Positions 1 to 64,000 are shown, counted from the first letter of the stretch. The stretch: 64,000 nucleotides of DNA from Rhodothermales bacterium (GCA_951812585.1 OX638318.1:2168380-2232379); one strand, 5' to 3'. The notes: generated from the sequence alone by a model not told the origin. Made by a program: numbers and translations.

Positions 1-751
1 GCTGCGCGGCGGCAAGGGACTTTTTACGTCGGCCCTGGAAGAAGCCGTCGTGCTCGGCGACGTTGACATAGCGGTGCACTCCCTGAAGGACCTGCCCATC
101 GATTCGAACCCGCGGGTTACCCTGGGTGCCGTTCTGGACCGTTCTACCGCGCGGGATGTGCTGATGTCGCCTTGGACTCTCAGCGCCCTGCCCGCCGGCG
201 CGCGCATCGGTACCTCCAGCCTGCGGCGCCGTGCACAGCTGAAGGCCTTTCGCCCCGACATAGCCGTAGTGCCCATGCGAGGCAATGTCGGCACGCGCCT
301 GCGGAAGCTTAAGGCCGGCGCGGTGGACGGGCTCGTGCTGGCACAGGCAGGACTGCGCCGCTTGGGCATTCCGCACGAAGAACGAGCGTTGCTTCCGCTC
401 AGCGTAATGCTGCCGGCTCCTGGGCAAGGCGCGCTGGCCGTGCAGTGCAGGGCAGCCGCCGACGAGATTGCAGCCTTCCTAAAAGCCGTAGATTGTCCCA
501 AAACGCGCAGGGCTACGACCGCCGAACGAAGCTTTCTCGCGGCGCTGGGCGGGGGCTGTGCTGCGCCGGTGGCGGCCTTTGCGCAGACATCGACTAACGG
601 TCCTATTCGCATGCAAGGCATGGTAGCTTCTACGGATGGCAGCAGCGTGATACGCGTGCAGGACGAAGGCCATGATCCCCGGTCGCTCGGCATCCGACTG
701 GCCCAGCGGGCACTAAGCCAGGGTGCAAACACAGTGCTCCATGGGTGCTAA
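1..751 (+). CDS. hemC: Hydroxymethylbilane synthase (porphobilinogen deaminase), 5' end cut by window
   Basis: HemC joins four porphobilinogen units into hydroxymethylbilane in the cytoplasm. The frame is open from base 2, so the true start lies upstream of the window. The early segment carries KGLFTSALEEA and the active-site stretch HSLKDLP, followed by SSLRRRAQL with the substrate-binding arginines. The Cys codon at 557-559, in LGGGCAAPV, is the residue that carries the dipyrromethane cofactor. The gene ends in TAA at 749-751, overlapping the likely hemD ATG at 741. It is the first visible gene of an eight-gene heme operon; hemA would be expected just upstream, which is inference. Confidence 0.96.
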   Translation, partial: LRGGKGLFTSALEEAVVLGDVDIAVHSLKDLPIDSNPRVTLGAVLDRSTARDVLMSPWTLSALPAGARIGTSSLRRRAQLKAFRPDIAVVPMRGNVGTRLRKLKAGAVDGLVLAQAGLRRLGIPHEERALLPLSVMLPAPGQGALAVQCRAAADEIAAFLKAVDCPKTRRATTAERSFLAALGGGCAAPVAAFAQTSTNGPIRMQGMVASTDGSSVIRVQDEGHDPRSLGIRLAQRALSQGANTVLHGC

Positions 752-1463
752 TCCCCTGGTAAACAAGCGGGTGGTCGTGACACGACCGGAACCGCAGGTC
801 GAATCGCTGTGCAGGCTTCTGCGTGGCGCAGGGGCGGTCCCCGTTCGATTTCCGACGATTCGGCTGGTGCCAGCGGCCGACAAGGCACCTTTGCGATCAG
901 CACTGGTGCACCTTTTGTCGTACGACTGGGTGGTTTTCACCAGTGTCAACGGGGTTCGATATGTGCTGGACGAAGCAGGCAGCACCTGGCCCGTATCGGT
1001 GAAGGTGGCGGCGATCGGACCCGCGACGCGCGCCGCACTGGAACGCCGCGGCGTGGCGGTGCGCTACATGCCTGAAGAGTATCGGGCGGAGCGCATTGCG
1101 GATGGCATTGACAGCGGCCGCATCTTGCTCCTGCGGGCACAAGGGGCGCGCCCCGCGCTTCGGGGAATCCTTCGCGCGCGCGGGGCCGAGGTGGACGAAG
1201 TCCCGGTGTATGCCGCGGAGGTCAACAGGCCAACACATGCTGCCTTCGAAGACGTTGCGGCCGGCGTTGATGTCCTCACATTCACGAGCGCATCGACCGT
1301 GCGCGCCTTCGCGCAGCTTGTGGGCGCCGTCCCGACGGACGCGGTTTGCATTGGCCCAATCACCGCCAGCGCCGCGGAAGCGCTGGGATTCCGCGTGCGT
1401 GCGGTGGCCAAAGACTATACCATCGAAGGGCTTGTTGATGCTATAAAGACGCATTATGCTTGA
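741..1463 (+). CDS. hemD: Uroporphyrinogen-III synthase
   Basis: HemD cyclises hydroxymethylbilane to uroporphyrinogen III with inversion of ring D. The family is poorly conserved in sequence, but the two-domain HEM4 pattern is visible: KRVVVTRPEPQ at the N-terminus, VVFTSVNGVR near residue 65, and FTSASTVRAF in the second domain. A GTG at 723 is in frame. The ATG at 741 is preferred because it leaves the normal short overlap with hemC and starts directly before the Rossmann-like first strand. It overlaps hemB by 8 bases. Its position between hemC and hemB supports the call strongly. Confidence 0.92.
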   Translation: MGANPLVNKRVVVTRPEPQVESLCRLLRGAGAVPVRFPTIRLVPAADKAPLRSALVHLLSYDWVVFTSVNGVRYVLDEAGSTWPVSVKVAAIGPATRAALERRGVAVRYMPEEYRAERIADGIDSGRILLLRAQGARPALRGILRARGAEVDEVPVYAAEVNRPTHAAFEDVAAGVDVLTFTSASTVRAFAQLVGAVPTDAVCIGPITASAAEALGFRVRAVAKDYTIEGLVDAIKTHYA

Positions 1464-2430
1464 AGGCCCGTACCCACGCCCGCGGCGCTTGCGGCGTACG
1501 CCTGCAATGCGCCGCCTGGTGCGCGAAACCAGCCTCGCTCCGGCCGACTTCATACTGCCGCTCTTCGTGACGCACGGCGACACCGGACCGATACCCACGA
1601 TGCCGGGCATAAGCCGTTTGGATGTTAAGGGATGTGTGCAAGAGGCCCGAGAAGCCGCGGCACTTGGCATTGCGGGTGTGCTGCTCTTTGGCATCCCGAC
1701 ACGCAAGGATGCGGAGGCTAGCGGCGCAGTAGACCCGCATGGCCCCGTTGCTCAGGCCATCGCGGCCGTTAAGGAGGAGGTGCCTGGGTTGGTGGTGATC
1801 ACGGACGTATGCCTGTGCTCCTACACGGATCACGGGCATTGCGGCGTGCTGGATGGCCACACCATAAGCAACGACGCGACGCTCCCACGGCTCGCGCGGA
1901 TGGCGACCATGCATGCGGCGGCGGGGGCGGACATCGTGGCTCCGAGCGGCATGATGGACCGCATGGTGGTGGCGATTCGCTCCGGCCTGGATGAAGGGGG
2001 CTTCGAAGATGTAGCGGTGCTCTCCTACAGCGCCAAGTACGCGTCAGCATTCTACGGGCCGTTCAGGGACGCGGCGAGCGGGGCACCGCAGTTTGGAAAT
2101 CGCAAGACGTACCAGATGGACCCGGCCAATGTGCGCGAAGCGCTGCGCGAGGTGGCGCTGGACGTGCAGGAAGGAGCCGACATGATTATGGTGAAGCCCG
2201 CTTTGGCGTGCCTTGATGTGATCTGCCGCGTACGGGCGCAAGTGCCGGACATGCCACTATGGGCCTACAATGTCAGCGGAGAATACGCCATGGTGAAGGC
2301 GGCGGCGCAGCTCGGCCTGGCGGACGAGAAGTCGGCTGTTCTGGAAGTGCTGACCAGCATCAAGCGTGCAGGCGCGGATCGCATCATAACGTATCATGCA
2401 ATAGAAGCGGCATCCTGGCTGGGTGCCTGA
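1456..2430 (+). CDS. hemB: Delta-aminolevulinic acid dehydratase (porphobilinogen synthase)
   Basis: HemB condenses two 5-aminolevulinates into porphobilinogen. The 324-residue protein has the normal family length. The zinc-type cysteine cluster is intact (Cys119, Cys121 and Cys129 in DVCLCSYTDHGHCG), so this is a Zn-dependent rather than Mg-only enzyme. The two Schiff-base lysines are at Lys194 (SYSAKYAS) and Lys247 (MVKPA). The ATG at 1456 lies inside the end of hemD, so translation is probably coupled. The next gene begins 5 bases after the TGA. Confidence 0.97.
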   Translation: MLEGPYPRPRRLRRTPAMRRLVRETSLAPADFILPLFVTHGDTGPIPTMPGISRLDVKGCVQEAREAAALGIAGVLLFGIPTRKDAEASGAVDPHGPVAQAIAAVKEEVPGLVVITDVCLCSYTDHGHCGVLDGHTISNDATLPRLARMATMHAAAGADIVAPSGMMDRMVVAIRSGLDEGGFEDVAVLSYSAKYASAFYGPFRDAASGAPQFGNRKTYQMDPANVREALREVALDVQEGADMIMVKPALACLDVICRVRAQVPDMPLWAYNVSGEYAMVKAAAQLGLADEKSAVLEVLTSIKRAGADRIITYHAIEAASWLGA

Positions 2431-2435
2431 TACCA

Positions 2436-3167
2436 ATGGCGCTTGACATTCAAGAGCAGCGGCCTTCGGGCATAGACCTCAGGGAACGGGGCCGCGACGC
2501 GTCCGGGAAGACGATCTACCTGGATACGCGCCTCTACATGCAGTTGCATGTCTTCGGCGACTGCAAAAGCGTCCAGGCGGTCATTGCGTGCTGCGAAGAG
2601 GCGGGCGTGCGCGGCGCGCTCTACGCCAACATGCTGGATCCGTACAGCATAGGCCTCCTGGCGATGCACGAGGATGCCGCGTACTTTGCAACGACGCTCC
2701 GATCATTCTTGCATGAGGGTCCGTTTGCAGACCTCCAGTATCGTCCGTCCCATACGCTCTTTGGGCGCACGTACGCCATCGGCTACGAAGATGATCTGGA
2801 GGAAGTGCTGCTGAATCGCCCCAAGCGGTATGTACTCAACCCGGACTGGCCGTGGGCTCTCTGGTATCCGCTGCGCCGGACGGGCAGCTTTGAGGAACTC
2901 AATGCCAAGGAGCGCCGCACCATCCTGATGGAGCACGGCGGCATCGGCCATGCCTATGGCAAGGCCGACCATGTGCATGACATACGCCTGGCATGTCACG
3001 GGCTGGACACCCATGACAACGATTTTGTGGTGGGCCTTTTGGGCAAGGCGCTGTATCCGCTTTCGGCTATCGTGCAGCGCATGCGGCAGTCGCGCCAAAC
3101 GGCACGCTACCTGAGTCAGATGGGTCCGTTCTTTGTGGGACGCGTGTTATGGCAGTCCGGCGGATGA
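2436..3167 (+). CDS. chdC: Coproheme decarboxylase ChdC (HemQ), chlorite dismutase family
   Basis: ChdC oxidatively decarboxylates coproheme III to heme b, the last step of the coproporphyrin-dependent pathway. The 243-residue product has the chlorite-dismutase-like double ferredoxin fold signature: a YMQLHVF strand near residue 34, a WYPLRRTG segment whose Tyr144 matches the family's catalytic radical Tyr, the MEHGGIGHAYG region around His167, and the C-terminal SQMGPFFVGRVLW. A longer in-frame reading from 2259 overlaps hemB and is not used; ATG 2436 sits 5 bases after the hemB stop. Location between hemB and hemE makes a chlorite-detoxifying role unlikely. Confidence 0.93.
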   Translation: MALDIQEQRPSGIDLRERGRDASGKTIYLDTRLYMQLHVFGDCKSVQAVIACCEEAGVRGALYANMLDPYSIGLLAMHEDAAYFATTLRSFLHEGPFADLQYRPSHTLFGRTYAIGYEDDLEEVLLNRPKRYVLNPDWPWALWYPLRRTGSFEELNAKERRTILMEHGGIGHAYGKADHVHDIRLACHGLDTHDNDFVVGLLGKALYPLSAIVQRMRQSRQTARYLSQMGPFFVGRVLWQSGG

Positions 3168-4183
3168 ACGACCTGTTGATTCGGGCTTGCCGCGGGGAGG
3201 CTGTGCCGTACACGCCGGTCTGGATCATGCGACAGGCGGGGCGCTACCTGCCTGCGTACAGGGCGCTGCGCGAGGGACGCACGATGCTGGAGGCGTTGCG
3301 CGACCCGGACCTGTCTGCAGAAATCACGCTTCTTCCCCTCCAGACGTTTGATCTGGACGCGGCCATTGTGTTTTCGGACATACTGCCGCCTCTAATGGGG
3401 ATGGGCATGGCACTGGAGTTCGTGCCAGGCGTCGGACCGCGTCTAAGCGCACCGCTGCGAACGACCAAGCAGATTGACCGCCTGCGCGTGCCGCCTGCCG
3501 CGGAAGCCATGCCCGAGGTGCTGGCCACCATCGCGCGCGTCAAGCCCGCCCTCAGCGTCCCGCTCATTGGCTTCGCGGGCGCACCCTTCACGCTGGCGAG
3601 TTACGCCATCGAAGGTGGCAGCACGCGCCATTTTCGGCGCACCAAAGCCCTCATGTACACAGAACCGGCCGCTTGGGACCGGCTGCTCACAAAGCTCGTT
3701 GCCGTGGTGGCCGATCTCTTGGCGGCACAGGTGAAGGCGGGCGCCGACTGCGTGCAGGTCTTCGACTCCTGGGCCGGCGCGCTGGGGCCGGATGATTACG
3801 CGCGGTACGTGCAGCCGTACAGCCGGGTGCTGTTTGCCAGGCTGGCGGCGCTGAAGGTTCCGGTCATTCACTTCAGCACGGGCACGGGCACCTACCTTCA
3901 CATGCTTGCCGAAGTCGGCGGCGATGTGCTGGGTGTGGATTGGCGCGTAGGACTCGACCAGGCTCGGAGAGCCGCGCAGCGCTCTGTGATGGGCAACCTG
4001 GACCCACTGACCTTGTTCGGACCATGGCGGGAGCTCAAGGCGCATATCGACGCTGTGCTGGCGCGGGCCGGCACTAGGGGACACATCTTCAACCTGGGTC
4101 ACGGCATTCTGCCAGAGACACCCGTTGGTAATGTGCGCCGACTGGTCGACTACGTACACAGTGCAACGGCCCGTAGCACATGA
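3149..4183 (+). CDS. hemE: Uroporphyrinogen decarboxylase
   Basis: HemE removes four acetate carboxyls from uroporphyrinogen III to give coproporphyrinogen III. The signature TPVWIMRQAGRYLP is near residue 23, and GFAGAPFTLASY, QVFDSWAG and the C-terminal FNLGHGILPETP match the family. Length is normal at about 344 residues. Two starts are possible: ATG 3149, and ATG 3164, which forms an ATGA overlap with the chdC stop. The longer form is listed, but the shorter is equally likely. It overlaps cpfC by ATGA at 4180-4183. Confidence 0.96.
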   Translation: MAVRRMNDLLIRACRGEAVPYTPVWIMRQAGRYLPAYRALREGRTMLEALRDPDLSAEITLLPLQTFDLDAAIVFSDILPPLMGMGMALEFVPGVGPRLSAPLRTTKQIDRLRVPPAAEAMPEVLATIARVKPALSVPLIGFAGAPFTLASYAIEGGSTRHFRRTKALMYTEPAAWDRLLTKLVAVVADLLAAQVKAGADCVQVFDSWAGALGPDDYARYVQPYSRVLFARLAALKVPVIHFSTGTGTYLHMLAEVGGDVLGVDWRVGLDQARRAAQRSVMGNLDPLTLFGPWRELKAHIDAVLARAGTRGHIFNLGHGILPETPVGNVRRLVDYVHSATARST

Positions 4184-5133
4184 AGAAGCCGATCGGCGTA
4201 CTGTTCATGGCCTATGGCGGCCCTGACACTCTGGAGGATATCCCGGGCTATTTGGCGGATATCCGTGCGGGGCGGACCACATCCGCGTCCCTGGTGGATG
4301 AGATTACGCGCAATTACCGGCTGATTGGCGGGACCAGTCCGCTGTTGCCGCTAACGCAAGACGCCATCCGCGAGACCATGCGGGTGATCAATCGGCGGGT
4401 GCCCTCGGAAACGTTTGCAGACTACCTGGGCATGCGCCACTGGGCTCCATGGATAGAGGAAACGGTCGGGACCATGGTAGACGCAGGCATTGAGCGCGCC
4501 CTGAGTCTGGTCATGGCTCCCCACTACAGCGGCATGAGCATCGCCAAGTACCAGAAGAAGATTGCAGCGGGATTGGAACAGTATCGCGGCGACATTACGT
4601 TCGTGCATGTTGATTCGTATCACGACGCTCCGGGGCTTATCGAAGCACTGGCCGCCCGTGTTCACATAGGGCTGAACCGGTGGCCGCCACCCGTGCGCAG
4701 CAAGGTCCATGTGGTCTTCAGCGCGCACAGCCTGCCTGTGCGCATACTCAAAGCAGGCGATCCGTACGATGATCAGTTGCAGGAGACGGCCCGACTGGTT
4801 GCGGCGAAGGCAGGCCTCAGGTCTTCACAGTGGTCCTGGAGCTACCAGTCCGAAGGCCGCAGCCCGGAGCCCTGGCTCGGCCCGCAGCTGGAAGACCACA
4901 TCGTCGATTTGGCCCGACAGGGGATCAGGGATATCGTGAGCGTGCCGGTCGGCTTTGTATCGGATCATGTGGAGATCCTTTACGACATTGATATTGAGGC
5001 CCAGGCCGTGGCCAAGGCGCACGGCGTACGGCTCGAGCGCCCGCCATCCCTTAACAGCGATCCCCGCTTCATCGGTGCCCTGGCGGACGAGGTCCTCGGT
5101 GCCGCGGCGCGGGCCGGATGGCTGGACGCATGA
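4180..5133 (+). CDS. cpfC: Ferrochelatase, coproporphyrin type (CpfC/HemH)
   Basis: The enzyme inserts Fe(II) into coproporphyrin III. The 317-residue protein opens with VLFMAYGGP. Tyr12 sits where the Gram-positive coproporphyrin ferrochelatases have their metal-site Tyr (Tyr13 in Bacillus, Tyr12 in Listeria); protoporphyrin-type enzymes lack it. Catalytic His is in FSAHSLPVR and the partner Glu in SDHVEILYDID. There is no C-terminal membrane extension or [2Fe-2S] Cys cluster. It starts by an ATGA overlap with hemE and ends by overlapping cgoX. The pathway assignment rests on Tyr12 plus the neighbouring chdC. Confidence 0.93.
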   Translation: MKKPIGVLFMAYGGPDTLEDIPGYLADIRAGRTTSASLVDEITRNYRLIGGTSPLLPLTQDAIRETMRVINRRVPSETFADYLGMRHWAPWIEETVGTMVDAGIERALSLVMAPHYSGMSIAKYQKKIAAGLEQYRGDITFVHVDSYHDAPGLIEALAARVHIGLNRWPPPVRSKVHVVFSAHSLPVRILKAGDPYDDQLQETARLVAAKAGLRSSQWSWSYQSEGRSPEPWLGPQLEDHIVDLARQGIRDIVSVPVGFVSDHVEILYDIDIEAQAVAKAHGVRLERPPSLNSDPRFIGALADEVLGAAARAGWLDA

Positions 5134-6500
5134 CGCGCGCGCAGCGCGTGATCATCATCGGGGGCGGCATCACCGGACTGGCGGCTGCGCACAGCCTCCA
5201 GGCCAGCGGCCGTGCCCTCCGCATAACGCTCTTGGAGCAGCTCCCTCGCCTCGGTGGATGCATCTATACCGAGCGCGATGGGGGCTATGTGATGGAACAC
5301 GGTGCGGATGTCTTCGTGACTCACAAGCCGGAGGGCCGCGACCTTTGCAGCCGGCTGGGGCTGTCTCTTCAGTCTCCGCGGCAGCGCCGCGCCTATGTCA
5401 AGAACACGCGCGGCCTGGTCCCCTTGCCGAACGGCTTCAGCGGCCTTGTGCCCACGCGGCTGGGACCTGTGCTTTGGTCGCCGCTCCTATCGCTGCGCGG
5501 CAAGGTGCGCCTGATGGGCGAACGGCGCGTGCCGCCTTATCGGGGTGATGCAGAGGAATCCATCCACGACTTCTTTACGCGCCGCTTTGGTCAGGAAGCC
5601 TTTGCCAACATCCTGGCGCCGCTCTTGGGCGGCGTGGCAGGCGGCGATCTTTCCATGCTGAGCCTGGACGCACAGCTGCCCCACCTTCGACAAATGGAGC
5701 AACAGCATGGCAGCTTGCTTCGGGCGAAAAGGCAGAAATCTCGGGGCAGCGTGCTGCGCAGCCTTGAGGGCGGTTTAAGCTCGCTCATTGACGCGCTGGC
5801 GGCGCACCTTACGGACACTGACATCCGGACGAGCGCCGCGGCCCGTCGCGTCTGGCGCACGGGCACACAGTACCAGGTCCTGACCGGCGATGGCGTGCGG
5901 CATGACGCCGATGCCATCCTTGTGGCCGCGCCCGCATACGCTGCAGCAAAGATGCTGGCCTCGTTGGACGCTGTGCTCGCGGCGGAGCTCGCAGCCATTC
6001 GCTACGGCGCTGCGATCATGGTGCATCTTGGCTTTGGGCCGCAAGCGGTGCCGCGCGACCTCGATGCCACAGGGTATATTGTAGCAGCCAGCGCCGTGCG
6101 CGGAGCCGTCGCGTGCACCTGGAGCAGCGCCAAGTTCTCTGGACGCGCCCCCAGGCGGCACGCCTTGGTGCGCGTTGTCCTGGCCAGAGACCGGTCTGAC
6201 GCAGTATTCGCTATGGATGACAAAGCACTCGTCACGCTGGCGCGCGAGGAAGTTCACGACAGTCTGGGTATCAAGGCACCGCCGGTGCTGACACGTGTGC
6301 ATCGCTGGCATCACTCATTGCCGCGCTATATGCTGGGCCACCGGGAGCGATGCGCGCGCATAAGGGCGGCATGCCAGGCGCATCCTGGGCTGGAACTGGC
6401 GGGAGCCGCGTATGGCGGTGCAGGTATTCCTGACTGCATCAGGAGCGCGCAGCACGCCGCAGAGGCGCTGTTGTCCGAGCGACAGGATCTTTATGCATAA
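5130..6500 (+). CDS. cgoX: Coproporphyrinogen III oxidase CgoX (HemY-type FAD oxidase)
   Basis: The enzyme is an FAD-dependent oxidase of the protoporphyrinogen-oxidase fold. In this operon its likely substrate is coproporphyrinogen III, giving coproporphyrin III for CpfC. The N-terminus has the dinucleotide motif VIIIGGGITGLAAAH; LLEQLPRLGGC, HGADVFV and PLLGGVAGGD are typical of HemY/PPOX, and GAAYGGAGIPDCI closes the FAD site. An in-frame ATG at 5118 would overlap cpfC more deeply. ATG 5130 gives an ATGA junction with the cpfC stop and is preferred. Coproporphyrinogen versus protoporphyrinogen specificity is inferred from chdC and cpfC. Confidence 0.9.
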   Translation: MTRAQRVIIIGGGITGLAAAHSLQASGRALRITLLEQLPRLGGCIYTERDGGYVMEHGADVFVTHKPEGRDLCSRLGLSLQSPRQRRAYVKNTRGLVPLPNGFSGLVPTRLGPVLWSPLLSLRGKVRLMGERRVPPYRGDAEESIHDFFTRRFGQEAFANILAPLLGGVAGGDLSMLSLDAQLPHLRQMEQQHGSLLRAKRQKSRGSVLRSLEGGLSSLIDALAAHLTDTDIRTSAAARRVWRTGTQYQVLTGDGVRHDADAILVAAPAYAAAKMLASLDAVLAAELAAIRYGAAIMVHLGFGPQAVPRDLDATGYIVAASAVRGAVACTWSSAKFSGRAPRRHALVRVVLARDRSDAVFAMDDKALVTLAREEVHDSLGIKAPPVLTRVHRWHHSLPRYMLGHRERCARIRAACQAHPGLELAGAAYGGAGIPDCIRSAQHAAEALLSERQDLYA

Positions 6501-7764
6501 GCGGTCAAAGCAGCTTTTTCTGGAGTCGTGCCAGGTGCTGCCCGGGGGCGTGAGTTCGCCCGTGCGCGCCTTTAAGGCGGTGGGGGGCACGCCGCTCTTT
6601 ATAACGCGTGGCGAGGGCCCTTTCGCTATTGATGTGGACGGACACCGCTACATCGACTATGTGCTTTCGTATGGGCCGCTCCTTATGGGCCATGCGCCCC
6701 AGGTGGTCGTCGCCGCTGTCGAGGCTGCTCTGCGCCAGGGCACCAGCTTTGGCGCGCCATCAGAGAAGGAAACGGTCCTGGCGCGGCTCCTGATAAAGCA
6801 CATGCCCAGTCTGGAGCTCATCCGCTTTGTCAACTCCGGCACCGAAGCATGCATGAGCGTGCTCCGTCTTGCGCGCGCCTATACTGGCCGCAATAAGATC
6901 ATCAAGTGCGAAGGCAACTACCACGGCCATGCCGATGCGCTTCTCAAGCAGGCCGGTTCAGGCGTAGCCACGCTGCGCCTCCAGGATTCGCCGGGCATCC
7001 CGTGGCATGCGACGCAGGATACCCTCGTGGTGCCCTTTAACGACATCGGGGCTATGGAGCGCGCCTTCGATGCGCACCCGGGCCAGGTTGCTGCGATCAT
7101 TATTGAGCCCGTGGCCGGCAACATGGGGGTGGTCCCGCCCGCTCCAGGCTATCTGCAGGGGCTTCGGCAGCTTACAGCCGCGCACGATGCACTCCTGATC
7201 TTTGACGAGGTGATGACGGGGTTCAGGGTTCATCCTGGCGGGGCACAGGCACGCTACGGCGTGGCGCCCGATCTGACCACACTGGGAAAGGTTATCGGAG
7301 GCGGGCTGCCGGTCGGCGCTTATGGCGGGCGCAGGGACATCATGGCAATGGTGGCACCTGAGGGCCCGATGTACCAGGCGGGCACGCTGTCCGGCAATCC
7401 GCTAGCGATGTCGGCAGGCATCGCCATGCTCGAATCGCTTCCTGCGTCTTGGGTCGCCGCCGATAACGCAGCAGCGGAGATTGCGGCGGGTCTGAAGGCC
7501 ATAGCCAAGCGGCGGGGGGCGCGCATTCAGGTGCACCAGGTAGGCGCCATGTTCAGCTGCTTCTTCAGCGACGTGCCGGTCGCAGATTACACCTCGGCAA
7601 AGCAGTGCGATACCGCCCGCTACGCGCGCTACTTCTGGGCCATGCTCCAGTCCGGCATATACTTGCCGCCGTCGCAGTTTGAAGCGTGCTTCACCTCGTC
7701 CGTGCACGGCGCTGCGGAGGTGCGCCGCACCATTGCAGCCTTCGAAGCGGCCCTGAAGGCCTGA
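6493..7764 (+). CDS. hemL: Glutamate-1-semialdehyde 2,1-aminomutase
   Basis: HemL converts glutamate-1-semialdehyde to 5-aminolevulinate, the C5-route entry to heme. The 423-residue product is full length. It begins HKRSKQLFLESCQVLPGGVS and has NSGTEACMSVLRLARA, the DEVMTGFR aspartate motif and the PLP lysine Lys266 in TTLGKVIGGGLPVGAYGG. An upstream in-frame Met at 6412 lies within cgoX and is rejected; ATG 6493 overlaps the cgoX stop by 8 bases. It is the last gene of the operon; a convergent gene follows. Confidence 0.97.
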   Translation: MHKRSKQLFLESCQVLPGGVSSPVRAFKAVGGTPLFITRGEGPFAIDVDGHRYIDYVLSYGPLLMGHAPQVVVAAVEAALRQGTSFGAPSEKETVLARLLIKHMPSLELIRFVNSGTEACMSVLRLARAYTGRNKIIKCEGNYHGHADALLKQAGSGVATLRLQDSPGIPWHATQDTLVVPFNDIGAMERAFDAHPGQVAAIIIEPVAGNMGVVPPAPGYLQGLRQLTAAHDALLIFDEVMTGFRVHPGGAQARYGVAPDLTTLGKVIGGGLPVGAYGGRRDIMAMVAPEGPMYQAGTLSGNPLAMSAGIAMLESLPASWVAADNAAAEIAAGLKAIAKRRGARIQVHQVGAMFSCFFSDVPVADYTSAKQCDTARYARYFWAMLQSGIYLPPSQFEACFTSSVHGAAEVRRTIAAFEAALKA

Positions 7765-7866
7765 TGTGCGATCCAGCGACCTCTGTGTGCGCAAGGATGG
7801 GCATGCCGGCCAGGGCCGCTGACAGGCGCAGCAGCAGTACCCGTGGGTGCGAGGATGGCCCTCACA

Positions 7867-7891
7867 TGCGCGCGTGTGATATTCGCGCGCA
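7867..7891. terminator. Candidate bidirectional hairpin between convergent hemL and HAD gene
   Basis: An 8-base perfect inverted repeat (TGCGCGCG at 7867-7874, CGCGCGCA at 7884-7891) is separated by a 9-base AT-rich loop. It lies in the gap between hemL and the opposite-strand phosphatase, where a shared terminator is expected. There is no clear U-tract on either strand, so function is uncertain. Confidence 0.4.
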
Positions 7892-7931
7892 CCAGGCAGT
7901 GCCCGAGATGGTGCCCGCAAGTATCGGGGCG

Positions 7932-8597
7932 CTAGCGGTTTGCTGCGACCCACGACACTAGCAATGCGTGCTCTGAGCGGCGCACAGTGATGTCCCGTAT
8001 GGCGTTTACGGTCGCATGTGCCTGCGCCAGGGCAGCGGCGGTGTTGGTGGTCAAAACGCCCAGGACAAAGGCCCCGGCGGCCCGAGCGGATGCCACGCCG
8101 GCTGGTGCATCTTCCACCACGACACATTCCGAGGGACTAATGCCGAGAGACGCGGCTGCCGAGAGATAGGGCAGCGGGTGCGGCTTGCCAACGGATACAT
8201 CATCGCCTGTGATGAAAACGCGCGGTGTGGGTAGGGCCAGATGGCGCATCAGGCGCATCGCAAAGCGCCGCGGCGCGCTGGTAGCAATGGCCCACGATGC
8301 GGGTGGCAGCGCGTCCAAAAGCGCCAGAACGCCAGGAAAAATCTGCACCCTGTCAAGCGACTTTGTGTGCTCCAGTCCGGCCTTGTAGGCACGCGCTTGG
8401 GCGGGAACATTCAGATGCGGCGCCACCGCGCGGATGGTTGCGCTGATAGGCCGCCCATGATGCACGGCTGCTATGTCCGAGAACGATACACCGTTGCGTT
8501 CGGCCCAGATCTCCCAATGCTGCTCGTAGAGCGCGTTGGAGTCAATGAGTACGCCGTCCAGGTCAAAGATGAGCGCGCGGCACGGCTGCGCATGCAT
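7932..8597 (-). CDS. HAD-superfamily hydrolase (sugar-phosphate phosphatase-like)
   Basis: The 221-residue protein is a cytoplasmic HAD phosphatase of subfamily IA with a helical cap. Motif I is DLDGVLIDS (nucleophile Asp12), motif II the Ser/Thr in IATSAPRR, motif III the Lys in GKPHPLPY and motif IV VVVEDAPAG. The VEDAPAG ending resembles beta-phosphoglucomutase and glycerol/sugar-phosphate phosphatases, but the substrate cannot be read from sequence. It runs opposite to hemL and is divergent from the aminotransferase at 8727, with about 130 bases between them for two promoters. Confidence 0.88.
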   Translation of the reverse strand: MHAQPCRALIFDLDGVLIDSNALYEQHWEIWAERNGVSFSDIAAVHHGRPISATIRAVAPHLNVPAQARAYKAGLEHTKSLDRVQIFPGVLALLDALPPASWAIATSAPRRFAMRLMRHLALPTPRVFITGDDVSVGKPHPLPYLSAAASLGISPSECVVVEDAPAGVASARAAGAFVLGVLTTNTAAALAQAHATVNAIRDITVRRSEHALLVSWVAANR

Positions 8598-8726
8598 AAG
8601 GCGTCAAAGGCATGGGTCAGGCCAATGATACGCCCGCACTGCGAATCGGCTGCGGTGCAACATGCGCTTCGGCTTGCGCCGCGGCAGTATCTTCAGGGCC
8701 AGAGATTCACTTAGCAACCGCAAGCT

Positions 8727-9887
8727 ATGAGCGCACCGCGACGTGCCGGCAGGATGGCGGGCGTGCAAGCGCCGGTGATGGGTCAGGTGGCGGATATGAT
8801 CCAAAGGAGCCCCGGCACGATCTCACTGGGCCAGGGTGTGGCGCACTATGGTCCGCCACAAGTCGTCGTGCAAAGGGTGCAGGCATTCATCGAGACGCCC
8901 CGCGCGCATGGATACGGATACGGCATCGGGCGTGAAGACCTGCGCGCGGCTTTCAGGCACAAGCTCCAGTCGGAGAATCACCTGGAAGGCGACTTTGAGG
9001 TCGTCGTGACAGCCGGCAGCAATATGGCGTTCTTTCAGTCCCTCTTGGCGATAACCGATCCGGGTGACGAGGTGATCCTCCTGGCACCCTACTACTTCAA
9101 TCATGAGATGGCGGTTGGCATCGCGGACTGCAAGGCCGTGGTGGTTCAGCTGGGCGCGGACTTTATCCCGGATCCGGAGGTCATCCGCGCCCACATCACC
9201 GCCCGCACGCGCGCCGTGGTGACGGTGTCTCCAAACAATCCGACGGGGGTGGTGTATCCACCGCCCTTGCTGCGCGCCATCAGCGAGCTTTGCGCGGCCC
9301 ACGGCATCTACCACATCAGTGACGAAGCGTACGAGTACTTCGTGTTTGATGGCACGGAGCACTACTCCCCGGGTGCGTCGCCGGGGGCATCCGAGCACAC
9401 CATTTCGCTGTACTCCCTCAGCAAATCGTACGGCATGGCGGGCTGGCGTCTGGGCTGCATGGCCATACCCGCACACCTTCTGCCCGCGGTGAAGAAGATT
9501 CAGGACACCAACGTGATCTGCGCGGCGCTGTCCAGCCAGCGCGCGGCACTGGCGGCCCTGGAGGTCGGAGCAGCCTATTGCCGCGGATATTTGCGCGGCT
9601 TGGACGCCGTGCGCACGATGGTGCTGAAGGCGCTGACGGCACTGGATTCACGCATCCAGGTGGCGGCTTCGCACGGCGCCTTTTATGTGTTCATGAACCT
9701 CGACACGAGGCTGGATTCTGTTGCGGTGTGTGCGCGGCTTATCAGGGAACATCGTGTCGCGGTGATCCCGGGAAGCACCTTCGGCCACAACAAGCCGTCG
9801 CTGCGCATCGCGTACGGCAACCTCGAAAAGGATGCTGTCGCGGAAGGCATGGACCGCCTCTGCCAAGGCCTCCGGGCCATCCTCTAA
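8727..9887 (+). CDS. Class I/II PLP-dependent aminotransferase
   Basis: This 386-residue cytoplasmic fold-type I aminotransferase belongs to the aspartate/aromatic group. SPNNPTG lies at 168-174, SDEAYEYF near 198, the PLP Schiff-base Lys is Lys233 in SLSKSYGMAGWRLG, and the carboxylate-binding Arg is in PSLRIAYGN near the C-terminus. The substrate (aspartate, aromatic or methionine-derived) is not decided by sequence alone. It stands alone between divergent and convergent neighbours. The ATG at 8727 gives a slightly long N-terminus (alternative Met10). Confidence 0.88.
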   Translation: MSAPRRAGRMAGVQAPVMGQVADMIQRSPGTISLGQGVAHYGPPQVVVQRVQAFIETPRAHGYGYGIGREDLRAAFRHKLQSENHLEGDFEVVVTAGSNMAFFQSLLAITDPGDEVILLAPYYFNHEMAVGIADCKAVVVQLGADFIPDPEVIRAHITARTRAVVTVSPNNPTGVVYPPPLLRAISELCAAHGIYHISDEAYEYFVFDGTEHYSPGASPGASEHTISLYSLSKSYGMAGWRLGCMAIPAHLLPAVKKIQDTNVICAALSSQRAALAALEVGAAYCRGYLRGLDAVRTMVLKALTALDSRIQVAASHGAFYVFMNLDTRLDSVAVCARLIREHRVAVIPGSTFGHNKPSLRIAYGNLEKDAVAEGMDRLCQGLRAIL

Positions 9888-9896
9888 TCGCCTGGT

Positions 9897-9911
9897 GCGC
9901 GCCCGGCGCGC
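9897..9911. terminator. Weak GC hairpin between convergent genes
   Basis: GCGCGC at 9897-9902 and 9906-9911 can pair around a 3-base loop just past the aminotransferase stop. It lies between two convergent genes (9887 and 9995). No U-tract follows, so this is only a possible terminator. Confidence 0.25.
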
Positions 9912-9994
9912 GTGGCAAGAGCCCGGGCGCGGTAGGCGTGCCACCTACCTGCTGGGTGGCTGCCCAAACCATTGTGCATGTGCGCGCCCTGCGG

Positions 9995-12946
9995 CTATTC
10001 GTCCAGCAGATAGGCCCGCGCGTTGCGGAGGATCTGCTTGTACGCTGCAAGGTTGTGCGCACGATCATCGTGGCCCAGCGTGTTGACCAGTATCTTCGCG
10101 CCCGCATGGCGGCGCAGCCAGACCACAGGGTAAATCGCCCCGGTTTCCTTGGACCGCCCAATGGCCAGGACGACTGCTTCCGCCTCCGGCAGCAGCTCGG
10201 CGCGGTACAGCTCATCGATAATGTCGAAGGATGCCGGCACGTCCTTCATCAGCGGGTGCTCCGGCTGCAAGACCTCCACGGTGAATTCCTGCAGGGGCTC
10301 GTGGCTGCGCGCCCCGCCGCCAACAAGGGTCGCGTTCCACTCCGGCCAATCCGCCCAGTTGTACCACGACGCGGGATGTGTAACCAAAAGCGGCCGGCCT
10401 GCTTCTACATGCGCCAGGATCGCTTGCCTGCTGATGAGGTCATCAACGGGCTTGTTGTTGGCCATGGCCAAAAGATCCGCGCCAAAAAGCGCCTCCCTAA
10501 ACGCCATGTCCGCGTTCTCAGTGTAGATATACGTCCGGGCCCCTTCGCCGTAGAGGACCTGGCCGTCGGCAAAGCCGAACACGCGGGCATGGTGATGCGA
10601 CTGCTGGCCCCGACTGGCGCTGCCCGCCAGATACACGATGGTGCCCTCCGTGCCGGGCCAGACCCAGCCTGCATCGTTGCGCGGCATCGGGGGCGCTTCT
10701 GTAACCGTGAGTATGCCTTGCATCACGGCCCAGTGCCCAGGAACCGTGCAAACAAAAGGATACTCGCCCGCGGCGAGGGGGCCGAGCATGATGTCTTTGG
10801 ACTGGTCCATCTCAAGAACGCCGGACGAGGCCAGCACCCTGGACTGCTCCGAAGGCGGGATATACTCGTTTTGCGCGGCATCGGCGTCGGCCATGTACGC
10901 GTTGACCGCCTGCCCGAAGGGTTCCATGTCGCCCGGCTGCAGGAAGACAGCGTTGTGCAGATCGGGGTGCAGGTTGTCAAAGGTCACCGTGATCGGCTGC
11001 GATGCAAAGGCGCGCAGCGCGGTCTTATCAAAGCGCATCACGCCTTCGGGCGCACCGAGGCGGATATGAGCCTGCGGGAGAAGCGAGGGCTCCGCATCTT
11101 GCGGACGCTGCATCGCTCCTTGCTCGCGGGGCCTCTCGATAGTGCCGATATAGGCCGGAAAGAGGTCCAGCGCAGCCTGAATCCACTGGTCACCCCCATT
11201 CGCCGCTTCACGGCTTGCATAGAACGCGCGCGGACCCAGGCTGTGGCCGTACTCGGCCACCAGCAGCACCGCCGCGAGACGCGTGTTAAGGTTCGGGTCC
11301 GTAAATACGCCGGAGGCGGCCAACAATTCACCCAGGTCGGCACTGTACGGTATCGTTTGTATGGCCGCCTTGCGCACAGCAGCGGACGCGTGCGTGAGCG
11401 CGGCCGAGGCTGCAGAGCGCAGCGCCTCGGAGGCGCCGAGGCCGTGGAGGGTCCAGAGCGCATGCACCGCACCGCCATCGAAGCCCGTCTCATCGAGGTT
11501 TTCCGCGCCTGCCATTGCGACAAGGTCTTCGACAAGGCCGGTCAGTTGATGCTCAACGATGAGGCGCTGCGCCGTAAGCCGCCAAAACTGATTGCTGCTC
11601 CGCAGCGCGCGTAGGAGCGCGTCGGGGTCATCCGCCGAAAGCGACTTTGGACCGTCGCTGCTGGAACCCGTATAGCGCACGACGTAGATGCGGCCGTGTT
11701 GCTTGTCGCGCAGCGGGTTCAGGTGCGCATTGCCCGGGCCGAGGTTGGCATTCCAGATCTGGTTCACCATGCCGCGGCGATCAGGGTTGTGCTGGATCAC
11801 GGGGTTGTACCAGTCGGCAATCCAGATATTCTCGTCGGGTCCGATGTCGGCAAAGACGGGCGCAACCCAGTCGTCCGAACTGGCCAGAAGGTTGTCGATC
11901 ACACCCTCCTGCTCCTTGTAGATGGCACCGTCCCGCTGCAACTTGACCGCATGCACCACATGGGCCGTGGGCTCAGTCACCATCAGCGTGCCCCAGTAAA
12001 ATCGGGGATAGGTGCGCCCGTTGTACGCAAAGGCACCGGCCGCCGCCGTGTAGCCATCACGGAAGTCCACCTGCCAGAGCGGCCGCGTGCCGCTGTGCGC
12101 GACCAGGTAGTGGCTTTGCACATTGGCCACATTGCGCTCCGACCCGAACCGCATGGGGATGCCGACGACAATCGCGTGATTGTTGTTGGCGGTGGATCCG
12201 AAGATGGTGTTGTCCTCGCCGATGCCAAGCCCCCAGGTGTTGTTGTTGAACTGACCCACGGGCTCCAGGACCGCGCCGTCGCGTGAGAAACGAAATACTC
12301 CCCGGCTTAGGATGCGCGACTCGGCATCCGGAGCTGTACCCGGCTCATACATGCCCGAATAGCCTACCGCGCTCCAGATGTGATTGTCGATACCCACCTT
12401 GAAGTTGTTCATCACCGCGTGCGTATCGAAGGTGCCAAAGGCATTTTCCAGGATGGGAGTCTTGCGGTCGTATTCGTCGTCGCCGTCTGTGTCTTCCATG
12501 AAGACGATGTCGGGTGCCTGCCCAACGATGGCACCGCCCCTTGTGACCGCGATGGCCGTGGTCAGGGGCTGGTCATGAGCGAAGTGCGTAAATGTGTCTG
12601 CTACGTAGTCGCCGTCTGTGTCTTCGCAGATCGTGATGCGGTCGGTACCCGATTCGGTGCCGATGTGGTCATGCGGATAGTCGGTGGATTCCACCACCCA
12701 GAGGCGGCCGCGCTCATCCCAAGTCAGCGCAATGGGGTTGCGGATGTCAGGCTCCGCCGCAAAGACGCTGACCTCAAATCCCTCCGGCACGATGAGGTGC
12801 GAGACGGTTTCGCCGGGGGTCAGCGGGCGCTGGATCTCAACGTCATGCACCTCATTCGTGGTGCTGAAGTACTCTAATGCCGCCTGTGTGGCGCATCCGG
12901 CTACCGTGATCAGGACTAACGCTAAGAATGCGAGGGAAGATTTCAT
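9995..12946 (-). CDS. Modular lipoprotein: NHL/PVC-type propeller, HEAT repeats, cupredoxin, ThuA-like domain
   Basis: This 983-residue protein starts with a lipoprotein signal (LVLITVAGC, Cys18). Residues about 45-430 form a soluble-dehydrogenase-like beta-propeller of the membrane-bound dehydrogenase type seen in planctomycetes and Bacteroidota (VPEGFEVSVFAAEPDIRNP). About 440-590 is a HEAT-like helical stretch. About 620-765 is a blue-copper domain with a full ligand set: His664, Cys733, His738 and Met742 in EYPFVCTVPGHWAVMQG. The C-terminal 200 residues resemble a ThuA domain (ILVNTLGHDDRAH). Unlike many relatives there is no CxxCH heme-c domain; copper may replace it as the electron carrier (inference). 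It is probably anchored on the envelope. A sugar-oxidising role fits the neighbours, but the substrate is unknown. Confidence 0.82.
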   Translation of the reverse strand: MKSSLAFLALVLITVAGCATQAALEYFSTTNEVHDVEIQRPLTPGETVSHLIVPEGFEVSVFAAEPDIRNPIALTWDERGRLWVVESTDYPHDHIGTESGTDRITICEDTDGDYVADTFTHFAHDQPLTTAIAVTRGGAIVGQAPDIVFMEDTDGDDEYDRKTPILENAFGTFDTHAVMNNFKVGIDNHIWSAVGYSGMYEPGTAPDAESRILSRGVFRFSRDGAVLEPVGQFNNNTWGLGIGEDNTIFGSTANNNHAIVVGIPMRFGSERNVANVQSHYLVAHSGTRPLWQVDFRDGYTAAAGAFAYNGRTYPRFYWGTLMVTEPTAHVVHAVKLQRDGAIYKEQEGVIDNLLASSDDWVAPVFADIGPDENIWIADWYNPVIQHNPDRRGMVNQIWNANLGPGNAHLNPLRDKQHGRIYVVRYTGSSSDGPKSLSADDPDALLRALRSSNQFWRLTAQRLIVEHQLTGLVEDLVAMAGAENLDETGFDGGAVHALWTLHGLGASEALRSAASAALTHASAAVRKAAIQTIPYSADLGELLAASGVFTDPNLNTRLAAVLLVAEYGHSLGPRAFYASREAANGGDQWIQAALDLFPAYIGTIERPREQGAMQRPQDAEPSLLPQAHIRLGAPEGVMRFDKTALRAFASQPITVTFDNLHPDLHNAVFLQPGDMEPFGQAVNAYMADADAAQNEYIPPSEQSRVLASSGVLEMDQSKDIMLGPLAAGEYPFVCTVPGHWAVMQGILTVTEAPPMPRNDAGWVWPGTEGTIVYLAGSASRGQQSHHHARVFGFADGQVLYGEGARTYIYTENADMAFREALFGADLLAMANNKPVDDLISRQAILAHVEAGRPLLVTHPASWYNWADWPEWNATLVGGGARSHEPLQEFTVEVLQPEHPLMKDVPASFDIIDELYRAELLPEAEAVVLAIGRSKETGAIYPVVWLRRHAGAKILVNTLGHDDRAHNLAAYKQILRNARAYLLDE

Positions 12947-12958
12947 GACGGTGTAGGC

Positions 12959-13363
12959 TTAAGGAGTAGGCAGCGAGCACCAAGGCGCCTCGCCGGCCAT
13001 GTCAATAGCCAGCGGATCGGAAGTCATCGCCCCGGAAAGCACGACAAACAGGGTGGCAGGCGCAGGCCCCACATTGAAGGAGGCGTGGACCACATCCGCT
13101 GGGACACATACGCTGTCGCCCGCCTCAAGAACAAAGCGATCCTGTCCAATCCACTGCGCGATGGCACCCTCCAGCACATAAATGATCTCTTCGCGCCCAG
13201 GATGGCGGTGGAAGTCATGACCCATGCCCGGCAGTATCGTGGCGCGGGCAGCGAAAAGCCCGGGCATGCGCGGGTCTGCATCAGGGTGGTTGACCCATTC
13301 ATTACGCCCTTGGGGCACCGGCTCCAGGTGATAGCCGTCCTGCTTGTAGACCAGTGTGCTCAT
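12959..13363 (-). CDS. Cupin-domain protein
   Basis: A 134-residue single-domain cupin. Cupin motif 1 is visible as HRHPGREEIIYVLEG, with the His/His/Glu metal ligands, and motif 2 as GDSVCVPADVVHASFN with the fourth His. It has no signal peptide, so it is cytoplasmic. Its start overlaps the stop of the upstream TIM-barrel gene by 4 bases (13360-13363), so the two are translated together. The large lipoprotein gene begins 13 bases downstream. A role in handling a small carboxylate or sugar is inferred from these neighbours only. Confidence 0.85.
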   Translation of the reverse strand: MSTLVYKQDGYHLEPVPQGRNEWVNHPDADPRMPGLFAARATILPGMGHDFHRHPGREEIIYVLEGAIAQWIGQDRFVLEAGDSVCVPADVVHASFNVGPAPATLFVVLSGAMTSDPLAIDMAGEAPWCSLPTP

Positions 13364-14241
13364 CGCCTCCTGGCGGCTGGGCAGGGAATCGCCTTGAAGG
13401 TGCGCGTCAGGTCGGTGAGCGACTGCTCAACGCCCATCCGCTCCAGGCTGGACGCGCCCACAAAGCCCACGGCGTCGGTGTGTTCATTGATGTAGGCGGC
13501 ATCGTCGGGGGTACTGATAGGGCCGCCGTGCGACAAAAAGATCAGATCCCTGCGCACCGTACGGCCGGCGTCGATGATGGCCTGCGTGCGTTCGGCGGCC
13601 TCTTCAATGGTGCAGGTCGCGTCGGTGACCCCGATTGACCCGCCGATTGTGCAGCCCACATGCGCGATGATGACATCGGCACCGGCCTCGGCCATCTTCC
13701 GCGCCTCCTCCGGCGTGAACACATATACGATTGAGAATAGGTCGATACCCTCATGCTGGGCCAAGGCCACCATATCGACTTCGTGCTGCACGCTCATGCC
13801 GGTCTCCTCTAGCACCTGCCGAAACAACCCGTCCACGATAGCATGCGTGGGGAAGTTGTTGATGCCGCTAAAGCCCATGGCTTTGACATTGAGCAGATGG
13901 TGCCACATGCGGCGGCGCGGATCCGAGGCATGTACGCCGCAGATCACCGGAATCTCCTGCACAACGGGCAGTACTTCAAACTCCCCAATCTCCATCGCAA
14001 CGGCATTGGCATCGCCGTATGCCATCAGGCCTGCCGTGGATCCATGGCCCGACATGCGAAAACGCCCCGAGTTGTAGATAATCAGTAGGTCAGCGCCGCC
14101 GCGCTCGATGAACTTCGCGCTGATGCCGGTGCCGGCACCGGCGGCAATGATCGGCTCGCCGCGGTCCAGCGTGGCATGCAAACGTTCCAGCATCTCAGCA
14201 CGCGTGTATGGATTGCCGACACCGGTATAGGGGTTGGGCAT
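13360..14241 (-). CDS. PEP-hydrolase-like / Tm-1-like TIM-barrel protein
   Basis: The 293-residue protein matches the phosphoenolpyruvate hydrolase-like TIM-barrel family (PF09370), which also forms the C-terminal half of the tomato Tm-1 resistance protein. Visible family signatures are AAGAGTGISAKFIERGGADL, IIYNSGRFRMSGHGSTAGL, VICGVHASDP, GFSGINNFPT and the C-terminal VGFVGASSLERM. The true reaction of the family is not settled. Most relatives sit beside a Tm-1 N-terminal-like (UPF0261) gene; here the partner is a cupin. It is transcribed away from the Gfo/Idh gene at 14429. Confidence 0.82.
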   Translation of the reverse strand: MPNPYTGVGNPYTRAEMLERLHATLDRGEPIIAAGAGTGISAKFIERGGADLLIIYNSGRFRMSGHGSTAGLMAYGDANAVAMEIGEFEVLPVVQEIPVICGVHASDPRRRMWHHLLNVKAMGFSGINNFPTHAIVDGLFRQVLEETGMSVQHEVDMVALAQHEGIDLFSIVYVFTPEEARKMAEAGADVIIAHVGCTIGGSIGVTDATCTIEEAAERTQAIIDAGRTVRRDLIFLSHGGPISTPDDAAYINEHTDAVGFVGASSLERMGVEQSLTDLTRTFKAIPCPAARRR

Positions 14242-14428
14242 GACGGGCAGCGTTGTTGGATTGCAGGCAATTTACGCAGCGTGCACCTAAAGCGCCGAAC
14301 CGGCGCACAACGGGTGCACAGGGCGTAGCCCGAAGTGCAAGGGCGTGCAGCGCCGGCACGGACGAAGCGCCAGAAATCCTATATTGTTATTGTTCAGCAT
14401 ATCAAGGATTCACCAGCCCCGTTGCCTG

Positions 14429-15763
14429 ATGGCCACTCAAACACTGAATCGGCGTGCATTTGTGCAGCGCATGGGCCTGATGGCCGGCGCCGCAGCGCTT
14501 CCCACCATCATCCCTTCCTCCACCCTGGGCCGCGGTACGTCCATTGCGCCCAGCGACCGCATTACCATGGGATTCATCGGTATGGGCAGCATGGGCATGA
14601 ACAACCTGCGCGGCTTCATTGAAAAGCCCGATGTGCAAGTGCTGGCGGTCTGCGATGTTAACACCAGCGGTGACAATTATGCTGGCCGCGGCCTGAAGGG
14701 GCGCGAGCCCGCTCGTGAATTTGTTGAGTCAACCTACGCCGAGCGTGCCGGAACCTCCACCTACAAGGGGTGCGATGGCTACATGTTCTTCTGGGAATTG
14801 CTCCAGCGGGACGACATCGACGCGGTGTGTCTCGCGTTGCCCGACCACTGGCATGCGTACATGGCGGTCCACGCCGCAAAGGCGGGCAAGGATATGTACA
14901 GCGAGAAGCCGCTGGCCCGGACGATCAAGGAAGGGCGTGCGATGGTCAAGGCTGTACGCAAGTACGGGCGCGTGTTTCAGACAGGCAGTCAGCAGCGTTC
15001 GAGCCGCAACTTCAGGCATGCGTGCGAACTGGCCATCAACGGCTATGTAGGCGAGATCCAGAAGGTCTACGCACAGGTCGGCGGCACTTCCAAGCCGTGC
15101 GACCTCGGCGGCGTGGAGGTGCCGCACGGCTTCCTGTACGAGATGTGGCTCGGCAATGCGCCTTCTGCCTCCTACCACCCGGAGCGTGTCAGCGGCAACT
15201 ATAACACGGAAACCGGTGCCTGGCGCGCCTGGCGGCCTTATTCTGCAGGCCATATTGCGGACTGGGGCGCGCACAACTTCGATATCGCCCACTGGGGGCT
15301 TGGCGAGGACCGCCGCGGGCCGAAGGAGATTCTCGCACCGGCCGACGGCGAGGAGGACGAGGTCACGCTGCTCTACAAGAGCGGCGTCCCGATCATCAAG
15401 AAGGCAGGGCCGCACGAGGGCATGATTCAGTTTATCGGCACCGAGGGCTGGGTCGGCGTAAGCCGCAGAAACCTCTGGGCGTCCGACGAGCGCCTACTGA
15501 CGCTGGAGCTGAAGCCGAGCGATATTCACCTATACAAGAGCGAGGATCATCGGCGCGACTTCCTGAACTGCGTCAAGACGCGCATGCGTCCGGTATGTGA
15601 TGTTGAGGTGGGCCACAGCTCGCTCTTGGCATGCCTCACTTCGGAAATCTGCCTGCGCCTGGGTCGTTCGCTCCAGTTTGATCTGGCCACGGAGACCTTC
15701 GTCGGCGACGACGAAGCGACGGCGCTCACCACGCGCCCGATGCGCAGCCCTTGGGTGCTGTAG
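14429..15763 (+). CDS. Tat-exported Gfo/Idh/MocA-family NAD(P)-dependent dehydrogenase
   Basis: The start at 14429 is chosen over 14345 because it gives a clean Tat signal: RRAFVQRMGLMAG at residue 8, then a hydrophobic stretch ending near residue 33. The Rossmann motif GFIGMGSMGMNNLRGF and the catalytic EKPL segment (YSEKPLART) identify the Gfo/Idh/MocA fold; length is 444 residues. Such Tat-exported members in Bacteroidota and planctomycetes are thought to act on sugars in the periplasm with a pre-bound cofactor. The substrate here is unknown. It is divergent from the cupin/TIM-barrel/cupredoxin operon, which may share a pathway with it. Confidence 0.88.
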   Translation: MATQTLNRRAFVQRMGLMAGAAALPTIIPSSTLGRGTSIAPSDRITMGFIGMGSMGMNNLRGFIEKPDVQVLAVCDVNTSGDNYAGRGLKGREPAREFVESTYAERAGTSTYKGCDGYMFFWELLQRDDIDAVCLALPDHWHAYMAVHAAKAGKDMYSEKPLARTIKEGRAMVKAVRKYGRVFQTGSQQRSSRNFRHACELAINGYVGEIQKVYAQVGGTSKPCDLGGVEVPHGFLYEMWLGNAPSASYHPERVSGNYNTETGAWRAWRPYSAGHIADWGAHNFDIAHWGLGEDRRGPKEILAPADGEEDEVTLLYKSGVPIIKKAGPHEGMIQFIGTEGWVGVSRRNLWASDERLLTLELKPSDIHLYKSEDHRRDFLNCVKTRMRPVCDVEVGHSSLLACLTSEICLRLGRSLQFDLATETFVGDDEATALTTRPMRSPWVL

Positions 15764-15875
15764 CTTCGGCAGCGCCGCGGACCAAGGCAGTCTCGGAGGA
15801 TCTATGGGTCGGAGCGCTGCTGCTTGCCGCTCCCGGCCGCGGGTCAGGTATCAGTGCGGGAAGCCTTGGGGAGGC

Positions 15876-16226
15876 CTACGGCTTGGAGCGTTGCAGCTGA
15901 GCGCGGAGCTGCGCCTTCTCGGTTTCGCTGAGCGAAGGCCAAACTGCTTCAAGCTGCGCTCCGAGGTGCAGCTGCCGCTTCTCTATGGAGGTGAGCTGCC
16001 CGAGGGGTGTTAAAAGGATGGTCAGCCAGCACAGCAGCGCGCCGGCTGCGACCAGGATGACCGCCTGCTTCAACGTGGGTCGATGCGCGGCGGCTTCCAA
16101 TGCATGCGCGCTGGCGCGAATCTCCCGCGCGGCGGACTCCAGCGCCATAAGCACTGGTGCGGCTCGCCGCTCATAATCGGCTGCGTCTGCCTGACGAATA
16201 CGGTCGCGGAGCCCCGGCGTAGCCAT
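15876..16226 (-). CDS. Small mobilization-operon membrane protein (MobB-like)
   Basis: A 116-residue protein encoded 2 bases after the relaxase gene. The first 50 residues are charged and helical, with possible coiled coil; residues about 51-76 form one hydrophobic membrane segment (VILVAAGALLCWLTILL); the tail is again charged and helical. Small membrane proteins of this shape often follow MobA genes and help dock the relaxosome to the coupling protein. The function is inferred from position; the sequence itself shows no known motif. Confidence 0.6.
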   Translation of the reverse strand: MATPGLRDRIRQADAADYERRAAPVLMALESAAREIRASAHALEAAAHRPTLKQAVILVAAGALLCWLTILLTPLGQLTSIEKRQLHLGAQLEAVWPSLSETEKAQLRAQLQRSKP

Positions 16227-16228
16227 CC

Positions 16229-17080
16229 TCAGTGGCCCAGGTCATGGTCCGGGCTCCGCTCCCATTGCCACGCAGGCAAGTCGCGCGCGCGCTGCAGGGC
16301 GAAGGTCTCTCCAAAGCGTGCTTCCAGCTTGCGCAGCGATACGTTGGGGCCGATGCTGCTGCTCTTGGCATACTCGTGGCCATCGGTCACGAGTAGCCCG
16401 GTGCGCCGGGTCCTCAGCGACAGTCCATGACGGGCCAGGCGCGCGTGGAGGTCCTGCCAGCCTGCTGCATCGTCGAATTCGTGTCCTGCCGCCCGCTGCA
16501 CCAAAAGCTGGAAAGGAAGCGTCTTTTTGCGGCACAGCGCTTTGTATGCGCCCTTGCTCAGGGACTGACTGCGCTCCGGAGGGGACTGCCCAGGAAGCTG
16601 ATACAGATGCCCAGGCACCTGCCGGAAGCCATACCGGACTTCCGCCTTGCGCAGCGTGGCTTGAATGGCGCGGTACTTCCGATACATCGGCTGCGCCTTG
16701 CCCGTGTCGGGATGGACACGGTTGGACATGATGTGCAGGTGCCGGTAGGCTTCATCGCCATGCGCAACATACACGGACTGGTGCGCTGCAAGCGACAACG
16801 TATGCATGAGCTTGTCGGCTACGGCTGTCATCTGGCCGCGCGTCGGGCCATCTTCCGGAGCCCATGAAACGGAGAGGTGGTATACCGGCTTCTGAACGCG
16901 CTCGCTTGCACGAGCCGTAATCGTCATCTCCCACGCGATGTCCTGGAGGCTGGCTGTGCAGACCAGGTTGCGATCCGTCGTCCACGCAATGCGGGGGCGC
17001 TCCGGGTGGCGAGTCTTGGGGCGCTCGAGGTATCGCGCAAGGGACTGGAACGAGGTGCTGGTCTGGGACTGTGCGATCAT
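16229..17080 (-). CDS. mobA: MOBP-type relaxase (mobilization nuclease)
   Basis: A 283-residue relaxase that would nick and carry plasmid-type DNA at an oriT. It matches the relaxase/mobilization nuclease pattern: SFQSLARYL at residues 10-18 (candidate catalytic Tyr17), RIAWTTDRNL, PVYHLSVSW near residue 66, and the metal-binding motif III HLHIMSNRVHPDTGKA. Its ATG overlaps the mobC stop (ATGA, 17077-17080). No primase or helicase domain follows, so it is a minimal form. No coupling protein, integrase or replication gene is visible nearby, so transfer would need help in trans. Confidence 0.87.
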   Translation of the reverse strand: MIAQSQTSTSFQSLARYLERPKTRHPERPRIAWTTDRNLVCTASLQDIAWEMTITARASERVQKPVYHLSVSWAPEDGPTRGQMTAVADKLMHTLSLAAHQSVYVAHGDEAYRHLHIMSNRVHPDTGKAQPMYRKYRAIQATLRKAEVRYGFRQVPGHLYQLPGQSPPERSQSLSKGAYKALCRKKTLPFQLLVQRAAGHEFDDAAGWQDLHARLARHGLSLRTRRTGLLVTDGHEYAKSSSIGPNVSLRKLEARFGETFALQRARDLPAWQWERSPDHDLGH

Positions 17081-17367
17081 GGCTTAGTGGTGCGGAGTAT
17101 CTGAATGAGCCCTTGCATGGTGGCCATTGCCTGCTGCTCTTCCGGTCCGTCCCCGAGCGCCTGCACCTGCCGAGCGAGCCGGAACACCTGGCGCAAGATT
17201 TCCTCCGCCGCACGGAGCTGTACGGACTCCCTGAGCGCGCACCTGCGCACATAGGATGCTACGGACAGGCGGGTCCGGGCTGCGTTCTCCCTTATGGTGC
17301 GGTGCTCCGCATCTGTAACTCGGATTGTTATCCCCCGACTGCGCGGACGGGCTTCCGATTGGGCCAT
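17077..17367 (-). CDS. mobC: MobC-like relaxosome accessory protein
   Basis: A 96-residue basic protein with an N-terminal ribbon-helix-helix-like segment (SRGITIRVTDAEHRTIRENA) and the VASYVRRCALRE helix typical of MobC/TraJ-class oriT-binding proteins. The longer reading from 17394 adds residues with no support; the ATG ending at 17367 gives the usual N-terminus. It overlaps mobA by ATGA and is first in the operon, directly next to the repeat region that is the candidate oriT. It probably binds that DNA and recruits MobA (inference). Confidence 0.78.
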   Translation of the reverse strand: MAQSEARPRSRGITIRVTDAEHRTIRENAARTRLSVASYVRRCALRESVQLRAAEEILRQVFRLARQVQALGDGPEEQQAMATMQGLIQILRTTKP

Positions 17368-17421
17368 GAAAGACAGCCTGCGGATCAAGTGCACAGGCTA
17401 GTACGCGGGTACCACGACACG

Positions 17422-17480
17422 CGCTGCACGCGCCAGGATACGGTACAGACAAGTTTGGCCTGCTGCTTGTCCGTGCAGCG
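17422..17480. repeat. Nested inverted repeat, candidate oriT beside mobC
   Basis: An outer 9-base perfect inverted repeat (CGCTGCACG at 17422-17430, CGTGCAGCG at 17472-17480) encloses an inner 6-base one (GACAAG at 17448-17453, CTTGTC at 17466-17471). The right arms are directly adjacent. The structure lies about 55 bases upstream of mobC, exactly where oriT sits in mobilizable plasmids. No nic consensus could be assigned. Confidence 0.45.
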
Positions 17481-17637
17481 TGCGGCTAACCGGAAAGTTT
17501 CGTAGCTTCATCCATCCGCGGCGTCGTCGCGGCACCGCGGCATTTTCCCGCACACGGTTGTGTTGCGGGAATGTAGTTGTGGTTGTATATTGCCAAGGGA
17601 GTCCTGTATGGGCTAGGCTAATTCTTAAACAAAACTA

Positions 17638-20499
17638 ATGCTCATGATCATGAAACACGTGACTGCTCTTGTGCTGCAGGGCTTGCTGATGATGGTGTTC
17701 TTGCATCAGATTGCGTTCGCCCAAGTGGTTATCACCGGCACAGTTACCGATTTGGATACTCAGGACCCGATTCCCGGCGCTACCGTCATAGTGCAAGGAA
17801 CAACTACCGGCACCGCATCAGACAACGACGGCAACTTCACGCTGGAGATACCATCCTACGATTCCGTTATCAGAATCAGCTTCATAGGCTACTCGCCCCA
17901 GCTTTTCAATCTGCAGGAGGGTGAGACGGAAATCCACTGCCGCTTGCGCGAAAGTGTGCTCGGCCTGGAGGAGCTTATAGTCGTTGGAACGCGGCGTGAA
18001 CCGCGACTGGTCAAGGACTCCGCCGTTCCCGTCGATGTGCTTGGGCCGCGGGCGCTGCATTCGCAGGCTAGTGCGGACTTTGACGATGTGCTGCGCACGC
18101 AAGTACCGTCTTTCAATGTGCAGCGCCACGGAATTGATGATGAGGGAACACTGGTGCGTCCCATCACGCTGCGTGGACTTCCTGCCGACAACGTGGTGGT
18201 GCTCCTCAACGGCAAACGCCGGCATCGCTCTGCCTCCATTGCGCTTCTGGGTTCCTCGCTAAATGCAGGTGCGCAGGGTGCAGACCTCAACATGATTCCC
18301 AGCATCGCCATTGATCAATTGGAGATTCTGCGCGATGGTGCTTCGGCGCAGTACGGCGCGGACGCGGTTGCAGGCGTAATGAACATGCAGTTGCGCAACA
18401 ACACGCGCGGCGTGCTGATCCGGATGCGCGGCGGGCAGTATCTGCAACACGGTGATGGCGAGTATGGGCAAGCTGCGGTGAACGTTGGACTGCCGCTAGG
18501 CTCCAACGGCTTCGTCAACCTGAGCCTTGAGTGGAAAGACGCAGCGCCCACCATTCGCAGCGGTACGCGCAGAGATGCCGCGCTCCTCGTACCCAGAGGT
18601 TATCCAGTCAGTGAACCGGCGCAGATCTGGGGTAGTCCAGATATTGACAACTCGTACGTGGGCTTTGCCAACATGGGTTTGGATCTCAGTGAGAATCTGC
18701 ATCTGTATGCCTTTGGCGGGTTCGGGCAGCGCACGGCGGAAGGGGGCTTTTATTTTCGCTCTCCAGGTACCTCCAGTGCGCGGAGCAGCGTATTCCGATT
18801 CGGTAGTGAGCGCGCCGTAGGGGATCTGGACTTGGAAGATGAAGTGGATTGTGCTCACCATCCTGACTTGCCGAGCCTGGATTCCGACAAGGCTGCGGTA
18901 GATGCATTCATCGCGATGACGGCCGGAGACTGCTTCTTGTTCAACGAGAAGTTCCCAGGCGGCTTTACGCCGCGTTTTGGGGCCGATATTTCGGACTGGA
19001 GTGTGTTCGCAGGAATCCGCGGTGGCCAACCGGACGGTCTCACCTGGGACGCCTCGTTCAGCATGGCGCACAGCATTGCCGACTACTTCATCTACAATAC
19101 GGTTAATGCCTCCTACGGTCTGGATACGCCCACAAGCTTCCGCCCGCGCGACTATGTGCAGGATGAGATGGCGGTGTCGCTGCAGTTGGGTATGCCAGTT
19201 GAGGTGTCCTACTTTTCCTCGCCGCTCAACGTAGCCTTTGGCGCGGAGTATCGTAATGAGACCTTTACCAGTGTCGCAGGCGATGAGGCTTCGTGGAGTG
19301 TCGGACCGTATGCCACGCAGGGATTCAGCGTCGGGTCCAACGGTTATCAGGGGCTGAACCCCGAGCACGCGGGAGAGTGGAGTCGACCCAATGTGGGCGG
19401 TTTCGTAGACCTCGAGGCCGATGTCAGCGACGACTGGGTTGTAGGTATTGCCGCGCGGTATGAAAACTTCTTTGACAACTTCGGCAGCACGCTAACCGGA
19501 AAGGTGGCTGCGCTTTACCGCGCGACAGATCGGATTTCTTTCCGCGGCACGGTAAGCACGGGATTCCGCGCCCCGACCCCTGGTCAGTCCAATCTTCAGA
19601 TCTTCCAGACGGCGCTGTCCGCTGGTGGAGACCAGCTTGTCGAGACTGCGCAACTCCCCCCGACCCATCCGGTCGCGGCGGGGCTAGGCGGCAAGGAACT
19701 GACGGAAGAAACGGCGCGCAGCTTGTCACTCGGAACGGTGGTGGAGCTGGCCGAGGACCTGACGCTGACGTTTGACTACTTCAACATCAGCATTCAGGAC
19801 CGCATCTCGCTCACGGGCAACATTTCCGTGACCCCTGAGATCCAGGAAATCATGAACGAGCGGAAGAATGAGTTGGGTGGGCAGCAGAACCTGGCGGAGG
19901 TCAAATACTTCTCCAACGACTTTGACACGAATACGCGAGGAACGGATCTGCTCTTGGCCTTTGACCGTCAGCATGACAATGACCATGCGACGACGGCCAC
20001 GTTGGCATGGAACTGGACAAGGCACAGTCTGAGCAATTTCTCCCCCCCGACGGCGGTCTCCCAATTCCTGGATGTCCAGCTCGGCTCGCCATTCACGGTA
20101 AGCATCCTGACGCCGCGTCGTCAGCTGGAAATTGAGCATCTCAATCCGAGCCATCGATTTGTGGCCTATGGCCGGCACCTGCTGGGCAGCTTGTGGGGTG
20201 CATTGCGTGTAAACTACTGGGGTAGCTGGGAATCCTGCATTAACAACAGCAACGCTTGCGAGGATGACACGGGCTCGCTCCTGCATAAGTTTCCGAACAC
20301 CTTCCTGGTTGATGCCGAGGTGGGTGTCATTTTCGCCGATAGCTACCGCTTTGCGATCGGCGCGGACAACATCTTCAATTACTACGTACGGGCAGTAGAG
20401 GTCGAAACGCTGTCCCAGGGTAATGCACGTCCGACCACGACGCCGTGGGATTACAACGGCACGCACTTCTACGCGCGCTTTACGGCGGACCTCTTCTAA
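17638..20499 (+). CDS. TonB-dependent outer-membrane receptor with carboxypeptidase-like regulatory domain
   Basis: A 953-residue outer-membrane receptor. A signal peptide ends near residue 28 (HQIAFAQ). A carboxypeptidase D-like domain follows (about 30-115: ITGTVTDLDTQDPIPGATV). The plug (about 120-235) has TLRGLPADNVVVLLNGKR and DGASAQYGADAVAGVMN, and the remaining barrel ends in a terminal Phe (FYARFTADLF). No SusD-like partner follows, so this is a single receptor rather than a SusCD pair; the ligand is unknown. In-frame ATGs at 17638, 17644 and 17650 are alternatives. The gene ends at a strong hairpin terminator and lies downstream of the mob module on the opposite strand. Confidence 0.93.
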   Translation: MLMIMKHVTALVLQGLLMMVFLHQIAFAQVVITGTVTDLDTQDPIPGATVIVQGTTTGTASDNDGNFTLEIPSYDSVIRISFIGYSPQLFNLQEGETEIHCRLRESVLGLEELIVVGTRREPRLVKDSAVPVDVLGPRALHSQASADFDDVLRTQVPSFNVQRHGIDDEGTLVRPITLRGLPADNVVVLLNGKRRHRSASIALLGSSLNAGAQGADLNMIPSIAIDQLEILRDGASAQYGADAVAGVMNMQLRNNTRGVLIRMRGGQYLQHGDGEYGQAAVNVGLPLGSNGFVNLSLEWKDAAPTIRSGTRRDAALLVPRGYPVSEPAQIWGSPDIDNSYVGFANMGLDLSENLHLYAFGGFGQRTAEGGFYFRSPGTSSARSSVFRFGSERAVGDLDLEDEVDCAHHPDLPSLDSDKAAVDAFIAMTAGDCFLFNEKFPGGFTPRFGADISDWSVFAGIRGGQPDGLTWDASFSMAHSIADYFIYNTVNASYGLDTPTSFRPRDYVQDEMAVSLQLGMPVEVSYFSSPLNVAFGAEYRNETFTSVAGDEASWSVGPYATQGFSVGSNGYQGLNPEHAGEWSRPNVGGFVDLEADVSDDWVVGIAARYENFFDNFGSTLTGKVAALYRATDRISFRGTVSTGFRAPTPGQSNLQIFQTALSAGGDQLVETAQLPPTHPVAAGLGGKELTEETARSLSLGTVVELAEDLTLTFDYFNISIQDRISLTGNISVTPEIQEIMNERKNELGGQQNLAEVKYFSNDFDTNTRGTDLLLAFDRQHDNDHATTATLAWNWTRHSLSNFSPPTAVSQFLDVQLGSPFTVSILTPRRQLEIEHLNPSHRFVAYGRHLLGSLWGALRVNYWGSWESCINNSNACEDDTGSLLHKFPNTFLVDAEVGVIFADSYRFAIGADNIFNYYVRAVEVETLSQGNARPTTTPWDYNGTHFYARFTADLF

Positions 20500-20540
20500 C
20501 AGGCCGCCACAGCATTCGCGCGAAATTCCGGCAAAGGAAG

Positions 20541-20580
20541 CAACGGCCCCCCAAGCGATAGTCTGGGGGGCCGTTGTATT
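20541..20580 (+). terminator. Strong intrinsic terminator of the TonB receptor gene
   Basis: A 13-base perfect stem (CAACGGCCCCCCA at 20541-20553, TGGGGGGCCGTTG at 20564-20576) with a 10-base loop lies 41 bases after the receptor stop and is followed by TATTT. It is the clearest terminator in the window. Confidence 0.85.
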
Positions 20581-20672
20581 TCCAGAGCCCCTGGCCGGGC
20601 TGCCCCGCCGTAGTATTCCAGCAGGCGAAGGACGCGGCAAGCCCAAGGCAGGGCGCGCGGGAGATGCTGCAC

Positions 20673-20688
20673 GGGCGCCGGTGCGCCC
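20673..20688 (-). terminator. Weak hairpin downstream of tRNA-Ala
   Basis: GGGCGC at 20673-20678 pairs with GCGCCC at 20683-20688 around a 4-base loop. It lies about 100 bases beyond the 3' end of the minus-strand tRNA and could end its transcript. There is no U-tract. Confidence 0.3.
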
Positions 20689-20790
20689 TTCATGCGGAGG
20701 TGCAGGACTATGGAAGGCACCGGACGCAAGACACTGGATGGCCGCACAAGCGTGCGCAGCCTCGAAAGCGTGTGTCAACGATTCCCGGTG

Positions 20791-20863
20791 TGGAGCTAAG
20801 CGGGTTCGAACCGCTGACCTCCTGAGTGCGATTCAGGCGCTCTGCCAACTGAGCTATAGCCCC
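20791..20863 (-). tRNA. tRNA-Ala (anticodon CGC)
   Basis: The 73-base complement folds as a full cloverleaf: acceptor stem GGGGCTA with TAGCTCC and discriminator A; D arm GCTC/GAGC; anticodon stem CCTGA/TCAGG with loop ATCGCAC, giving anticodon CGC for codon GCG; T arm AGCGG-TTCGAAC-CCGCT. The G3-U70 pair, the identity element of alanine tRNAs, is present. The 3' CCA is not encoded (the DNA continues CAC), so it depends on CCA addition; a CCA-adding enzyme gene lies at 48065-49681. Confidence 0.95.
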
Positions 20864-21091
20864 GGCTGTGTATTTGGAACGCTGCTCAGGGGTCCTTTGA
20901 TCCAAAGCGGCGGTGCGCTGATCGCACGGCTCTTGCTTTGCGCTGCACTTGCGTGAATCAGAGGGAGCGGGCGTGCCAGCACGTGCCGGCGCAACGCCAG
21001 CCTGCGGCGCTATGACACGCCGATGCGCGCCATGCCGATCGAACAATGAATGGGCATGCTGGTACACACGGGCCGCGTGCACAACCCGCTA

Positions 21092-23815
<2,724 letters not shown>

Positions 23816-23816
23816 T

Positions 23817-25403
23817 CTAGTCCTCGCACACCCCCCAGCCTCCGCCGCCCGGCGTACTGATGCGCAGACGGGTGCCGGCCTCCAGGCGGCGCGAGAACTT
23901 TCCCGGGACTGGGTGAGCCTGACCATCGCGGTCAATAAGCTGATTGCGTCCTACCGCGCCCGGGCCACCGCCCGCCAGGCCCCAAGGCGCACGCACGCGC
24001 CGCTCGCTCAGCATCGTAACCGTGGCGGGCCGCAGCAGTTCGTACTCGCGGATGATGCCCTCACCGCCGCGATAGCGTCCGTCTCCTCCAGAGCGCCGGC
24101 GTAGCCCGTATTCGCGGATCCGAAACGGAAACTGCATCTCCAGTGCTTCTACGGGGGTGTTCAGCGTATTGCTCATGTGCACATGCACGCCGCTGAGACC
24201 ATCGCACGCCGGAGCGGCTCCCATGCCGCCGCCAAGCGTTTCGTAATAGGCATAGCGTTGCCCGGCTTCTCCCTCGCCTCCGATGGTGACGTTGTTCATG
24301 GTTCCCTGGCCAGCGGCGGCAACCTTTTGCGGCAGCGCTTGCGCCAGTGCCAAAAACGCCACGTCCGTGATGCGCTGGGAGGTTTCCACATTGCCACCCG
24401 CCACTGCTGCAGGGGGCGTTGCATGAACCAGGCAGCCCGCCGGTGCACGCACATGCACCGGCGCGAAGCACCCGGCATTGACCGGGATGTCGTCTTCGAT
24501 GAGGCAGCGGACGACGTAATAGCAGGCGCTTTGCGTGACGGGCAGAACGGTGTTGAGCGGTCCCTGAACAATGGGGTCCGTGCCGTCAAAGTCAAAGGTG
24601 ATCGCATCTTCCGCAACGTTCGCCGACACGCGTATGCGGGGCATGCGTCCGTCCGGGAGCTCCAGGGCATCTTGCGCATGGTAGGTGCCCGATGGCCACG
24701 AAGCGATGGCCGCACGCGTCATCCGCTCGCTATATGCCTGCAGGTGCGCCGCATACTGCAGCACTTCGTGCACGCCAAAGCGGACAAAGAGTGCCGCCAG
24801 GCGCTCTTCCCCTACCGCGTGCGCTGCGCGTTGCGCCGCCAGATCGCCCCGCCGCTCCTCCGGCGTGCGCACATTGCGCAGGATCAGGGTCAGAAGGTCA
24901 TTGCAAAGCGTTCCGCCGCTGTACAGCTTTACGGGCGGAATGATGATGCCCTCCTGGAACAGCGATGTCGAAAGCGGCAGGGAGCCGGGGCTCATGCCAC
25001 CCACATCGGCATGGTGGGCGCGCGTAGCGACAAAAAACACCAGGGCATCTCCTGCAAACACGGGCGACACGAGCGTGATGTCCGGCAGGTGGTTGCCACC
25101 CTGGTAGGGGTCGTTGAGCGCCACGACATCGCCGGGCTTCCACCGCTCCACGGCCCGAAGCGCAGCGGCGCAGCTGGCCGGCATCGCGCCCAGATGGACC
25201 GGAATGTGCGCCGCCTGGGCGACCATGGCACCTGCAGCATCAAAGACGGCACAGGAATAGTCTAGCCGCTCCTTGATGTTGGGGGAATAGCCTGTGCGCT
25301 GCAGAGTAAGGCCCATCTCTTCCGCTATACCGGCAAACCGGTGGCGATACACCTCCAGCAGGACCCTGTCTGGTTCAGTCCGATGCATTGGTATGGGCTT
25401 CAT
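23817..25403 (-). CDS. hyuB: Hydantoinase B / 5-oxoprolinase family subunit
   Basis: About 528 residues. HyuB partners HyuA in ATP-dependent cleavage of hydantoins or 5-oxoproline. Visible signatures are [53 protein letters not shown] and the Gly-rich C-terminus [14 protein letters not shown]. The frame continues to 25457; the Met codon ending at 25403 ([18 protein letters not shown] follows) or the next Met at 25388 gives a normal overlap with hyuA. The exact ring substrate is not shown by sequence. Confidence 0.92.
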
Positions 25404-27396
25404 GATGCAGAATCGCATTGTGCTGGCGGTCAATGCCCACCCGCCAGTCCGCAGCAACGAGCACTGTGGAGCCGTACTGGTACAGGAGCGCAGGCCCGCG
25501 GAACTGGTGCCCGGCGGCTAGGCGTGTCCGGTCGTAGCATGGAACCATGGTCGGTTCTCCACTATGAAGCCACACCGGACGGTGTCCCACCTGCGCAATG
25601 GACGCATCGCTTGTGGCCCACGGCGCATCCGCGAAGGTAGGCTTGGCACCCGGCAGGCTGCCCTGCACGCGCACGGTCACACATTCCACCGGGCGCTCCA
25701 GCATGCTGTAACCGTAGCGCTGCTGGTGCGCTGCATGGAAGGCCGCAGCACTGGCTTCAAGGTGCGGCGCACCAACGGGAAGGCACAGGGGCACTTCCAG
25801 CTCGTAGCTTTGTCCCAGGTAGCGCAAATCCAGTGACGCTGAAATCCGGGGCGACCCGCCAAGCGCCGCCGCAACCTGCACACTGAGTTCGCTCACGAGC
25901 GCCGCTGCCTCATTGTGGTCACCGATGAGCTTCGCCATGGGCCGCAGCAGCGCACGCGCGGTGGTGTAGGTGACATCAGCCAGGAGCAGTCCGAGTGCGC
26001 TGAGCACGCCAGGATGGCGGGGCACGATAATCGTTTGTACGCCGAGCGCTTCCGCCAAATCGCATGCGTGCAGCGGTCCCGCACCTCCGAACGGTATCAG
26101 CGTGTAGCGGCGAGGATCGTATCCCTGCTCAACCGATACGCGCCGCAGCGCCCGCTCCATCGTGGCGTTGGCTACGCGAATGACGCCCAGCGCGGCCTGC
26201 TCCGGGCCAAGCCCCAAAAGCGCACCAAGGCGCGCAAGTGCTTCGTGCGCCGCTTGGGCTGAATGCTTGTTGCCTATTTCAAAACGCGCCATCTCCAGTC
26301 GGCCGAGCACAAGGTTTGCGTCCGTTACGGTGACCTCCGCGCCGCCCTTGCCGTAGCAGACGGGGCCGGGTGAGGCTCCCGCGCTTTCTGGGCCCACGCG
26401 CAGCGCACCCCCTGCATCCACGCGCGCGATGCTGCCGCCACCCGCGCCCACGGTGTGGATACGCGTTGAGGGCAGGCGAAGCGGCAAGTCGCCGATCATG
26501 CTTTCAGCGGTACGCGGGATGATGCCCGGGCACAGTGCAACGTCGGTGCTGGTGCCTCCCATATCGAAGGTGAGCACCTGAGGCGCATCCGTGTCGAGCG
26601 CTTGCTGCGCCACTTTGAATGCGCCTACCACGCCGCCGGCGGGGCCGCTCAGGACCAGGCGGGCGGGCTGCTCTGCGGCTTTGGGCACGTCAATAGTGCC
26701 GCCATTGGACTGCATCACCCACACAGAGCGCCTGCCGACCACAGTCATCAGGCGCTCAAGGTACTGGGCGACGACCGGCTGCACGTACGCATTGACAACG
26801 GTGGTCACCGTACGTTCGTACTCGCGGTATTCGGGAAGGATGTCGGTGCTCAACGAGATGCGCAGCCCCGGCAGCAGCGATTGCAGCACACGGCCGGCTG
26901 TGCGCTCGTGCGTGTCGTCCAGGAAGGAGAACAGGAATATCACCGCTAAGCTTTCCGCACCGCAGGCTTCGAGTGCAGCGGCTATCTCTTTCAGTGCCTC
27001 AGGGTCCAAGGGCGTCAGCACTGCGCCGTTTGCTGCTACGCGCTCGTTTACTGCAAAGCGTCGCGCCCGCGGCACCAGGGGGCGGGGCCGCTGCTGCGCC
27101 AGTCGATACAGATGAGGCCGGTTCTGGCGGCCGATAGCCAGCACATCGGCAAACCCTTGGGTGGTCAAAAGGGCAGTCTTGGCGCCGCGTCGCTCCAAGA
27201 GGGCGTTCGTGGCCGTGGTTGTGCCGTGAATGATGACCGCTTCCGGCCCTGCGCTGAGCGCTGCCAGGCCGCGCCCGATGGCGAGGCTTTGATCTGTGGG
27301 CGAGGTCAGCACCTTGTGCACCACGACCTCTTCATCGCGGATATGCACAAAGTCGGTGAAGGTGCCGCCCACATCTATGCCTACAAGATCAGCCAT
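25375..27396 (-). CDS. hyuA: Hydantoinase A / 5-oxoprolinase family subunit
   Basis: A 673-residue ATP-using subunit with an actin-like ATPase fold. LVGIDVGGTFTDFV begins the phosphate-1 loop, HGTTTATNALLERRGAKTAL is the family signature near residue 60, and TFDMGGTSTDVALC is the second nucleotide motif; GAGGGSIARVD and PFGGAGPLHACDLAEALG are also typical. It overlaps hyuB at its 3' end and lies 45 bases downstream of recO, in the same direction, so the three may share a transcript. It could be N-methylhydantoinase, oxoprolinase or an acetophenone-carboxylase relative. Confidence 0.93.
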   Translation of the reverse strand: MADLVGIDVGGTFTDFVHIRDEEVVVHKVLTSPTDQSLAIGRGLAALSAGPEAVIIHGTTTATNALLERRGAKTALLTTQGFADVLAIGRQNRPHLYRLAQQRPRPLVPRARRFAVNERVAANGAVLTPLDPEALKEIAAALEACGAESLAVIFLFSFLDDTHERTAGRVLQSLLPGLRISLSTDILPEYREYERTVTTVVNAYVQPVVAQYLERLMTVVGRRSVWVMQSNGGTIDVPKAAEQPARLVLSGPAGGVVGAFKVAQQALDTDAPQVLTFDMGGTSTDVALCPGIIPRTAESMIGDLPLRLPSTRIHTVGAGGGSIARVDAGGALRVGPESAGASPGPVCYGKGGAEVTVTDANLVLGRLEMARFEIGNKHSAQAAHEALARLGALLGLGPEQAALGVIRVANATMERALRRVSVEQGYDPRRYTLIPFGGAGPLHACDLAEALGVQTIIVPRHPGVLSALGLLLADVTYTTARALLRPMAKLIGDHNEAAALVSELSVQVAAALGGSPRISASLDLRYLGQSYELEVPLCLPVGAPHLEASAAAFHAAHQQRYGYSMLERPVECVTVRVQGSLPGAKPTFADAPWATSDASIAQVGHRPVWLHSGEPTMVPCYDRTRLAAGHQFRGPALLYQYGSTVLVAADWRVGIDRQHNAILHHEAHTNASD

Positions 27397-27441
27397 AGGC
27401 GGTCCAGTGGGCTTCAGTTGCGAGGCGCGGAAGCGCGCGTC

Positions 27442-28182
27442 TCAGGTTGCACTCCGGATTTGGGTCAAGACCTTTTGCGCACGTTCAGGATAAGCCTCGG
27501 CCAGATGGTACCGGAGGTACTGGGCTACCAGGTGCTGAACCTCGCGCAGGTTGCGGGAAGGGAGCCGGGCCACCACTTCCAGTCGTGCACGCGACAGCGT
27601 AGCAAACGTACGCAGCGCGGCCCGTGAAGCCCGCTCCACGTTGGGGACGTCTTCGGCTTCGGCCACGATACGTCCGTTTTCGTAGAGCAGCAGGCCACCA
27701 TCGGAGGGCAGGGTCCTCACTTCCTCGCGGTCAAAGGCTGGGGCAAAGCCTAGCGCAGTTGCGAACTGCAGTTCATAGAACAGCTGCAGCAGCATGGCGC
27801 TGCTTTGCGGATTGGGCAGAAAGCCAAGCACGGACGCAAGGAGCTCATATACCTCCGGCTGCGGCTCCTCGTCTTGCATCAGCCTGTAGGTGAGCTCCGC
27901 CATGCGCAGTCCCGCCGCGAGGCGGCTCAAATCGTCTATCCTGTTCACCCGTATGTGGGCGCATTCGGAAAGTGTCTGCACGTTGCGCGTAACGCGGTGG
28001 TAGATCACGGCCTGTACGACAGACAGCGCCTGCAGCGAGGAGCCGAACTTGCTCCTGGGCTTGCGTGCGCCCTTGGCGACGACGGCGATCTTGCCTCGTT
28101 CCCGCGTGAAGAGCGTCACGAGGCGGCTCGTTTCGCCGTAGGGCATGGATCGCAGCACGATGGCTTCCGTACGTATAATCAT
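27442..28182 (-). CDS. recO: DNA repair protein RecO
   Basis: RecO loads RecA onto SSB-coated single strands together with RecR. The 246-residue product has the N-terminal OB-fold signature IRTEAIVLRSMPYGETSRLVTLFTRERG (residues 3-30) and the basic GARKPRSKFGSSLQAL loop typical of RecO, followed by a helical C-terminal domain. The zinc-finger cysteines found in some RecO proteins are absent, as in many Bacteroidota. It is divergently transcribed from the Asp-box gene at 28290. Confidence 0.93.
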   Translation of the reverse strand: MIIRTEAIVLRSMPYGETSRLVTLFTRERGKIAVVAKGARKPRSKFGSSLQALSVVQAVIYHRVTRNVQTLSECAHIRVNRIDDLSRLAAGLRMAELTYRLMQDEEPQPEVYELLASVLGFLPNPQSSAMLLQLFYELQFATALGFAPAFDREEVRTLPSDGGLLLYENGRIVAEAEDVPNVERASRAALRTFATLSRARLEVVARLPSRNLREVQHLVAQYLRYHLAEAYPERAQKVLTQIRSAT

Positions 28183-28289
28183 ACAGGTGCAGCAGTGACC
28201 AGTCCAATATTACATATTACAACGCGCAGCTTGGACTAGAAGCGGTTAGCACGCACTTCTTTGTGTATTTTCGGATTCCTCACACTCAC

Positions 28290-31200
28290 ATGATTCATTG
28301 CCCCATGCGATGGACTGCTTCTTGCTCGGTGCTTGGAACACTCATGGTATGCTGTCTGCCCGCGGCGCATGCGCAGACTGTGGCCTATGATACGACACTA
28401 TACAGCGCGTTGGAGTACCGCAGCGTCGGGCCACACCGAGGCGGACGCTCCGCGGCCGTTTCAGGTGTACCCGGGCGGCCGATGCTGGCATACTTTGGGG
28501 CTACTGGCGGTGGCGTCTGGCGTTCAACGACCGGCGGTGCTTCCTGGGAAAGCATTTCTGACGGATACTATGGCGGCTCTATCGGGGCGGTCGCGGTCAG
28601 CACATGGGATCCCAACGTCATTTACGTAGGCGGCGGCGAAAAGACCGTGCGCGGCAACGTGTCGCACGGCTACGGCATGTTCAAATCCGTGGACGCGGGT
28701 CAGTCCTGGGAAGCCATTGGGCTGGAGGATTCGCACCGCATCCCGCGCATTCGGATACACCCGCGCAACCCGGACTTGGTCTATGCAGCGGTGCTCGGTC
28801 ATCTTTCAGGGCCGAACGAAGAGCGGGGCATCTATCGCACGCGCGATGGTGGCACCTCCTGGGAGAAGGTGCTGTTCATAAGCGACGAGGTCGGCTTTGT
28901 GGACCTTGTGATGGATCCGACGAATCCGCGCGTGCTGTATGCCAGTGCCTGGCGTGTCATAAGGACCCCTTACAGCCTTGAAAGCGGCGGGCCAGGCTCG
29001 GGCATCTGGAAGACAACCGATGGCGGCGACTCATGGCATGAGGTGACAGGCCAAGACAACGGCCTGCCCAAAGGGGTATTAGGCATTAGCGGGGTGTCTA
29101 TATCGCCGGTCAATTCGCAGCGAGTGTACGCGATCATTGAGGCGGCCGAAGGCGGCGTGTTCCGCTCGGATGATGGCGGCGCACATTGGCGGCGCATCAA
29201 CCAGGACCGCAGCTTGCGTCAGCGTGCCTGGTACTATACGCGGATCTACGCGGATACGCAGAATGAGGATCTGGTGTATGTGCTCAACGTTCGCTTCTGG
29301 CGCTCCAAGGATGGCGGCCGCACGTATCAAAGCATCTCCACGCCGCACGGCGACCACCACGACCTGTGGATAGATCCCGACGACAACCAGCACATGATCA
29401 TTGGCGACGACGGCGGTGCGCAGGTTACCTTTGATGGCGGGGACAATTGGAGCACCTACTATAACCAGCCTACGGCGCAGTTTTATCGCGTAACGACCGA
29501 TAACCACTTTCCGTATCGCATCTACGGCGCGCAGCAGGACAACTCTACAGTACGCATCCTGCACACATCCAGCGGCACCAATGAGCGGGAGTGGGAGCCC
29601 ACGGCAGGCGGCGAGAGCGGCTGGCTGGCCCCCAAGCCGGACAATCCCGAGATCGTCTATGGCGGTTCGTATGGCGGATATCTGACGCGCGTCGACCACA
29701 GCACCGGTGAGCGCCGAGCGGTGAACGTGTACCCGGACAACCCGATGGGGCACGGGGCCGAGGGGATGAAGTATCGGTTCCAGTGGAACTTTCCCATCGT
29801 GTTTTCCCAGCACGACTACGATGTGCTCTATGCCGCCGGCAACCATCTGTTCAGAAGCACGACGGAAGGCCAGTCATGGGAGATAATCAGCCCGGACCTG
29901 ACCCGTGCCGACTCGTCGAAGCTGGGTCCAAGCGGCGGCCCCATCACCAAGGACAATACCGGTGTGGAATACTATGCCACGATCTTCACCCTGGCGGAGA
30001 GTCCACACGATGCGGCAGTGCTCTGGGCCGGCTCCGATGATGGTCTTTTGCATGTGACGCGCGATGGCGGTGCCACCTGGACGGACGTGACGCCCGACGG
30101 CATGCCCGAGTGGATGATGATCAACGACATTGTGGCGCATCCGTTTGAAGAAGGAGGTGCCTACTTCGCAGGCACGCGCTATAAGCTGGATGATTTCACA
30201 CCGTATCTCTACAAGACCGTAGACTTCGGTGCCACCTGGACGATGATCACCGATGGCATTGATGCGCAGCACTTTACCCGCGCCATCCAGCCGGATCTGG
30301 TGCGCCCCGGCCTATTGTATGCGGGTACAGAGAGCGGGATGTACATTTCATTTGATGATGGCGTGCACTGGACATCCTTTCAGCGCAACCTGCCGATTGT
30401 GCCCATCACGGATCTGGCATGGAAGGATCACGACCTGATTGTAGCCACGCAGGGCCGGTCCTTCTGGATCATGGACGATGTTTCCTTGCTGCATCAGCTT
30501 TCGGACGAAGTTGCCACAAGCACGTTGTGGCTCTACGAGTCCAGCCCGCTGGTGCGCGGCGCGGGCAGCAGCGTGGTGCTGCGATACTACTTGCAGGAGG
30601 CATCGGATTCTACGGGCATTATACTGCGGATTCTCGAGCAGGATGGTGCCATCATCAAGACGTACGATGGCGAGGACCTGGATGCGCAAGCAGGTTCGAA
30701 CACTTTCCGATGGGACACACGCTATGAGGATGCGGAAGATTTTGAGGGCCTCATCATGTGGAGCGGCAGCGTGCGGGGTCCGCGCGCTGCGCCCGGCTCA
30801 TACCGCGCGCGCCTTATTGCACACGGAGACTCCGTAGAGGTAGGCTTCGAGATTCAGAAGGATCCACGGTCTGCGTCTACGCTGGAAGATCTTCAGGCGC
30901 AGTTCGATTTCCTTATCGGCATTCGCGACAAGCTGACCGAAACGCACAGGGCGATCAAGCAGATTCGGCGCGTTCGCAGCCAGGCCCGGTCTGCGGCCGA
31001 CCGCTCGGATGCCACGGATGCGGTCAAGGCCGCTGCTGACAGTTTGATTGATCAGTTGACCAGCATTGAGCAGGCGTTGTATCAGACCAGGAATCAGAGC
31101 CGCCAGGACCCGTTGAATTTCCCGATTCGCCTCAACAACAAGCTCGCCGCCGTTGCCGGCAACGCGTCTATAGGGGGCTTTCGCCCGACCGACCAGGCCA

Positions 31201-31340
31201 TCGCGGTCCGCGACGACCTCACCAGCAGGATTGATGCGCAGCTGGCCATGCTGCAAGCGCTTCTGGAGAAGGATGTGCCGCGGCTCAACACCATGATTCG
31301 GGAGTCCGCTGTGCCTGCGATCCTGCTCGAGGACGAATAG
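28290..31340 (+). CDS. Secreted VPS10/sortilin-type Asp-box beta-propeller protein
   Basis: About 1016 residues with a signal peptide ending in AAHAQ. The body is built from at least eleven Asp-box (BNR) repeats such as RSTTGGASWE, KSVDAGQSWE, RTRDGGTSWE, KTTDGGDSWH and VTRDGGATWT, forming one or two sortilin-like propellers. The last 250 residues are an immunoglobulin-like segment and a helical tail without Asp boxes. Large VPS10-like proteins are common in Bacteroidota and may be hydrolases or binding proteins; no catalytic triad could be assigned. ATG 28290 or 28305 gives a better signal than 28263. Confidence 0.88.
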   Translation: MIHCPMRWTASCSVLGTLMVCCLPAAHAQTVAYDTTLYSALEYRSVGPHRGGRSAAVSGVPGRPMLAYFGATGGGVWRSTTGGASWESISDGYYGGSIGAVAVSTWDPNVIYVGGGEKTVRGNVSHGYGMFKSVDAGQSWEAIGLEDSHRIPRIRIHPRNPDLVYAAVLGHLSGPNEERGIYRTRDGGTSWEKVLFISDEVGFVDLVMDPTNPRVLYASAWRVIRTPYSLESGGPGSGIWKTTDGGDSWHEVTGQDNGLPKGVLGISGVSISPVNSQRVYAIIEAAEGGVFRSDDGGAHWRRINQDRSLRQRAWYYTRIYADTQNEDLVYVLNVRFWRSKDGGRTYQSISTPHGDHHDLWIDPDDNQHMIIGDDGGAQVTFDGGDNWSTYYNQPTAQFYRVTTDNHFPYRIYGAQQDNSTVRILHTSSGTNEREWEPTAGGESGWLAPKPDNPEIVYGGSYGGYLTRVDHSTGERRAVNVYPDNPMGHGAEGMKYRFQWNFPIVFSQHDYDVLYAAGNHLFRSTTEGQSWEIISPDLTRADSSKLGPSGGPITKDNTGVEYYATIFTLAESPHDAAVLWAGSDDGLLHVTRDGGATWTDVTPDGMPEWMMINDIVAHPFEEGGAYFAGTRYKLDDFTPYLYKTVDFGATWTMITDGIDAQHFTRAIQPDLVRPGLLYAGTESGMYISFDDGVHWTSFQRNLPIVPITDLAWKDHDLIVATQGRSFWIMDDVSLLHQLSDEVATSTLWLYESSPLVRGAGSSVVLRYYLQEASDSTGIILRILEQDGAIIKTYDGEDLDAQAGSNTFRWDTRYEDAEDFEGLIMWSGSVRGPRAAPGSYRARLIAHGDSVEVGFEIQKDPRSASTLEDLQAQFDFLIGIRDKLTETHRAIKQIRRVRSQARSAADRSDATDAVKAAADSLIDQLTSIEQALYQTRNQSRQDPLNFPIRLNNKLAAVAGNASIGGFRPTDQAIAVRDDLTSRIDAQLAMLQALLEKDVPRLNTMIRESAVPAILLEDE

Positions 31341-31890
31341 GGCAGGTACAAAAAGGGCGGCTGCACCGAATGCGGCAGTGTAGCCACTTCAACGCACTGC
31401 GTCCCAAAGGTGCGGCCGTTGCGGAACGCCGCGTACGCCGTGTGTTTTGGTGTTCCTCGGCGATCAGCGCTTGGCACTCGCGGGTTGAAGGCCCGTCTCA
31501 CATGGCGTCGGCCTTCTTCGAGCCACGCGACACGGCCCATGTTCCGCTTGACGAAATCTACCGAGCGGTCGATCACACCTTTCTCGAGCGCATAACCGCG
31601 GTCGGAGACGAGCGATATCAAAGGTCCGCGAATGCGCTCTTCGTCTATCGTATTGTAGTCTTTGCCAGTTCCTGGAAACGCGACTGCGGTTTCCCCTGCC
31701 TGCGGCAACCGACGATTGAGGCTTTTGCCGAAGAGCAGCAGTCCGGCTGCAGTCGCGCAGACATTGGCACCCCTCCCAGCGAGCTTGCTAGGAATTGATG
31801 GGCATTGGCGCATTTGCGTGCATGGCAAGATCGGAGGGCGCGTTATGCGGTGTATGCAGCGCCGACACGTGCGCGGGCTCCCGCGTCTGA
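31341..31890. other. Intergenic stretch with unresolved open frames on both strands
   Basis: About 550 bases follow the Asp-box gene. A minus-strand frame (about 31341-31897, continuing antisense into the upstream gene) reads RAFNPRVPSADRRGTPKHTA and VEVATLPHSVQPPF. A plus-strand frame (31370-31798) reads EPRDTAHVPLDEIYRAV. Both keep about 65-70% GC at third positions, so codon use does not choose between them. I recognise neither. It may be a decayed gene. Confidence 0.25.
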
Positions 31891-32050
31891 TGCACATAGA
31901 TCGTAACTATATTGTTGCAAAAAATTCGAGCGAACATATAGTATTGATAGGTATCAGAATGTATAATAGGTGATAATAGCGACTAGGTGATCCTATATGA
32001 ACGCTTAGCACATGCTAATTACCACAGGCTAAGTAGGGCAGGTGTGGCGA
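31890..32050 (+). promoter_or_regulatory. AT-rich control region with TAGGTRAT-like repeats
   Basis: Base composition drops sharply to AT-rich here. TAGGTGAT occurs at 31967-31974 and 31984-31991, and the variant TAGGTATC at 31948-31955, all in the same orientation, spaced 19 and 17 bases apart. The region precedes the histidine kinase/regulator/traF/trbB operon and is the natural place for its promoter and operator. Binding by the operon's own regulator is inference. Confidence 0.4.
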
Positions 32051-32122
32051 CAGCAGTCGTAGGGTTTTTGGTTGAGGAGGCTGGCGCCTTGCGTTCCCCA
32101 CGCTTGTGGGCAGGCAATCTAT

Positions 32123-32148
32123 GCGATGACTCTTGGCGATGACTCTTG
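32123..32148 (+). repeat. Perfect tandem 13-mer abutting the histidine kinase start
   Basis: GCGATGACTCTTG occurs twice back to back (32123-32135 and 32136-32148), ending exactly where the kinase ATG begins at 32149. OmpR-family regulators often bind direct repeats, so it may be an autoregulatory site in the leader. It could equally be a chance duplication. Confidence 0.5.
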
Positions 32149-32949
32149 ATGCCGATGGCTGCTTCTTCTTCCGTGAGAGGTCCAGTGCCGCGCCGCAGGG
32201 TGCCCGACGAGCACGATGATGTCCGGCTGGATCTGGCGAGCCTGGCGCACGACATGCGCTCGCCCCTTTGCACCATAGCGCTCCTTAATGATCAGCTGCA
32301 GGCATTGGACGCGCAAACAGATCCGAATGCGCGTGATGCGTGCCATAAAGGTATTGCAGCACAGGTTCAGCGCCTGGCGGAACTGGTCGCTACGCTAGAG
32401 GGGCACACCGGGCATGCCGCCATGCTGATGCAGTGCAAAGGCGTCAACCTGCAGACGCTGCTGGAAAACACGCTCAGCCTCCACGCCGCTTTGCATGAGC
32501 CGCAGGGTTATGCGTTTGCGCTGGATATTCCGAAGGCACTGCCGTACGTCTTTGCTGATCGAACTGCGCTGGGCCGTGTCCTGGACAACCTCCTGGACAA
32601 TGCTGTAAAGTACAGCGATCCACATCGCATCGTTGTGCGGGCCCTGGCGCACCATCGCCAGAACGGATCATTCGTGGTGCTGGAAATACAGGACCAAGGT
32701 CCCGGCATCCATCCCAAGCATTGGAAGCACCTCTTTGAGCCGTTCTACCGCGCAGGTCATGAGGGCCCGGGTACCGGATTAGGCCTTGCCATCGTACGAA
32801 GAATCGTGGATGCACACCGGGGAACGATTGGGGTGGACTGTACGCCGGGCGGCGGCACCACTTTCCGCGTGCTGCTGCCCGCAGCGGCTGCGACGAACGG
32901 AATCTCTCACACCATACCAGTCAACCGTCATGTATACAACCGTCAGTAA
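32149..32949 (+). CDS. Soluble two-component histidine kinase without sensor domain
   Basis: About 266 residues. The H-box SLAHDMRSPLCTIALL places the phospho-accepting His near residue 34, followed by a short dimerisation helix pair and the HATPase domain: N-box DNLLDNAVKYS, G1 DQGPGI, F-box FEPFYRA and G2 GTGLGLAIVRRI. There is no transmembrane segment and only about 28 residues precede the H-box, so the signal must be cytoplasmic or delivered by a partner. A TTG at 32146 is an alternative start. The 3' end overlaps the response-regulator gene by 20 bases. Confidence 0.9.
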   Translation: MPMAASSSVRGPVPRRRVPDEHDDVRLDLASLAHDMRSPLCTIALLNDQLQALDAQTDPNARDACHKGIAAQVQRLAELVATLEGHTGHAAMLMQCKGVNLQTLLENTLSLHAALHEPQGYAFALDIPKALPYVFADRTALGRVLDNLLDNAVKYSDPHRIVVRALAHHRQNGSFVVLEIQDQGPGIHPKHWKHLFEPFYRAGHEGPGTGLGLAIVRRIVDAHRGTIGVDCTPGGGTTFRVLLPAAAATNGISHTIPVNRHVYNRQ

Positions 32950-33661
32950 CGACCATAATGTCAAGCCTCGTGCGCTCGTAGCGGAAGACGATTGGTACAC
33001 GGCCAACATGTTGGAGTCGATCTTCAAGCGTGAAGGCTACGAAGTAGTCGTCTGCAAAAACGGGGCCGATGCCATGCACCAGCTCACTTATGGCGGCCCG
33101 TACGACATCGCCCTCCTTGATGTTGTGATGCCCAAGATGAGCGGCTTGGAAGTACTTCGCCAAGCGCGCGAAGCGGGCATAGCGGTGCCAGTAATGATCG
33201 TGTCGGGTAGGACCAAGGAGCACGAGCGTATTGATGGGCTCGTGATGGGTGCTGATGACTATATCGTCAAGCCGTTCAGCACCCGGGAGCTGTTGGCGCG
33301 CACTGCGGCAGTGCGGCGGCGATGCGAGATCAGGCAACCATTACCGAAGCGGATTCGCATGGGCGATGTTCTTGCCGACTTCGAGACGTTCAGCGCCATG
33401 CGCGGCGCAGAAGCCATCCACTTTACACCGCTGGAGTGGGGCGTGCTGCGTCACATGGCACACCGTGAAGGCAGAGCGGTGTCACGGCAGGAATTCAATG
33501 TACATGTCCTGAAGATCCCTGCCTCTATTGAAACGCGCACGATAGACCGTCACGCCTATGCGCTGCGCTACAAGATTGATAAGAATCCCAAACAGCCCCA
33601 CCACATTCTGGCGGTCAAAGGTATTGGGTATCGCCTGAACGACTTTGAGCATCTGGCGTGA
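32930..33661 (+). CDS. OmpR-family response regulator
   Basis: A 243-residue regulator. The receiver domain has the acidic pair in AEDD near residue 19, phospho-acceptor Asp64 in ALLDVVMPKMSG, the Thr/Ser switch in MIVSGRT and the Lys in DYIVKPFS. The C-terminal winged helix (about 140-240) ends ILAVKGIGYRLND, the usual OmpR/PhoB hairpin. The ATG at 32930 lies within the kinase gene, and the stop forms a GTGA overlap with traF at 33658-33661, so all are translationally coupled. Its likely target is this operon's own upstream region (inference). Confidence 0.92.
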   Translation: MYTTVSNDHNVKPRALVAEDDWYTANMLESIFKREGYEVVVCKNGADAMHQLTYGGPYDIALLDVVMPKMSGLEVLRQAREAGIAVPVMIVSGRTKEHERIDGLVMGADDYIVKPFSTRELLARTAAVRRRCEIRQPLPKRIRMGDVLADFETFSAMRGAEAIHFTPLEWGVLRHMAHREGRAVSRQEFNVHVLKIPASIETRTIDRHAYALRYKIDKNPKQPHHILAVKGIGYRLNDFEHLA

Positions 33662-34239
33662 GGCGCATAACTCGTGCTTTGGCGCTGGTGGTGGTGGTCA
33701 TGGCGATAGCCGTGCACGCAGCGCCGTGGCGCAGCCTCACCCTGCCGCTGCACTACAACGTCACCGCTTCGCTTCCGCAAGGTCTCTATCGCGCCCAGGC
33801 AAAGCAAAGCATAATGCGCGGCGACATAGTGCGGGTGTGCGTGCCCGCACAGGTCGCGCGCATGGGACGGCGTCGCGGTTACCTGGGTTCAGGCTCGTGT
33901 CCAGAACAAACTGCGCCCATCGGCAAGATGGTGGTCGGCCTACCGGGCGACACGGTGCATGTGGACAAGCGCCAAATACGCGTCGGATCACGGCTGGTGC
34001 TGTCGGCACCGCTGCAGGACCGTGATACTCGCGGACGCCGCGTCCAGGGTGCGCTCGGCACGCATGTGCTGGGAGCGGACGAGTGCTTTGTTCTCAGCAC
34101 TTTCAGTCAGCAGAGCTTTGACAGCCGGTACTTTGGACCGGTCGCATGCGTGCCGCCCGTAGTGGTCTTGACCCCCCATTCCCGCAAAGCGCGACGCGAG
34201 CTGGACGTGCTTCTCAGAGCATTGCAAGGCCGTGCGTGA
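33658..34239 (+). CDS. traF: TraF-type S26 signal peptidase (conjugative pilin maturase family)
   Basis: A 193-residue membrane peptidase. The N-terminal hydrophobic segment is about residues 7-20. The catalytic Ser38 is in NVTASLPQGLYR and the general base Lys90 in PIGKMVVGLPGDTV; Asp155 lies in SQQSFDSRYFGP. These positions nearly coincide with the Ser37/Lys89/Asp155 set of RP4 TraF as I recall it, so the enzyme looks intact. RP4 TraF cuts and cyclises the TrbC pilin. It starts at GTG, overlapping the regulator stop, and overlaps trbB by 8 bases. No pilin gene is visible in the window. Confidence 0.85.
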   Translation: MRRITRALALVVVVMAIAVHAAPWRSLTLPLHYNVTASLPQGLYRAQAKQSIMRGDIVRVCVPAQVARMGRRRGYLGSGSCPEQTAPIGKMVVGLPGDTVHVDKRQIRVGSRLVLSAPLQDRDTRGRRVQGALGTHVLGADECFVLSTFSQQSFDSRYFGPVACVPPVVVLTPHSRKARRELDVLLRALQGRA

Positions 34240-35209
34240 TTACACAGCGCGCCTGGCTGCGCTCATGCGGGAGTACCTGGGCGAGCCGATCCTGCGTGCA
34301 CTCAACGATGATGATATTGAGGAGATCTACGTCAATCCCGATGGGGTCGTGCGCCATGTGAGCCACACGCATGGCCGCCTGGCTACGCCCTTTCGTATCA
34401 GTGCAGCAGATATTGAATCATTCCTCCGGGCGGTAGCCACCCAGGCGGGCACGGGCATTAGCACAGACCGGCCAGCGCTTGCCGCGGCGCTGCCGCGATC
34501 CTTTGGCAAATGCCGCATACAGGGTTTTGTACCTCCGATCACAGAAGGACCTGCCATGGTGGTGCGCAAGCCTCCGGCACGCCTGATACCGTTGGAAGAG
34601 TACGTAGCGCAGGGCGTGCTCAGTGCGACCGGGTGTAGGCATCTCAAGCGAATCATCAGCAACAGGCGCAACATTATCGTTGCGGGTCCTACGGCCAGCG
34701 GCAAGACCACACTATGCAACGCGATCCTGGCGGAGATCTCTGCGCAGTTTCCCGACGACCGGCTACTGGTGTTGGAGGGCACGCCGGAGCTTCGCATTAC
34801 CAGCCAGGATTACCTTCGGCTTCATACGAGTGACACCATTAATATGCGGCAGCTGGTCCAGTACAGCCTTCGCTGCACGCCCAACAGGCTGATTATCGGT
34901 GAAGTGCGTGATGGTGCGGCAAAGGATCTGCTGGATGCCTGGATTACGGGACATCCAGGCGGGTGCGGCACGGTCCATGGCGAAGACTGCGAGCGGGCGC
35001 TGCAGCGCTTGGCAAGGCTGGCGCGCGACGGGGCGGGCGGGGCAGACCAGCGCGCCATGGTACTGCAGGCCGTGCATTATGTGGTGCACATCGCGGGTTA
35101 TGGCACCGGCCGTGAGGTGCGCGCCATCGGGCGCGTCACAGGAACTGATGGCGGTGCGTTCACCCTGGACTACTGTGACCTTGACGCAGACCCCCCTGTG
35201 CAACGGTGA
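34232..35209 (+). CDS. trbB: TrbB/VirB11-type secretion ATPase
   Basis: A 325-residue hexameric ATPase of the type IV/II secretion traffic class, closest in pattern to P-type conjugation TrbB. The N-terminal domain has EEIYVNPDG; Walker A is GPTASGKTT (residues 152-160), the Asp box is around LVLEGTPELR, Walker B is LIIGEVRDG and the His box is GCGTVHGED. It starts at GTG 34232, within the end of traF. Normally trbC to trbL follow; here the next gene after 340 bases is glycogen branching enzyme. All ATPase motifs are intact, so it is not an obvious relic. Confidence 0.87.
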   Translation: MRDYTARLAALMREYLGEPILRALNDDDIEEIYVNPDGVVRHVSHTHGRLATPFRISAADIESFLRAVATQAGTGISTDRPALAAALPRSFGKCRIQGFVPPITEGPAMVVRKPPARLIPLEEYVAQGVLSATGCRHLKRIISNRRNIIVAGPTASGKTTLCNAILAEISAQFPDDRLLVLEGTPELRITSQDYLRLHTSDTINMRQLVQYSLRCTPNRLIIGEVRDGAAKDLLDAWITGHPGGCGTVHGEDCERALQRLARLARDGAGGADQRAMVLQAVHYVVHIAGYGTGREVRAIGRVTGTDGGAFTLDYCDLDADPPVQR

Positions 35210-35549
35210 CGGGATTTCTGCTCAAAAAGTCACCTGATCCTCACTTCGACGGGGTACAGTCGTCCAATTACGTAGCACTATCTTGTTACGGCAGGACGGG
35301 CCGCGCAGAGCGGGCTTCGTCTGTCTTATGGAGGCGATAGCTTCCCAGGCTGTGCTGTTGTTTATGGTGACTCTATGGCAAGGCGCGGTAGGCTCGCCGC
35401 AGGAGGCGCCTTGGATTTTGCTGTCCATGGCGGAGGCGGACTTGCCAGGCACAGGCTTTGCCATTTGTGGCCGTAGTCGCGACGCGGTGCTGCGGCTGAA
35501 CACAGCGGGCCTGTTCTTCCAGAATTGTGCCAGATAAAGGCGTGCGCCT
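35210..35549. other. Intergenic region after trbB, no convincing gene
   Basis: About 340 bases without a recognisable gene. The longest plus frame (35283-35537, 84 codons) contains a hydrophobic stretch (SQAVLLFMVTLWQGAV) where a TrbC-type pilin might be expected, but it lacks a signal peptide and pilin-like second helix. It also shares the space with an equally long minus frame. I see no clear terminator. Confidence 0.3.
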
Positions 35550-37409
35550 ATGGCATGGCTGAGCGTGCAAGACCAGTACTACTGGGACAACGGCGAATGG
35601 CTGAAGAGCTACGAGCGGCTCGGAGCGCACCCAACGGATGGAGGCACATGGTTCGCAGTATGGGCTCCCCATGCGGACAGGGTGGCCGTCGTAGGCGATT
35701 TTAACGCTTGGGATCCGGTTAAAGACCCAATGCGGCGGGTTGGTGCGGGCTTGTGGGAGGCGTTTGTCGCCGGTGCTGTCGCGGGGCAGCGCTACAAGTA
35801 TCAGGTCCGGCGAGGCGCCTTCCGGGCAGACAAGATAGATCCCTTTGCTTTTCGCCTTGAGCCGCCGGCAGGGAGCGACACGGCCGGGCTTGCATCCATC
35901 ATAGAGCCGCTGGCTTATGACTGGGGCGACCAGGATTGGATGCAGCGGCGAAAGGGGCCCGATACGCTTCACGGTCCGCTTTCGGTTTACGAGGTGCACC
36001 TGGGATCGTGGCGACACCATAAGGCGGGCGGATCACTTTCTTACCGCGACATTGCGGTGCCGCTGGCAGCACATGTTACTGCGCTAGGATTCACCCATGT
36101 GGAGCTATTGCCACTCGCGGAGCATCCGTATTACGGATCATGGGGATACCAGGTCGTAGGGTATTATGCTTCGACCTTCAGGTACGGCTCACCGGCGGAT
36201 CTGATGTACCTGATTGATACGCTGCACCAGCATGGCATCGGCGTCATACTGGACTGGGTACCCGCCCATTTTGCTACGGACCCGCAGGGACTAGTCTACT
36301 TCGATGGTGCTCCGCTGTATGAGTATGAAGACGAAAAGATGCGGGTGCACCCCGATTGGGGCACCTACGTTTTCGACTATGGCAAGCCTGGCGTGTGCAA
36401 CTTCCTGCTTTCCAATGCGCTCTTCTGGCTGGACAAGTACCATGTGGATGCGCTGCGCATGGATGCGGTGGCATCGATGCTGTACCGCGACTATTCGCGC
36501 AGCGACTGGACGCCCAACATTTTCGGTGGCAACCAGAACCTGGAAGCCATTGCATTCATCAAGAAAACCAACGAAGCGGTCTACGAGCATTTTCCAAGCA
36601 CCTTTACGATTGCTGAGGAATCTACTGCCTACCCGCGCGTTTCTGCCCCCACATACGAAGAGGGACTAGGGTTCTCGTACAAATGGAATATGGGCTGGAT
36701 GCACGATTTGCTGTCCTACATGCAGCGCGACCCTGTGCACCGCAAGCACCACCAGAATGATTTGACGTTTTCGTTCATGTATGCCTTTTCCGAGCACTTT
36801 CTGCTTCCGTTCTCGCACGACGAGGTGGTCCATGGCAAAGGCTCGCTGTGGGGCAAGATGGCCGGAGACGACTGGCAGAAGGCGGCCAGCTTGCGACTAC
36901 TCTTTGGTTATCAATTCAGCCATCCGGGTAAGAAGATGCTGTTCATGGGCAGCGAGTTTGGTCAGGCCGGGGAGTGGAATCACGACCATGCCTTGGACTG
37001 GGATGCGCTGCGAGACCCGCTGCGCACGCAGCTGATGTGCTGGATCGCGGATCTCAACGGGCTGTACCGCGCCGCTACGGCCTTGTGGAACGATTCGGCA
37101 GCGGGCTGGGCATGGCTGGGAGAACATGTGGAAAGCAGCCTCTTGGCGTTTCAGCGGATGAGCGAAGGCCAGACGCTGGTGGTTGCGTTCAACTATACAC
37201 CGGTGCCGCGCAGCGCCTGGCGAGTCGGCGTGCCGCAGGCAGGGCATTACAAGTTGCGCCTCAACAGCGATGCCCTGTGCTACGGCGGCAGCGGCGTGGT
37301 GCTGCCCTCCACGTGGGAAAGCGAGGCCGTGTCCGCGGGCAGCCATGATAATAGCTTGGTCATAACCCTCCCGCCGCTAGCTGTGCTGATTCTGGAGCGC
37401 ATGGACTAA
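35550..37409 (+). CDS. glgB: 1,4-alpha-glucan branching enzyme
   Basis: GlgB cuts alpha-1,4-glucan chains and rejoins them as alpha-1,6 branches in glycogen synthesis. The 619-residue form lacks the extra N1 domain of enterobacterial GlgB and begins at the CBM48 module ([18 protein letters not shown]). The GH13 barrel has [16 protein letters not shown], the nucleophile Asp305 in [10 protein letters not shown], the acid/base Glu in TIAEEST (356-357) and [11 protein letters not shown] typical all-beta C-terminal domain closes it. It stands alone; no other glycogen gene is in the window. Confidence 0.96.
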
Positions 37410-37972
37410 GACCAAGGATGCTTGATGCCATTGCTTGTCGTCGAGGGCACGCGTATCTGCGGGCGGTTGCGCATGAGCATCCAGGTGCCGCGCTGTGAGC
37501 TTGGCCCATCCACACCGGACGCGGCCATGCGCAAGCCGAAAGCGGCGCACATGCGCTTCGCGTTGCATGTATGACCCAGCGGCATCAGGCCCCGCCGCAA
37601 AGCGCCAAAGAGGTGTCCATCGGGCGTACGCCGCCGCAAACGCGCGGGCGGTGCTGTGCACCCTTTTGGCGAGTTTGTCGTTTAACGGGGCATAAAGCCT
37701 GACAACAAGAGAGGCTCCTTGGAGACTCCTTGTTGCAATGCACTGCACGAATTGCGTAATTGTGCCGGTTTACAGAAAGGTAAAAGCCTTTGGTCCTACC
37801 GCAATCAGAGGCCGCAAACGGTCTGGCCTGTTGGCTCAGAAGCGAGCACGGTCTCTACCGCGTAGCAAGGATGGCAGCGCACAGGAGAATTACCCGCCAC
37901 GCTGCCGCGACACGCATGGGACGCGTGCTTCGCGGCTATCGCATTTGTAACGTCCCCAACAAGCATAACAGC
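37410..37972. other. Long intergenic region upstream of the secreted-protein cluster
   Basis: About 560 bases. Open frames exist on the minus strand (37377-37748 and 37406-37639) and as an N-terminal extension of the next gene (from 37790), but none shows a recognisable family, signal or start context. The leader immediately before 37973 probably holds the promoter of the downstream cluster. No strong hairpin was seen. Confidence 0.3.
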
Positions 37973-40351
37973 ATGAAACGTTTTTTACTTGCAACCCTCT
38001 TCCTGGCCAGCACGATGCTGCCAGTCTACGCACAGATGGGCAGTTTCGGCATAGGTGCCGCCATCGCAGAAGATGTGGTTCTGGTCGGCCAGGGCAAAGA
38101 GGATGATGTCGGCAAAGTCTTCATCTTCACTCAGGATCCTGACGAAGGATGGCAGCGCACGGGCGAATTTTCTGCCTCGGATGGTCACGAGGGCGACCTG
38201 TTTGGCTACTTCGTGAAGGTGCATGAAGGCCTGGTGTATGTAGGCGCGCCGAGCATGGAAGCTGGTGAAGGTGCCATCTACATCTTTGGGCGCGATGCTG
38301 AGACCGGTGAATTTGCCGAAATGGGCACCATCATGGGCTCGGCTGAAGATCACATTGGAGGCTCGGCCGTGATTACCGCGGAAATGGTCATCACGGGTTC
38401 TTTGACTGGAGCCAGCCATTTGAGTGTCTTTGAACGTAATGGAGACGCCTGGGAGCGCACCGGTGCGGTTTCTGCCGAGGGGGTTGACGGCGAGTCAGGC
38501 TTTGGCATGTCCGTGGCCATGGACGACGATCGTCTCTATGTCGGCGCACCCGGTGCCCATGACGGGGCCGGTGCCGTGCATGTTTTCAGCCGGCCCGATT
38601 ATACGCACGAGGCGATGCTCACGGCGAGCGATTCGACACTCGCCGCCTTAGGCGTGTCTTTATTGGCTATGAATGACGGGACGGTGTTCGCGGGTGCGCC
38701 CGGCATCAGGCCAAATAGCCGAGCCATGGCACCGCCGCCAACTGGTGGCGCGGTGCAGTTCGGTCAGGGCGAGGATGGCACATGGATGGAATTGTCCACC
38801 ATGACCGGCAACAGCGACAGCCAGTTCGACCTGTACGGCTTTGGCATGGCTGCATACGGAGATCGACTCTATGTCGGTGCTGCGCTCGAAAATCAATTTC
38901 AGGGCGTTGTGTACGAGTATGCACAGGATGAAATGGGGGCATGGATGGTTCACGATACGCTGGCGGCAGAAGGCAGCCAGTTCTTTGGCATGCTCCTGCA
39001 CATAGGCGCCGCGCAGGCGCTTGTCACGGCCCCGCTCTCGAACCGCGGCGTAGGCTCAGCCTATGTGTTTACGAACACCGAGGACGGCTGGGCGCTGGAG
39101 GGTACGCTTGAGTCAGGCGAAGAGCCACCCCCGCCGCCCGTGCCGGAAACAGCAGGAATCGATATGGTGCCGAGTGAGGGACCTTCGGACTGTGCCGATA
39201 GCTTGGCCTGGCAGTTCGGATGCAGTCAGGTGGACCTGTTGGCATTCTTGCCGCTGCAGTCGGTTGGCGGGAGCGAAGGGGTCACGGCTTCGGATATCTG
39301 GGGCTGGACCGATCCGGAAACGGGTAGCGAATACGCACTCCTGGGACGAAGCGATGGCACCGCGTTTGTGGACATCACCGACCCGGCTAATCCTGTATAC
39401 CTGGGAAGTCTTGCCATGACAGAAGGGACACGCAGCGCTCCCTGGCGAGACATCAAGGTGTACAGCGATCATGCGTTTATCGTCGCCGATGGCGCGGGTT
39501 CACATGGCATGCAGGTCTTTGACCTCACGCAGCTGCGCGGCGTAGAAGAAATGCCGGCGACCTTCGAAGCCACAGCGCGCTATGATGGCATCCACAGCGC
39601 CCACAACATTGTCATCAACGAGGATACCGGCTTTGCCTACGCTGTAGGCAGCAACATGGGCGGCGAAACTTGTGGGGGCGGCCTTCACATGATCAACATT
39701 CAGGATCCGCTGAATCCTACTTTTGCTGGCTGCTTTTCGCACGAAGGTACGGGAGGCTCGGGCACGGGATACTCGCACGATGCCCAATGTGTGACCTACC
39801 ACGGCCCCGACGCGGAGCATGCCAACAAGGAAATCTGCCTGGGATCGAACGCAAACGCCCTGAGCATTGCCGACGTCACCGACAAAGATAACCCGGTGGC
39901 GCTGAGCTCGGCGGACTACCCGAAGGTATCTTACACCCATCAGGGGTGGCTGACTGACGACCATCGATTCTTCTATATGAATGACGAGCTCGATGAGCTC
40001 TCTGGCGAAATCGTAGGGACGCGCACACTGATCTGGGACTTGGCCGATCTGGACGATCCTTTGCTGGTCAGCGAATACCTCTCGGACAACAAGTCGAGCG
40101 ATCACAACCTGTACATCATGGGAGATGTGATGTATCAGTCCAACTACAAGAGCGGACTGCGCATCTTTGACATCAGTGATCGCGTCAATCCGGTGCTCAT
40201 GGGGTTCTTCGACACGTTTCCAGGCGGAGAGGACAGCCCCGGGTTCAATGGCTCCTGGAGCAACTATCCCTACTTTGAGAGCGGCTCGATCATTGTGTCA
40301 AGCATGGGGGAGGGCCTCTTTGTACTCAAGCGCCAAAGCCTAGACATCTAG
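37973..40351 (+). CDS. Secreted choice-of-anchor B / LVIVD-repeat protein with FG-GAP-like N-terminal half
   Basis: A 792-residue exported protein. The start at 37973 gives a clean signal peptide (KRFLLATLFLASTMLPVYAQ); the longer frame from 37790 does not. Residues about 25-380 contain FG-GAP-like blades (LVGQGKEDDVGKVFIF, LYVGAPGAHDGAGAVHVF). A short proline-rich linker (EEPPPPPVPETAG) leads to a C-terminal propeller of LVIVD type (DGTAFVDITDPANPVYLGSL, GLRIFDISDRVNPVLMGFF), matching the choice-of-anchor B family. The role is probably surface binding or display; the ligand is unknown. Two more secreted repeat proteins follow with gaps of 32 and 12 bases. Confidence 0.85.
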   Translation: MKRFLLATLFLASTMLPVYAQMGSFGIGAAIAEDVVLVGQGKEDDVGKVFIFTQDPDEGWQRTGEFSASDGHEGDLFGYFVKVHEGLVYVGAPSMEAGEGAIYIFGRDAETGEFAEMGTIMGSAEDHIGGSAVITAEMVITGSLTGASHLSVFERNGDAWERTGAVSAEGVDGESGFGMSVAMDDDRLYVGAPGAHDGAGAVHVFSRPDYTHEAMLTASDSTLAALGVSLLAMNDGTVFAGAPGIRPNSRAMAPPPTGGAVQFGQGEDGTWMELSTMTGNSDSQFDLYGFGMAAYGDRLYVGAALENQFQGVVYEYAQDEMGAWMVHDTLAAEGSQFFGMLLHIGAAQALVTAPLSNRGVGSAYVFTNTEDGWALEGTLESGEEPPPPPVPETAGIDMVPSEGPSDCADSLAWQFGCSQVDLLAFLPLQSVGGSEGVTASDIWGWTDPETGSEYALLGRSDGTAFVDITDPANPVYLGSLAMTEGTRSAPWRDIKVYSDHAFIVADGAGSHGMQVFDLTQLRGVEEMPATFEATARYDGIHSAHNIVINEDTGFAYAVGSNMGGETCGGGLHMINIQDPLNPTFAGCFSHEGTGGSGTGYSHDAQCVTYHGPDAEHANKEICLGSNANALSIADVTDKDNPVALSSADYPKVSYTHQGWLTDDHRFFYMNDELDELSGEIVGTRTLIWDLADLDDPLLVSEYLSDNKSSDHNLYIMGDVMYQSNYKSGLRIFDISDRVNPVLMGFFDTFPGGEDSPGFNGSWSNYPYFESGSIIVSSMGEGLFVLKRQSLDI

Positions 40352-40383
40352 ATGCACCTGTAACACCAAAACGCGCCTGTCCT

Positions 40384-41739
40384 ATGCAACCTCGTACGCT
40401 GCTGTTGGCGGCCTTCCTAGTGGTTTCGCCGCTGGCTGCGGCCGGCCAAAGCACGCAGGCAGTTGCGCCATTCTTTTCGGAAGAGGTCCTGCCGCTGATT
40501 CAGGAGAAGTTTGCTCCGCTTTTGACGCGCGAAAAGGGACTGGACCTTTCCTCTTGGGAAACGTTGATGGCCGGATCGGATTATGGCGAAGTGGTGATCC
40601 CATTCGACGCGGAAGGGAGCCTCCTGATACGGTTAGCCACACGCTTGGACAGCAGCGATGCGTTGCGCCCTCACGCAGATGCGCTGGCGGCGCATGATCT
40701 CGCTGTGGTGCGCGAATGGATTGACGCCGGCGCAAAGAATGATGCGGGCGAAGTGCCCTTTGCGGACAGCCAGGCGCTGCTCTATGCAGCAAACGAAGGA
40801 GCGGCAGCGGTGTCCATCATCGATATGGATGCCATGGTCGTCATCCGAACCATTCGGCTGGAGGAACTCGGCTTTACGAAGGATGCGAAGCCTCACCACA
40901 TCGCGGTAGAGCCCGACGGTTCGGCCTGGTATGTTTCGCTGATCGGCGACGACGTGGTACTGAAGTTTAATCGCGACAACGAGTTGATCGATCAGACTGC
41001 CTTTGAGCGGCCGGGCATGCTGGCGCTGCACCACGGAGAGGACCTCTTGTTCGTGGGACGCTCCATGAAGGCGGTCAACCCGCCGCGGCGGATTGGGATG
41101 ATCAGCCGAACGGAGATGGACCTGGAAGAACTGGACGTATTCTTCGCGCGACCGCACGCGCTCGCGATCCATCCGGGCGGGACTCATGTGTACGTGGGGA
41201 GTCTGGCTGAGAACCAGATGGCCACGCTGGATTATGCTGCCGAAGGCATCGCGCTGACCGCCATAGAAGGACCGATCCATACACTGGTGCAGTTCGCGGT
41301 TGCGCCGGATGGTCAGTCCATGGTTGTGGGTGGACAGCTCACAGGCAAGCTGTTCTTCTTTGACACTGCCGTGCCGGCAACGCCGAGGCTGGAAAGCACC
41401 ATTGATGTGGGTGCTGCGCCGTGGCATCCGGTATTCAGCCCGGACGGGCGTACGGTGTGGTTTGGCAACAAGATGGCCGGGACAGTGACCGCGGTAGACA
41501 TGGAGCAACGCACGGTGGCCGCTGTGGTGTCCGGGCTGGCGCAGCCGCATGGTTCAGCGATGCGGGCCGATGGCGCCTATGTTTTTGTGTCCAACAATAA
41601 CATGAATGGGCAGCATCAGGCACGGTATAACTTTGGATACCTCCCCGGTGTGGTGGCTGTGATAAATACCGAGACGCGGGAGATAGAGAAGATGCTAGAG
41701 ATCGGCCCCAACGCCACCGGGCTGGGGGCTGCCCGGTAG
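40384..41739 (+). CDS. Secreted YncE-like beta-propeller with heme-less planctomycete-type cytochrome domain
   Basis: A 451-residue exported protein; the signal peptide ends near residue 21 (PLAAAGQ). Residues about 28-125 follow the PSCyt1-type cytochrome pattern (VLPLIQEKF, KGLDLSSWETLMAGSDYG, GSLLIRLATRLD, VVREWIDAGAK), but the CxxCH heme motif expected after QEK is replaced by FAPLL. The rest is a YncE/PQQ-like seven-bladed propeller (PHHIAVEPDGSAWYVSL, AVAPDGQSMVVGG, PVFSPDGRTVWFGN). Loss of the heme site argues for a structural or binding role. It sits in a three-gene run with other repeat proteins. Confidence 0.82.
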   Translation: MQPRTLLLAAFLVVSPLAAAGQSTQAVAPFFSEEVLPLIQEKFAPLLTREKGLDLSSWETLMAGSDYGEVVIPFDAEGSLLIRLATRLDSSDALRPHADALAAHDLAVVREWIDAGAKNDAGEVPFADSQALLYAANEGAAAVSIIDMDAMVVIRTIRLEELGFTKDAKPHHIAVEPDGSAWYVSLIGDDVVLKFNRDNELIDQTAFERPGMLALHHGEDLLFVGRSMKAVNPPRRIGMISRTEMDLEELDVFFARPHALAIHPGGTHVYVGSLAENQMATLDYAAEGIALTAIEGPIHTLVQFAVAPDGQSMVVGGQLTGKLFFFDTAVPATPRLESTIDVGAAPWHPVFSPDGRTVWFGNKMAGTVTAVDMEQRTVAAVVSGLAQPHGSAMRADGAYVFVSNNNMNGQHQARYNFGYLPGVVAVINTETREIEKMLEIGPNATGLGAAR

Positions 41740-41751
41740 CTGTCCAGACCC

Positions 41752-43581
41752 ATGCAACAAGGTTATACTATTCTCGCGGCGAGCTGCGCATCTCTACTTT
41801 TGGTGGGGGGTTGCCTCGGCACGCGGCAGCTTGCCGAGGCGCCGCCGCAGTTTCCGCCGGTATACGCGCACCAGATATATGCATTCGAGGTTCGCGATGC
41901 AGACGGCGTGCCGATCGTGCATCCGTTCCTCGGGGGTTTCAATATTCCGCGGCCGCAGCTGGTGGATATTGATGGCGATGGCGACTTGGATCTGTTTCTG
42001 CAAGAGCTGACCGGTCGACTCAAACACTTTGAGAACATCGGGAGCAGTATCCAGCCCGCCTTTCGTTGGCGCAGCGACCAGTATTTGGGCCTTGATATTG
42101 GCGAGTGGTACCGCTTTGTGGACCTGGACAGCGATGGCGATCTGGATCTCCTCGGAGAACTGCCCTACAGTCATCTACGGCTCTTTCGGAACGACGGCAC
42201 GCCTGCAGCACCCGCCTTTACCACTGTGTTCGATTCGCTGCGCACGGCCAATGGCGAGCTGCTCTTTGCAGACAGCCAGAATATCCCCAGCCTTGTTGAT
42301 ATCGACTGTGATGGCCTTTTGGACCTGTTTGTAGGGCGGCTGGATGGCACTGTGTATCGGTTCGAGTCCGTAGGCGACGATGAAAACGGGTTACCGCGTT
42401 TTCAGTTGATAGATGAGCGTTTCGAAGACATCGAAATCGTTGCACAGATAGCCACGCAGCATGGGGCCAATGCGCTTACGTTTCACGACGTAGATGACGA
42501 CGGGGACCTGGACCTTTTCTGGGGCGACTTCTTTGAGCCGGGCGTATTGCTGATCCGGAACACGGGGACCTGCGAAGCGCCTAACCTGCGCAATGAACCA
42601 GAGCCGTTCCCGCAGGAGAATCCCGTGTCTACAAGCGGATACAACGCTACCTTGTTCGCTGACATCAACGGAGACACGAAGGCGGATTTCTTCGTGGGCG
42701 TGTTGGGCGGGGCCTTTCAGCCCAACACGACCACCGTTGAGAACTTCTACTTCCTGGAGTCCACCCAGGATGGATTCCAGCTCCAAACAGAGCAGTTTCT
42801 CTCGCAGATCGACGTCGGTGCCGAATCCATTCCGACCTTCGCGGATCTGGACGGGGATGGCGATCAGGATCTCTTGCTCGCAAACAAGATTGATCAGCGC
42901 GACTTTGAAACCGCGCGCATCTACCACTACGAAAACCGCTCAGGGCCCGAAGGCGTGCTCTTGCAGCTGGTGGGTACGCTGCCCCTCTATGGCTATCACA
43001 GCTTTGCGCCTGCCTTTGCGGATCTGGATAGCGATGGCGATTTGGACATGATGACCGGCACCTGGAATTCGGATGTCCGCTACTACCGCAATGATGGCAC
43101 GGCAGCGGCGTACGATTTCGTAGAACTAAGCGAGCACACTGTTGACCTCACGCGCGGCAGCTACAGCAAGCCTGCGCTGGTTGACATTGATGCCGATGGC
43201 GACTACGATCTGTTCATCGGCGAATCGTCCGGCGAGCTCAACTTTTACCGCAACGTCGGCGATCCTTCGCAGCCGCAGTTTGCGCTGATCAGCGACAATT
43301 TTGACGACATTGATGTGGGCCGCCTGAGCGCGCCTTCCTTCACCGACTTGGACGGCGATGGCGATCAGGACATGGTACTCGGGCGCGAGGCGGGCGCGGC
43401 ACTGCTCTATTTGAACGTAGGCACGCCAGAGGCACCGCTATTTGCACCGCAGGGTACGCTCAACGCCGACTTGCCGTACTACTCAGCGCCGGCTTTCGTC
43501 GACATTGACGGCGACGGGTTGGTGGACCTGTTCAGCGGCGGCATGGGCGGCGGCCTGATGTTTTACCAGCGCATCCCGTAG
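41752..43581 (+). CDS. VCBS/FG-GAP repeat lipoprotein
   Basis: A 609-residue lipoprotein with lipobox LLVGGC (Cys21). It carries about ten calcium-binding-type repeats such as DIDGDGDLDLF, DLDSDGDLDLL, DVDDDGDLDLF, DLDGDGDQDLL and DIDADGDYDLF, spread from residue 65 to the C-terminus and predicted to fold as an integrin-like propeller. It is probably displayed on the cell surface. It lies 12 bases after the YncE-like gene, so co-transcription is likely. A hairpin at 43839-43861 may end the operon. Confidence 0.86.
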   Translation: MQQGYTILAASCASLLLVGGCLGTRQLAEAPPQFPPVYAHQIYAFEVRDADGVPIVHPFLGGFNIPRPQLVDIDGDGDLDLFLQELTGRLKHFENIGSSIQPAFRWRSDQYLGLDIGEWYRFVDLDSDGDLDLLGELPYSHLRLFRNDGTPAAPAFTTVFDSLRTANGELLFADSQNIPSLVDIDCDGLLDLFVGRLDGTVYRFESVGDDENGLPRFQLIDERFEDIEIVAQIATQHGANALTFHDVDDDGDLDLFWGDFFEPGVLLIRNTGTCEAPNLRNEPEPFPQENPVSTSGYNATLFADINGDTKADFFVGVLGGAFQPNTTTVENFYFLESTQDGFQLQTEQFLSQIDVGAESIPTFADLDGDGDQDLLLANKIDQRDFETARIYHYENRSGPEGVLLQLVGTLPLYGYHSFAPAFADLDSDGDLDMMTGTWNSDVRYYRNDGTAAAYDFVELSEHTVDLTRGSYSKPALVDIDADGDYDLFIGESSGELNFYRNVGDPSQPQFALISDNFDDIDVGRLSAPSFTDLDGDGDQDMVLGREAGAALLYLNVGTPEAPLFAPQGTLNADLPYYSAPAFVDIDGDGLVDLFSGGMGGGLMFYQRIP

Positions 43582-43630
43582 CGCGGCTTGTCCTGCCGTT
43601 CACCTTAGCTCTTGACAATCGGAGTTTCAG

Positions 43631-43813
43631 ATGGCTCCGCCTCCGATTGACGAATACGGCACCGCAGCCGACATTTTCCTTCAGTCCTTGGCCCACTCCC
43701 GCCTCCAGGCAATCGATCCAGAACAATACGACTGGCAACATGAAGACATCCTGAAGAGCTTTTCGGAGGAGATCAAGGTCTATGGTCGGGTTGCTCCGCG
43801 CTGCAAACAATAG
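43631..43813 (+). CDS. Possible small acidic protein, 60 residues
   Basis: I do not recognise this protein. A GGAG sits 7 bases before the ATG, which is unusual here and supports translation. The product is acidic and helical (YGTAADIFLQSLAHSRLQ, then DPEQYDWQHEDILKSF), without a signal peptide or membrane segment. It lies 50 bases after the VCBS lipoprotein on the same strand. It could be a real small gene or chance. Confidence 0.4.
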   Translation: MAPPPIDEYGTAADIFLQSLAHSRLQAIDPEQYDWQHEDILKSFSEEIKVYGRVAPRCKQ

Positions 43814-43838
43814 ACGTAGTGCTTCGCAGTGTACACAG

Positions 43839-43861
43839 GCCTGCTGCCAGACGGCGCAGGC
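43839..43861 (+). terminator. Hairpin after the secreted-repeat-protein cluster
   Basis: GCCTGC-T-GCC pairs with GGC-GCAGGC around a 4-base loop: nine pairs with one bulged T. It lies 26 bases past the 60-residue frame and could end the 37973-43813 transcript. No U-tract follows. Confidence 0.4.
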
Positions 43862-44024
43862 AGCATGAGCTGTTATCTGCATCGGGGCAGCCTATCTCTG
43901 TCATTTACCCATAAAACCCTGTTAACGTCCGCATTTGCGGGCCAGTATGTGCCCAGCGTGTTCAATGTGGTGGGTCCGGCCAGAAGAAGGTTTTTGCCTC
44001 TTGCGTGGTGAATGGCATGGCTGG

Positions 44025-44052
44025 GGAAGCGCCGCAGCCTTTAGCGCTTTCC
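44025..44052 (-). terminator. Possible terminator after nrdJ
   Basis: GGAAGCGC at 44025-44032 pairs with GCGCTTTCC at 44044-44052, with one bulged T. It lies about 10 bases past the nrdJ stop on the minus strand. A clear U-tract is missing. Confidence 0.35.
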
Positions 44053-44062
44053 GCAGCACGGC

Positions 44063-47000
44063 TTAGCCGCAGCCGCTGGAGCTGCCGCACTGCATGCATG
44101 CATAACAGGATCCGCTCCGCACGGTGATGGCTCCGCAGTTGGAGCAGGGCGGCGCGTCCTCCTGGTTCTGGTAGGTGCCTTGCTGCGACAAAGCGCGGGC
44201 CCTTGGGGCTTGACTGGCTTGGTAGGAAGCGACCACATTGCGAACGTCTACTTCGTGGTCTTCAAAGGGCAAGGTCATCTGCGCCTGGTCCTCCGCCGGG
44301 CCCGCCTGCTGTACGACTTCGTCGAACTCAGGGGACGCATCCCTAGACTCTTCAGGTGCGACCTCGCCCATAAATTTTAACTGCAGATATCGGAAGATGT
44401 AGTCCATGATGGACTTGGCCATCGGAATACGCTGGTTGTTGGTGAAGCCACTCGGCTCAAAGCGCATGTAGCTGAACTTTTCGCATAGATCCGCCAGCGG
44501 TACGCCATACTGCAGCGCAATAGAAATGCTGGTGGCGAAGGCATCCATGACGCCCGAAAGCGTGCTGCCTTGCTTCGACATGGTGATGAAGATCTCTCCA
44601 GGCAGCTTGGTGTCGGGGTACATGCCCACATGAAGGTACCCTTCATGCCCTGCAATGCTGAACTTGTGCGTAAGCGCAGGGCGCTCATCCGGCAGTCGCC
44701 TGCGAATAGGGCGATACTCAATGCGCTCAATGACCTTCTCAATGACCTGCGGTTCCAAGCCTTCGGCCATACCATCACCAGAGGTTTCCAGACTGGCCGT
44801 GCGCTTCTGTGTATTGCCGCCCTTGGAGGTAGCCAGCGGCTGGCTGCGTTTGGAGTTTTCACGGTAGATGGCCAGTGCCTTAAGGCCCAGTCGCCACCCA
44901 TCCACATAGATTTCGGCAATCTCATCCTTCGTGGATGCCTCCGGCATGTTGACGGTCTTGGAGATGGCACCGGAAACAAACGGCTGGCAAGCCGCCATCA
45001 TCTTTACGTGTCCTGATGGCTGTACGCTTCGCATGCCGTTGAGAGGCTTGAAGGCGCAGTCAAAGATCGCCAAGTGCTCTTCCTTGAGATGCGGTGCCCC
45101 TTCAATCATGTCGTTTTCGTTGATATAGCTGAGGATGGCGTCGACATCTTTCGGATCATAGCCAAGCCGGTCCAAAGCCTCCGGCACGGTCTTGTTGACG
45201 ATCTTGAGCGTTCCTTCGCCTTTGCCTGCCAGCAGCTTGTATTTGACCAGCGCGATATCCGGTTCTATGCCAGTGGTGTCGCAGTCCATCATGAAGGCAA
45301 TCGTCCCAGTCGGTGCCAGCACCGTAACCTGCGCGTTGCGGTATCCATGCTGCAGGCCGAGTGCCAGCATCCGATTCGCGGACTCCTGGGCAGCCGTTAG
45401 CAGATAATCTGGACAGGATGCATCAATGGCATGGGCCGCTTCGTGGTGCAGGCGTATTACATCCAGCATGGACGCTCTGTTTGGCGCAAATCCGCTGAAG
45501 GGCCCGATGGCTTCGTTAGCTGCGATTTCCGCGCTGCGCGCGTAGGCCTCGCAGTGTTCTATCGCCATTATGGCACCAGCCACGGCGCGCCCTTCATCGC
45601 TGTCATAGGGCAGGCCCATGGCCATCAGCAGTGCTCCCAGATTGGCAAACCCGAGTCCCAGCGGGCGAAAGTCGTGGCTGTTTCTGGCAATTTCACGACT
45701 CGGGTATCCAGCATTGTCCACGAGGATTTCCATCGCGGTAAGGAAGATGCGCGTGGCCTGTCTGAATCGCGCCACATCAAAGGTGCCGCCGTCCTCCTGG
45801 AACTTGCGCAAGTTGAGACTCGCGAGGTTGCACGCGGAATTGTCCAGGAACATGTACTCAGAGCAGGGATTGCTCGAGTTGATGGGCCCGGTGGCTTTGC
45901 ACGTATGCCACTTCTGGATCGTGTCCTCGTACTGCAGCCCCGGATCGCCGCACACATGGGTGCCAATGGCTATCTCGCGCATCAGGTCGTGCGCATCGAT
46001 GCGTTCCAGCGCTTCTTGCGTAGTCACTGCCCGCAGCGGATAGGGACGTCTGGTCTTCAGGCACTGCATGAACTCGTCGGTGACGCGCACGGACTGGTTA
46101 ACATTCTGGAACGCCACCGAACCGTAGGCAGGCCCATTGAATGACCCGTCGTAGCCCTGCTCGATAAGGGCCCAGGCCTTTTGCTCTTCTTCGTGCTTGG
46201 CCGCAACGAACTCCAGGATGTCGGGATGCCAGACCTTGAGCGTCTGCATGATGGCGGCACGACGCGTCTTGCCGCCGCTCTTGATAGTGCCGCCGGTCGC
46301 ATCCTGGACTCGCATGAAGCTGACTGGCCCGCTGGGTTGACCGCCGCCCGACAGCTTCTCCTTGGTGGACCGCAGCGTGGACCAGTCGGCACCAACACCG
46401 GACCCGTACTTGAACAGCCGTGCGCTGTCACCCATCAACTGCCAGATGTCGTCTATAGAGTCCTCCACGGAGATGATGAAGCACGCTGAAGCCTGGGGAC
46501 GCACGTAGGGATCCACATCCTGAACGGTCTGGGTCTTTGAATCCCAGCCATGGATCGTCTTGCCACCCGTATCCTGTACGCCGTACCGGTGGTGCAGTCC
46601 GACGTTGAACCACACGGGGCTGTTGAACGACCCGTACTGGTTTACGCACAGCCAGGTCAATTCATCGTAGAACCGTTCGCCGTCGCCATCCGACGCGAAG
46701 TACCCTTGGGCAATGCCCCAGTCCGCGATGGTGCGCGTTACGCGATGGACCAGTTGGCGCAGCGAGCGTTCGCGCCCGCCTTCGTCAGGGTCGAGGTGCG
46801 CCGCCTCTCTGTTGCCGTAAAAGTACTTGGAGGCGACCACGCTCGTAGCCAAGGGGCTCCAGCTCTTGGGAAACTCCACATCCTTCTGCTCGAACACGGC
46901 CTGTCCAGACGGGTTTTTGATTACTGCATCGCGGTGTTCCCACTCAAGAGAGTCCAGCGCATTCGCGCCTTCCGTGGAGAAGGCGCGCTCTATGCTGAGG

Positions 47001-47089
47001 CCGTGTTTATGGGCGGTGTCAGCCGCTGTTGACAGCTCCTGCGAAGGGAGGGTTTCGCTTGACATGAGACTCTTTGTTCTGGTGTTCAT
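44063..47089 (-). CDS. nrdJ: Adenosylcobalamin-dependent (class II) ribonucleotide reductase
   Basis: A 1008-residue single-chain class II reductase making deoxyribonucleotides with coenzyme B12. Visible features are SFNSPVWFNVGL, the redox Cys in ASACFIISVEDSI, the active-site block NSSNPCSEYMFLDNSACNLA with the Cys-x-Glu pair, and LAPTGTIAFMMDCDTTGIEP. The C-terminus ends in a Cys-rich tail (CSNCGAITVRSGSCYACMQC) that binds zinc and probably relays electrons. A start at the next Met (47065) is also possible. It has a long, AT-richer upstream region with DnaA-box-like sites. The enzyme works with or without oxygen but requires B12 supply. Confidence 0.95.
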   Translation of the reverse strand: MNTRTKSLMSSETLPSQELSTAADTAHKHGLSIERAFSTEGANALDSLEWEHRDAVIKNPSGQAVFEQKDVEFPKSWSPLATSVVASKYFYGNREAAHLDPDEGGRERSLRQLVHRVTRTIADWGIAQGYFASDGDGERFYDELTWLCVNQYGSFNSPVWFNVGLHHRYGVQDTGGKTIHGWDSKTQTVQDVDPYVRPQASACFIISVEDSIDDIWQLMGDSARLFKYGSGVGADWSTLRSTKEKLSGGGQPSGPVSFMRVQDATGGTIKSGGKTRRAAIMQTLKVWHPDILEFVAAKHEEEQKAWALIEQGYDGSFNGPAYGSVAFQNVNQSVRVTDEFMQCLKTRRPYPLRAVTTQEALERIDAHDLMREIAIGTHVCGDPGLQYEDTIQKWHTCKATGPINSSNPCSEYMFLDNSACNLASLNLRKFQEDGGTFDVARFRQATRIFLTAMEILVDNAGYPSREIARNSHDFRPLGLGFANLGALLMAMGLPYDSDEGRAVAGAIMAIEHCEAYARSAEIAANEAIGPFSGFAPNRASMLDVIRLHHEAAHAIDASCPDYLLTAAQESANRMLALGLQHGYRNAQVTVLAPTGTIAFMMDCDTTGIEPDIALVKYKLLAGKGEGTLKIVNKTVPEALDRLGYDPKDVDAILSYINENDMIEGAPHLKEEHLAIFDCAFKPLNGMRSVQPSGHVKMMAACQPFVSGAISKTVNMPEASTKDEIAEIYVDGWRLGLKALAIYRENSKRSQPLATSKGGNTQKRTASLETSGDGMAEGLEPQVIEKVIERIEYRPIRRRLPDERPALTHKFSIAGHEGYLHVGMYPDTKLPGEIFITMSKQGSTLSGVMDAFATSISIALQYGVPLADLCEKFSYMRFEPSGFTNNQRIPMAKSIMDYIFRYLQLKFMGEVAPEESRDASPEFDEVVQQAGPAEDQAQMTLPFEDHEVDVRNVVASYQASQAPRARALSQQGTYQNQEDAPPCSNCGAITVRSGSCYACMQCGSSSGCG

Positions 47090-47189
47090 CAGTCCGGCAT
47101 CTCAGGGCGCAAGGCGCACAATGACCATTATAGTGTACTACATGCGAAGGCGTTATGCAAGGTATACCCGTTATTTTTTTAGCCACTAG

Positions 47190-47369
47190 TTATCCACAGC
47201 ACGGAATCTGCACAAAGCCGATCACTGGGGAGAAACTGTAAGTCAGCACTGACAAAAACCATTGCCAAACACGGTCATCGTTCGCCACATGTGCTGCCAT
47301 ATACACAGTATAACCGTTATTTGTTGTTCCGCTACGGTGCGAATTCATACTCCGTGCGGGTTTTCCACA
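47190..47369 (-). promoter_or_regulatory. DnaA-box-like cluster upstream of nrdJ
   Basis: A perfect DnaA box TTATCCACA lies at 47190-47198, with one-mismatch copies at 47299-47307 (ATATACACA) and 47361-47369 (TTTTCCACA), all in the same orientation, inside an AT-richer 580-base gap holding a T-rich run at 47171-47180. Control of nrdJ by DnaA is known for nrd genes in other bacteria and is plausible here. No replication genes flank it, so a replication origin is unlikely. Confidence 0.4.
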
Positions 47370-47672
47370 GCTATCGGTGGACCGTTGATTAGTTGGGTAT
47401 TACGGTGTTAGGTTGTATCGCGTGATGCACGTCTGGCACCGGCAGCCGTGCATTCTGCAGCGCATGGGCCACGCTTTCCCTGCTTCGCATGCCGGCGGTG
47501 GCACGCGAACGTGCAGCCAGGCGACGGCCCGACATGCCAACGCCAGCCTTCAGGGGCCGCGGCGCGCATGGTTTGTAACCACGCACCATCGCATTGCGCA
47601 GCCTGCCACGGGTATACAGCGCAGGAATCAAACCGGCCTGGGATTCGTTGGACGCGGCAGCACATCAAACCA

Positions 47673-48068
47673 ATGCACGAGACTACAGAACGCAGCGCAT
47701 ATCCGCCTCCGAGAGATTTCGAGGTCATGCGGCCCGAGTACGAAGACCTCGAGGATGGCACTTTCAAGGCGATCATTACGGTGGCACCGTACCAGGTGGA
47801 AGGCCAGAGCATCACCCGCGCGGGCGCACGCCGTGCGGCCGTCTACGAGGCTCACAGGACCTATCAGCACTACAATCCGTCGTATCAGCTGCCGTGTCCG
47901 TATCCAGACGAGTTCACAGACCAGGATGGCGTCCGCTGGAAGCGCATGAGCACGATCATGCGCGCGACCATGGGCGACTACATGTTCACAGATCAGACGG
48001 ATGAGAACGACTATGCTTCTATTCAGCAGATGCTGAACTGGGACGTGCGCCCGGTCTCTTCGCTTTAG
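47673..48068 (+). CDS. Conserved-looking hypothetical protein, 131 residues
   Basis: I do not recognise the family. From ATG 47673 the product is acidic, rich in Tyr and Asp, and has no signal peptide or membrane segment (FEVMRPEYEDLEDGTFKAII, then TRAGARRAAVYEAHRTYQHY). An upstream extension of the frame to 47448 has a non-coding look and overlaps the control region. The stop overlaps the stop of the convergent cca gene by 4 bases. It is divergent from nrdJ. Confidence 0.65.
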   Translation: MHETTERSAYPPPRDFEVMRPEYEDLEDGTFKAIITVAPYQVEGQSITRAGARRAAVYEAHRTYQHYNPSYQLPCPYPDEFTDQDGVRWKRMSTIMRATMGDYMFTDQTDENDYASIQQMLNWDVRPVSSL

Positions 48069-49681
48069 GCGTGCGCCAATGCCTGCTCCTTGATCGCGCG
48101 AATGTGCGCCAATGCCGCCGTGTGGTCCGCAGGCAGCTCCCCAAACAGGATCGCATCCTTCATTGCCTGTGAAGCGCGGCGCTCGGTCCCGCGCAGCTTT
48201 TGGACGGTCTCCTCGTACAGTGCGCCCCGCCGCACTGCATCGTCCTTGATCTGCATCAAGAGTGCGATGGCAGCACCGTGTTCATTGGGGATCTCGCCAT
48301 CCAAGATGGCTTCCTGGATGGCATCCTTGATAAGACCGACCGCAACGCCTGCCCGGATGCCGACCCGCTCCATGATTTCCTTGCCATCGATAGGCGGACG
48401 AAAATTGCGCAGATGGTCTTTGGCTTCAATGTCCGCAAACTTGTACTTCACCTTGTCAAAAGCCTGCAGGTAGCGGCGCACCTTGCCCGGGTTGCGGGAA
48501 GTGATATCGGCCTTCACCAGTATCATCAGGTCGTCGATAGCTGGGCCGGCATCGAAAAGAAGCCGCCGCACGGCCGAGTCCGTCACCTTGTCGTCCACCA
48601 GAGCCACGGGCCGGTGGTGCAGAGCAACCAGGCGCTGCACATATGCCATTCGTTCGTCCTGCGGCAGCTTCAGCTTCCTGAATATCGCGGGAATCATCCG
48701 TGCGCCGCGATCTTCGTGCCCGTGGAATGTCCAGCCTGTGCCGGGCACGTAGCGTTTTGAACGCGGCTTTCCGATGTCGTGCAGGAGCGCAGCCCAACGC
48801 AGCCATTTCCAGTTTTCTGGCGGATCATCCTGCGTTGCCGCAACGACATTATCCAGCACTTTGAGCGTGTGGTAAAAGTTGTCCTTGTGACGTTGACCGG
48901 CGATCGTTTCCACGCCTTTCAGTGCGGTCAGCTCCAAAAAAAAGCGCTCCAGAAGCCTGCCATCATCTAGAAGGCGAAGCCCGAACGAGGGCGAGGCACT
49001 CTCTATTATCCATACCAGCTCATCGGTAATGCGCTCCTGGCTGAGGATCTTCATACGGTGCGCTTCCTGACGCATCGCCTGCCCCAGGGAAGAGTCCAGC
49101 TCAAAACCCAGCTGCGCAGCAAAGCGTGCGGCACGGATCATGCGGAGCGGATCATCCGCAAAGGTCTGGCGCGGCGGGCGGGGTGTCATGATCCGCCTTA
49201 GGTCCAGGTCGCGCTGCCCGTTATGCTGATCAATCAAGTCGCCGAACCGATCTGGCAACAGGCACGCAGCCATCGCGTTGATGGTGAAGTCACGCCGCTC
49301 CAGGTCTTCCTCCAGCGTGGCGGCTTCTACGATGGGCTTGCGCGATGGCTTGCGATAGCTTTCGCGCCGCGCCGCTACAAACTCCAGCACGACCGGCTTG
49401 CCACCAACATATGTGCGCACCGCAGCGGTGCCGAAGCTGCGGTACACATGCACAGTCCGTGCACGGAGCCGCTTTGCCACGGCCTTGGCCAGGGTGATGC
49501 CCGTCCCTGCGCCCAGCGTCACAAAGTCAGCGTCAGCTGTAGGAATGCCAAGCAGTGCGTCGCGTACCAGGCCGCCGACCACATGAGCCTCGATGCCAAG
49601 CACTTCGGCCTCCTTGCCTATGTCGCGCAGCAGCTTAGCCTGCTCCAGTGCGTCCAGCACATGTGCGATGTTGTGGGTCAT
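48065..49681 (-). CDS. cca: CCA tRNA nucleotidyltransferase / poly(A) polymerase family with HD domain
   Basis: A 538-residue enzyme that adds or repairs the 3' CCA of tRNAs; it is needed here because the tRNA at 20791 lacks an encoded CCA. The nucleotidyltransferase head has VGGLVRDALLG and the catalytic carboxylates Asp50/Asp52, then the ERRDFTINAMA motif and the DDPLRMIRAARFAAQLGFE neck. An HD domain follows (ALLHDIGKP, with the later YVQRLVALHHRP). The tail is odd: residues 454-482 and 506-534 are two copies of a 29-residue unit (14 identities), the second extending the usual C-terminus. The ATG overlaps the stop of a small upstream frame. Confidence 0.93.
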   Translation of the reverse strand: MTHNIAHVLDALEQAKLLRDIGKEAEVLGIEAHVVGGLVRDALLGIPTADADFVTLGAGTGITLAKAVAKRLRARTVHVYRSFGTAAVRTYVGGKPVVLEFVAARRESYRKPSRKPIVEAATLEEDLERRDFTINAMAACLLPDRFGDLIDQHNGQRDLDLRRIMTPRPPRQTFADDPLRMIRAARFAAQLGFELDSSLGQAMRQEAHRMKILSQERITDELVWIIESASPSFGLRLLDDGRLLERFFLELTALKGVETIAGQRHKDNFYHTLKVLDNVVAATQDDPPENWKWLRWAALLHDIGKPRSKRYVPGTGWTFHGHEDRGARMIPAIFRKLKLPQDERMAYVQRLVALHHRPVALVDDKVTDSAVRRLLFDAGPAIDDLMILVKADITSRNPGKVRRYLQAFDKVKYKFADIEAKDHLRNFRPPIDGKEIMERVGIRAGVAVGLIKDAIQEAILDGEIPNEHGAAIALLMQIKDDAVRRGALYEETVQKLRGTERRASQAMKDAILFGELPADHTAALAHIRAIKEQALAHA

Positions 49682-49884
49682 GGCAGCTTATGCGAAGTAG
49701 GGTGGTACGCTTGGCCTGCGGTTGACGTTCTACGTACACATACGCGGTACCAAACGATGTACACAAAGCCCGAAGCGGTGTACGTAAGGCCCGCAGACTG
49801 CGCTGTGCGACCAATCAGCAAGATGCCGAGCAGCGGTGCCAGGGGGCATACTGCACGTCGGGATACATTGCGCGGCCCGACCAT
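49678..49884 (-). CDS. Possible small membrane protein coupled to cca
   Basis: A 68-codon frame whose TGA overlaps the cca start codon (ATGA at 49678-49681), the junction used by many real gene pairs in this genome. The middle is hydrophobic (CPLAPLLGILLIGRTAQ, then GFVYIVWYRVC), suggesting one or two membrane segments. I do not recognise a family. The 300 bases upstream (49885-50187) hold no other likely gene and should contain promoters for this transcript and for the divergent gene at 50188. Confidence 0.35.
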   Translation of the reverse strand: MVGPRNVSRRAVCPLAPLLGILLIGRTAQSAGLTYTASGFVYIVWYRVCVRRTSTAGQAYHPTSHKLP

Positions 49885-50187
49885 GCGCCGCCAAGCACGC
49901 CTTCTGAATTAGGACTGGTGTGGCGCGAGGTTCTGCGCTTGCCATGCTGCTGCCGCCCCAGCGAACTTTGGTCTTGGCCGCACCGCGTACACTCCTTGGC
50001 CTTTGCGTGACCACAGGGCGCGGATGTCTGGTCGCGACGCAGCATGCGAAACGCAGCAACGGCTGACGCGATTTTCAGTAGCAGTGCGATGGTGGTGCCT
50101 GCGCCGGGCACTGCCCGGACAAGTGACGTGCTGTGGGTATCTTGGCCAAGCATTTGAGCCATCGGAGCCTGTAGCGCCCCCATTCCC

Positions 50188-52380
50188 GTGAATGTTCTAT
50201 TGCGCCGTGCCGTGCTGCTGCTTCTCGTATGCCTTTCGGCTCGCGGAGGCAATGCTCAGCACGCTGGACCACTTGTGATCCCGAAGCTGACCGGCGAAAT
50301 CCTCATCGATGGACTAAGCGACGAAGCCGCGTGGAGCGCCGTAACGCCGTGGATTCCGACGCAGTATGAGCCGGACAACGGAGCACCCGTGACAGAAAAG
50401 ACGGAGTTCCTCGTAGCCTATGACGACGACTACGTCTACTTTGCCTTGCGCGGCTATGATCGTGATCAGGGCGGCATCCGTGCCAACACACTCTATCGGG
50501 ACCGCCTTAGCGGGGACGATCACTTTGAAATCCTGCTAGATACCTTCAATGACAATGAAACGGCCCTGCTCTTTACGACCACACCCGCAGGTATTCGCAA
50601 GGATGCGTTGATCTTCAACGATGCCAGTGGCGGCGGCATCCGCAGCGGCGGCTGGCTCAACGGCGACTTCAATACGTACTGGGATGTGGAAACCACCGTG
50701 AACGCCGATGGGTGGTTTGCGGAGGTTCGTGTGCCCGTTGCAAGTCTGCGCTTTCAGGACGATGACGAAGAAGTGGTCATGGGCATTGCGCTCCAACGCA
50801 AGATTGCACGCAAGACCGAGCGTGTTGTCTTTCCGCCGGTTGAACCGGTCAACGACTGGGCATTTTTGAAGCCTTCGCTGGCGCAAAAGATTGTCTTTCG
50901 GGGCCTGCGCCCCAGGAAGCCGCTGTACGTAACCGGGTATGGACTAGGAGGAATCGACCATACTCAGGACGGACAAACCCCAGCCCGGACTTCCCTGGAA
51001 GGCGGGGTGGATGTGAAGTACGGCGTGACCAACAACTTGACGCTCGATGCAACCCTCAACACGGACTTTGCGCAGGTGGAAGCGGACGATCAGCAGATCA
51101 ACCTGACCCGTTTCTCGCTGTTCTTTCCCGAAAAGCGCCAGTTCTTTCAGGAACGATCGGGAATCTTTGACTTTCGCGTGGGACGGCTGAGTCGTCTCTT
51201 CCATAGTCGCCGCATAGGATTGACAGACGACGGCACGCCCGTTCCACTCTGGGGAGGTACGCGGCTGGTAGGACGCCTCGGCCTTTGGGACATTGGACTC
51301 CTGAATATGCAGACCCGCAAGAGTGGCGATCGGCCATCAGAGAACTTTGGCGTCCTTCGTGCGCGCCGCCAGGCCTGGAATGCGTACTCCTATGCCGGCG
51401 CGATGGCGACGAGCCGCATTGGACCCGACGGGCAATACAACGTAGCCTACGGACTCGATATGGTGGCACGACTGCGTGGGGATGACTACCTGACCGTGCA
51501 GTGGGCGCAGTCTTTTGCTGATTCCCTGCCTTCCAGCTTCGAGAAGCTCAACAACGGGCGCTTCACCATTGAGCTGCAGCGCCGACGCCGGTCCGGTTGG
51601 GGGTACAGCACCACCGTGGCCTGGGCCGGCAGGCGCTACGATCCGGGCATAGGATTTACGCAGCGCAACAATTTCACACTCCTGGATGACGCCGTATCCT
51701 ATACCTGGCTCATGCCGGAGTCTTCCAGGCTCATCTGGCACCAGGTTGCTATGGAAGGATTTGCGTTTGTCCGAAACGTCAGCGGCGCTATCGAATCGCT
51801 GGAGGTCGGCCCCGAATGGGAGTTTTCTGCCAAAAGCGGCGCAGGAGGGAGCGTGGCCTTCAAGCTGCTCTATGAGGACCTGGACAGCCCGTTTGCGCTG
51901 TCTGATCAGGTGCATGTGCCGGCGGGACGGTACACGTTCTTTCAGGGCCGCGCCAGATACAGCGTATCGCACACGAGTCTGATTCAACTCCGTCCTGAGG
52001 TTGCGGCGGGCACATTCTATGATGGCACAGAGCTGTCCATCGGCGCTTCGCCGGTCTGGTACATTTCGCGCCACCTGGAGCTGGCAGGGTCGTACCGGTA
52101 TACCCGCATACGCTTCGCCGAGCGCGATGGGCAGTTTGATGCCCACCTGGCACGCCTCCGCATTGGGACCGCGCTTAACACCAGCGTGTCAGCCAACGCC
52201 TTTCTCCAGTACAACAGCGCGGTCCACACCGTGAGCGCCAATGTGCGCTTTCGGTACAACTTCCGTGAGGGCAACGACCTCTGGCTGGTCTACAACACCA
52301 CAGGGTTTACCCGGCACCAAGGGGAGCCGATGGACCGCGAAGCGTTGCTCATCAAGTACACGCACACCCTGCAGCGCTGA
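50188..52380 (+). CDS. DUF5916 outer-membrane barrel with CBM9-like N-terminal domain
   Basis: A 730-residue exported protein; the signal peptide ends near residue 24 (ARGGNAQ). Residues about 30-220 form a CBM9-like domain (LTGEILIDGLSDEAAWSAV, DDDYVYFALRGYDRD, GWFAEVRVPVASLRF). The remainder matches DUF5916 beta-barrels: LTLDATLNTDFAQVEADDQQ and FSLFFPEKRQFFQERSGIF are the family hallmark. It should lie in the outer membrane. The function is unknown; family members are widespread in Bacteroidota. It is followed 2 bases later by the flavoprotein gene, so the pair is likely co-transcribed. Confidence 0.9.
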   Translation: MNVLLRRAVLLLLVCLSARGGNAQHAGPLVIPKLTGEILIDGLSDEAAWSAVTPWIPTQYEPDNGAPVTEKTEFLVAYDDDYVYFALRGYDRDQGGIRANTLYRDRLSGDDHFEILLDTFNDNETALLFTTTPAGIRKDALIFNDASGGGIRSGGWLNGDFNTYWDVETTVNADGWFAEVRVPVASLRFQDDDEEVVMGIALQRKIARKTERVVFPPVEPVNDWAFLKPSLAQKIVFRGLRPRKPLYVTGYGLGGIDHTQDGQTPARTSLEGGVDVKYGVTNNLTLDATLNTDFAQVEADDQQINLTRFSLFFPEKRQFFQERSGIFDFRVGRLSRLFHSRRIGLTDDGTPVPLWGGTRLVGRLGLWDIGLLNMQTRKSGDRPSENFGVLRARRQAWNAYSYAGAMATSRIGPDGQYNVAYGLDMVARLRGDDYLTVQWAQSFADSLPSSFEKLNNGRFTIELQRRRRSGWGYSTTVAWAGRRYDPGIGFTQRNNFTLLDDAVSYTWLMPESSRLIWHQVAMEGFAFVRNVSGAIESLEVGPEWEFSAKSGAGGSVAFKLLYEDLDSPFALSDQVHVPAGRYTFFQGRARYSVSHTSLIQLRPEVAAGTFYDGTELSIGASPVWYISRHLELAGSYRYTRIRFAERDGQFDAHLARLRIGTALNTSVSANAFLQYNSAVHTVSANVRFRYNFREGNDLWLVYNTTGFTRHQGEPMDREALLIKYTHTLQR

Positions 52381-52382
52381 CT

Positions 52383-53798
52383 GTGTTGGCTTGCGATTAC
52401 GACATGATCGTACTCGGCGGCGGCGCGGCGGGGCTGACCATGAGCGCCATCGCGGCGCGCCTCGGTGCCCGGACCCTGCTGGTGGAGCGGCATCGGCTCG
52501 GCGGCGACTGCACCTGGACCGGCTGCATTCCCAGCAAGTCGCTGATCCACGCGGCCCGTTCACACCGCCGCGATTTCGCAGCGGTCATGGAAGCGCTGCG
52601 CGCCGTGCGGCAGCGCATCTACGAAGACGCCGATGCACCGGGCGTGTACGAACGTATGGGCGTGCATGTGCAGTTTGGCAGTGCACAGTTTGCTTCGCGG
52701 CGTGCCGTGCTGATCAGCGATGGCGTCCACAGCACGCAGGTCACGGGCCGCTATTGCACCATTGCTACGGGTGCAGCGCCCCGATTGCCGCCCATCGAGG
52801 GCCTGGCGGCACTTCCGTATTACACGACCGAAACCATCTTCGAAATCACTGCGCTGCCTAGGCGGCTGGGCATCATAGGCGGCGGGTATGCTGGCATCGA
52901 GCTCGGGCAGGCCTTTGCGCGGCTGGGCAGCACCGTAACGATCTGGGAAAGAGCGCCGCAGATCCTTCCAGCTGAAGACCCGGAGCTGGTGCAGCAGCTG
53001 CGGACTCAGCTCCAGAAAGAAGGCCTTAAGATCAGAGTTGGTAGCCCCGTCGTGCGCGCAACGCGGTCGGGCCCGCTCATCGCCGTTCACACCGACGACG
53101 ATAGTCGGGAGGTGGACGTGCTCCTGGTAGCGACGGGCCGCCGCCCTGCGACGGACAAGCTCAACCTGGCAGCCGCAGGTGTTGGGCACAGTGCACAGGG
53201 CGTATTCATCAACAGCCGCTGCCGGACCAGCGCTCCTCGGATCTATGCAGTGGGCGACGTTACGGGCCTGCCGCAGTTCACGCACGCCGGTGAACACATG
53301 GCCAAGGTCGCTGCTGCCAACGCGTTGCTGAAGCTGCCACTGCGCGTCCATGCGGATGCATTTCCAAGGGTCCTGTTTGCCGATCCGGAGCTGGCGCGCG
53401 TAGGCCTCACGGAAGCGGTGCTGAGGCGCCGAAACATTCCTTACCGGACCTACCGGTTTCCGTTCAGCAGGTTGGATCGCGCGATTGTGGATGGCCGTGA
53501 ACAGGGACAGATCAAGATTTTCGCAAGTCGCAGGCGCGGCAAGATTCTCGGCGCTGCCATCCTCGGCTATGCGGCGGGAGAGCTCATCTGCGAGTTTGCG
53601 CTAGCCTTGCGGCAGGGGCTCACGCTTCGCCAGATATCGGACACCATCCACCCTTATCCCACGTACGGCCTCGGCGTACGTCGCGCGGCAGATCAGTGGT
53701 ACGTGCAGCATTTTCCGGCGCGCCTTATGCGCGCCTGGAGCTGCCTGCGCAGGTTTCAAGGGCATGTGCGGCGCAGCGAGCCAGGCGAGATCCTGTAG
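52383..53798 (+). CDS. Pyridine nucleotide-disulfide oxidoreductase (MerA/Lpd-like flavoprotein)
   Basis: A 471-residue FAD enzyme of the mercuric reductase/dihydrolipoamide dehydrogenase class. FAD motif GGGAAGLTMSAIAARLGA, redox-active disulfide GGDCTWTGCIPSKS, NAD motif GIIGGGYAGIELGQAFARLG and the second FAD motif IYAVGDVTGLPQFTHAG are intact. The C-terminal catalytic His-Glu pair of Lpd (usually HxHPTxxE) reads HPYPTYGL, so the base His is Tyr and the Glu is Leu, arguing against lipoamide or glutathione as substrate. It starts at GTG 52383. The substrate is unknown. Confidence 0.88.
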   Translation: MLACDYDMIVLGGGAAGLTMSAIAARLGARTLLVERHRLGGDCTWTGCIPSKSLIHAARSHRRDFAAVMEALRAVRQRIYEDADAPGVYERMGVHVQFGSAQFASRRAVLISDGVHSTQVTGRYCTIATGAAPRLPPIEGLAALPYYTTETIFEITALPRRLGIIGGGYAGIELGQAFARLGSTVTIWERAPQILPAEDPELVQQLRTQLQKEGLKIRVGSPVVRATRSGPLIAVHTDDDSREVDVLLVATGRRPATDKLNLAAAGVGHSAQGVFINSRCRTSAPRIYAVGDVTGLPQFTHAGEHMAKVAAANALLKLPLRVHADAFPRVLFADPELARVGLTEAVLRRRNIPYRTYRFPFSRLDRAIVDGREQGQIKIFASRRRGKILGAAILGYAAGELICEFALALRQGLTLRQISDTIHPYPTYGLGVRRAADQWYVQHFPARLMRAWSCLRRFQGHVRRSEPGEIL

Positions 53799-53814
53799 CC
53801 GCGCGCCCAAGCCA

Positions 53815-56436
53815 TCAGCGCATAACCACTACGCTTCGGGTAAAGTGGTGCACGCGCTTGTCGGCACCGTCAACCGTCAGCTGCAGCATGTATACACCCG
53901 GAGCCAGAAGCGGCCGCAGCTTGAACGTGTTGCTGCCTGGGCTGGCCAGGAGGGGCGCGCTTTGAAGGACGCGGCGCCCCAGTATATCGTACAGGTTTGC
54001 CGTGACCTGCGCTGGGCCCGGTGCTGCCAAGTCAATGCTCACCACATCCACAAAGGGGTTCGGATAGACGGACTGCAGTACGGGTGCAGCAGGCAGCGCG
54101 TGGTCGCCCGCGACGCTGGTAGGGTTTGATTTTCTGATGTGTAGGGTATTCAGGTTGCAATCGTCTCCGGTGATGAGCACCTTCAGAACGTGCGTGCCTG
54201 CCGTGAGGGCGACATCGGACAGGGTGCGCGTCTGCCAGGCCTGCCAGCCTCCTGTATTGCCCACTTCCACATCGCCATCATGGAGGGGCTGGTCGTTAAG
54301 CAGCAGTCGAAACTTGCCGCCATCAACCGCACTGGCGACGCGCATGATAAAGTCATAGTCAGCATCCTCGTCCACCGTCACGGTGTACGTCATCCACTCC
54401 AGGCGCTTCGTCCATCCCACGTTGTACCCAATGCCCGTGGTATCGGTGGAAAATTCAATGTCCACGCCATCATTGCGGTACTTGGTGCCATTATTGCCAC
54501 CACCGGGCGAGCCCGAGGTGGCCATCACATCGCTGTCCTGATAGGTCACGCTGTTGTTGCCGATATCGTAATCAGCGAACGCGATAACGCCCGGAATGGT
54601 GTGATTCTTAACAGGTATGCGTGCCATCCCAAAGTCAGGGTTAAGCAGCGACTCCAAAAGACCGCGATTGACCCTGCAGGAATCGATGTGCAGACTCCGG
54701 GCCATGGCGAAGAGCGCATCACGCGCAAACTCCAGCGTGGGTTTAGGGGCATTGCCCTGCCAGTACTTCACGACTGCGTCGTACCCAGGCGCATAGGGTG
54801 CAGAAAGGGGACTGGTCGTGGTTTCGAGCTTTTTGTGGGTCCACCAGTTCACGCCGATGTTGTGCGTATCCATGAGCTTGGTTACCTCATAGAACCACGG
54901 ATTGGAGTTCTCCCCGGTCTCGCCCAGCCATAACGGGGTGTCCTGCCGGTCGCGAAGGTCGAGCAGATACTGGATGGAATTCTGGCCAGTGCCATTCCAG
55001 TACTTATGGAACGCGTACACGGTCTTATCCCCCAGGTGCGGCTCCAGATCGCCGAAGGTGGTCGCCCAGTAGTTGCCTTCGATAAAGAACAAGTGGTTGG
55101 GATCTATTGGTCGCACGGCGGCGATGATCTTCTCGTAGAGCGTTCGCAAATCGGCCGATTCCACCCTTGGATCACTGTCCGGCGTCACGGGCTCGTTGAT
55201 AAAGTCGTAGCCAATGATGAGCGGATCACTGGCATACCGGCGCGCAATCTCGCGCCAGATCTTGATGGTCTGTGGCCAGTAGATTTCGGGCTCTGTCCAT
55301 AGCCGCGCTTCGCCGTCGCTGTCCGCGATGCCGCCCTCGCTTTGGGCACCCGGCGCTGCGTGCATGTCGAGTATCACCCGAAGCCCGTATGTGCGGCACC
55401 AGTCCAGGAAGACATCCAGGAAGTCGAATCCGTCTTCCTTGAATAAATCGGTGTCCGGGTCGTAGTAGTCACGGTAGTGAAACGGCAGTCGGAGGTGATC
55501 GAAGCCCCATTGCCTGATGGTTGCAATGTCTTTTTCGGCGACGAAGTTTTCGCGGAAGAGCCGGTAGAACTCATCCGTATTGGCCTCGCCGATGAGCTCG
55601 ATGATCTGCTCGCGAATCGCGGTCGGACCGTCGGGCCTGCCTTCGGTGTGAATGTCGAACATGTACCCCTCGGGGACAAACCAGCCGCCCAGCCCCAGGC
55701 CCTTGATCTGGGCGGGATCTCCGTTCTCGTCCAGGATTTCCTTGCCGTCCGTGTTGTAGTAGCCTGCACTTGGGATCTCTACCTTGAGAAGTTCAAACTT
55801 GAAGGTGCCGAGCGGTGTTACCACCCCGTTCACCAGAAACGGGCCTGTTTCCAGGCGCGAGATGTTCTCAGGCGGATTGGTCGGGTCGTTTGCAGAGGTA
55901 AAGGTTGGGCCGCTGTCTGTGCCGGCATCGTAGGCGAAGGCGTCCACGACCAGTGTGTCCACCCAATATCCATCCTGAATCAGCGATAGCTCGCGCGTGC
56001 CTACGAACCAGTCCGGACTGGGTGCCACCATGCTGGTGATGGTCACCAGGGGCCAGAAGGGATCCATCTCGATTTCGATGACCCTGGTCCCGGGAGAATT
56101 GCCAATGCCGCCCCCGTCAACCACTTTGTAGGCGTGTCCATCCGAAATGGCCTGGTTCACCTCCGAGCGCAGTGCCGCTTTCTGGCCCAGCTCAGACATG
56201 TTCTTGATGCCCAGCGAGGCCAGCTGTCCCGGCTCCCAGAACACGACGTTGGTGTTGTGGGACCCGCCGATCAGCCCCGAAAAGTGCGGGTTGGGCGGAA
56301 AGTCCTGTGGATGAGTGGTGGCGCTCCACGTTGCATTGAAGGTTACGCGATAAGTGGCGGTCCCTTGCGCGTGTGCGCGCTCCACGCCCGCCGCCAGTAT
56401 CGCGAGCGCAAATACGAGGAACGAAAATCGACTCAT
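53815..56436 (-). CDS. Secreted Spondin_N - GH5 glycosidase - CBM6/35 - T9SS sorting domain protein
   Basis: An 873-residue exported enzyme. After the signal peptide (AGVERAHAQ) residues about 25-205 match the Spondin N-terminal domain (TFNATWSATTHPQDFP, HFSGLIGGSHN, FWEPG). Residues about 230-560 are a GH5 cellulase-type barrel: acid/base Glu415 in YDFINEP and nucleophile Glu506 in LWLGETGE, with HLRLPFHYRDY and HKYWNGTG. About 630-770 is a CBM6/CBM35-like jelly roll (PGVIAFADYD, GTKYRNDGVDIEF). The last 85 residues are a T9SS type A sorting domain (QSVYPNPFVDVVSIDL, LYDILGRRVL). It is probably secreted to the surface to cut a beta-glucan or mannan; exact specificity is unknown. Confidence 0.9.
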   Translation of the reverse strand: MSRFSFLVFALAILAAGVERAHAQGTATYRVTFNATWSATTHPQDFPPNPHFSGLIGGSHNTNVVFWEPGQLASLGIKNMSELGQKAALRSEVNQAISDGHAYKVVDGGGIGNSPGTRVIEIEMDPFWPLVTITSMVAPSPDWFVGTRELSLIQDGYWVDTLVVDAFAYDAGTDSGPTFTSANDPTNPPENISRLETGPFLVNGVVTPLGTFKFELLKVEIPSAGYYNTDGKEILDENGDPAQIKGLGLGGWFVPEGYMFDIHTEGRPDGPTAIREQIIELIGEANTDEFYRLFRENFVAEKDIATIRQWGFDHLRLPFHYRDYYDPDTDLFKEDGFDFLDVFLDWCRTYGLRVILDMHAAPGAQSEGGIADSDGEARLWTEPEIYWPQTIKIWREIARRYASDPLIIGYDFINEPVTPDSDPRVESADLRTLYEKIIAAVRPIDPNHLFFIEGNYWATTFGDLEPHLGDKTVYAFHKYWNGTGQNSIQYLLDLRDRQDTPLWLGETGENSNPWFYEVTKLMDTHNIGVNWWTHKKLETTTSPLSAPYAPGYDAVVKYWQGNAPKPTLEFARDALFAMARSLHIDSCRVNRGLLESLLNPDFGMARIPVKNHTIPGVIAFADYDIGNNSVTYQDSDVMATSGSPGGGNNGTKYRNDGVDIEFSTDTTGIGYNVGWTKRLEWMTYTVTVDEDADYDFIMRVASAVDGGKFRLLLNDQPLHDGDVEVGNTGGWQAWQTRTLSDVALTAGTHVLKVLITGDDCNLNTLHIRKSNPTSVAGDHALPAAPVLQSVYPNPFVDVVSIDLAAPGPAQVTANLYDILGRRVLQSAPLLASPGSNTFKLRPLLAPGVYMLQLTVDGADKRVHHFTRSVVVMR

Positions 56437-56459
56437 GGAAGATCGAAATTGGTGGGGGA

Positions 56460-56699
56460 TTATAAAGATGGCTTGACGGCGGACGCGCCTTCCGCGACCT
56501 TTCCGTCTGTGACAGACCGACTCTGAAGCTTCTCCAATGCCACCCGGGCGGCGGGGTTCTTGGGCCGGAGCAGCACCCGCGCCATGTCGGATATCTTCAC
56601 GCCCTTGTAGCGGGGATTAGTGGCTTGCGCATCGAACGGCTGCCCATCTAGCTTCCTCCCTGAATCTGTAATTTCGCGTGAAGGTAGGCCATTCCCCGA
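56460..56699 (-). other. Small coding-like frame without a start codon, 3' of the methyltransferase
   Basis: An open frame that reads convincingly as protein (GQPFDAQATNPRYKGVKISD, then ARVLLRPKNPAARVALEKLQ) and ends at TAA 56460-56462. No ATG, GTG or TTG lies before the internal Met in KISDMARV. A GGAGG followed by ATG (56647-56645) sits at the right place but in another frame, giving only 16 codons. It looks like a small gene broken by a frameshift, or a product made by frameshifting. I do not recognise the family. Confidence 0.4.
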
Positions 56700-57970
56700 T
56701 CACCCTTCACCCGGTTGCAGTGGCCGCACAGCAACTGGAGGTTCTCGGCGTGATCCGTCCCGCCTTTCACACTTGCTATGATGTGGTCTACTTCGAGGTG
56801 CTGCGGCTTGAAGTGCTCGCCACAGCCCGCACAGTTGCCGCCCTGCTGGCCGTAGAGCGTCATTCGGTGCGTTCGAGGGGCCGGGAGCTTACCGAGGTCC
56901 GTGCGGAGCGGCAGATCGGTTCTGGCGACAATCTGGCCGAAGACGCCGTGATGGTCCACAAGCCGATGGCGTACGAGTTTAGCGGCCTTGGGCGACAGGT
57001 CGATTCCGGTCCACTGGCGGCCTAGGGTCTCGGCGGCAACGCAGGTGGTCGCGCACCCGCAGAAGGGGTCAAGCACTAGATCGCCTTCGTTGCTCGACGC
57101 CAGAATAATTCTTTCCAATAGAGCAAGGGGCTTCTGAGTGGGGTAGCCAAGGCGCTCACGTTTTGACATGTGCATGGCATCTGGAATATCAAACCACGTG
57201 TCGCCTGCCAATTTGTATTCGATTACCTCCCCCCGCCTGTTTTCCTCCAAGAAGTACTTGACTCTAATATTGCCTGTCCGCGTCTCGTATATCCTCCCCT
57301 CACTTCGAAGCCGTATAACGGATTCGTCAGTATAGTCACCCCGAGGACTCGTTTTGAACCACCGCCCACCCTCGTCCTTTCTGAATCCCTTCTTTCGCGC
57401 TTCCTCATGCGAGTAGGTGTGTGGAATTTTCTGCTTGTTGAACGTGTGGCTGCCATTGTTGACAGAATAGTACAGAATCACGTCCTTGTTTCGGGCGAAT
57501 TGGCGCGATATGGCTTTCGCGCCCCTGCCGCCGTAATGCCACACAATCTCATTCCTGAAATTCTTGCGCCCAAAAATGGCGTCCATTACCAGCTTCAGAT
57601 AATGACTCATGGTCGGATCACAATGAAGGTAGATCGAGCCAGTATCCTTCAGGATACGTCGCATTTCCAACAGGCGGATAGCCATGTAGACCAGATACGA
57701 CTTATCGCTGTCCGTAACAGCAGCCAGCAGTACTTGGTACAGCGCTGGTTCTTGTTTTTCTATCTGGTCGATCCACTCCACGTCTATGTCCGATAGCGTC
57801 CATGTGTCCTTGAATTCGGCCCCGGCTGCCTTGCTGCCGATCGGCGCAGCATAGTTGGCCTTCGAGTTAAACGGCGGGTCCAGGTAGATCAGGTCAACGC
57901 ATTCGGAGTTCATGCCCCGGAGGACGTAGAGGCAGTCGGCGGTCCAGACCGTACGGTTCGCGAAGTTCAC
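56648..57970 (-). CDS. Beta-class DNA adenine/cytosine-N4 methyltransferase fused to HNH nuclease domain
   Basis: About 440 residues from GTG 57970, chosen because the longer frame to 58060 overlaps the upstream gene and the family begins at NFANRTVWTADCL. Catalytic motif IV DPPFN is at residues 31-35, before the SAM motif DPFCGCATTC around residue 325, the beta-class order of type III/orphan N6A or N4C methyltransferases (NSKANYAAPIGS and FKDTWTLSD are also family-typical). The last 60 residues are an intact HNH fold: CAGCGEHF, LEVDHIIASVKGGTDHAENL and LCGHCNRVKGDRG. No separate restriction gene is visible. It could be a self-contained restriction-modification protein, or a methyltransferase with an HNH DNA-binding tail. 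Confidence 0.88.
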   Translation of the reverse strand: MNFANRTVWTADCLYVLRGMNSECVDLIYLDPPFNSKANYAAPIGSKAAGAEFKDTWTLSDIDVEWIDQIEKQEPALYQVLLAAVTDSDKSYLVYMAIRLLEMRRILKDTGSIYLHCDPTMSHYLKLVMDAIFGRKNFRNEIVWHYGGRGAKAISRQFARNKDVILYYSVNNGSHTFNKQKIPHTYSHEEARKKGFRKDEGGRWFKTSPRGDYTDESVIRLRSEGRIYETRTGNIRVKYFLEENRRGEVIEYKLAGDTWFDIPDAMHMSKRERLGYPTQKPLALLERIILASSNEGDLVLDPFCGCATTCVAAETLGRQWTGIDLSPKAAKLVRHRLVDHHGVFGQIVARTDLPLRTDLGKLPAPRTHRMTLYGQQGGNCAGCGEHFKPQHLEVDHIIASVKGGTDHAENLQLLCGHCNRVKGDRGMAYLHAKLQIQGGS

Positions 57971-57972
57971 GC

Positions 57973-58187
57973 TCAGTCGGGGCGGATGCACTTCAGTTCT
58001 TCGACCAGTTGATCCACGGCGGCTTGCATCTCGTTCCGATAGGGACCGCCCTGGGGACAATTATCGAATGTCGTGAGCCAGAGGTCAATATGGTTCCTTA
58101 CCGCATTCAATTCGTTGCGGCGCTTTGTTCGTATTTCGTAGTTGTTCCCCGGTTCTATGTCCGGAGTATCGCCTCTGGGTGTTTCAT
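57973..58187 (-). other. Small coding-like frame between IS remnant and methyltransferase
   Basis: The frame reads as an acidic helical protein (NYEIRTKRRNELNAVRNHID, then RNEMQAAVDQLVEELKCIRP) and ends 2 bases before the methyltransferase GTG, so the two are probably one operon. A good GGAGG plus ATG (58187-58185) lies upstream, but that ATG reads out of frame and stops after 10 codons. In-frame starts are limited to TTG at 58110. Either a frameshift broke the gene or translation begins at the TTG. I do not recognise the family. Confidence 0.4.
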
Positions 58188-58196
58188 CTCTCCTCC

Positions 58197-59010
58197 TTAG
58201 CTCGCCACCGGCGACCGTCCGTTGTCGGCCACCAGATCCCGTACATGAGCCGCTTCCCGACCAGTCCGGCCACGACATGTTGAATCTGGGCCAACGTGTC
58301 GAGGTCCCGGATGTTGTGCCGTCCCGCGAACGTGTTGACGTAGGCTTGTCAGGTGCTTCGGGCTGAGCCGGTGGTAGACGCCCTTGTGCGCCCGCTTGAG
58401 CATGGACCAGAATGGCTCCACCCCATTGGTGTGGAATCGTCGCGCCTTCGAGATACCGGACGTATTCGGCGGCGCTGTGCTTCACCGTCTCGTGCTCCCG
58501 GCCCGTGCCTTCGAGTTCCTTCCGCTTGGCGTTGCTCATGTTCGCCCGCTTGTCGTCGAAGTAGCTTTCGTCCACTTCGACCAGCCCCTCGAAACCAACC
58601 CGCATGTCGGCCAATGCCTCCCGGATCCGGTGAAGCATAAGCCATGCGGACGGATACGAGATGCCGAGATCCCGGTGCAGCTTCATGGCCGATACGCCCT
58701 TGAGGTTGGTCAGTTCCAAGTAGATCACCCAGCCCCACATCCGAAGCGGCAGCTTCGAGGACTCCATCGCCGTACCCGTCTTCAGGCTGAAGTACTTCCG
58801 GCAGTCCCGACACCGATACGGTATCAGCTTTCCGCCCTTGACCCGGTAGGCTCTTTCCGTGCTGCCGCACCGCATACAGGCCATCTTGCCGGTCGGCCAG
58901 TGCCAGTCCTCGAACCACTTCACAGCGGCTTTTTCGGTGGCGAACATCTCGGCCACCTGCATGACGCTGATTCTCTTCCGGTGGCTCTTGCCCGGCGCTT
59001 TCTGTGCCAT
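58197..59010 (-). pseudogene. Decayed IS1595-family (ISXO2-like) transposase
   Basis: The 5' part is intact: an N-terminal zinc ribbon (CMRCGSTERAYRVKGGK, then YRCRDCRKYFSLKTGT), the helix-turn-helix region and the first catalytic Asp in GLVEVDESYF. After KELEGTGR about 60 codons of the DDE core, including the second Asp, are missing; the text resumes at HETVKHSAAEYVR. Then two frameshifts scatter the rest: HTNGVEPFWSMLKRAHKGVY in one frame and NTFAGRHNIRDLDTLAQIQH in another. The element cannot be active. The AT-rich 59047-59160 upstream carries TTGACA and could still be a promoter. Terminal inverted repeats were not found. Confidence 0.85.
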
Positions 59011-59166
59011 CCCTAACTCCCTAATCTGGTGTCTCTTACCATGCATTGAAGTTAACAGGATTCCCGCACCGTGTCAAGTCTTCTTTATAATCCTCAGATA
59101 TATTAAAGTGATGTTTTGTCAGTTCAGCGAAGGCAAAAGTAAGGAGTCTTCGTATTGCGCGTAAAG

Positions 59167-59190
59167 CTGAAGGCACGCGCGTGCCTTCAG
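59167..59190 (-). terminator. Perfect hairpin after the MATE gene
   Basis: CTGAAGGCACG (59167-59177) and CGTGCCTTCAG (59180-59190) form an 11-base perfect inverted repeat. It lies 20 bases past the MATE stop on the minus strand and is followed there by CTTTA. It probably terminates the exporter transcript before the IS remnant. Confidence 0.6.
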
Positions 59191-59210
59191 GTGCTGACGA
59201 ACGAGCTGTG

Positions 59211-60614
59211 TCAGAGCTCGCGCGTCTTCCAGCGACCGCTGCGAAAGACGACGATGCCGACGATTGCCAGCAGCCCCTGCGCTGCCGCAATGGCCGCAAA
59301 GATTCCCTGCACGCCGATGTCAAGTGGGAACGCAAGGAAGTACGCCAGGGGCAGCTGAACAAGCCAGGAGCAGAAGAAGTTGATCCAGGTAGGTGTCCAC
59401 ATGTCCCCCGCACCGTTGAATGCCTGCGTCATCACCATGCCAAACGCAAAGAGTACGTACGAATAGCTGATGATTCGCAGGCAGGAAGCCCCGATGGCGA
59501 CGACATTTGCTTCGCGCGTAAAGATGTGCACCAAGTGCTCGGCACTGAAGTACATCACCAGGGCCACGGCTCCGAGGAACACCATGTTGGCAAAGCTGGT
59601 GATCCATACGCTGCGTTCGGCGCGGTCGGGTTGCCGCGCCCCGAGATTCTGGCCCACCAGCGTGGCGGCGGCATTGCCCATGCCCCACGCAGGCAAGAGC
59701 GCAAACACCAGGATTCGTACGGCAACCGTATAGCCTGCGGCGGCCTCCTCTCCAAAAGCACCGACAAACGCAAAGATGGCCATCCAGCTCGCGGTCGCAA
59801 TGAACATCTGCAGCATCGCGGGTGCCGACAGCCCAATAAACCGCCGTATGATCGGCCATAGGACGCGGGCTTGGCTTAGCTTCAGGCTGATCCGACCGCG
59901 GCCACCAAAGAGCAGGTACAGCTGGTAGCCAACCCCTACGCCGCGCCCGATAGCGGTCGCCACGGCGGCACCGGTGACTCCCATGGCTGGAATCGGTCCC
60001 CAGCCGAAGATCAGGAGCGGGTCCAGCGCGATGTTCAGCGCATTCGCCACTGCCAATGCCTTGAGCGCCAACACAGCATCGCCCGCGCCGCGAAAGATCC
60101 CGTTGATCATAAAGAGCAGCAGGATGACGCCATTGGAGCCGAACAGGATCGCGGTATAGGCTGACCCTGCCTCAATGATGCTTTCTGGGGCTTGAATCAG
60201 GCGCAGCAACTCCGGCGCGAAGAACAGCCCCGGAATTGCAAGCGGGATTGAGACCACGGCGCAGACGATGATGGCCTGCATAGCTACGGTGCTGGCACCC
60301 TTGGGGTCCTGCTCGCCGATGCGGCGTGCCACCATGGCGGTTACGCCCATAGCGAGGCCGAATCCGACGGCAAAAACCAGGATGATCAGGGAAGCGCCCG
60401 CACCCACCGCACCCAAGGCAGTAGCGCCCAGCTGCCCTACGAAGTACGCATCGGCCAGCTCGAAAACGCTCTGCATGAGCATTTCAAGCACCATAGGGAT
60501 GGCCAGAAGCAGGATGCTCCGGGCCATGCTTCCCTTGGTGTAATCGCGCAGTTCGCCCCGAAGGACTCCAACTACTTCAGCCCACAGCGTGGGCTCGACA
60601 TCTTCCTGTCTCAA
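59211..60614 (-). CDS. MATE-family multidrug/toxin efflux transporter
   Basis: A 467-residue inner-membrane exporter with about twelve membrane segments, using Na+ or H+ to expel cations. The family-typical opening is YTKGSMARSILLLAIPMVLE, then ELADAYFVGQLG, VTAMVARRIGEQD, FRGAGDAVLALKALAVANAL, GMGNAAATLVGQNLGA and MTQAFNGAGDMWTP. The listed start is a TTG, needed to include the conserved LRDYTKGS segment; an ATG at 60527 would start inside the first helix. The substrate is unknown. Confidence 0.93.
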   Translation of the reverse strand: MRQEDVEPTLWAEVVGVLRGELRDYTKGSMARSILLLAIPMVLEMLMQSVFELADAYFVGQLGATALGAVGAGASLIILVFAVGFGLAMGVTAMVARRIGEQDPKGASTVAMQAIIVCAVVSIPLAIPGLFFAPELLRLIQAPESIIEAGSAYTAILFGSNGVILLLFMINGIFRGAGDAVLALKALAVANALNIALDPLLIFGWGPIPAMGVTGAAVATAIGRGVGVGYQLYLLFGGRGRISLKLSQARVLWPIIRRFIGLSAPAMLQMFIATASWMAIFAFVGAFGEEAAAGYTVAVRILVFALLPAWGMGNAAATLVGQNLGARQPDRAERSVWITSFANMVFLGAVALVMYFSAEHLVHIFTREANVVAIGASCLRIISYSYVLFAFGMVMTQAFNGAGDMWTPTWINFFCSWLVQLPLAYFLAFPLDIGVQGIFAAIAAAQGLLAIVGIVVFRSGRWKTREL

Positions 60615-60956
60615 CGGGATCGGGTCAGCAATGGCCTGCGGTAGGACGCATGCGCGAAGCGATTAACAAAAATGGCTGAACGCGTATGCCTTGTCTGCTG
60701 CATGCAAGCGTATACGGCGGCTCAAATAACGTGATTGTAGTTGGCTTGACTGAGCGGCCATGACTGAATGGTTTCACCCAAATCCGAACCATGATACACA
60801 GCAATACCCGAAACGGGTGCACGACTCCTTCGCCATGCGGTGCCGGGCAAGTGGAATTGCTTACAGAACACTTTCCACTGCCATGTCCTGATCGCCGAGC
60901 CTGCGCCTGATTGAGGCCGGCTTGCACCGCGGCCATACGCCCCGATCTGCAATCAC
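60615..60956. other. Intergenic region between MATE and TPM genes
   Basis: About 340 bases between two genes on the same strand. No frame shows a recognisable protein and no strong hairpin was seen. It should contain the MATE promoter and the end of the hisI-TPM transcript. Confidence 0.4.
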
Positions 60957-61700
60957 TTAGAAGAGGTCTCCCACTACGGGCCCAGCCTCCAGCCCCAGAA
61001 GCTGCAGCACCAGCGGGTCGTGGTGGTAGACCCGGGCATGCACCTCCCATTCTTCCTCCATCACCTCTGGCGCGGTGCCGGGCAAAAGCAGTAGTCTTGC
61101 GTGGACGCTGTCTGCATCCATAACAAAAACAGTGTCGCCGCTTACTCTTTGAACCATGCCGGCGAATGACACAATCTGCCCCTCGGCACCTTCTGATGGC
61201 AGGCTGGGAAGGCCGAAGTATGCCACCTCCCAGGTTATGCCTCGGACCCTGTTCGCCACTTCTTCAATGCCTGAATGCAGGCCAAGGAAGTAGTGATCCT
61301 CAGCAAGGTGCTTCGTCATGGCATCCAGTATGGCATCCACATCGTCATCTGAGATCACCCACCGCATTCCGTCTCCTCGGCTTAACCGCACCAACCGGTT
61401 CTTGGTATCTATGACGATGACAATGCCGTTGAATACGCCATCCAGCCCTACTTCCCAGCGCCACAACAGCCGGTCCGCGTAGGTGTTGATGGACACTTCC
61501 CCGGTGCCATGAACGATCACGCAGGTCATTTCCACTGCGGTCTCGTCGTTGAGCGCCAGGATCATGTCTACCAGATCTGACTCTTCTGCGGCGCTCAGCA
61601 CCTCTGCGGCATCCGCGACCCAATCCGGCGCGGGCTCGCGGCTCGTCGGCTGGCAGCCAGCCATCAGGCCCAGGACGAGCATGCCGACGAGTGGCTTCAT
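60957..61700 (-). CDS. TPM-domain lipoprotein
   Basis: A 247-residue envelope lipoprotein (lipobox LGLMAGC, Cys16). Residues about 30-170 follow the TPM domain pattern: WVADAAEVLSAAEESDL at the start, a TCVIVHGTG strand, then NGIVIVIDTKNRLVRLSRG and ISDDDVDAILDAM. TPM domains serve as acid-phosphatase-like or photosystem-repair modules and as membrane quality-control accessories; the role here is unknown. The C-terminal 75 residues are not part of TPM. The ATG forms an ATGA overlap with the hisI stop. Confidence 0.8.
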   Translation of the reverse strand: MKPLVGMLVLGLMAGCQPTSREPAPDWVADAAEVLSAAEESDLVDMILALNDETAVEMTCVIVHGTGEVSINTYADRLLWRWEVGLDGVFNGIVIVIDTKNRLVRLSRGDGMRWVISDDDVDAILDAMTKHLAEDHYFLGLHSGIEEVANRVRGITWEVAYFGLPSLPSEGAEGQIVSFAGMVQRVSGDTVFVMDADSVHARLLLLPGTAPEVMEEEWEVHARVYHHDPLVLQLLGLEAGPVVGDLF

Positions 61701-62032
61701 GATGTTTCGAGAAGCTTCTGGTGAAAGCAGCTGCGCGCGCCAGTATGGCAGGCTCCGTCTCCTTGCTGCGCCACACTAAACAGCAAGGCATCACCATCGC
61801 AATCCACATGCACATCCACGACACGTTGCCTGTTGCCGCTCGTTGCGCCCTTGACCCAGACGCACTGACGGCTACGGCTCCAGTAGGTCATCGTACGTGT
61901 CGCCAGGGTCTGGCGCAGGGTATCTGCGTTCATGTATGCAACCATCAGCACTTCGCGCGTCTGATGGTCCTGTGCGACAGCAACGACGAGGCCATCAGCG
62001 CCAAAGCGAACCCGATCGGTAAGGTCTTCCAT
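61697..62032 (-). CDS. hisI: Phosphoribosyl-AMP cyclohydrolase
   Basis: HisI opens the adenine ring of PR-AMP in the third step of histidine synthesis. The 111-residue stand-alone form has [46 protein letters not shown] (Mg/Zn site) and CHTGARSCF with the zinc cysteines. There is no HisE fusion. It is separated from other his genes, and its stop overlaps the TPM lipoprotein start, an odd pairing. It is divergent from yidD with about 75 bases between starts. Confidence 0.95.
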
Positions 62033-62107
62033 GTTATGTATGCATGCCTGCGCTCGCCAAATGTACGCGAATCGGTAACAAAGCGTAGCGCGCGTGGTAT
62101 CAACTCT

Positions 62108-62383
62108 ATGCGCTCTTGGATCAAGAACGCGCCGCGGCGCGCCTGCGTTGCGCTGGTACGCGCATACCAGATTGGATTGGCACCGCTTATGCCGGCCAGC
62201 TGCCGCTTCGTGCCCTCCTGTTCGGAGTACGCCATTGAGGCACTTACCAGTTACGGGGCCTTCAAAGGTCTTGTGCTCACGTTCTGGCGACTCTTGCGGT
62301 GCAACCCCTGGGGGCCGCGCGGCTATGATCCACCCCGATGGTTTGTGGAGCCGCCGTCCAAAGGCATGGCAGCCAAGCGATGA
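62108..62383 (+). CDS. yidD: Membrane protein insertion efficiency factor YidD
   Basis: A 91-residue peripheral membrane protein that assists YidC-dependent insertion. The signature is intact: [20 protein letters not shown] with the conserved cysteines, then [21 protein letters not shown] longer frame from 61721 is antisense to hisI and is not used. YidD usually lies between rnpA and yidC near the origin; here it instead overlaps moaB by ATGA (62380-62383). Confidence 0.92.
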
Positions 62384-62895
62384 GCCTGGAATCCCATAAG
62401 GAAGCGGCCGGCGCTGTCGGGTGTATCCGGTGTACGGTCATCACGGTAAGCGACACGCGGAGCATTGAAACAGATCGCAGCGGGCGCATGATACAAGCGC
62501 AGCTCTTGGGAGCCGGGCATGCGGTTACAGCCTACCATATCATTCCCGATGATGAGGAGCGAATCACGCAGCTTGTGCAAGACGAAGCGGAGCAGGCCGA
62601 CGCCATCCTGCTCAGCGGTGGCACCGGCGTCAGCCGGCGTGACGTGACGAGCGAGGCCATACGGCCGCTTTTGGACAAGCACTTGCCAGGGTTTGGCGAG
62701 CTTTTTCGGATGTTGTCGTACCAGGAGATCGGGCCGGCGGCGATGCTGTCCCGGGCCGTGGGCGGAATGCGCGGCGACACGGTGGTTTTCGCCCTGCCGG
62801 GTTCTCCCAAGGCGGTCAGTCTTGCGTTGACCAAGCTGATTCTGCCCGAGCTTCCGCACCTGGTCGGTGAACGCAGGAAGGGGGCATCCGTATGA
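62380..62895 (+). CDS. moaB: MoaB/MogA-type molybdenum cofactor biosynthesis protein
   Basis: The 171-residue protein adenylylates molybdopterin before molybdate insertion. Visible motifs are [39 protein letters not shown] (the nucleotide/pterin loop GGTG), [14 protein letters not shown] and [11 protein letters not shown]. The longer frame from 62338 is rejected because ATG 62380 overlaps the yidD stop exactly. No other moa genes are in the window. It overlaps the next gene by ATGA. Confidence 0.93.
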
Positions 62896-63488
62896 CTGCG
62901 CGTGCGTTGCTCATGCTTCTCTTTCTGGGGTGCCGGCCGGCCGCGGCGCAGGCACCGACCAACGTAGAGATCTATAAGGATCATGCAGTGGCGTGCCTCT
63001 TGGCGGTCCCTGATACAGCCCGCACATTTGCGCTGCAGTCGCCTGGCGCTATGGCGTTTCTGGAAGCCGCCCTCGTCGCCCGATGGGTCGATGAGGGCAA
63101 GGTCGTCTACCGGACGGACTCCACGTTTGCACTGCCGCCCCTGCCGCGCTTGACCTACCACATTGAAGCGGCAACGGTCACGTATGCGGCGGCGCGCCGC
63201 AAGCGGCTCGCCCGAACGGTGTCGCTTGCGCTGCAGCAGTCATGGACCGCCAGCACGGGGCAGATCCTGCGCACCGCGCGCTGCGCAAAGTCAAGCGACG
63301 ATGTGATCTTTCGTCGTGATGTGGAGGCACTGGAAACCCCGGCCTACCCCGCCACCGTTGGGGTGGTGCCGCCGGCGCGTTGGACGCAGCGCTATCTTGA
63401 GCCGTTGGCGCTTGGAGCAGCGACCGTGTTGACCGTATTTCTATTCTTCAACCTGCGCAGCAAGGGTGCGTCGCCAAGCGGACAATAA
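62892..63488 (+). CDS. Envelope protein of unknown function with signal peptide and C-terminal anchor
   Basis: I do not recognise the family. The 198-residue product has an N-terminal signal (ALLMLLFLGCRPAAAQAP), a 140-residue middle predicted to be exported, and one C-terminal membrane segment (LEPLALGAATVLTVFLFFNL) followed by a short basic tail. It starts by ATGA overlap with moaB, and the following lipoprotein probably starts within its 3' end. It may be part of an envelope operon, but no function can be read. Confidence 0.75.
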   Translation: MTARALLMLLFLGCRPAAAQAPTNVEIYKDHAVACLLAVPDTARTFALQSPGAMAFLEAALVARWVDEGKVVYRTDSTFALPPLPRLTYHIEAATVTYAAARRKRLARTVSLALQQSWTASTGQILRTARCAKSSDDVIFRRDVEALETPAYPATVGVVPPARWTQRYLEPLALGAATVLTVFLFFNLRSKGASPSGQ

Positions 63489-64000
63489 GCGGCCGCTGGC
63501 AAGGTGGATGTGCGCGCTGATCGCGCTGCTGTGGCTGGGCAGCTGCGCGGAGCCCAGGATACCGGGCGGCGGGCCGCGGGACACCACGCCGCCGGCCATC
63601 CTGATGTCGGAACCGGCGAACGAAAGCGTAAACTTTCGCGGTCAGACGATTCGGCTGGAGTTCACCGAATACGTCAACCATGCCACTTTTGCGCGGGCCT
63701 TTTCGATTACGCCTGAGCCAGCGGATCCCCCGCGTTTTCGCTGGCGCAAGCGCCGTGTGGACATCCGGTTCAAGATGCCGCTTCGCGACAGCACAACCTA
63801 TGTGATCGCCTTGGACACCAACCTGCGCGATATGCGAAGCGTCGCCCTGAAGCGTCCGATTACGATGGCGTTTTCAACGGGCGACATCATAGACCAGGGG
63901 CGTCTGCGCGGACGCGTGGTTGAGTCCGTGCTGGGCGCGCCGGTCGCAGGATTTGATGTGTTCGCGTACACAGTGCAGCGCGACTCGGTCGCGGAATTTG
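63466..64000 (+). CDS. Ig-like (Big_5) domain lipoprotein, 3' end beyond window
   Basis: The frame is open to the window edge. ATG 63508 would give a signal without positive charge; GTG 63466 adds RRQADNKRPLARW before CALIALLWLGSC and makes a normal lipoprotein signal, so it is preferred, with a 23-base overlap into the previous gene. After the lipidated Cys, residues about 40-140 form a Big_5 domain of the kind common at the start of Bacteroidota envelope lipoproteins (DTTPPAILMSEPANESVNF, IRLEFTEYV, LRDSTTYVIAL, ITMAFSTGD). A second beta domain begins at GRLRGRVVES. The role is unknown. Confidence 0.8.
   Translation, partial: MRRQADNKRPLARWMCALIALLWLGSCAEPRIPGGGPRDTTPPAILMSEPANESVNFRGQTIRLEFTEYVNHATFARAFSITPEPADPPRFRWRKRRVDIRFKMPLRDSTTYVIALDTNLRDMRSVALKRPITMAFSTGDIIDQGRLRGRVVESVLGAPVAGFDVFAYTVQRDSVAEF

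Follow-up and report, generated by a model that had tools for sequence, protein, structure and literature searches.

A two-component operon with traF and trbB as a probable islet of a dispersed, vertically inherited P-type T4SS in a Rhodothermales family

The Tra/Trb systems of IncP/RP4 and Ti (MPF_T) combine a TrbE-type VirB4, TrbB, a TraF maturase and a TrbC-type pilin with a TraG-type coupling protein and a MobP relaxase that has a NikA/TraJ-like accessory gene upstream. A conjugation system that carries a relaxase is usually taken for a selfish mobile element. Two-component pairs are known to be tied to some T4SSs; VirA/VirG, with a membrane sensor and an OmpR-family regulator, serves the vir T4SS of Agrobacterium, and BatR/BatS is a further such pair in Bartonella. 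In the rvh T4SS "archipelago" of the Rickettsiales, the virB/virD4 genes are scattered over the chromosome and inherited vertically across the group (PMC2653234). A survey has found scattered chromosomal T4SSs to be rare and has treated relaxase-less systems as protein secretion (PMC3158045). Scattered chromosomal T4SSs are known chiefly from the Rickettsiales (PMC3158045, PMC2653234).

The locus considered here shares features with each of these. All of the RP4/Ti components listed above are present, but they occupy at least four chromosomal places, TraF and TrbB stand behind a two-component pair, and the genes are inherited vertically, with no plasmid or ICE; there is neither a contiguous element with a nearby integrase nor the host-incongruent inheritance of an ICE. 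Scattered vir genes and vertical inheritance recall rvh. However, rvh has duplicated VirB4, VirB8 and VirB9 and multiple VirB6, whereas the genes here are single copies, the maturase and the relaxosome (NikA and relaxase) are retained, and the two-component pair is in an operon with VirB11. As with VirA/VirG, a two-component pair with an OmpR-family regulator is tied to a T4SS; unlike VirA, which is a membrane sensor, the kinase lacks both a membrane segment and a sensor domain, and unlike VirA/VirG, the pair shares its operon with TraF and VirB11. Given all of these findings, we consider it probable, at about 0.85, that the block is the control, maturase and motor islet of a scattered, chromosomally resident, vertically inherited P-type (RP4/Ti-like) conjugation system or T4SS. 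Scattering and vertical inheritance are already known from the rickettsial T4SS; what would be new is the retained relaxosome, the sensorless kinase and a linked chaperone-usher pilus. A literature search for this system in sponge Rhodothermales did not find it described.

The four-gene operon

The window, that is, the whole stretch of 64,000 nucleotides that was analysed, belongs to a Rhodothermales bacterium (G000) whose genome is a single contig of 3,198,349 bases. The comparison set consists of 16 genomes from six genera (g1 to g6) of the same Rhodothermales family of marine bacteria; most of the relatives are fragmented MAGs, a caveat on any absence reported below. The operon and its upstream region comprise the following features.

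31880-32020, no strand: AT-rich stretch of about 140 bases upstream of the operon, 37% GC in a region of roughly 60% GC
32146-32949, plus strand: soluble, sensorless histidine kinase (HK), Pfam HisKA and HATPase_c; TTG start, or ATG at 32149
32930-33661, plus strand: OmpR-family response regulator (RR), ATG start; Pfam Response_reg and Trans_reg_C
33658-34239, plus strand: TraF-type S26 peptidase (pilin maturase), GTG start; Pfam Peptidase_S26, TIGR02771
34232-35209, plus strand: TrbB/VirB11 traffic ATPase, GTG start; Pfam T2SSE, TIGR02782

Open reading frames and domain searches agree with the first-pass annotation that the four genes are intact and that they overlap by 20 (HK/RR), 4 (RR/TraF) and 8 bases (TraF/TrbB); the likely start of HK is the ATG at 32149. 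The AT-rich stretch, which includes a weak sigma-70-like match at 31915-31942, is a probable promoter or regulatory region. The kinase had been described as soluble and without a sensor, and this has proved general, as neither a membrane (hydrophobic) segment nor a sensor domain was found in 15 of 15 kinases (G000 and 14 relatives; 214-274 aa). H35, N148/N152 and the D183-x-G-x-G box of HK are invariant in 15 orthologs, and the catalytic residues of RR are invariant as well, as they are in HK, TraF and the relaxase.

TraF scores 101.3 bits against the NCBIfam model TraF_Ti (TIGR02771), above the cut-off of 100.25. The best match of TrbB is TrbB_P (TIGR02782), at 277 bits, under the equivalog cut-off of 304.6, as is expected for a divergent phylum; its identity to the copies in other family genomes is 51-79%. 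It had been argued from the preserved catalytic motifs that simple decay was unlikely, and the comparison bears this out: Ser38, Lys90 and Asp155 of TraF, together with four cysteines, are invariant across 15 family sequences, TrbB retains its Walker A motif, and dN/dS over the block, computed against the nearest relative with dS near saturation, is 0.09-0.25. This range indicates that the genes are under selection and that the pattern is not due to chance.

In G000 the block lies between a gene for a Sortilin/Vps10-type beta-propeller protein (upstream) and GlgB (downstream). Neither gene adjoins the block in the relatives, and a tie of the block to the glgB context was consequently rejected. 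The idea that the block is a mobile cassette by itself was also rejected, since no recombinase was seen.

Relaxosome and VirB genes in the same genome

The first-pass annotation reported no T4SS genes next to the block. It was correct that the next gene is GlgB, but a relaxase and a NikA-like gene (16229-17367), about 15 kb from the block and within the same window, had been missed.

15876-16226, minus strand: small protein after the relaxase, no named family; a homolog 59% identical at the same place in G001
16229-17080, minus strand: MobP/TraI-type relaxase, PF03432 at 89.8 bits, with TraI_middle
17077-17367, minus strand: NikA-like ribbon-helix-helix relaxosome protein, PF21983 at 53.6 bits (cut-off 27)
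17431-17441, minus strand: weak candidate P-type nic site, GTATCCTGGCG, upstream of nikA and the sole occurrence in the window

The NikA-like gene precedes the relaxase gene with an ATGA overlap and adjoins it in all genomes examined; the small protein has no Pfam match. The relaxase is 53-54% identical to the relaxase within the relatives' T4SS clusters (54% over 257 residues), its Y17 and H107-D109-H114-H116-N120 are invariant in 13 genomes, and its dN/dS of 0.17 indicates purifying selection. From its sequence, it would belong to the same T4SS as the block. The nic-like 11-mer is absent from the corresponding place in G001 and the other genera; because it is not conserved, no oriT is claimed. 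The same 11-mer also occurs in G006, G009 and G015, where it sits within the virB8 coding sequence and was judged a coincidence.

A search for T4SS and pilin genes elsewhere, which the first-pass annotation had proposed, located a VirB2-B3-B4-B5-B6-B8-B9-B10-VirD4 locus, in that order and on the minus strand, at about 144.9-154.6 kb of the same chromosome (C1), about 1.14 Mb from the block. Each VirB gene is single in this locus, with TrbI/VirB10 at C1:146658-147188. Identities were assigned from Pfam and NCBIfam matches of the relatives' proteins, which gave the types TrbC/VirB2, VirB3, TrbE, VirB5-type T4SS, TrbL/VirB6, VirB8, CagX/VirB9, TrbI/VirB10 and TraG/VirD4, as well as the MobP relaxase and the NikA-like protein. 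For the TrbC/VirB2 pilin, the ortholog in G010 matches PF04956 at 42.5 bits, and the homolog in G000 was found by tblastn; for the three ATPases, the best NCBIfam models are TrbE, TraG and TrbB, all under their equivalog cut-offs. TraF and TrbB/VirB11 are absent from this locus, and a single copy of each was found in the G000 genome. Thus, the window provides exactly the two parts that the locus is missing. This fit, together with the NikA-relaxase pair 15 kb away and the inheritance described below, is what points to an islet of one machine.

These results also recast the earlier proposal of a minimal, signal-controlled module working with components elsewhere. The components are indeed elsewhere, given the virB2-virB10/virD4 locus, the single-copy TraF and TrbB and the presence of the block across genera, but "minimal" is wrong, as the parts add up to a complete, though dispersed, machine, with part of the relaxosome in the window itself.

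In G000, virB4 is frameshifted near codon 376; it escaped the Pfam model CagE_TrbE_VirB and was located by tblastn in two frames. The gene is open in G001, and the two halves have dN/dS values of 0.12 and 0.09 against G001. Since both halves are constrained, the frameshift is either recent or an assembly error. A fragment of virD4 is repeated at about 177.6 kb.

Conservation and inheritance in the family

TrbB is found in 16 of 16 family genomes (partial in G012), RR orthologs in 15, VirD4 in 15 (in some only as fragments), the relaxase in 14 and VirB10 in 13, the last at one per genome save for an ICE-like extra copy in G015; VirB4 has one family-type copy per genome. The RR orthologs are distinct from paralogs (226-547 bits vs at most 99 within family genomes), and the best score in other families is 188 bits. 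The order HK-RR-TraF-TrbB, whose conservation the first-pass annotation had wished to see checked, is intact in three genera (g1, g5 and g6), while HK-RR and TraF-TrbB form separate pairs in g2, g3 and g4. The block sites themselves are unrelated, as the 6-kb flanks in G000 are shared with no relative. The outcome that would have counted against the block, a complete trb locus carrying another traF and trbB alongside an unconserved block, did not occur.

In several relatives the block and the T4SS genes are together. In G006, VirB5-B6-B8-[relaxase]-VirB9-B10-D4 is followed by TrbB-TraF-RR-HK on the opposite strand and then by a chaperone-usher cluster, with VirB3 and VirB4 just upstream of the VirB5 end on the same contig. 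The block also lies beside T4SS genes in G008 and G013, and in G004 HK-RR closes a T4SS-linked gene run. In g1, the same parts are distributed over four places. TraF adjoins TrbB beside VirB genes, in P-type order, within the ordinary trb operons of ICE-like loci of the order (L035 and L036) and of outgroup loci (L046-L054) as well; those loci, unlike the dispersed system of the family, are contiguous, and an orthologous HK-RR is absent from the ICE-like trb loci of two relatives and from the trb loci of other families of the order.

Trees of TrbB, RR, VirB4, VirB9, VirD4 and the relaxase, built from quick searches, broadly match an aconitase tree. All of them, aconitase included, recover a (G000, G001, G005) group and a g6 clade whose inner pairs are identical from tree to tree, although some of the deeper branches differ. 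The relaxase gene is flanked by PEP-hydrolase/GFO oxidoreductase and TonB receptor genes in G000-G004 (four genera), and in G005 that flanked site lacks the relaxase, whose gene is elsewhere. No part of the system has an integrase close by; the nearest is about 650 kb from the block and about 76 kb from the virB locus. Family-wide conservation, agreement of the trees, the shared relaxase site and the distant integrases together exclude both a recently acquired mobile element and genes that are neighbours by chance. From these comparisons, the T4SS is a complete but dispersed set that six genera have conserved in single copies and passed on vertically, with every part under purifying selection.

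The same data bear on the idea that these genes are the remains of a degenerating ICE, which broke up, had its parts dispersed and is heading for loss. The frameshift in virB4, the spread of the parts across the chromosome and the repeated virD4 fragment would all be explained in this way. However, vertical conservation under purifying selection in six genera, a relaxase place fixed in four of them and the distances to the nearest integrase are not what such decay predicts, and we regard it as very unlikely.

In G007 the block is kept and VirB4, VirB10, VirD4 and the relaxase were not found, possibly because of gaps in the MAG; in G011, too, several T4SS genes are missing and the block is kept. 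In the trees, the ICE-like copies of G009 and G015 fall within the family, each at the end of a long branch.

Another set of genes accompanies the system. Two or three DUF4402 proteins, a chaperone-like protein and an usher-like protein are encoded beside VirD4 in g1, g3, g4 and g5 (in G000 at about 161-167 kb), and in G006 and G014 the same group adjoins the four-gene block. A model of the chaperone-like protein matches PapD/FimC chaperones (pLDDT 79, E 4e-10), and a low-confidence model of the usher-like protein matches FimD/PapC ushers (pLDDT 62, E 2e-10); a PDB sequence search was uninformative for both and for TraF. By these models, the cluster looks like a divergent chaperone-usher pilus that is inherited along with the T4SS, and one could guess at an adhesive role when mating pairs form.

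This proximity, the presence of the block in G007 and its movement as a unit could suggest that TraF and TrbB form a signal-controlled module in a new use unrelated to a T4SS, such as maturing or exporting another pilin or the chaperone-usher pilus. The first-pass annotation had offered a new use of the maturase and traffic ATPase, an idea that gives way to the presence of a complete T4SS with a TrbC-type pilin. Furthermore, the G000 T4SS lacks just these two genes, which are neighbours in the ordinary trb operons noted above, and chaperone-usher pili are not known to require either TraF or a VirB11 ATPase. Such a module thus seems exceedingly improbable.

Proposed function and meaning

By analogy with RP4 and Ti, TraF would trim, and perhaps cyclise, the TrbC-type VirB2 pilin, and at the inner membrane TrbB, together with VirB4 and VirD4, would power pilus assembly and substrate transfer. 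NikA and the relaxase would process DNA, and the relaxosome would provide it in single-stranded form. Less supported is the control step, in which the soluble kinase may respond to a partner protein or to a cytoplasmic cue or state, and the OmpR-type regulator may turn on its own operon. If the pilin maturase and the motor are the limiting parts, switching this operon would time their production and hence assembly of the T4SS. The kinase-regulator pair is genetically linked to the T4SS. A search for a regulator-binding motif common to the HK and VirB2 upstream regions yielded nothing above shuffled controls in 11 genomes, and consequently control of the virB operon by RR is only proposed. That RR controls other T4SS operons is nevertheless somewhat favoured, by estimate rather than computation.

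Counted against the interpretation of the block as an islet of a dispersed T4SS are the virB4 frameshift, the gaps in G007, the split pairs in g2-g4, the weak oriT candidate, the missing HK/VirB2 motif and the ICE-like copies of G009 and G015 that branch inside the family.

What such a T4SS would transfer is a separate question. It may have been domesticated for protein delivery, sending effectors into the cells of a sponge or protist or into competing bacteria, much as Rickettsiales or Agrobacterium do, with the two-component pair timing delivery and the relaxase either left over or serving separate mobile elements. VirD4 is retained, scattering and vertical inheritance match the rvh system (PMC2653234), and sponge symbionts include at least one member of the family, MPNB (a MAG, bin80, from Aplysina aerophoba; PMC5649159). 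In addition, the relaxase gene of g1-g5 lies apart from the virB genes. On the other hand, in g6 the relaxase and NikA are within the T4SS cluster, protein-only T4SSs are usually without a relaxase ("MOBless"; PMC3158045), and a leftover relaxase would not be expected to keep invariant catalytic residues, a dN/dS of 0.17 and NikA alongside. We therefore consider protein delivery unlikely, and the main job of the dispersed T4SS would rather be DNA transfer, to which we lean modestly on an estimate that was not computed.

These considerations have led to a broader, tentative suggestion, which we hold at somewhat less than even odds. In this model, conjugation is a fixed and regulated trait of cells throughout the family: a resident, non-mobile machine, with a relaxosome at a stable site, a cytoplasmic two-component switch and a co-inherited chaperone-usher pilus, would move chromosomal DNA in Hfr fashion from one neighbouring cell to another, within a sponge for instance, so that gene exchange would be a host function rather than the work of a selfish element. 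The names of several other family MAGs resemble, we presume, those of sponge samples. A caution also follows for MAGs, in which tra/trb genes that look like "orphans" can belong, as islets, to a complete but dispersed machine that cluster-based detection misses. If the interpretation is true, a relaxosome-equipped T4SS with its own signalling pair, inherited vertically across six genera, would suggest that conjugation is maintained as a host function.

Other proteins of the window

Two further proteins are encoded in the window on either side of the HK-RR-TraF-TrbB block:
28263-31340, 1,025-aa secreted beta-propeller protein of the Vps10/sortilin type, lying 5' of the operon
41752-43581, FG-GAP repeat protein, 609 aa

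In the approximately 800 bases between the Vps10/sortilin-type protein and the operon, no convincing gene was found. The FG-GAP protein gives a weak, sub-threshold match to TcdB_toxin_midN (20.4 bits; cut-off 24.8), which probably reflects nothing beyond the common beta-propeller repeat.

Surroundings and irregularities of the resident T4SS genes

Three features belong to the source genome, G000 (contig C1), which carries the scattered, P-type resident T4SS:
L078:13095-15514, virB4, in two frames in the assembly, with a break at codon 376
L079:2593-17305 and L078:1-6532 (C1 ~122-144 kb), giant DUF4397 + Por_Secre_tail surface protein, 1,829 aa
L080:3313-9072 (C1 ~161-167 kb), divergent chaperone-usher-like cluster, its chaperone and usher assigned by fold

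The virB4 halves on either side of the break are both conserved, and the gene is intact in the relative G001. A 141-base piece of virD4, 96% identical, is repeated at ~177.6 kb in G000 (L185:1643-1783), and extra partial VirD4 C-terminal copies lie close to contig ends in several genomes of genus g6 (contigs of G011, G012, and G014). Directly downstream of VirD4 in G000, the giant protein occurs in three tandem copies of ~8 kb each, ~97% identical; its homologs likewise border T4SS genes of G006 and G008.

The chaperone-usher-like cluster contains two to three DUF4402 proteins, a PapD-like chaperone, an usher-like barrel, and a MotA/ExbB protein. Neither chaperone nor usher is named by Pfam or NCBIfam, both being recognised by fold only. 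The cluster is also present in the stretches L082, L083, L089, L090, L037, and L043, and it appears to be co-inherited with the T4SS.

Further relaxases in the genome

Two additional loci in G000 carry relaxase sequences:
L184:6989-8194 (C1 ~1.21 Mb), second, distant MobP relaxase adjoining a transposase
C1:1426071-1426518, relaxase remnant, ~5 kb from an integrase

Each of these loci may be a mobilisable element, potentially capable of exploiting the resident T4SS.
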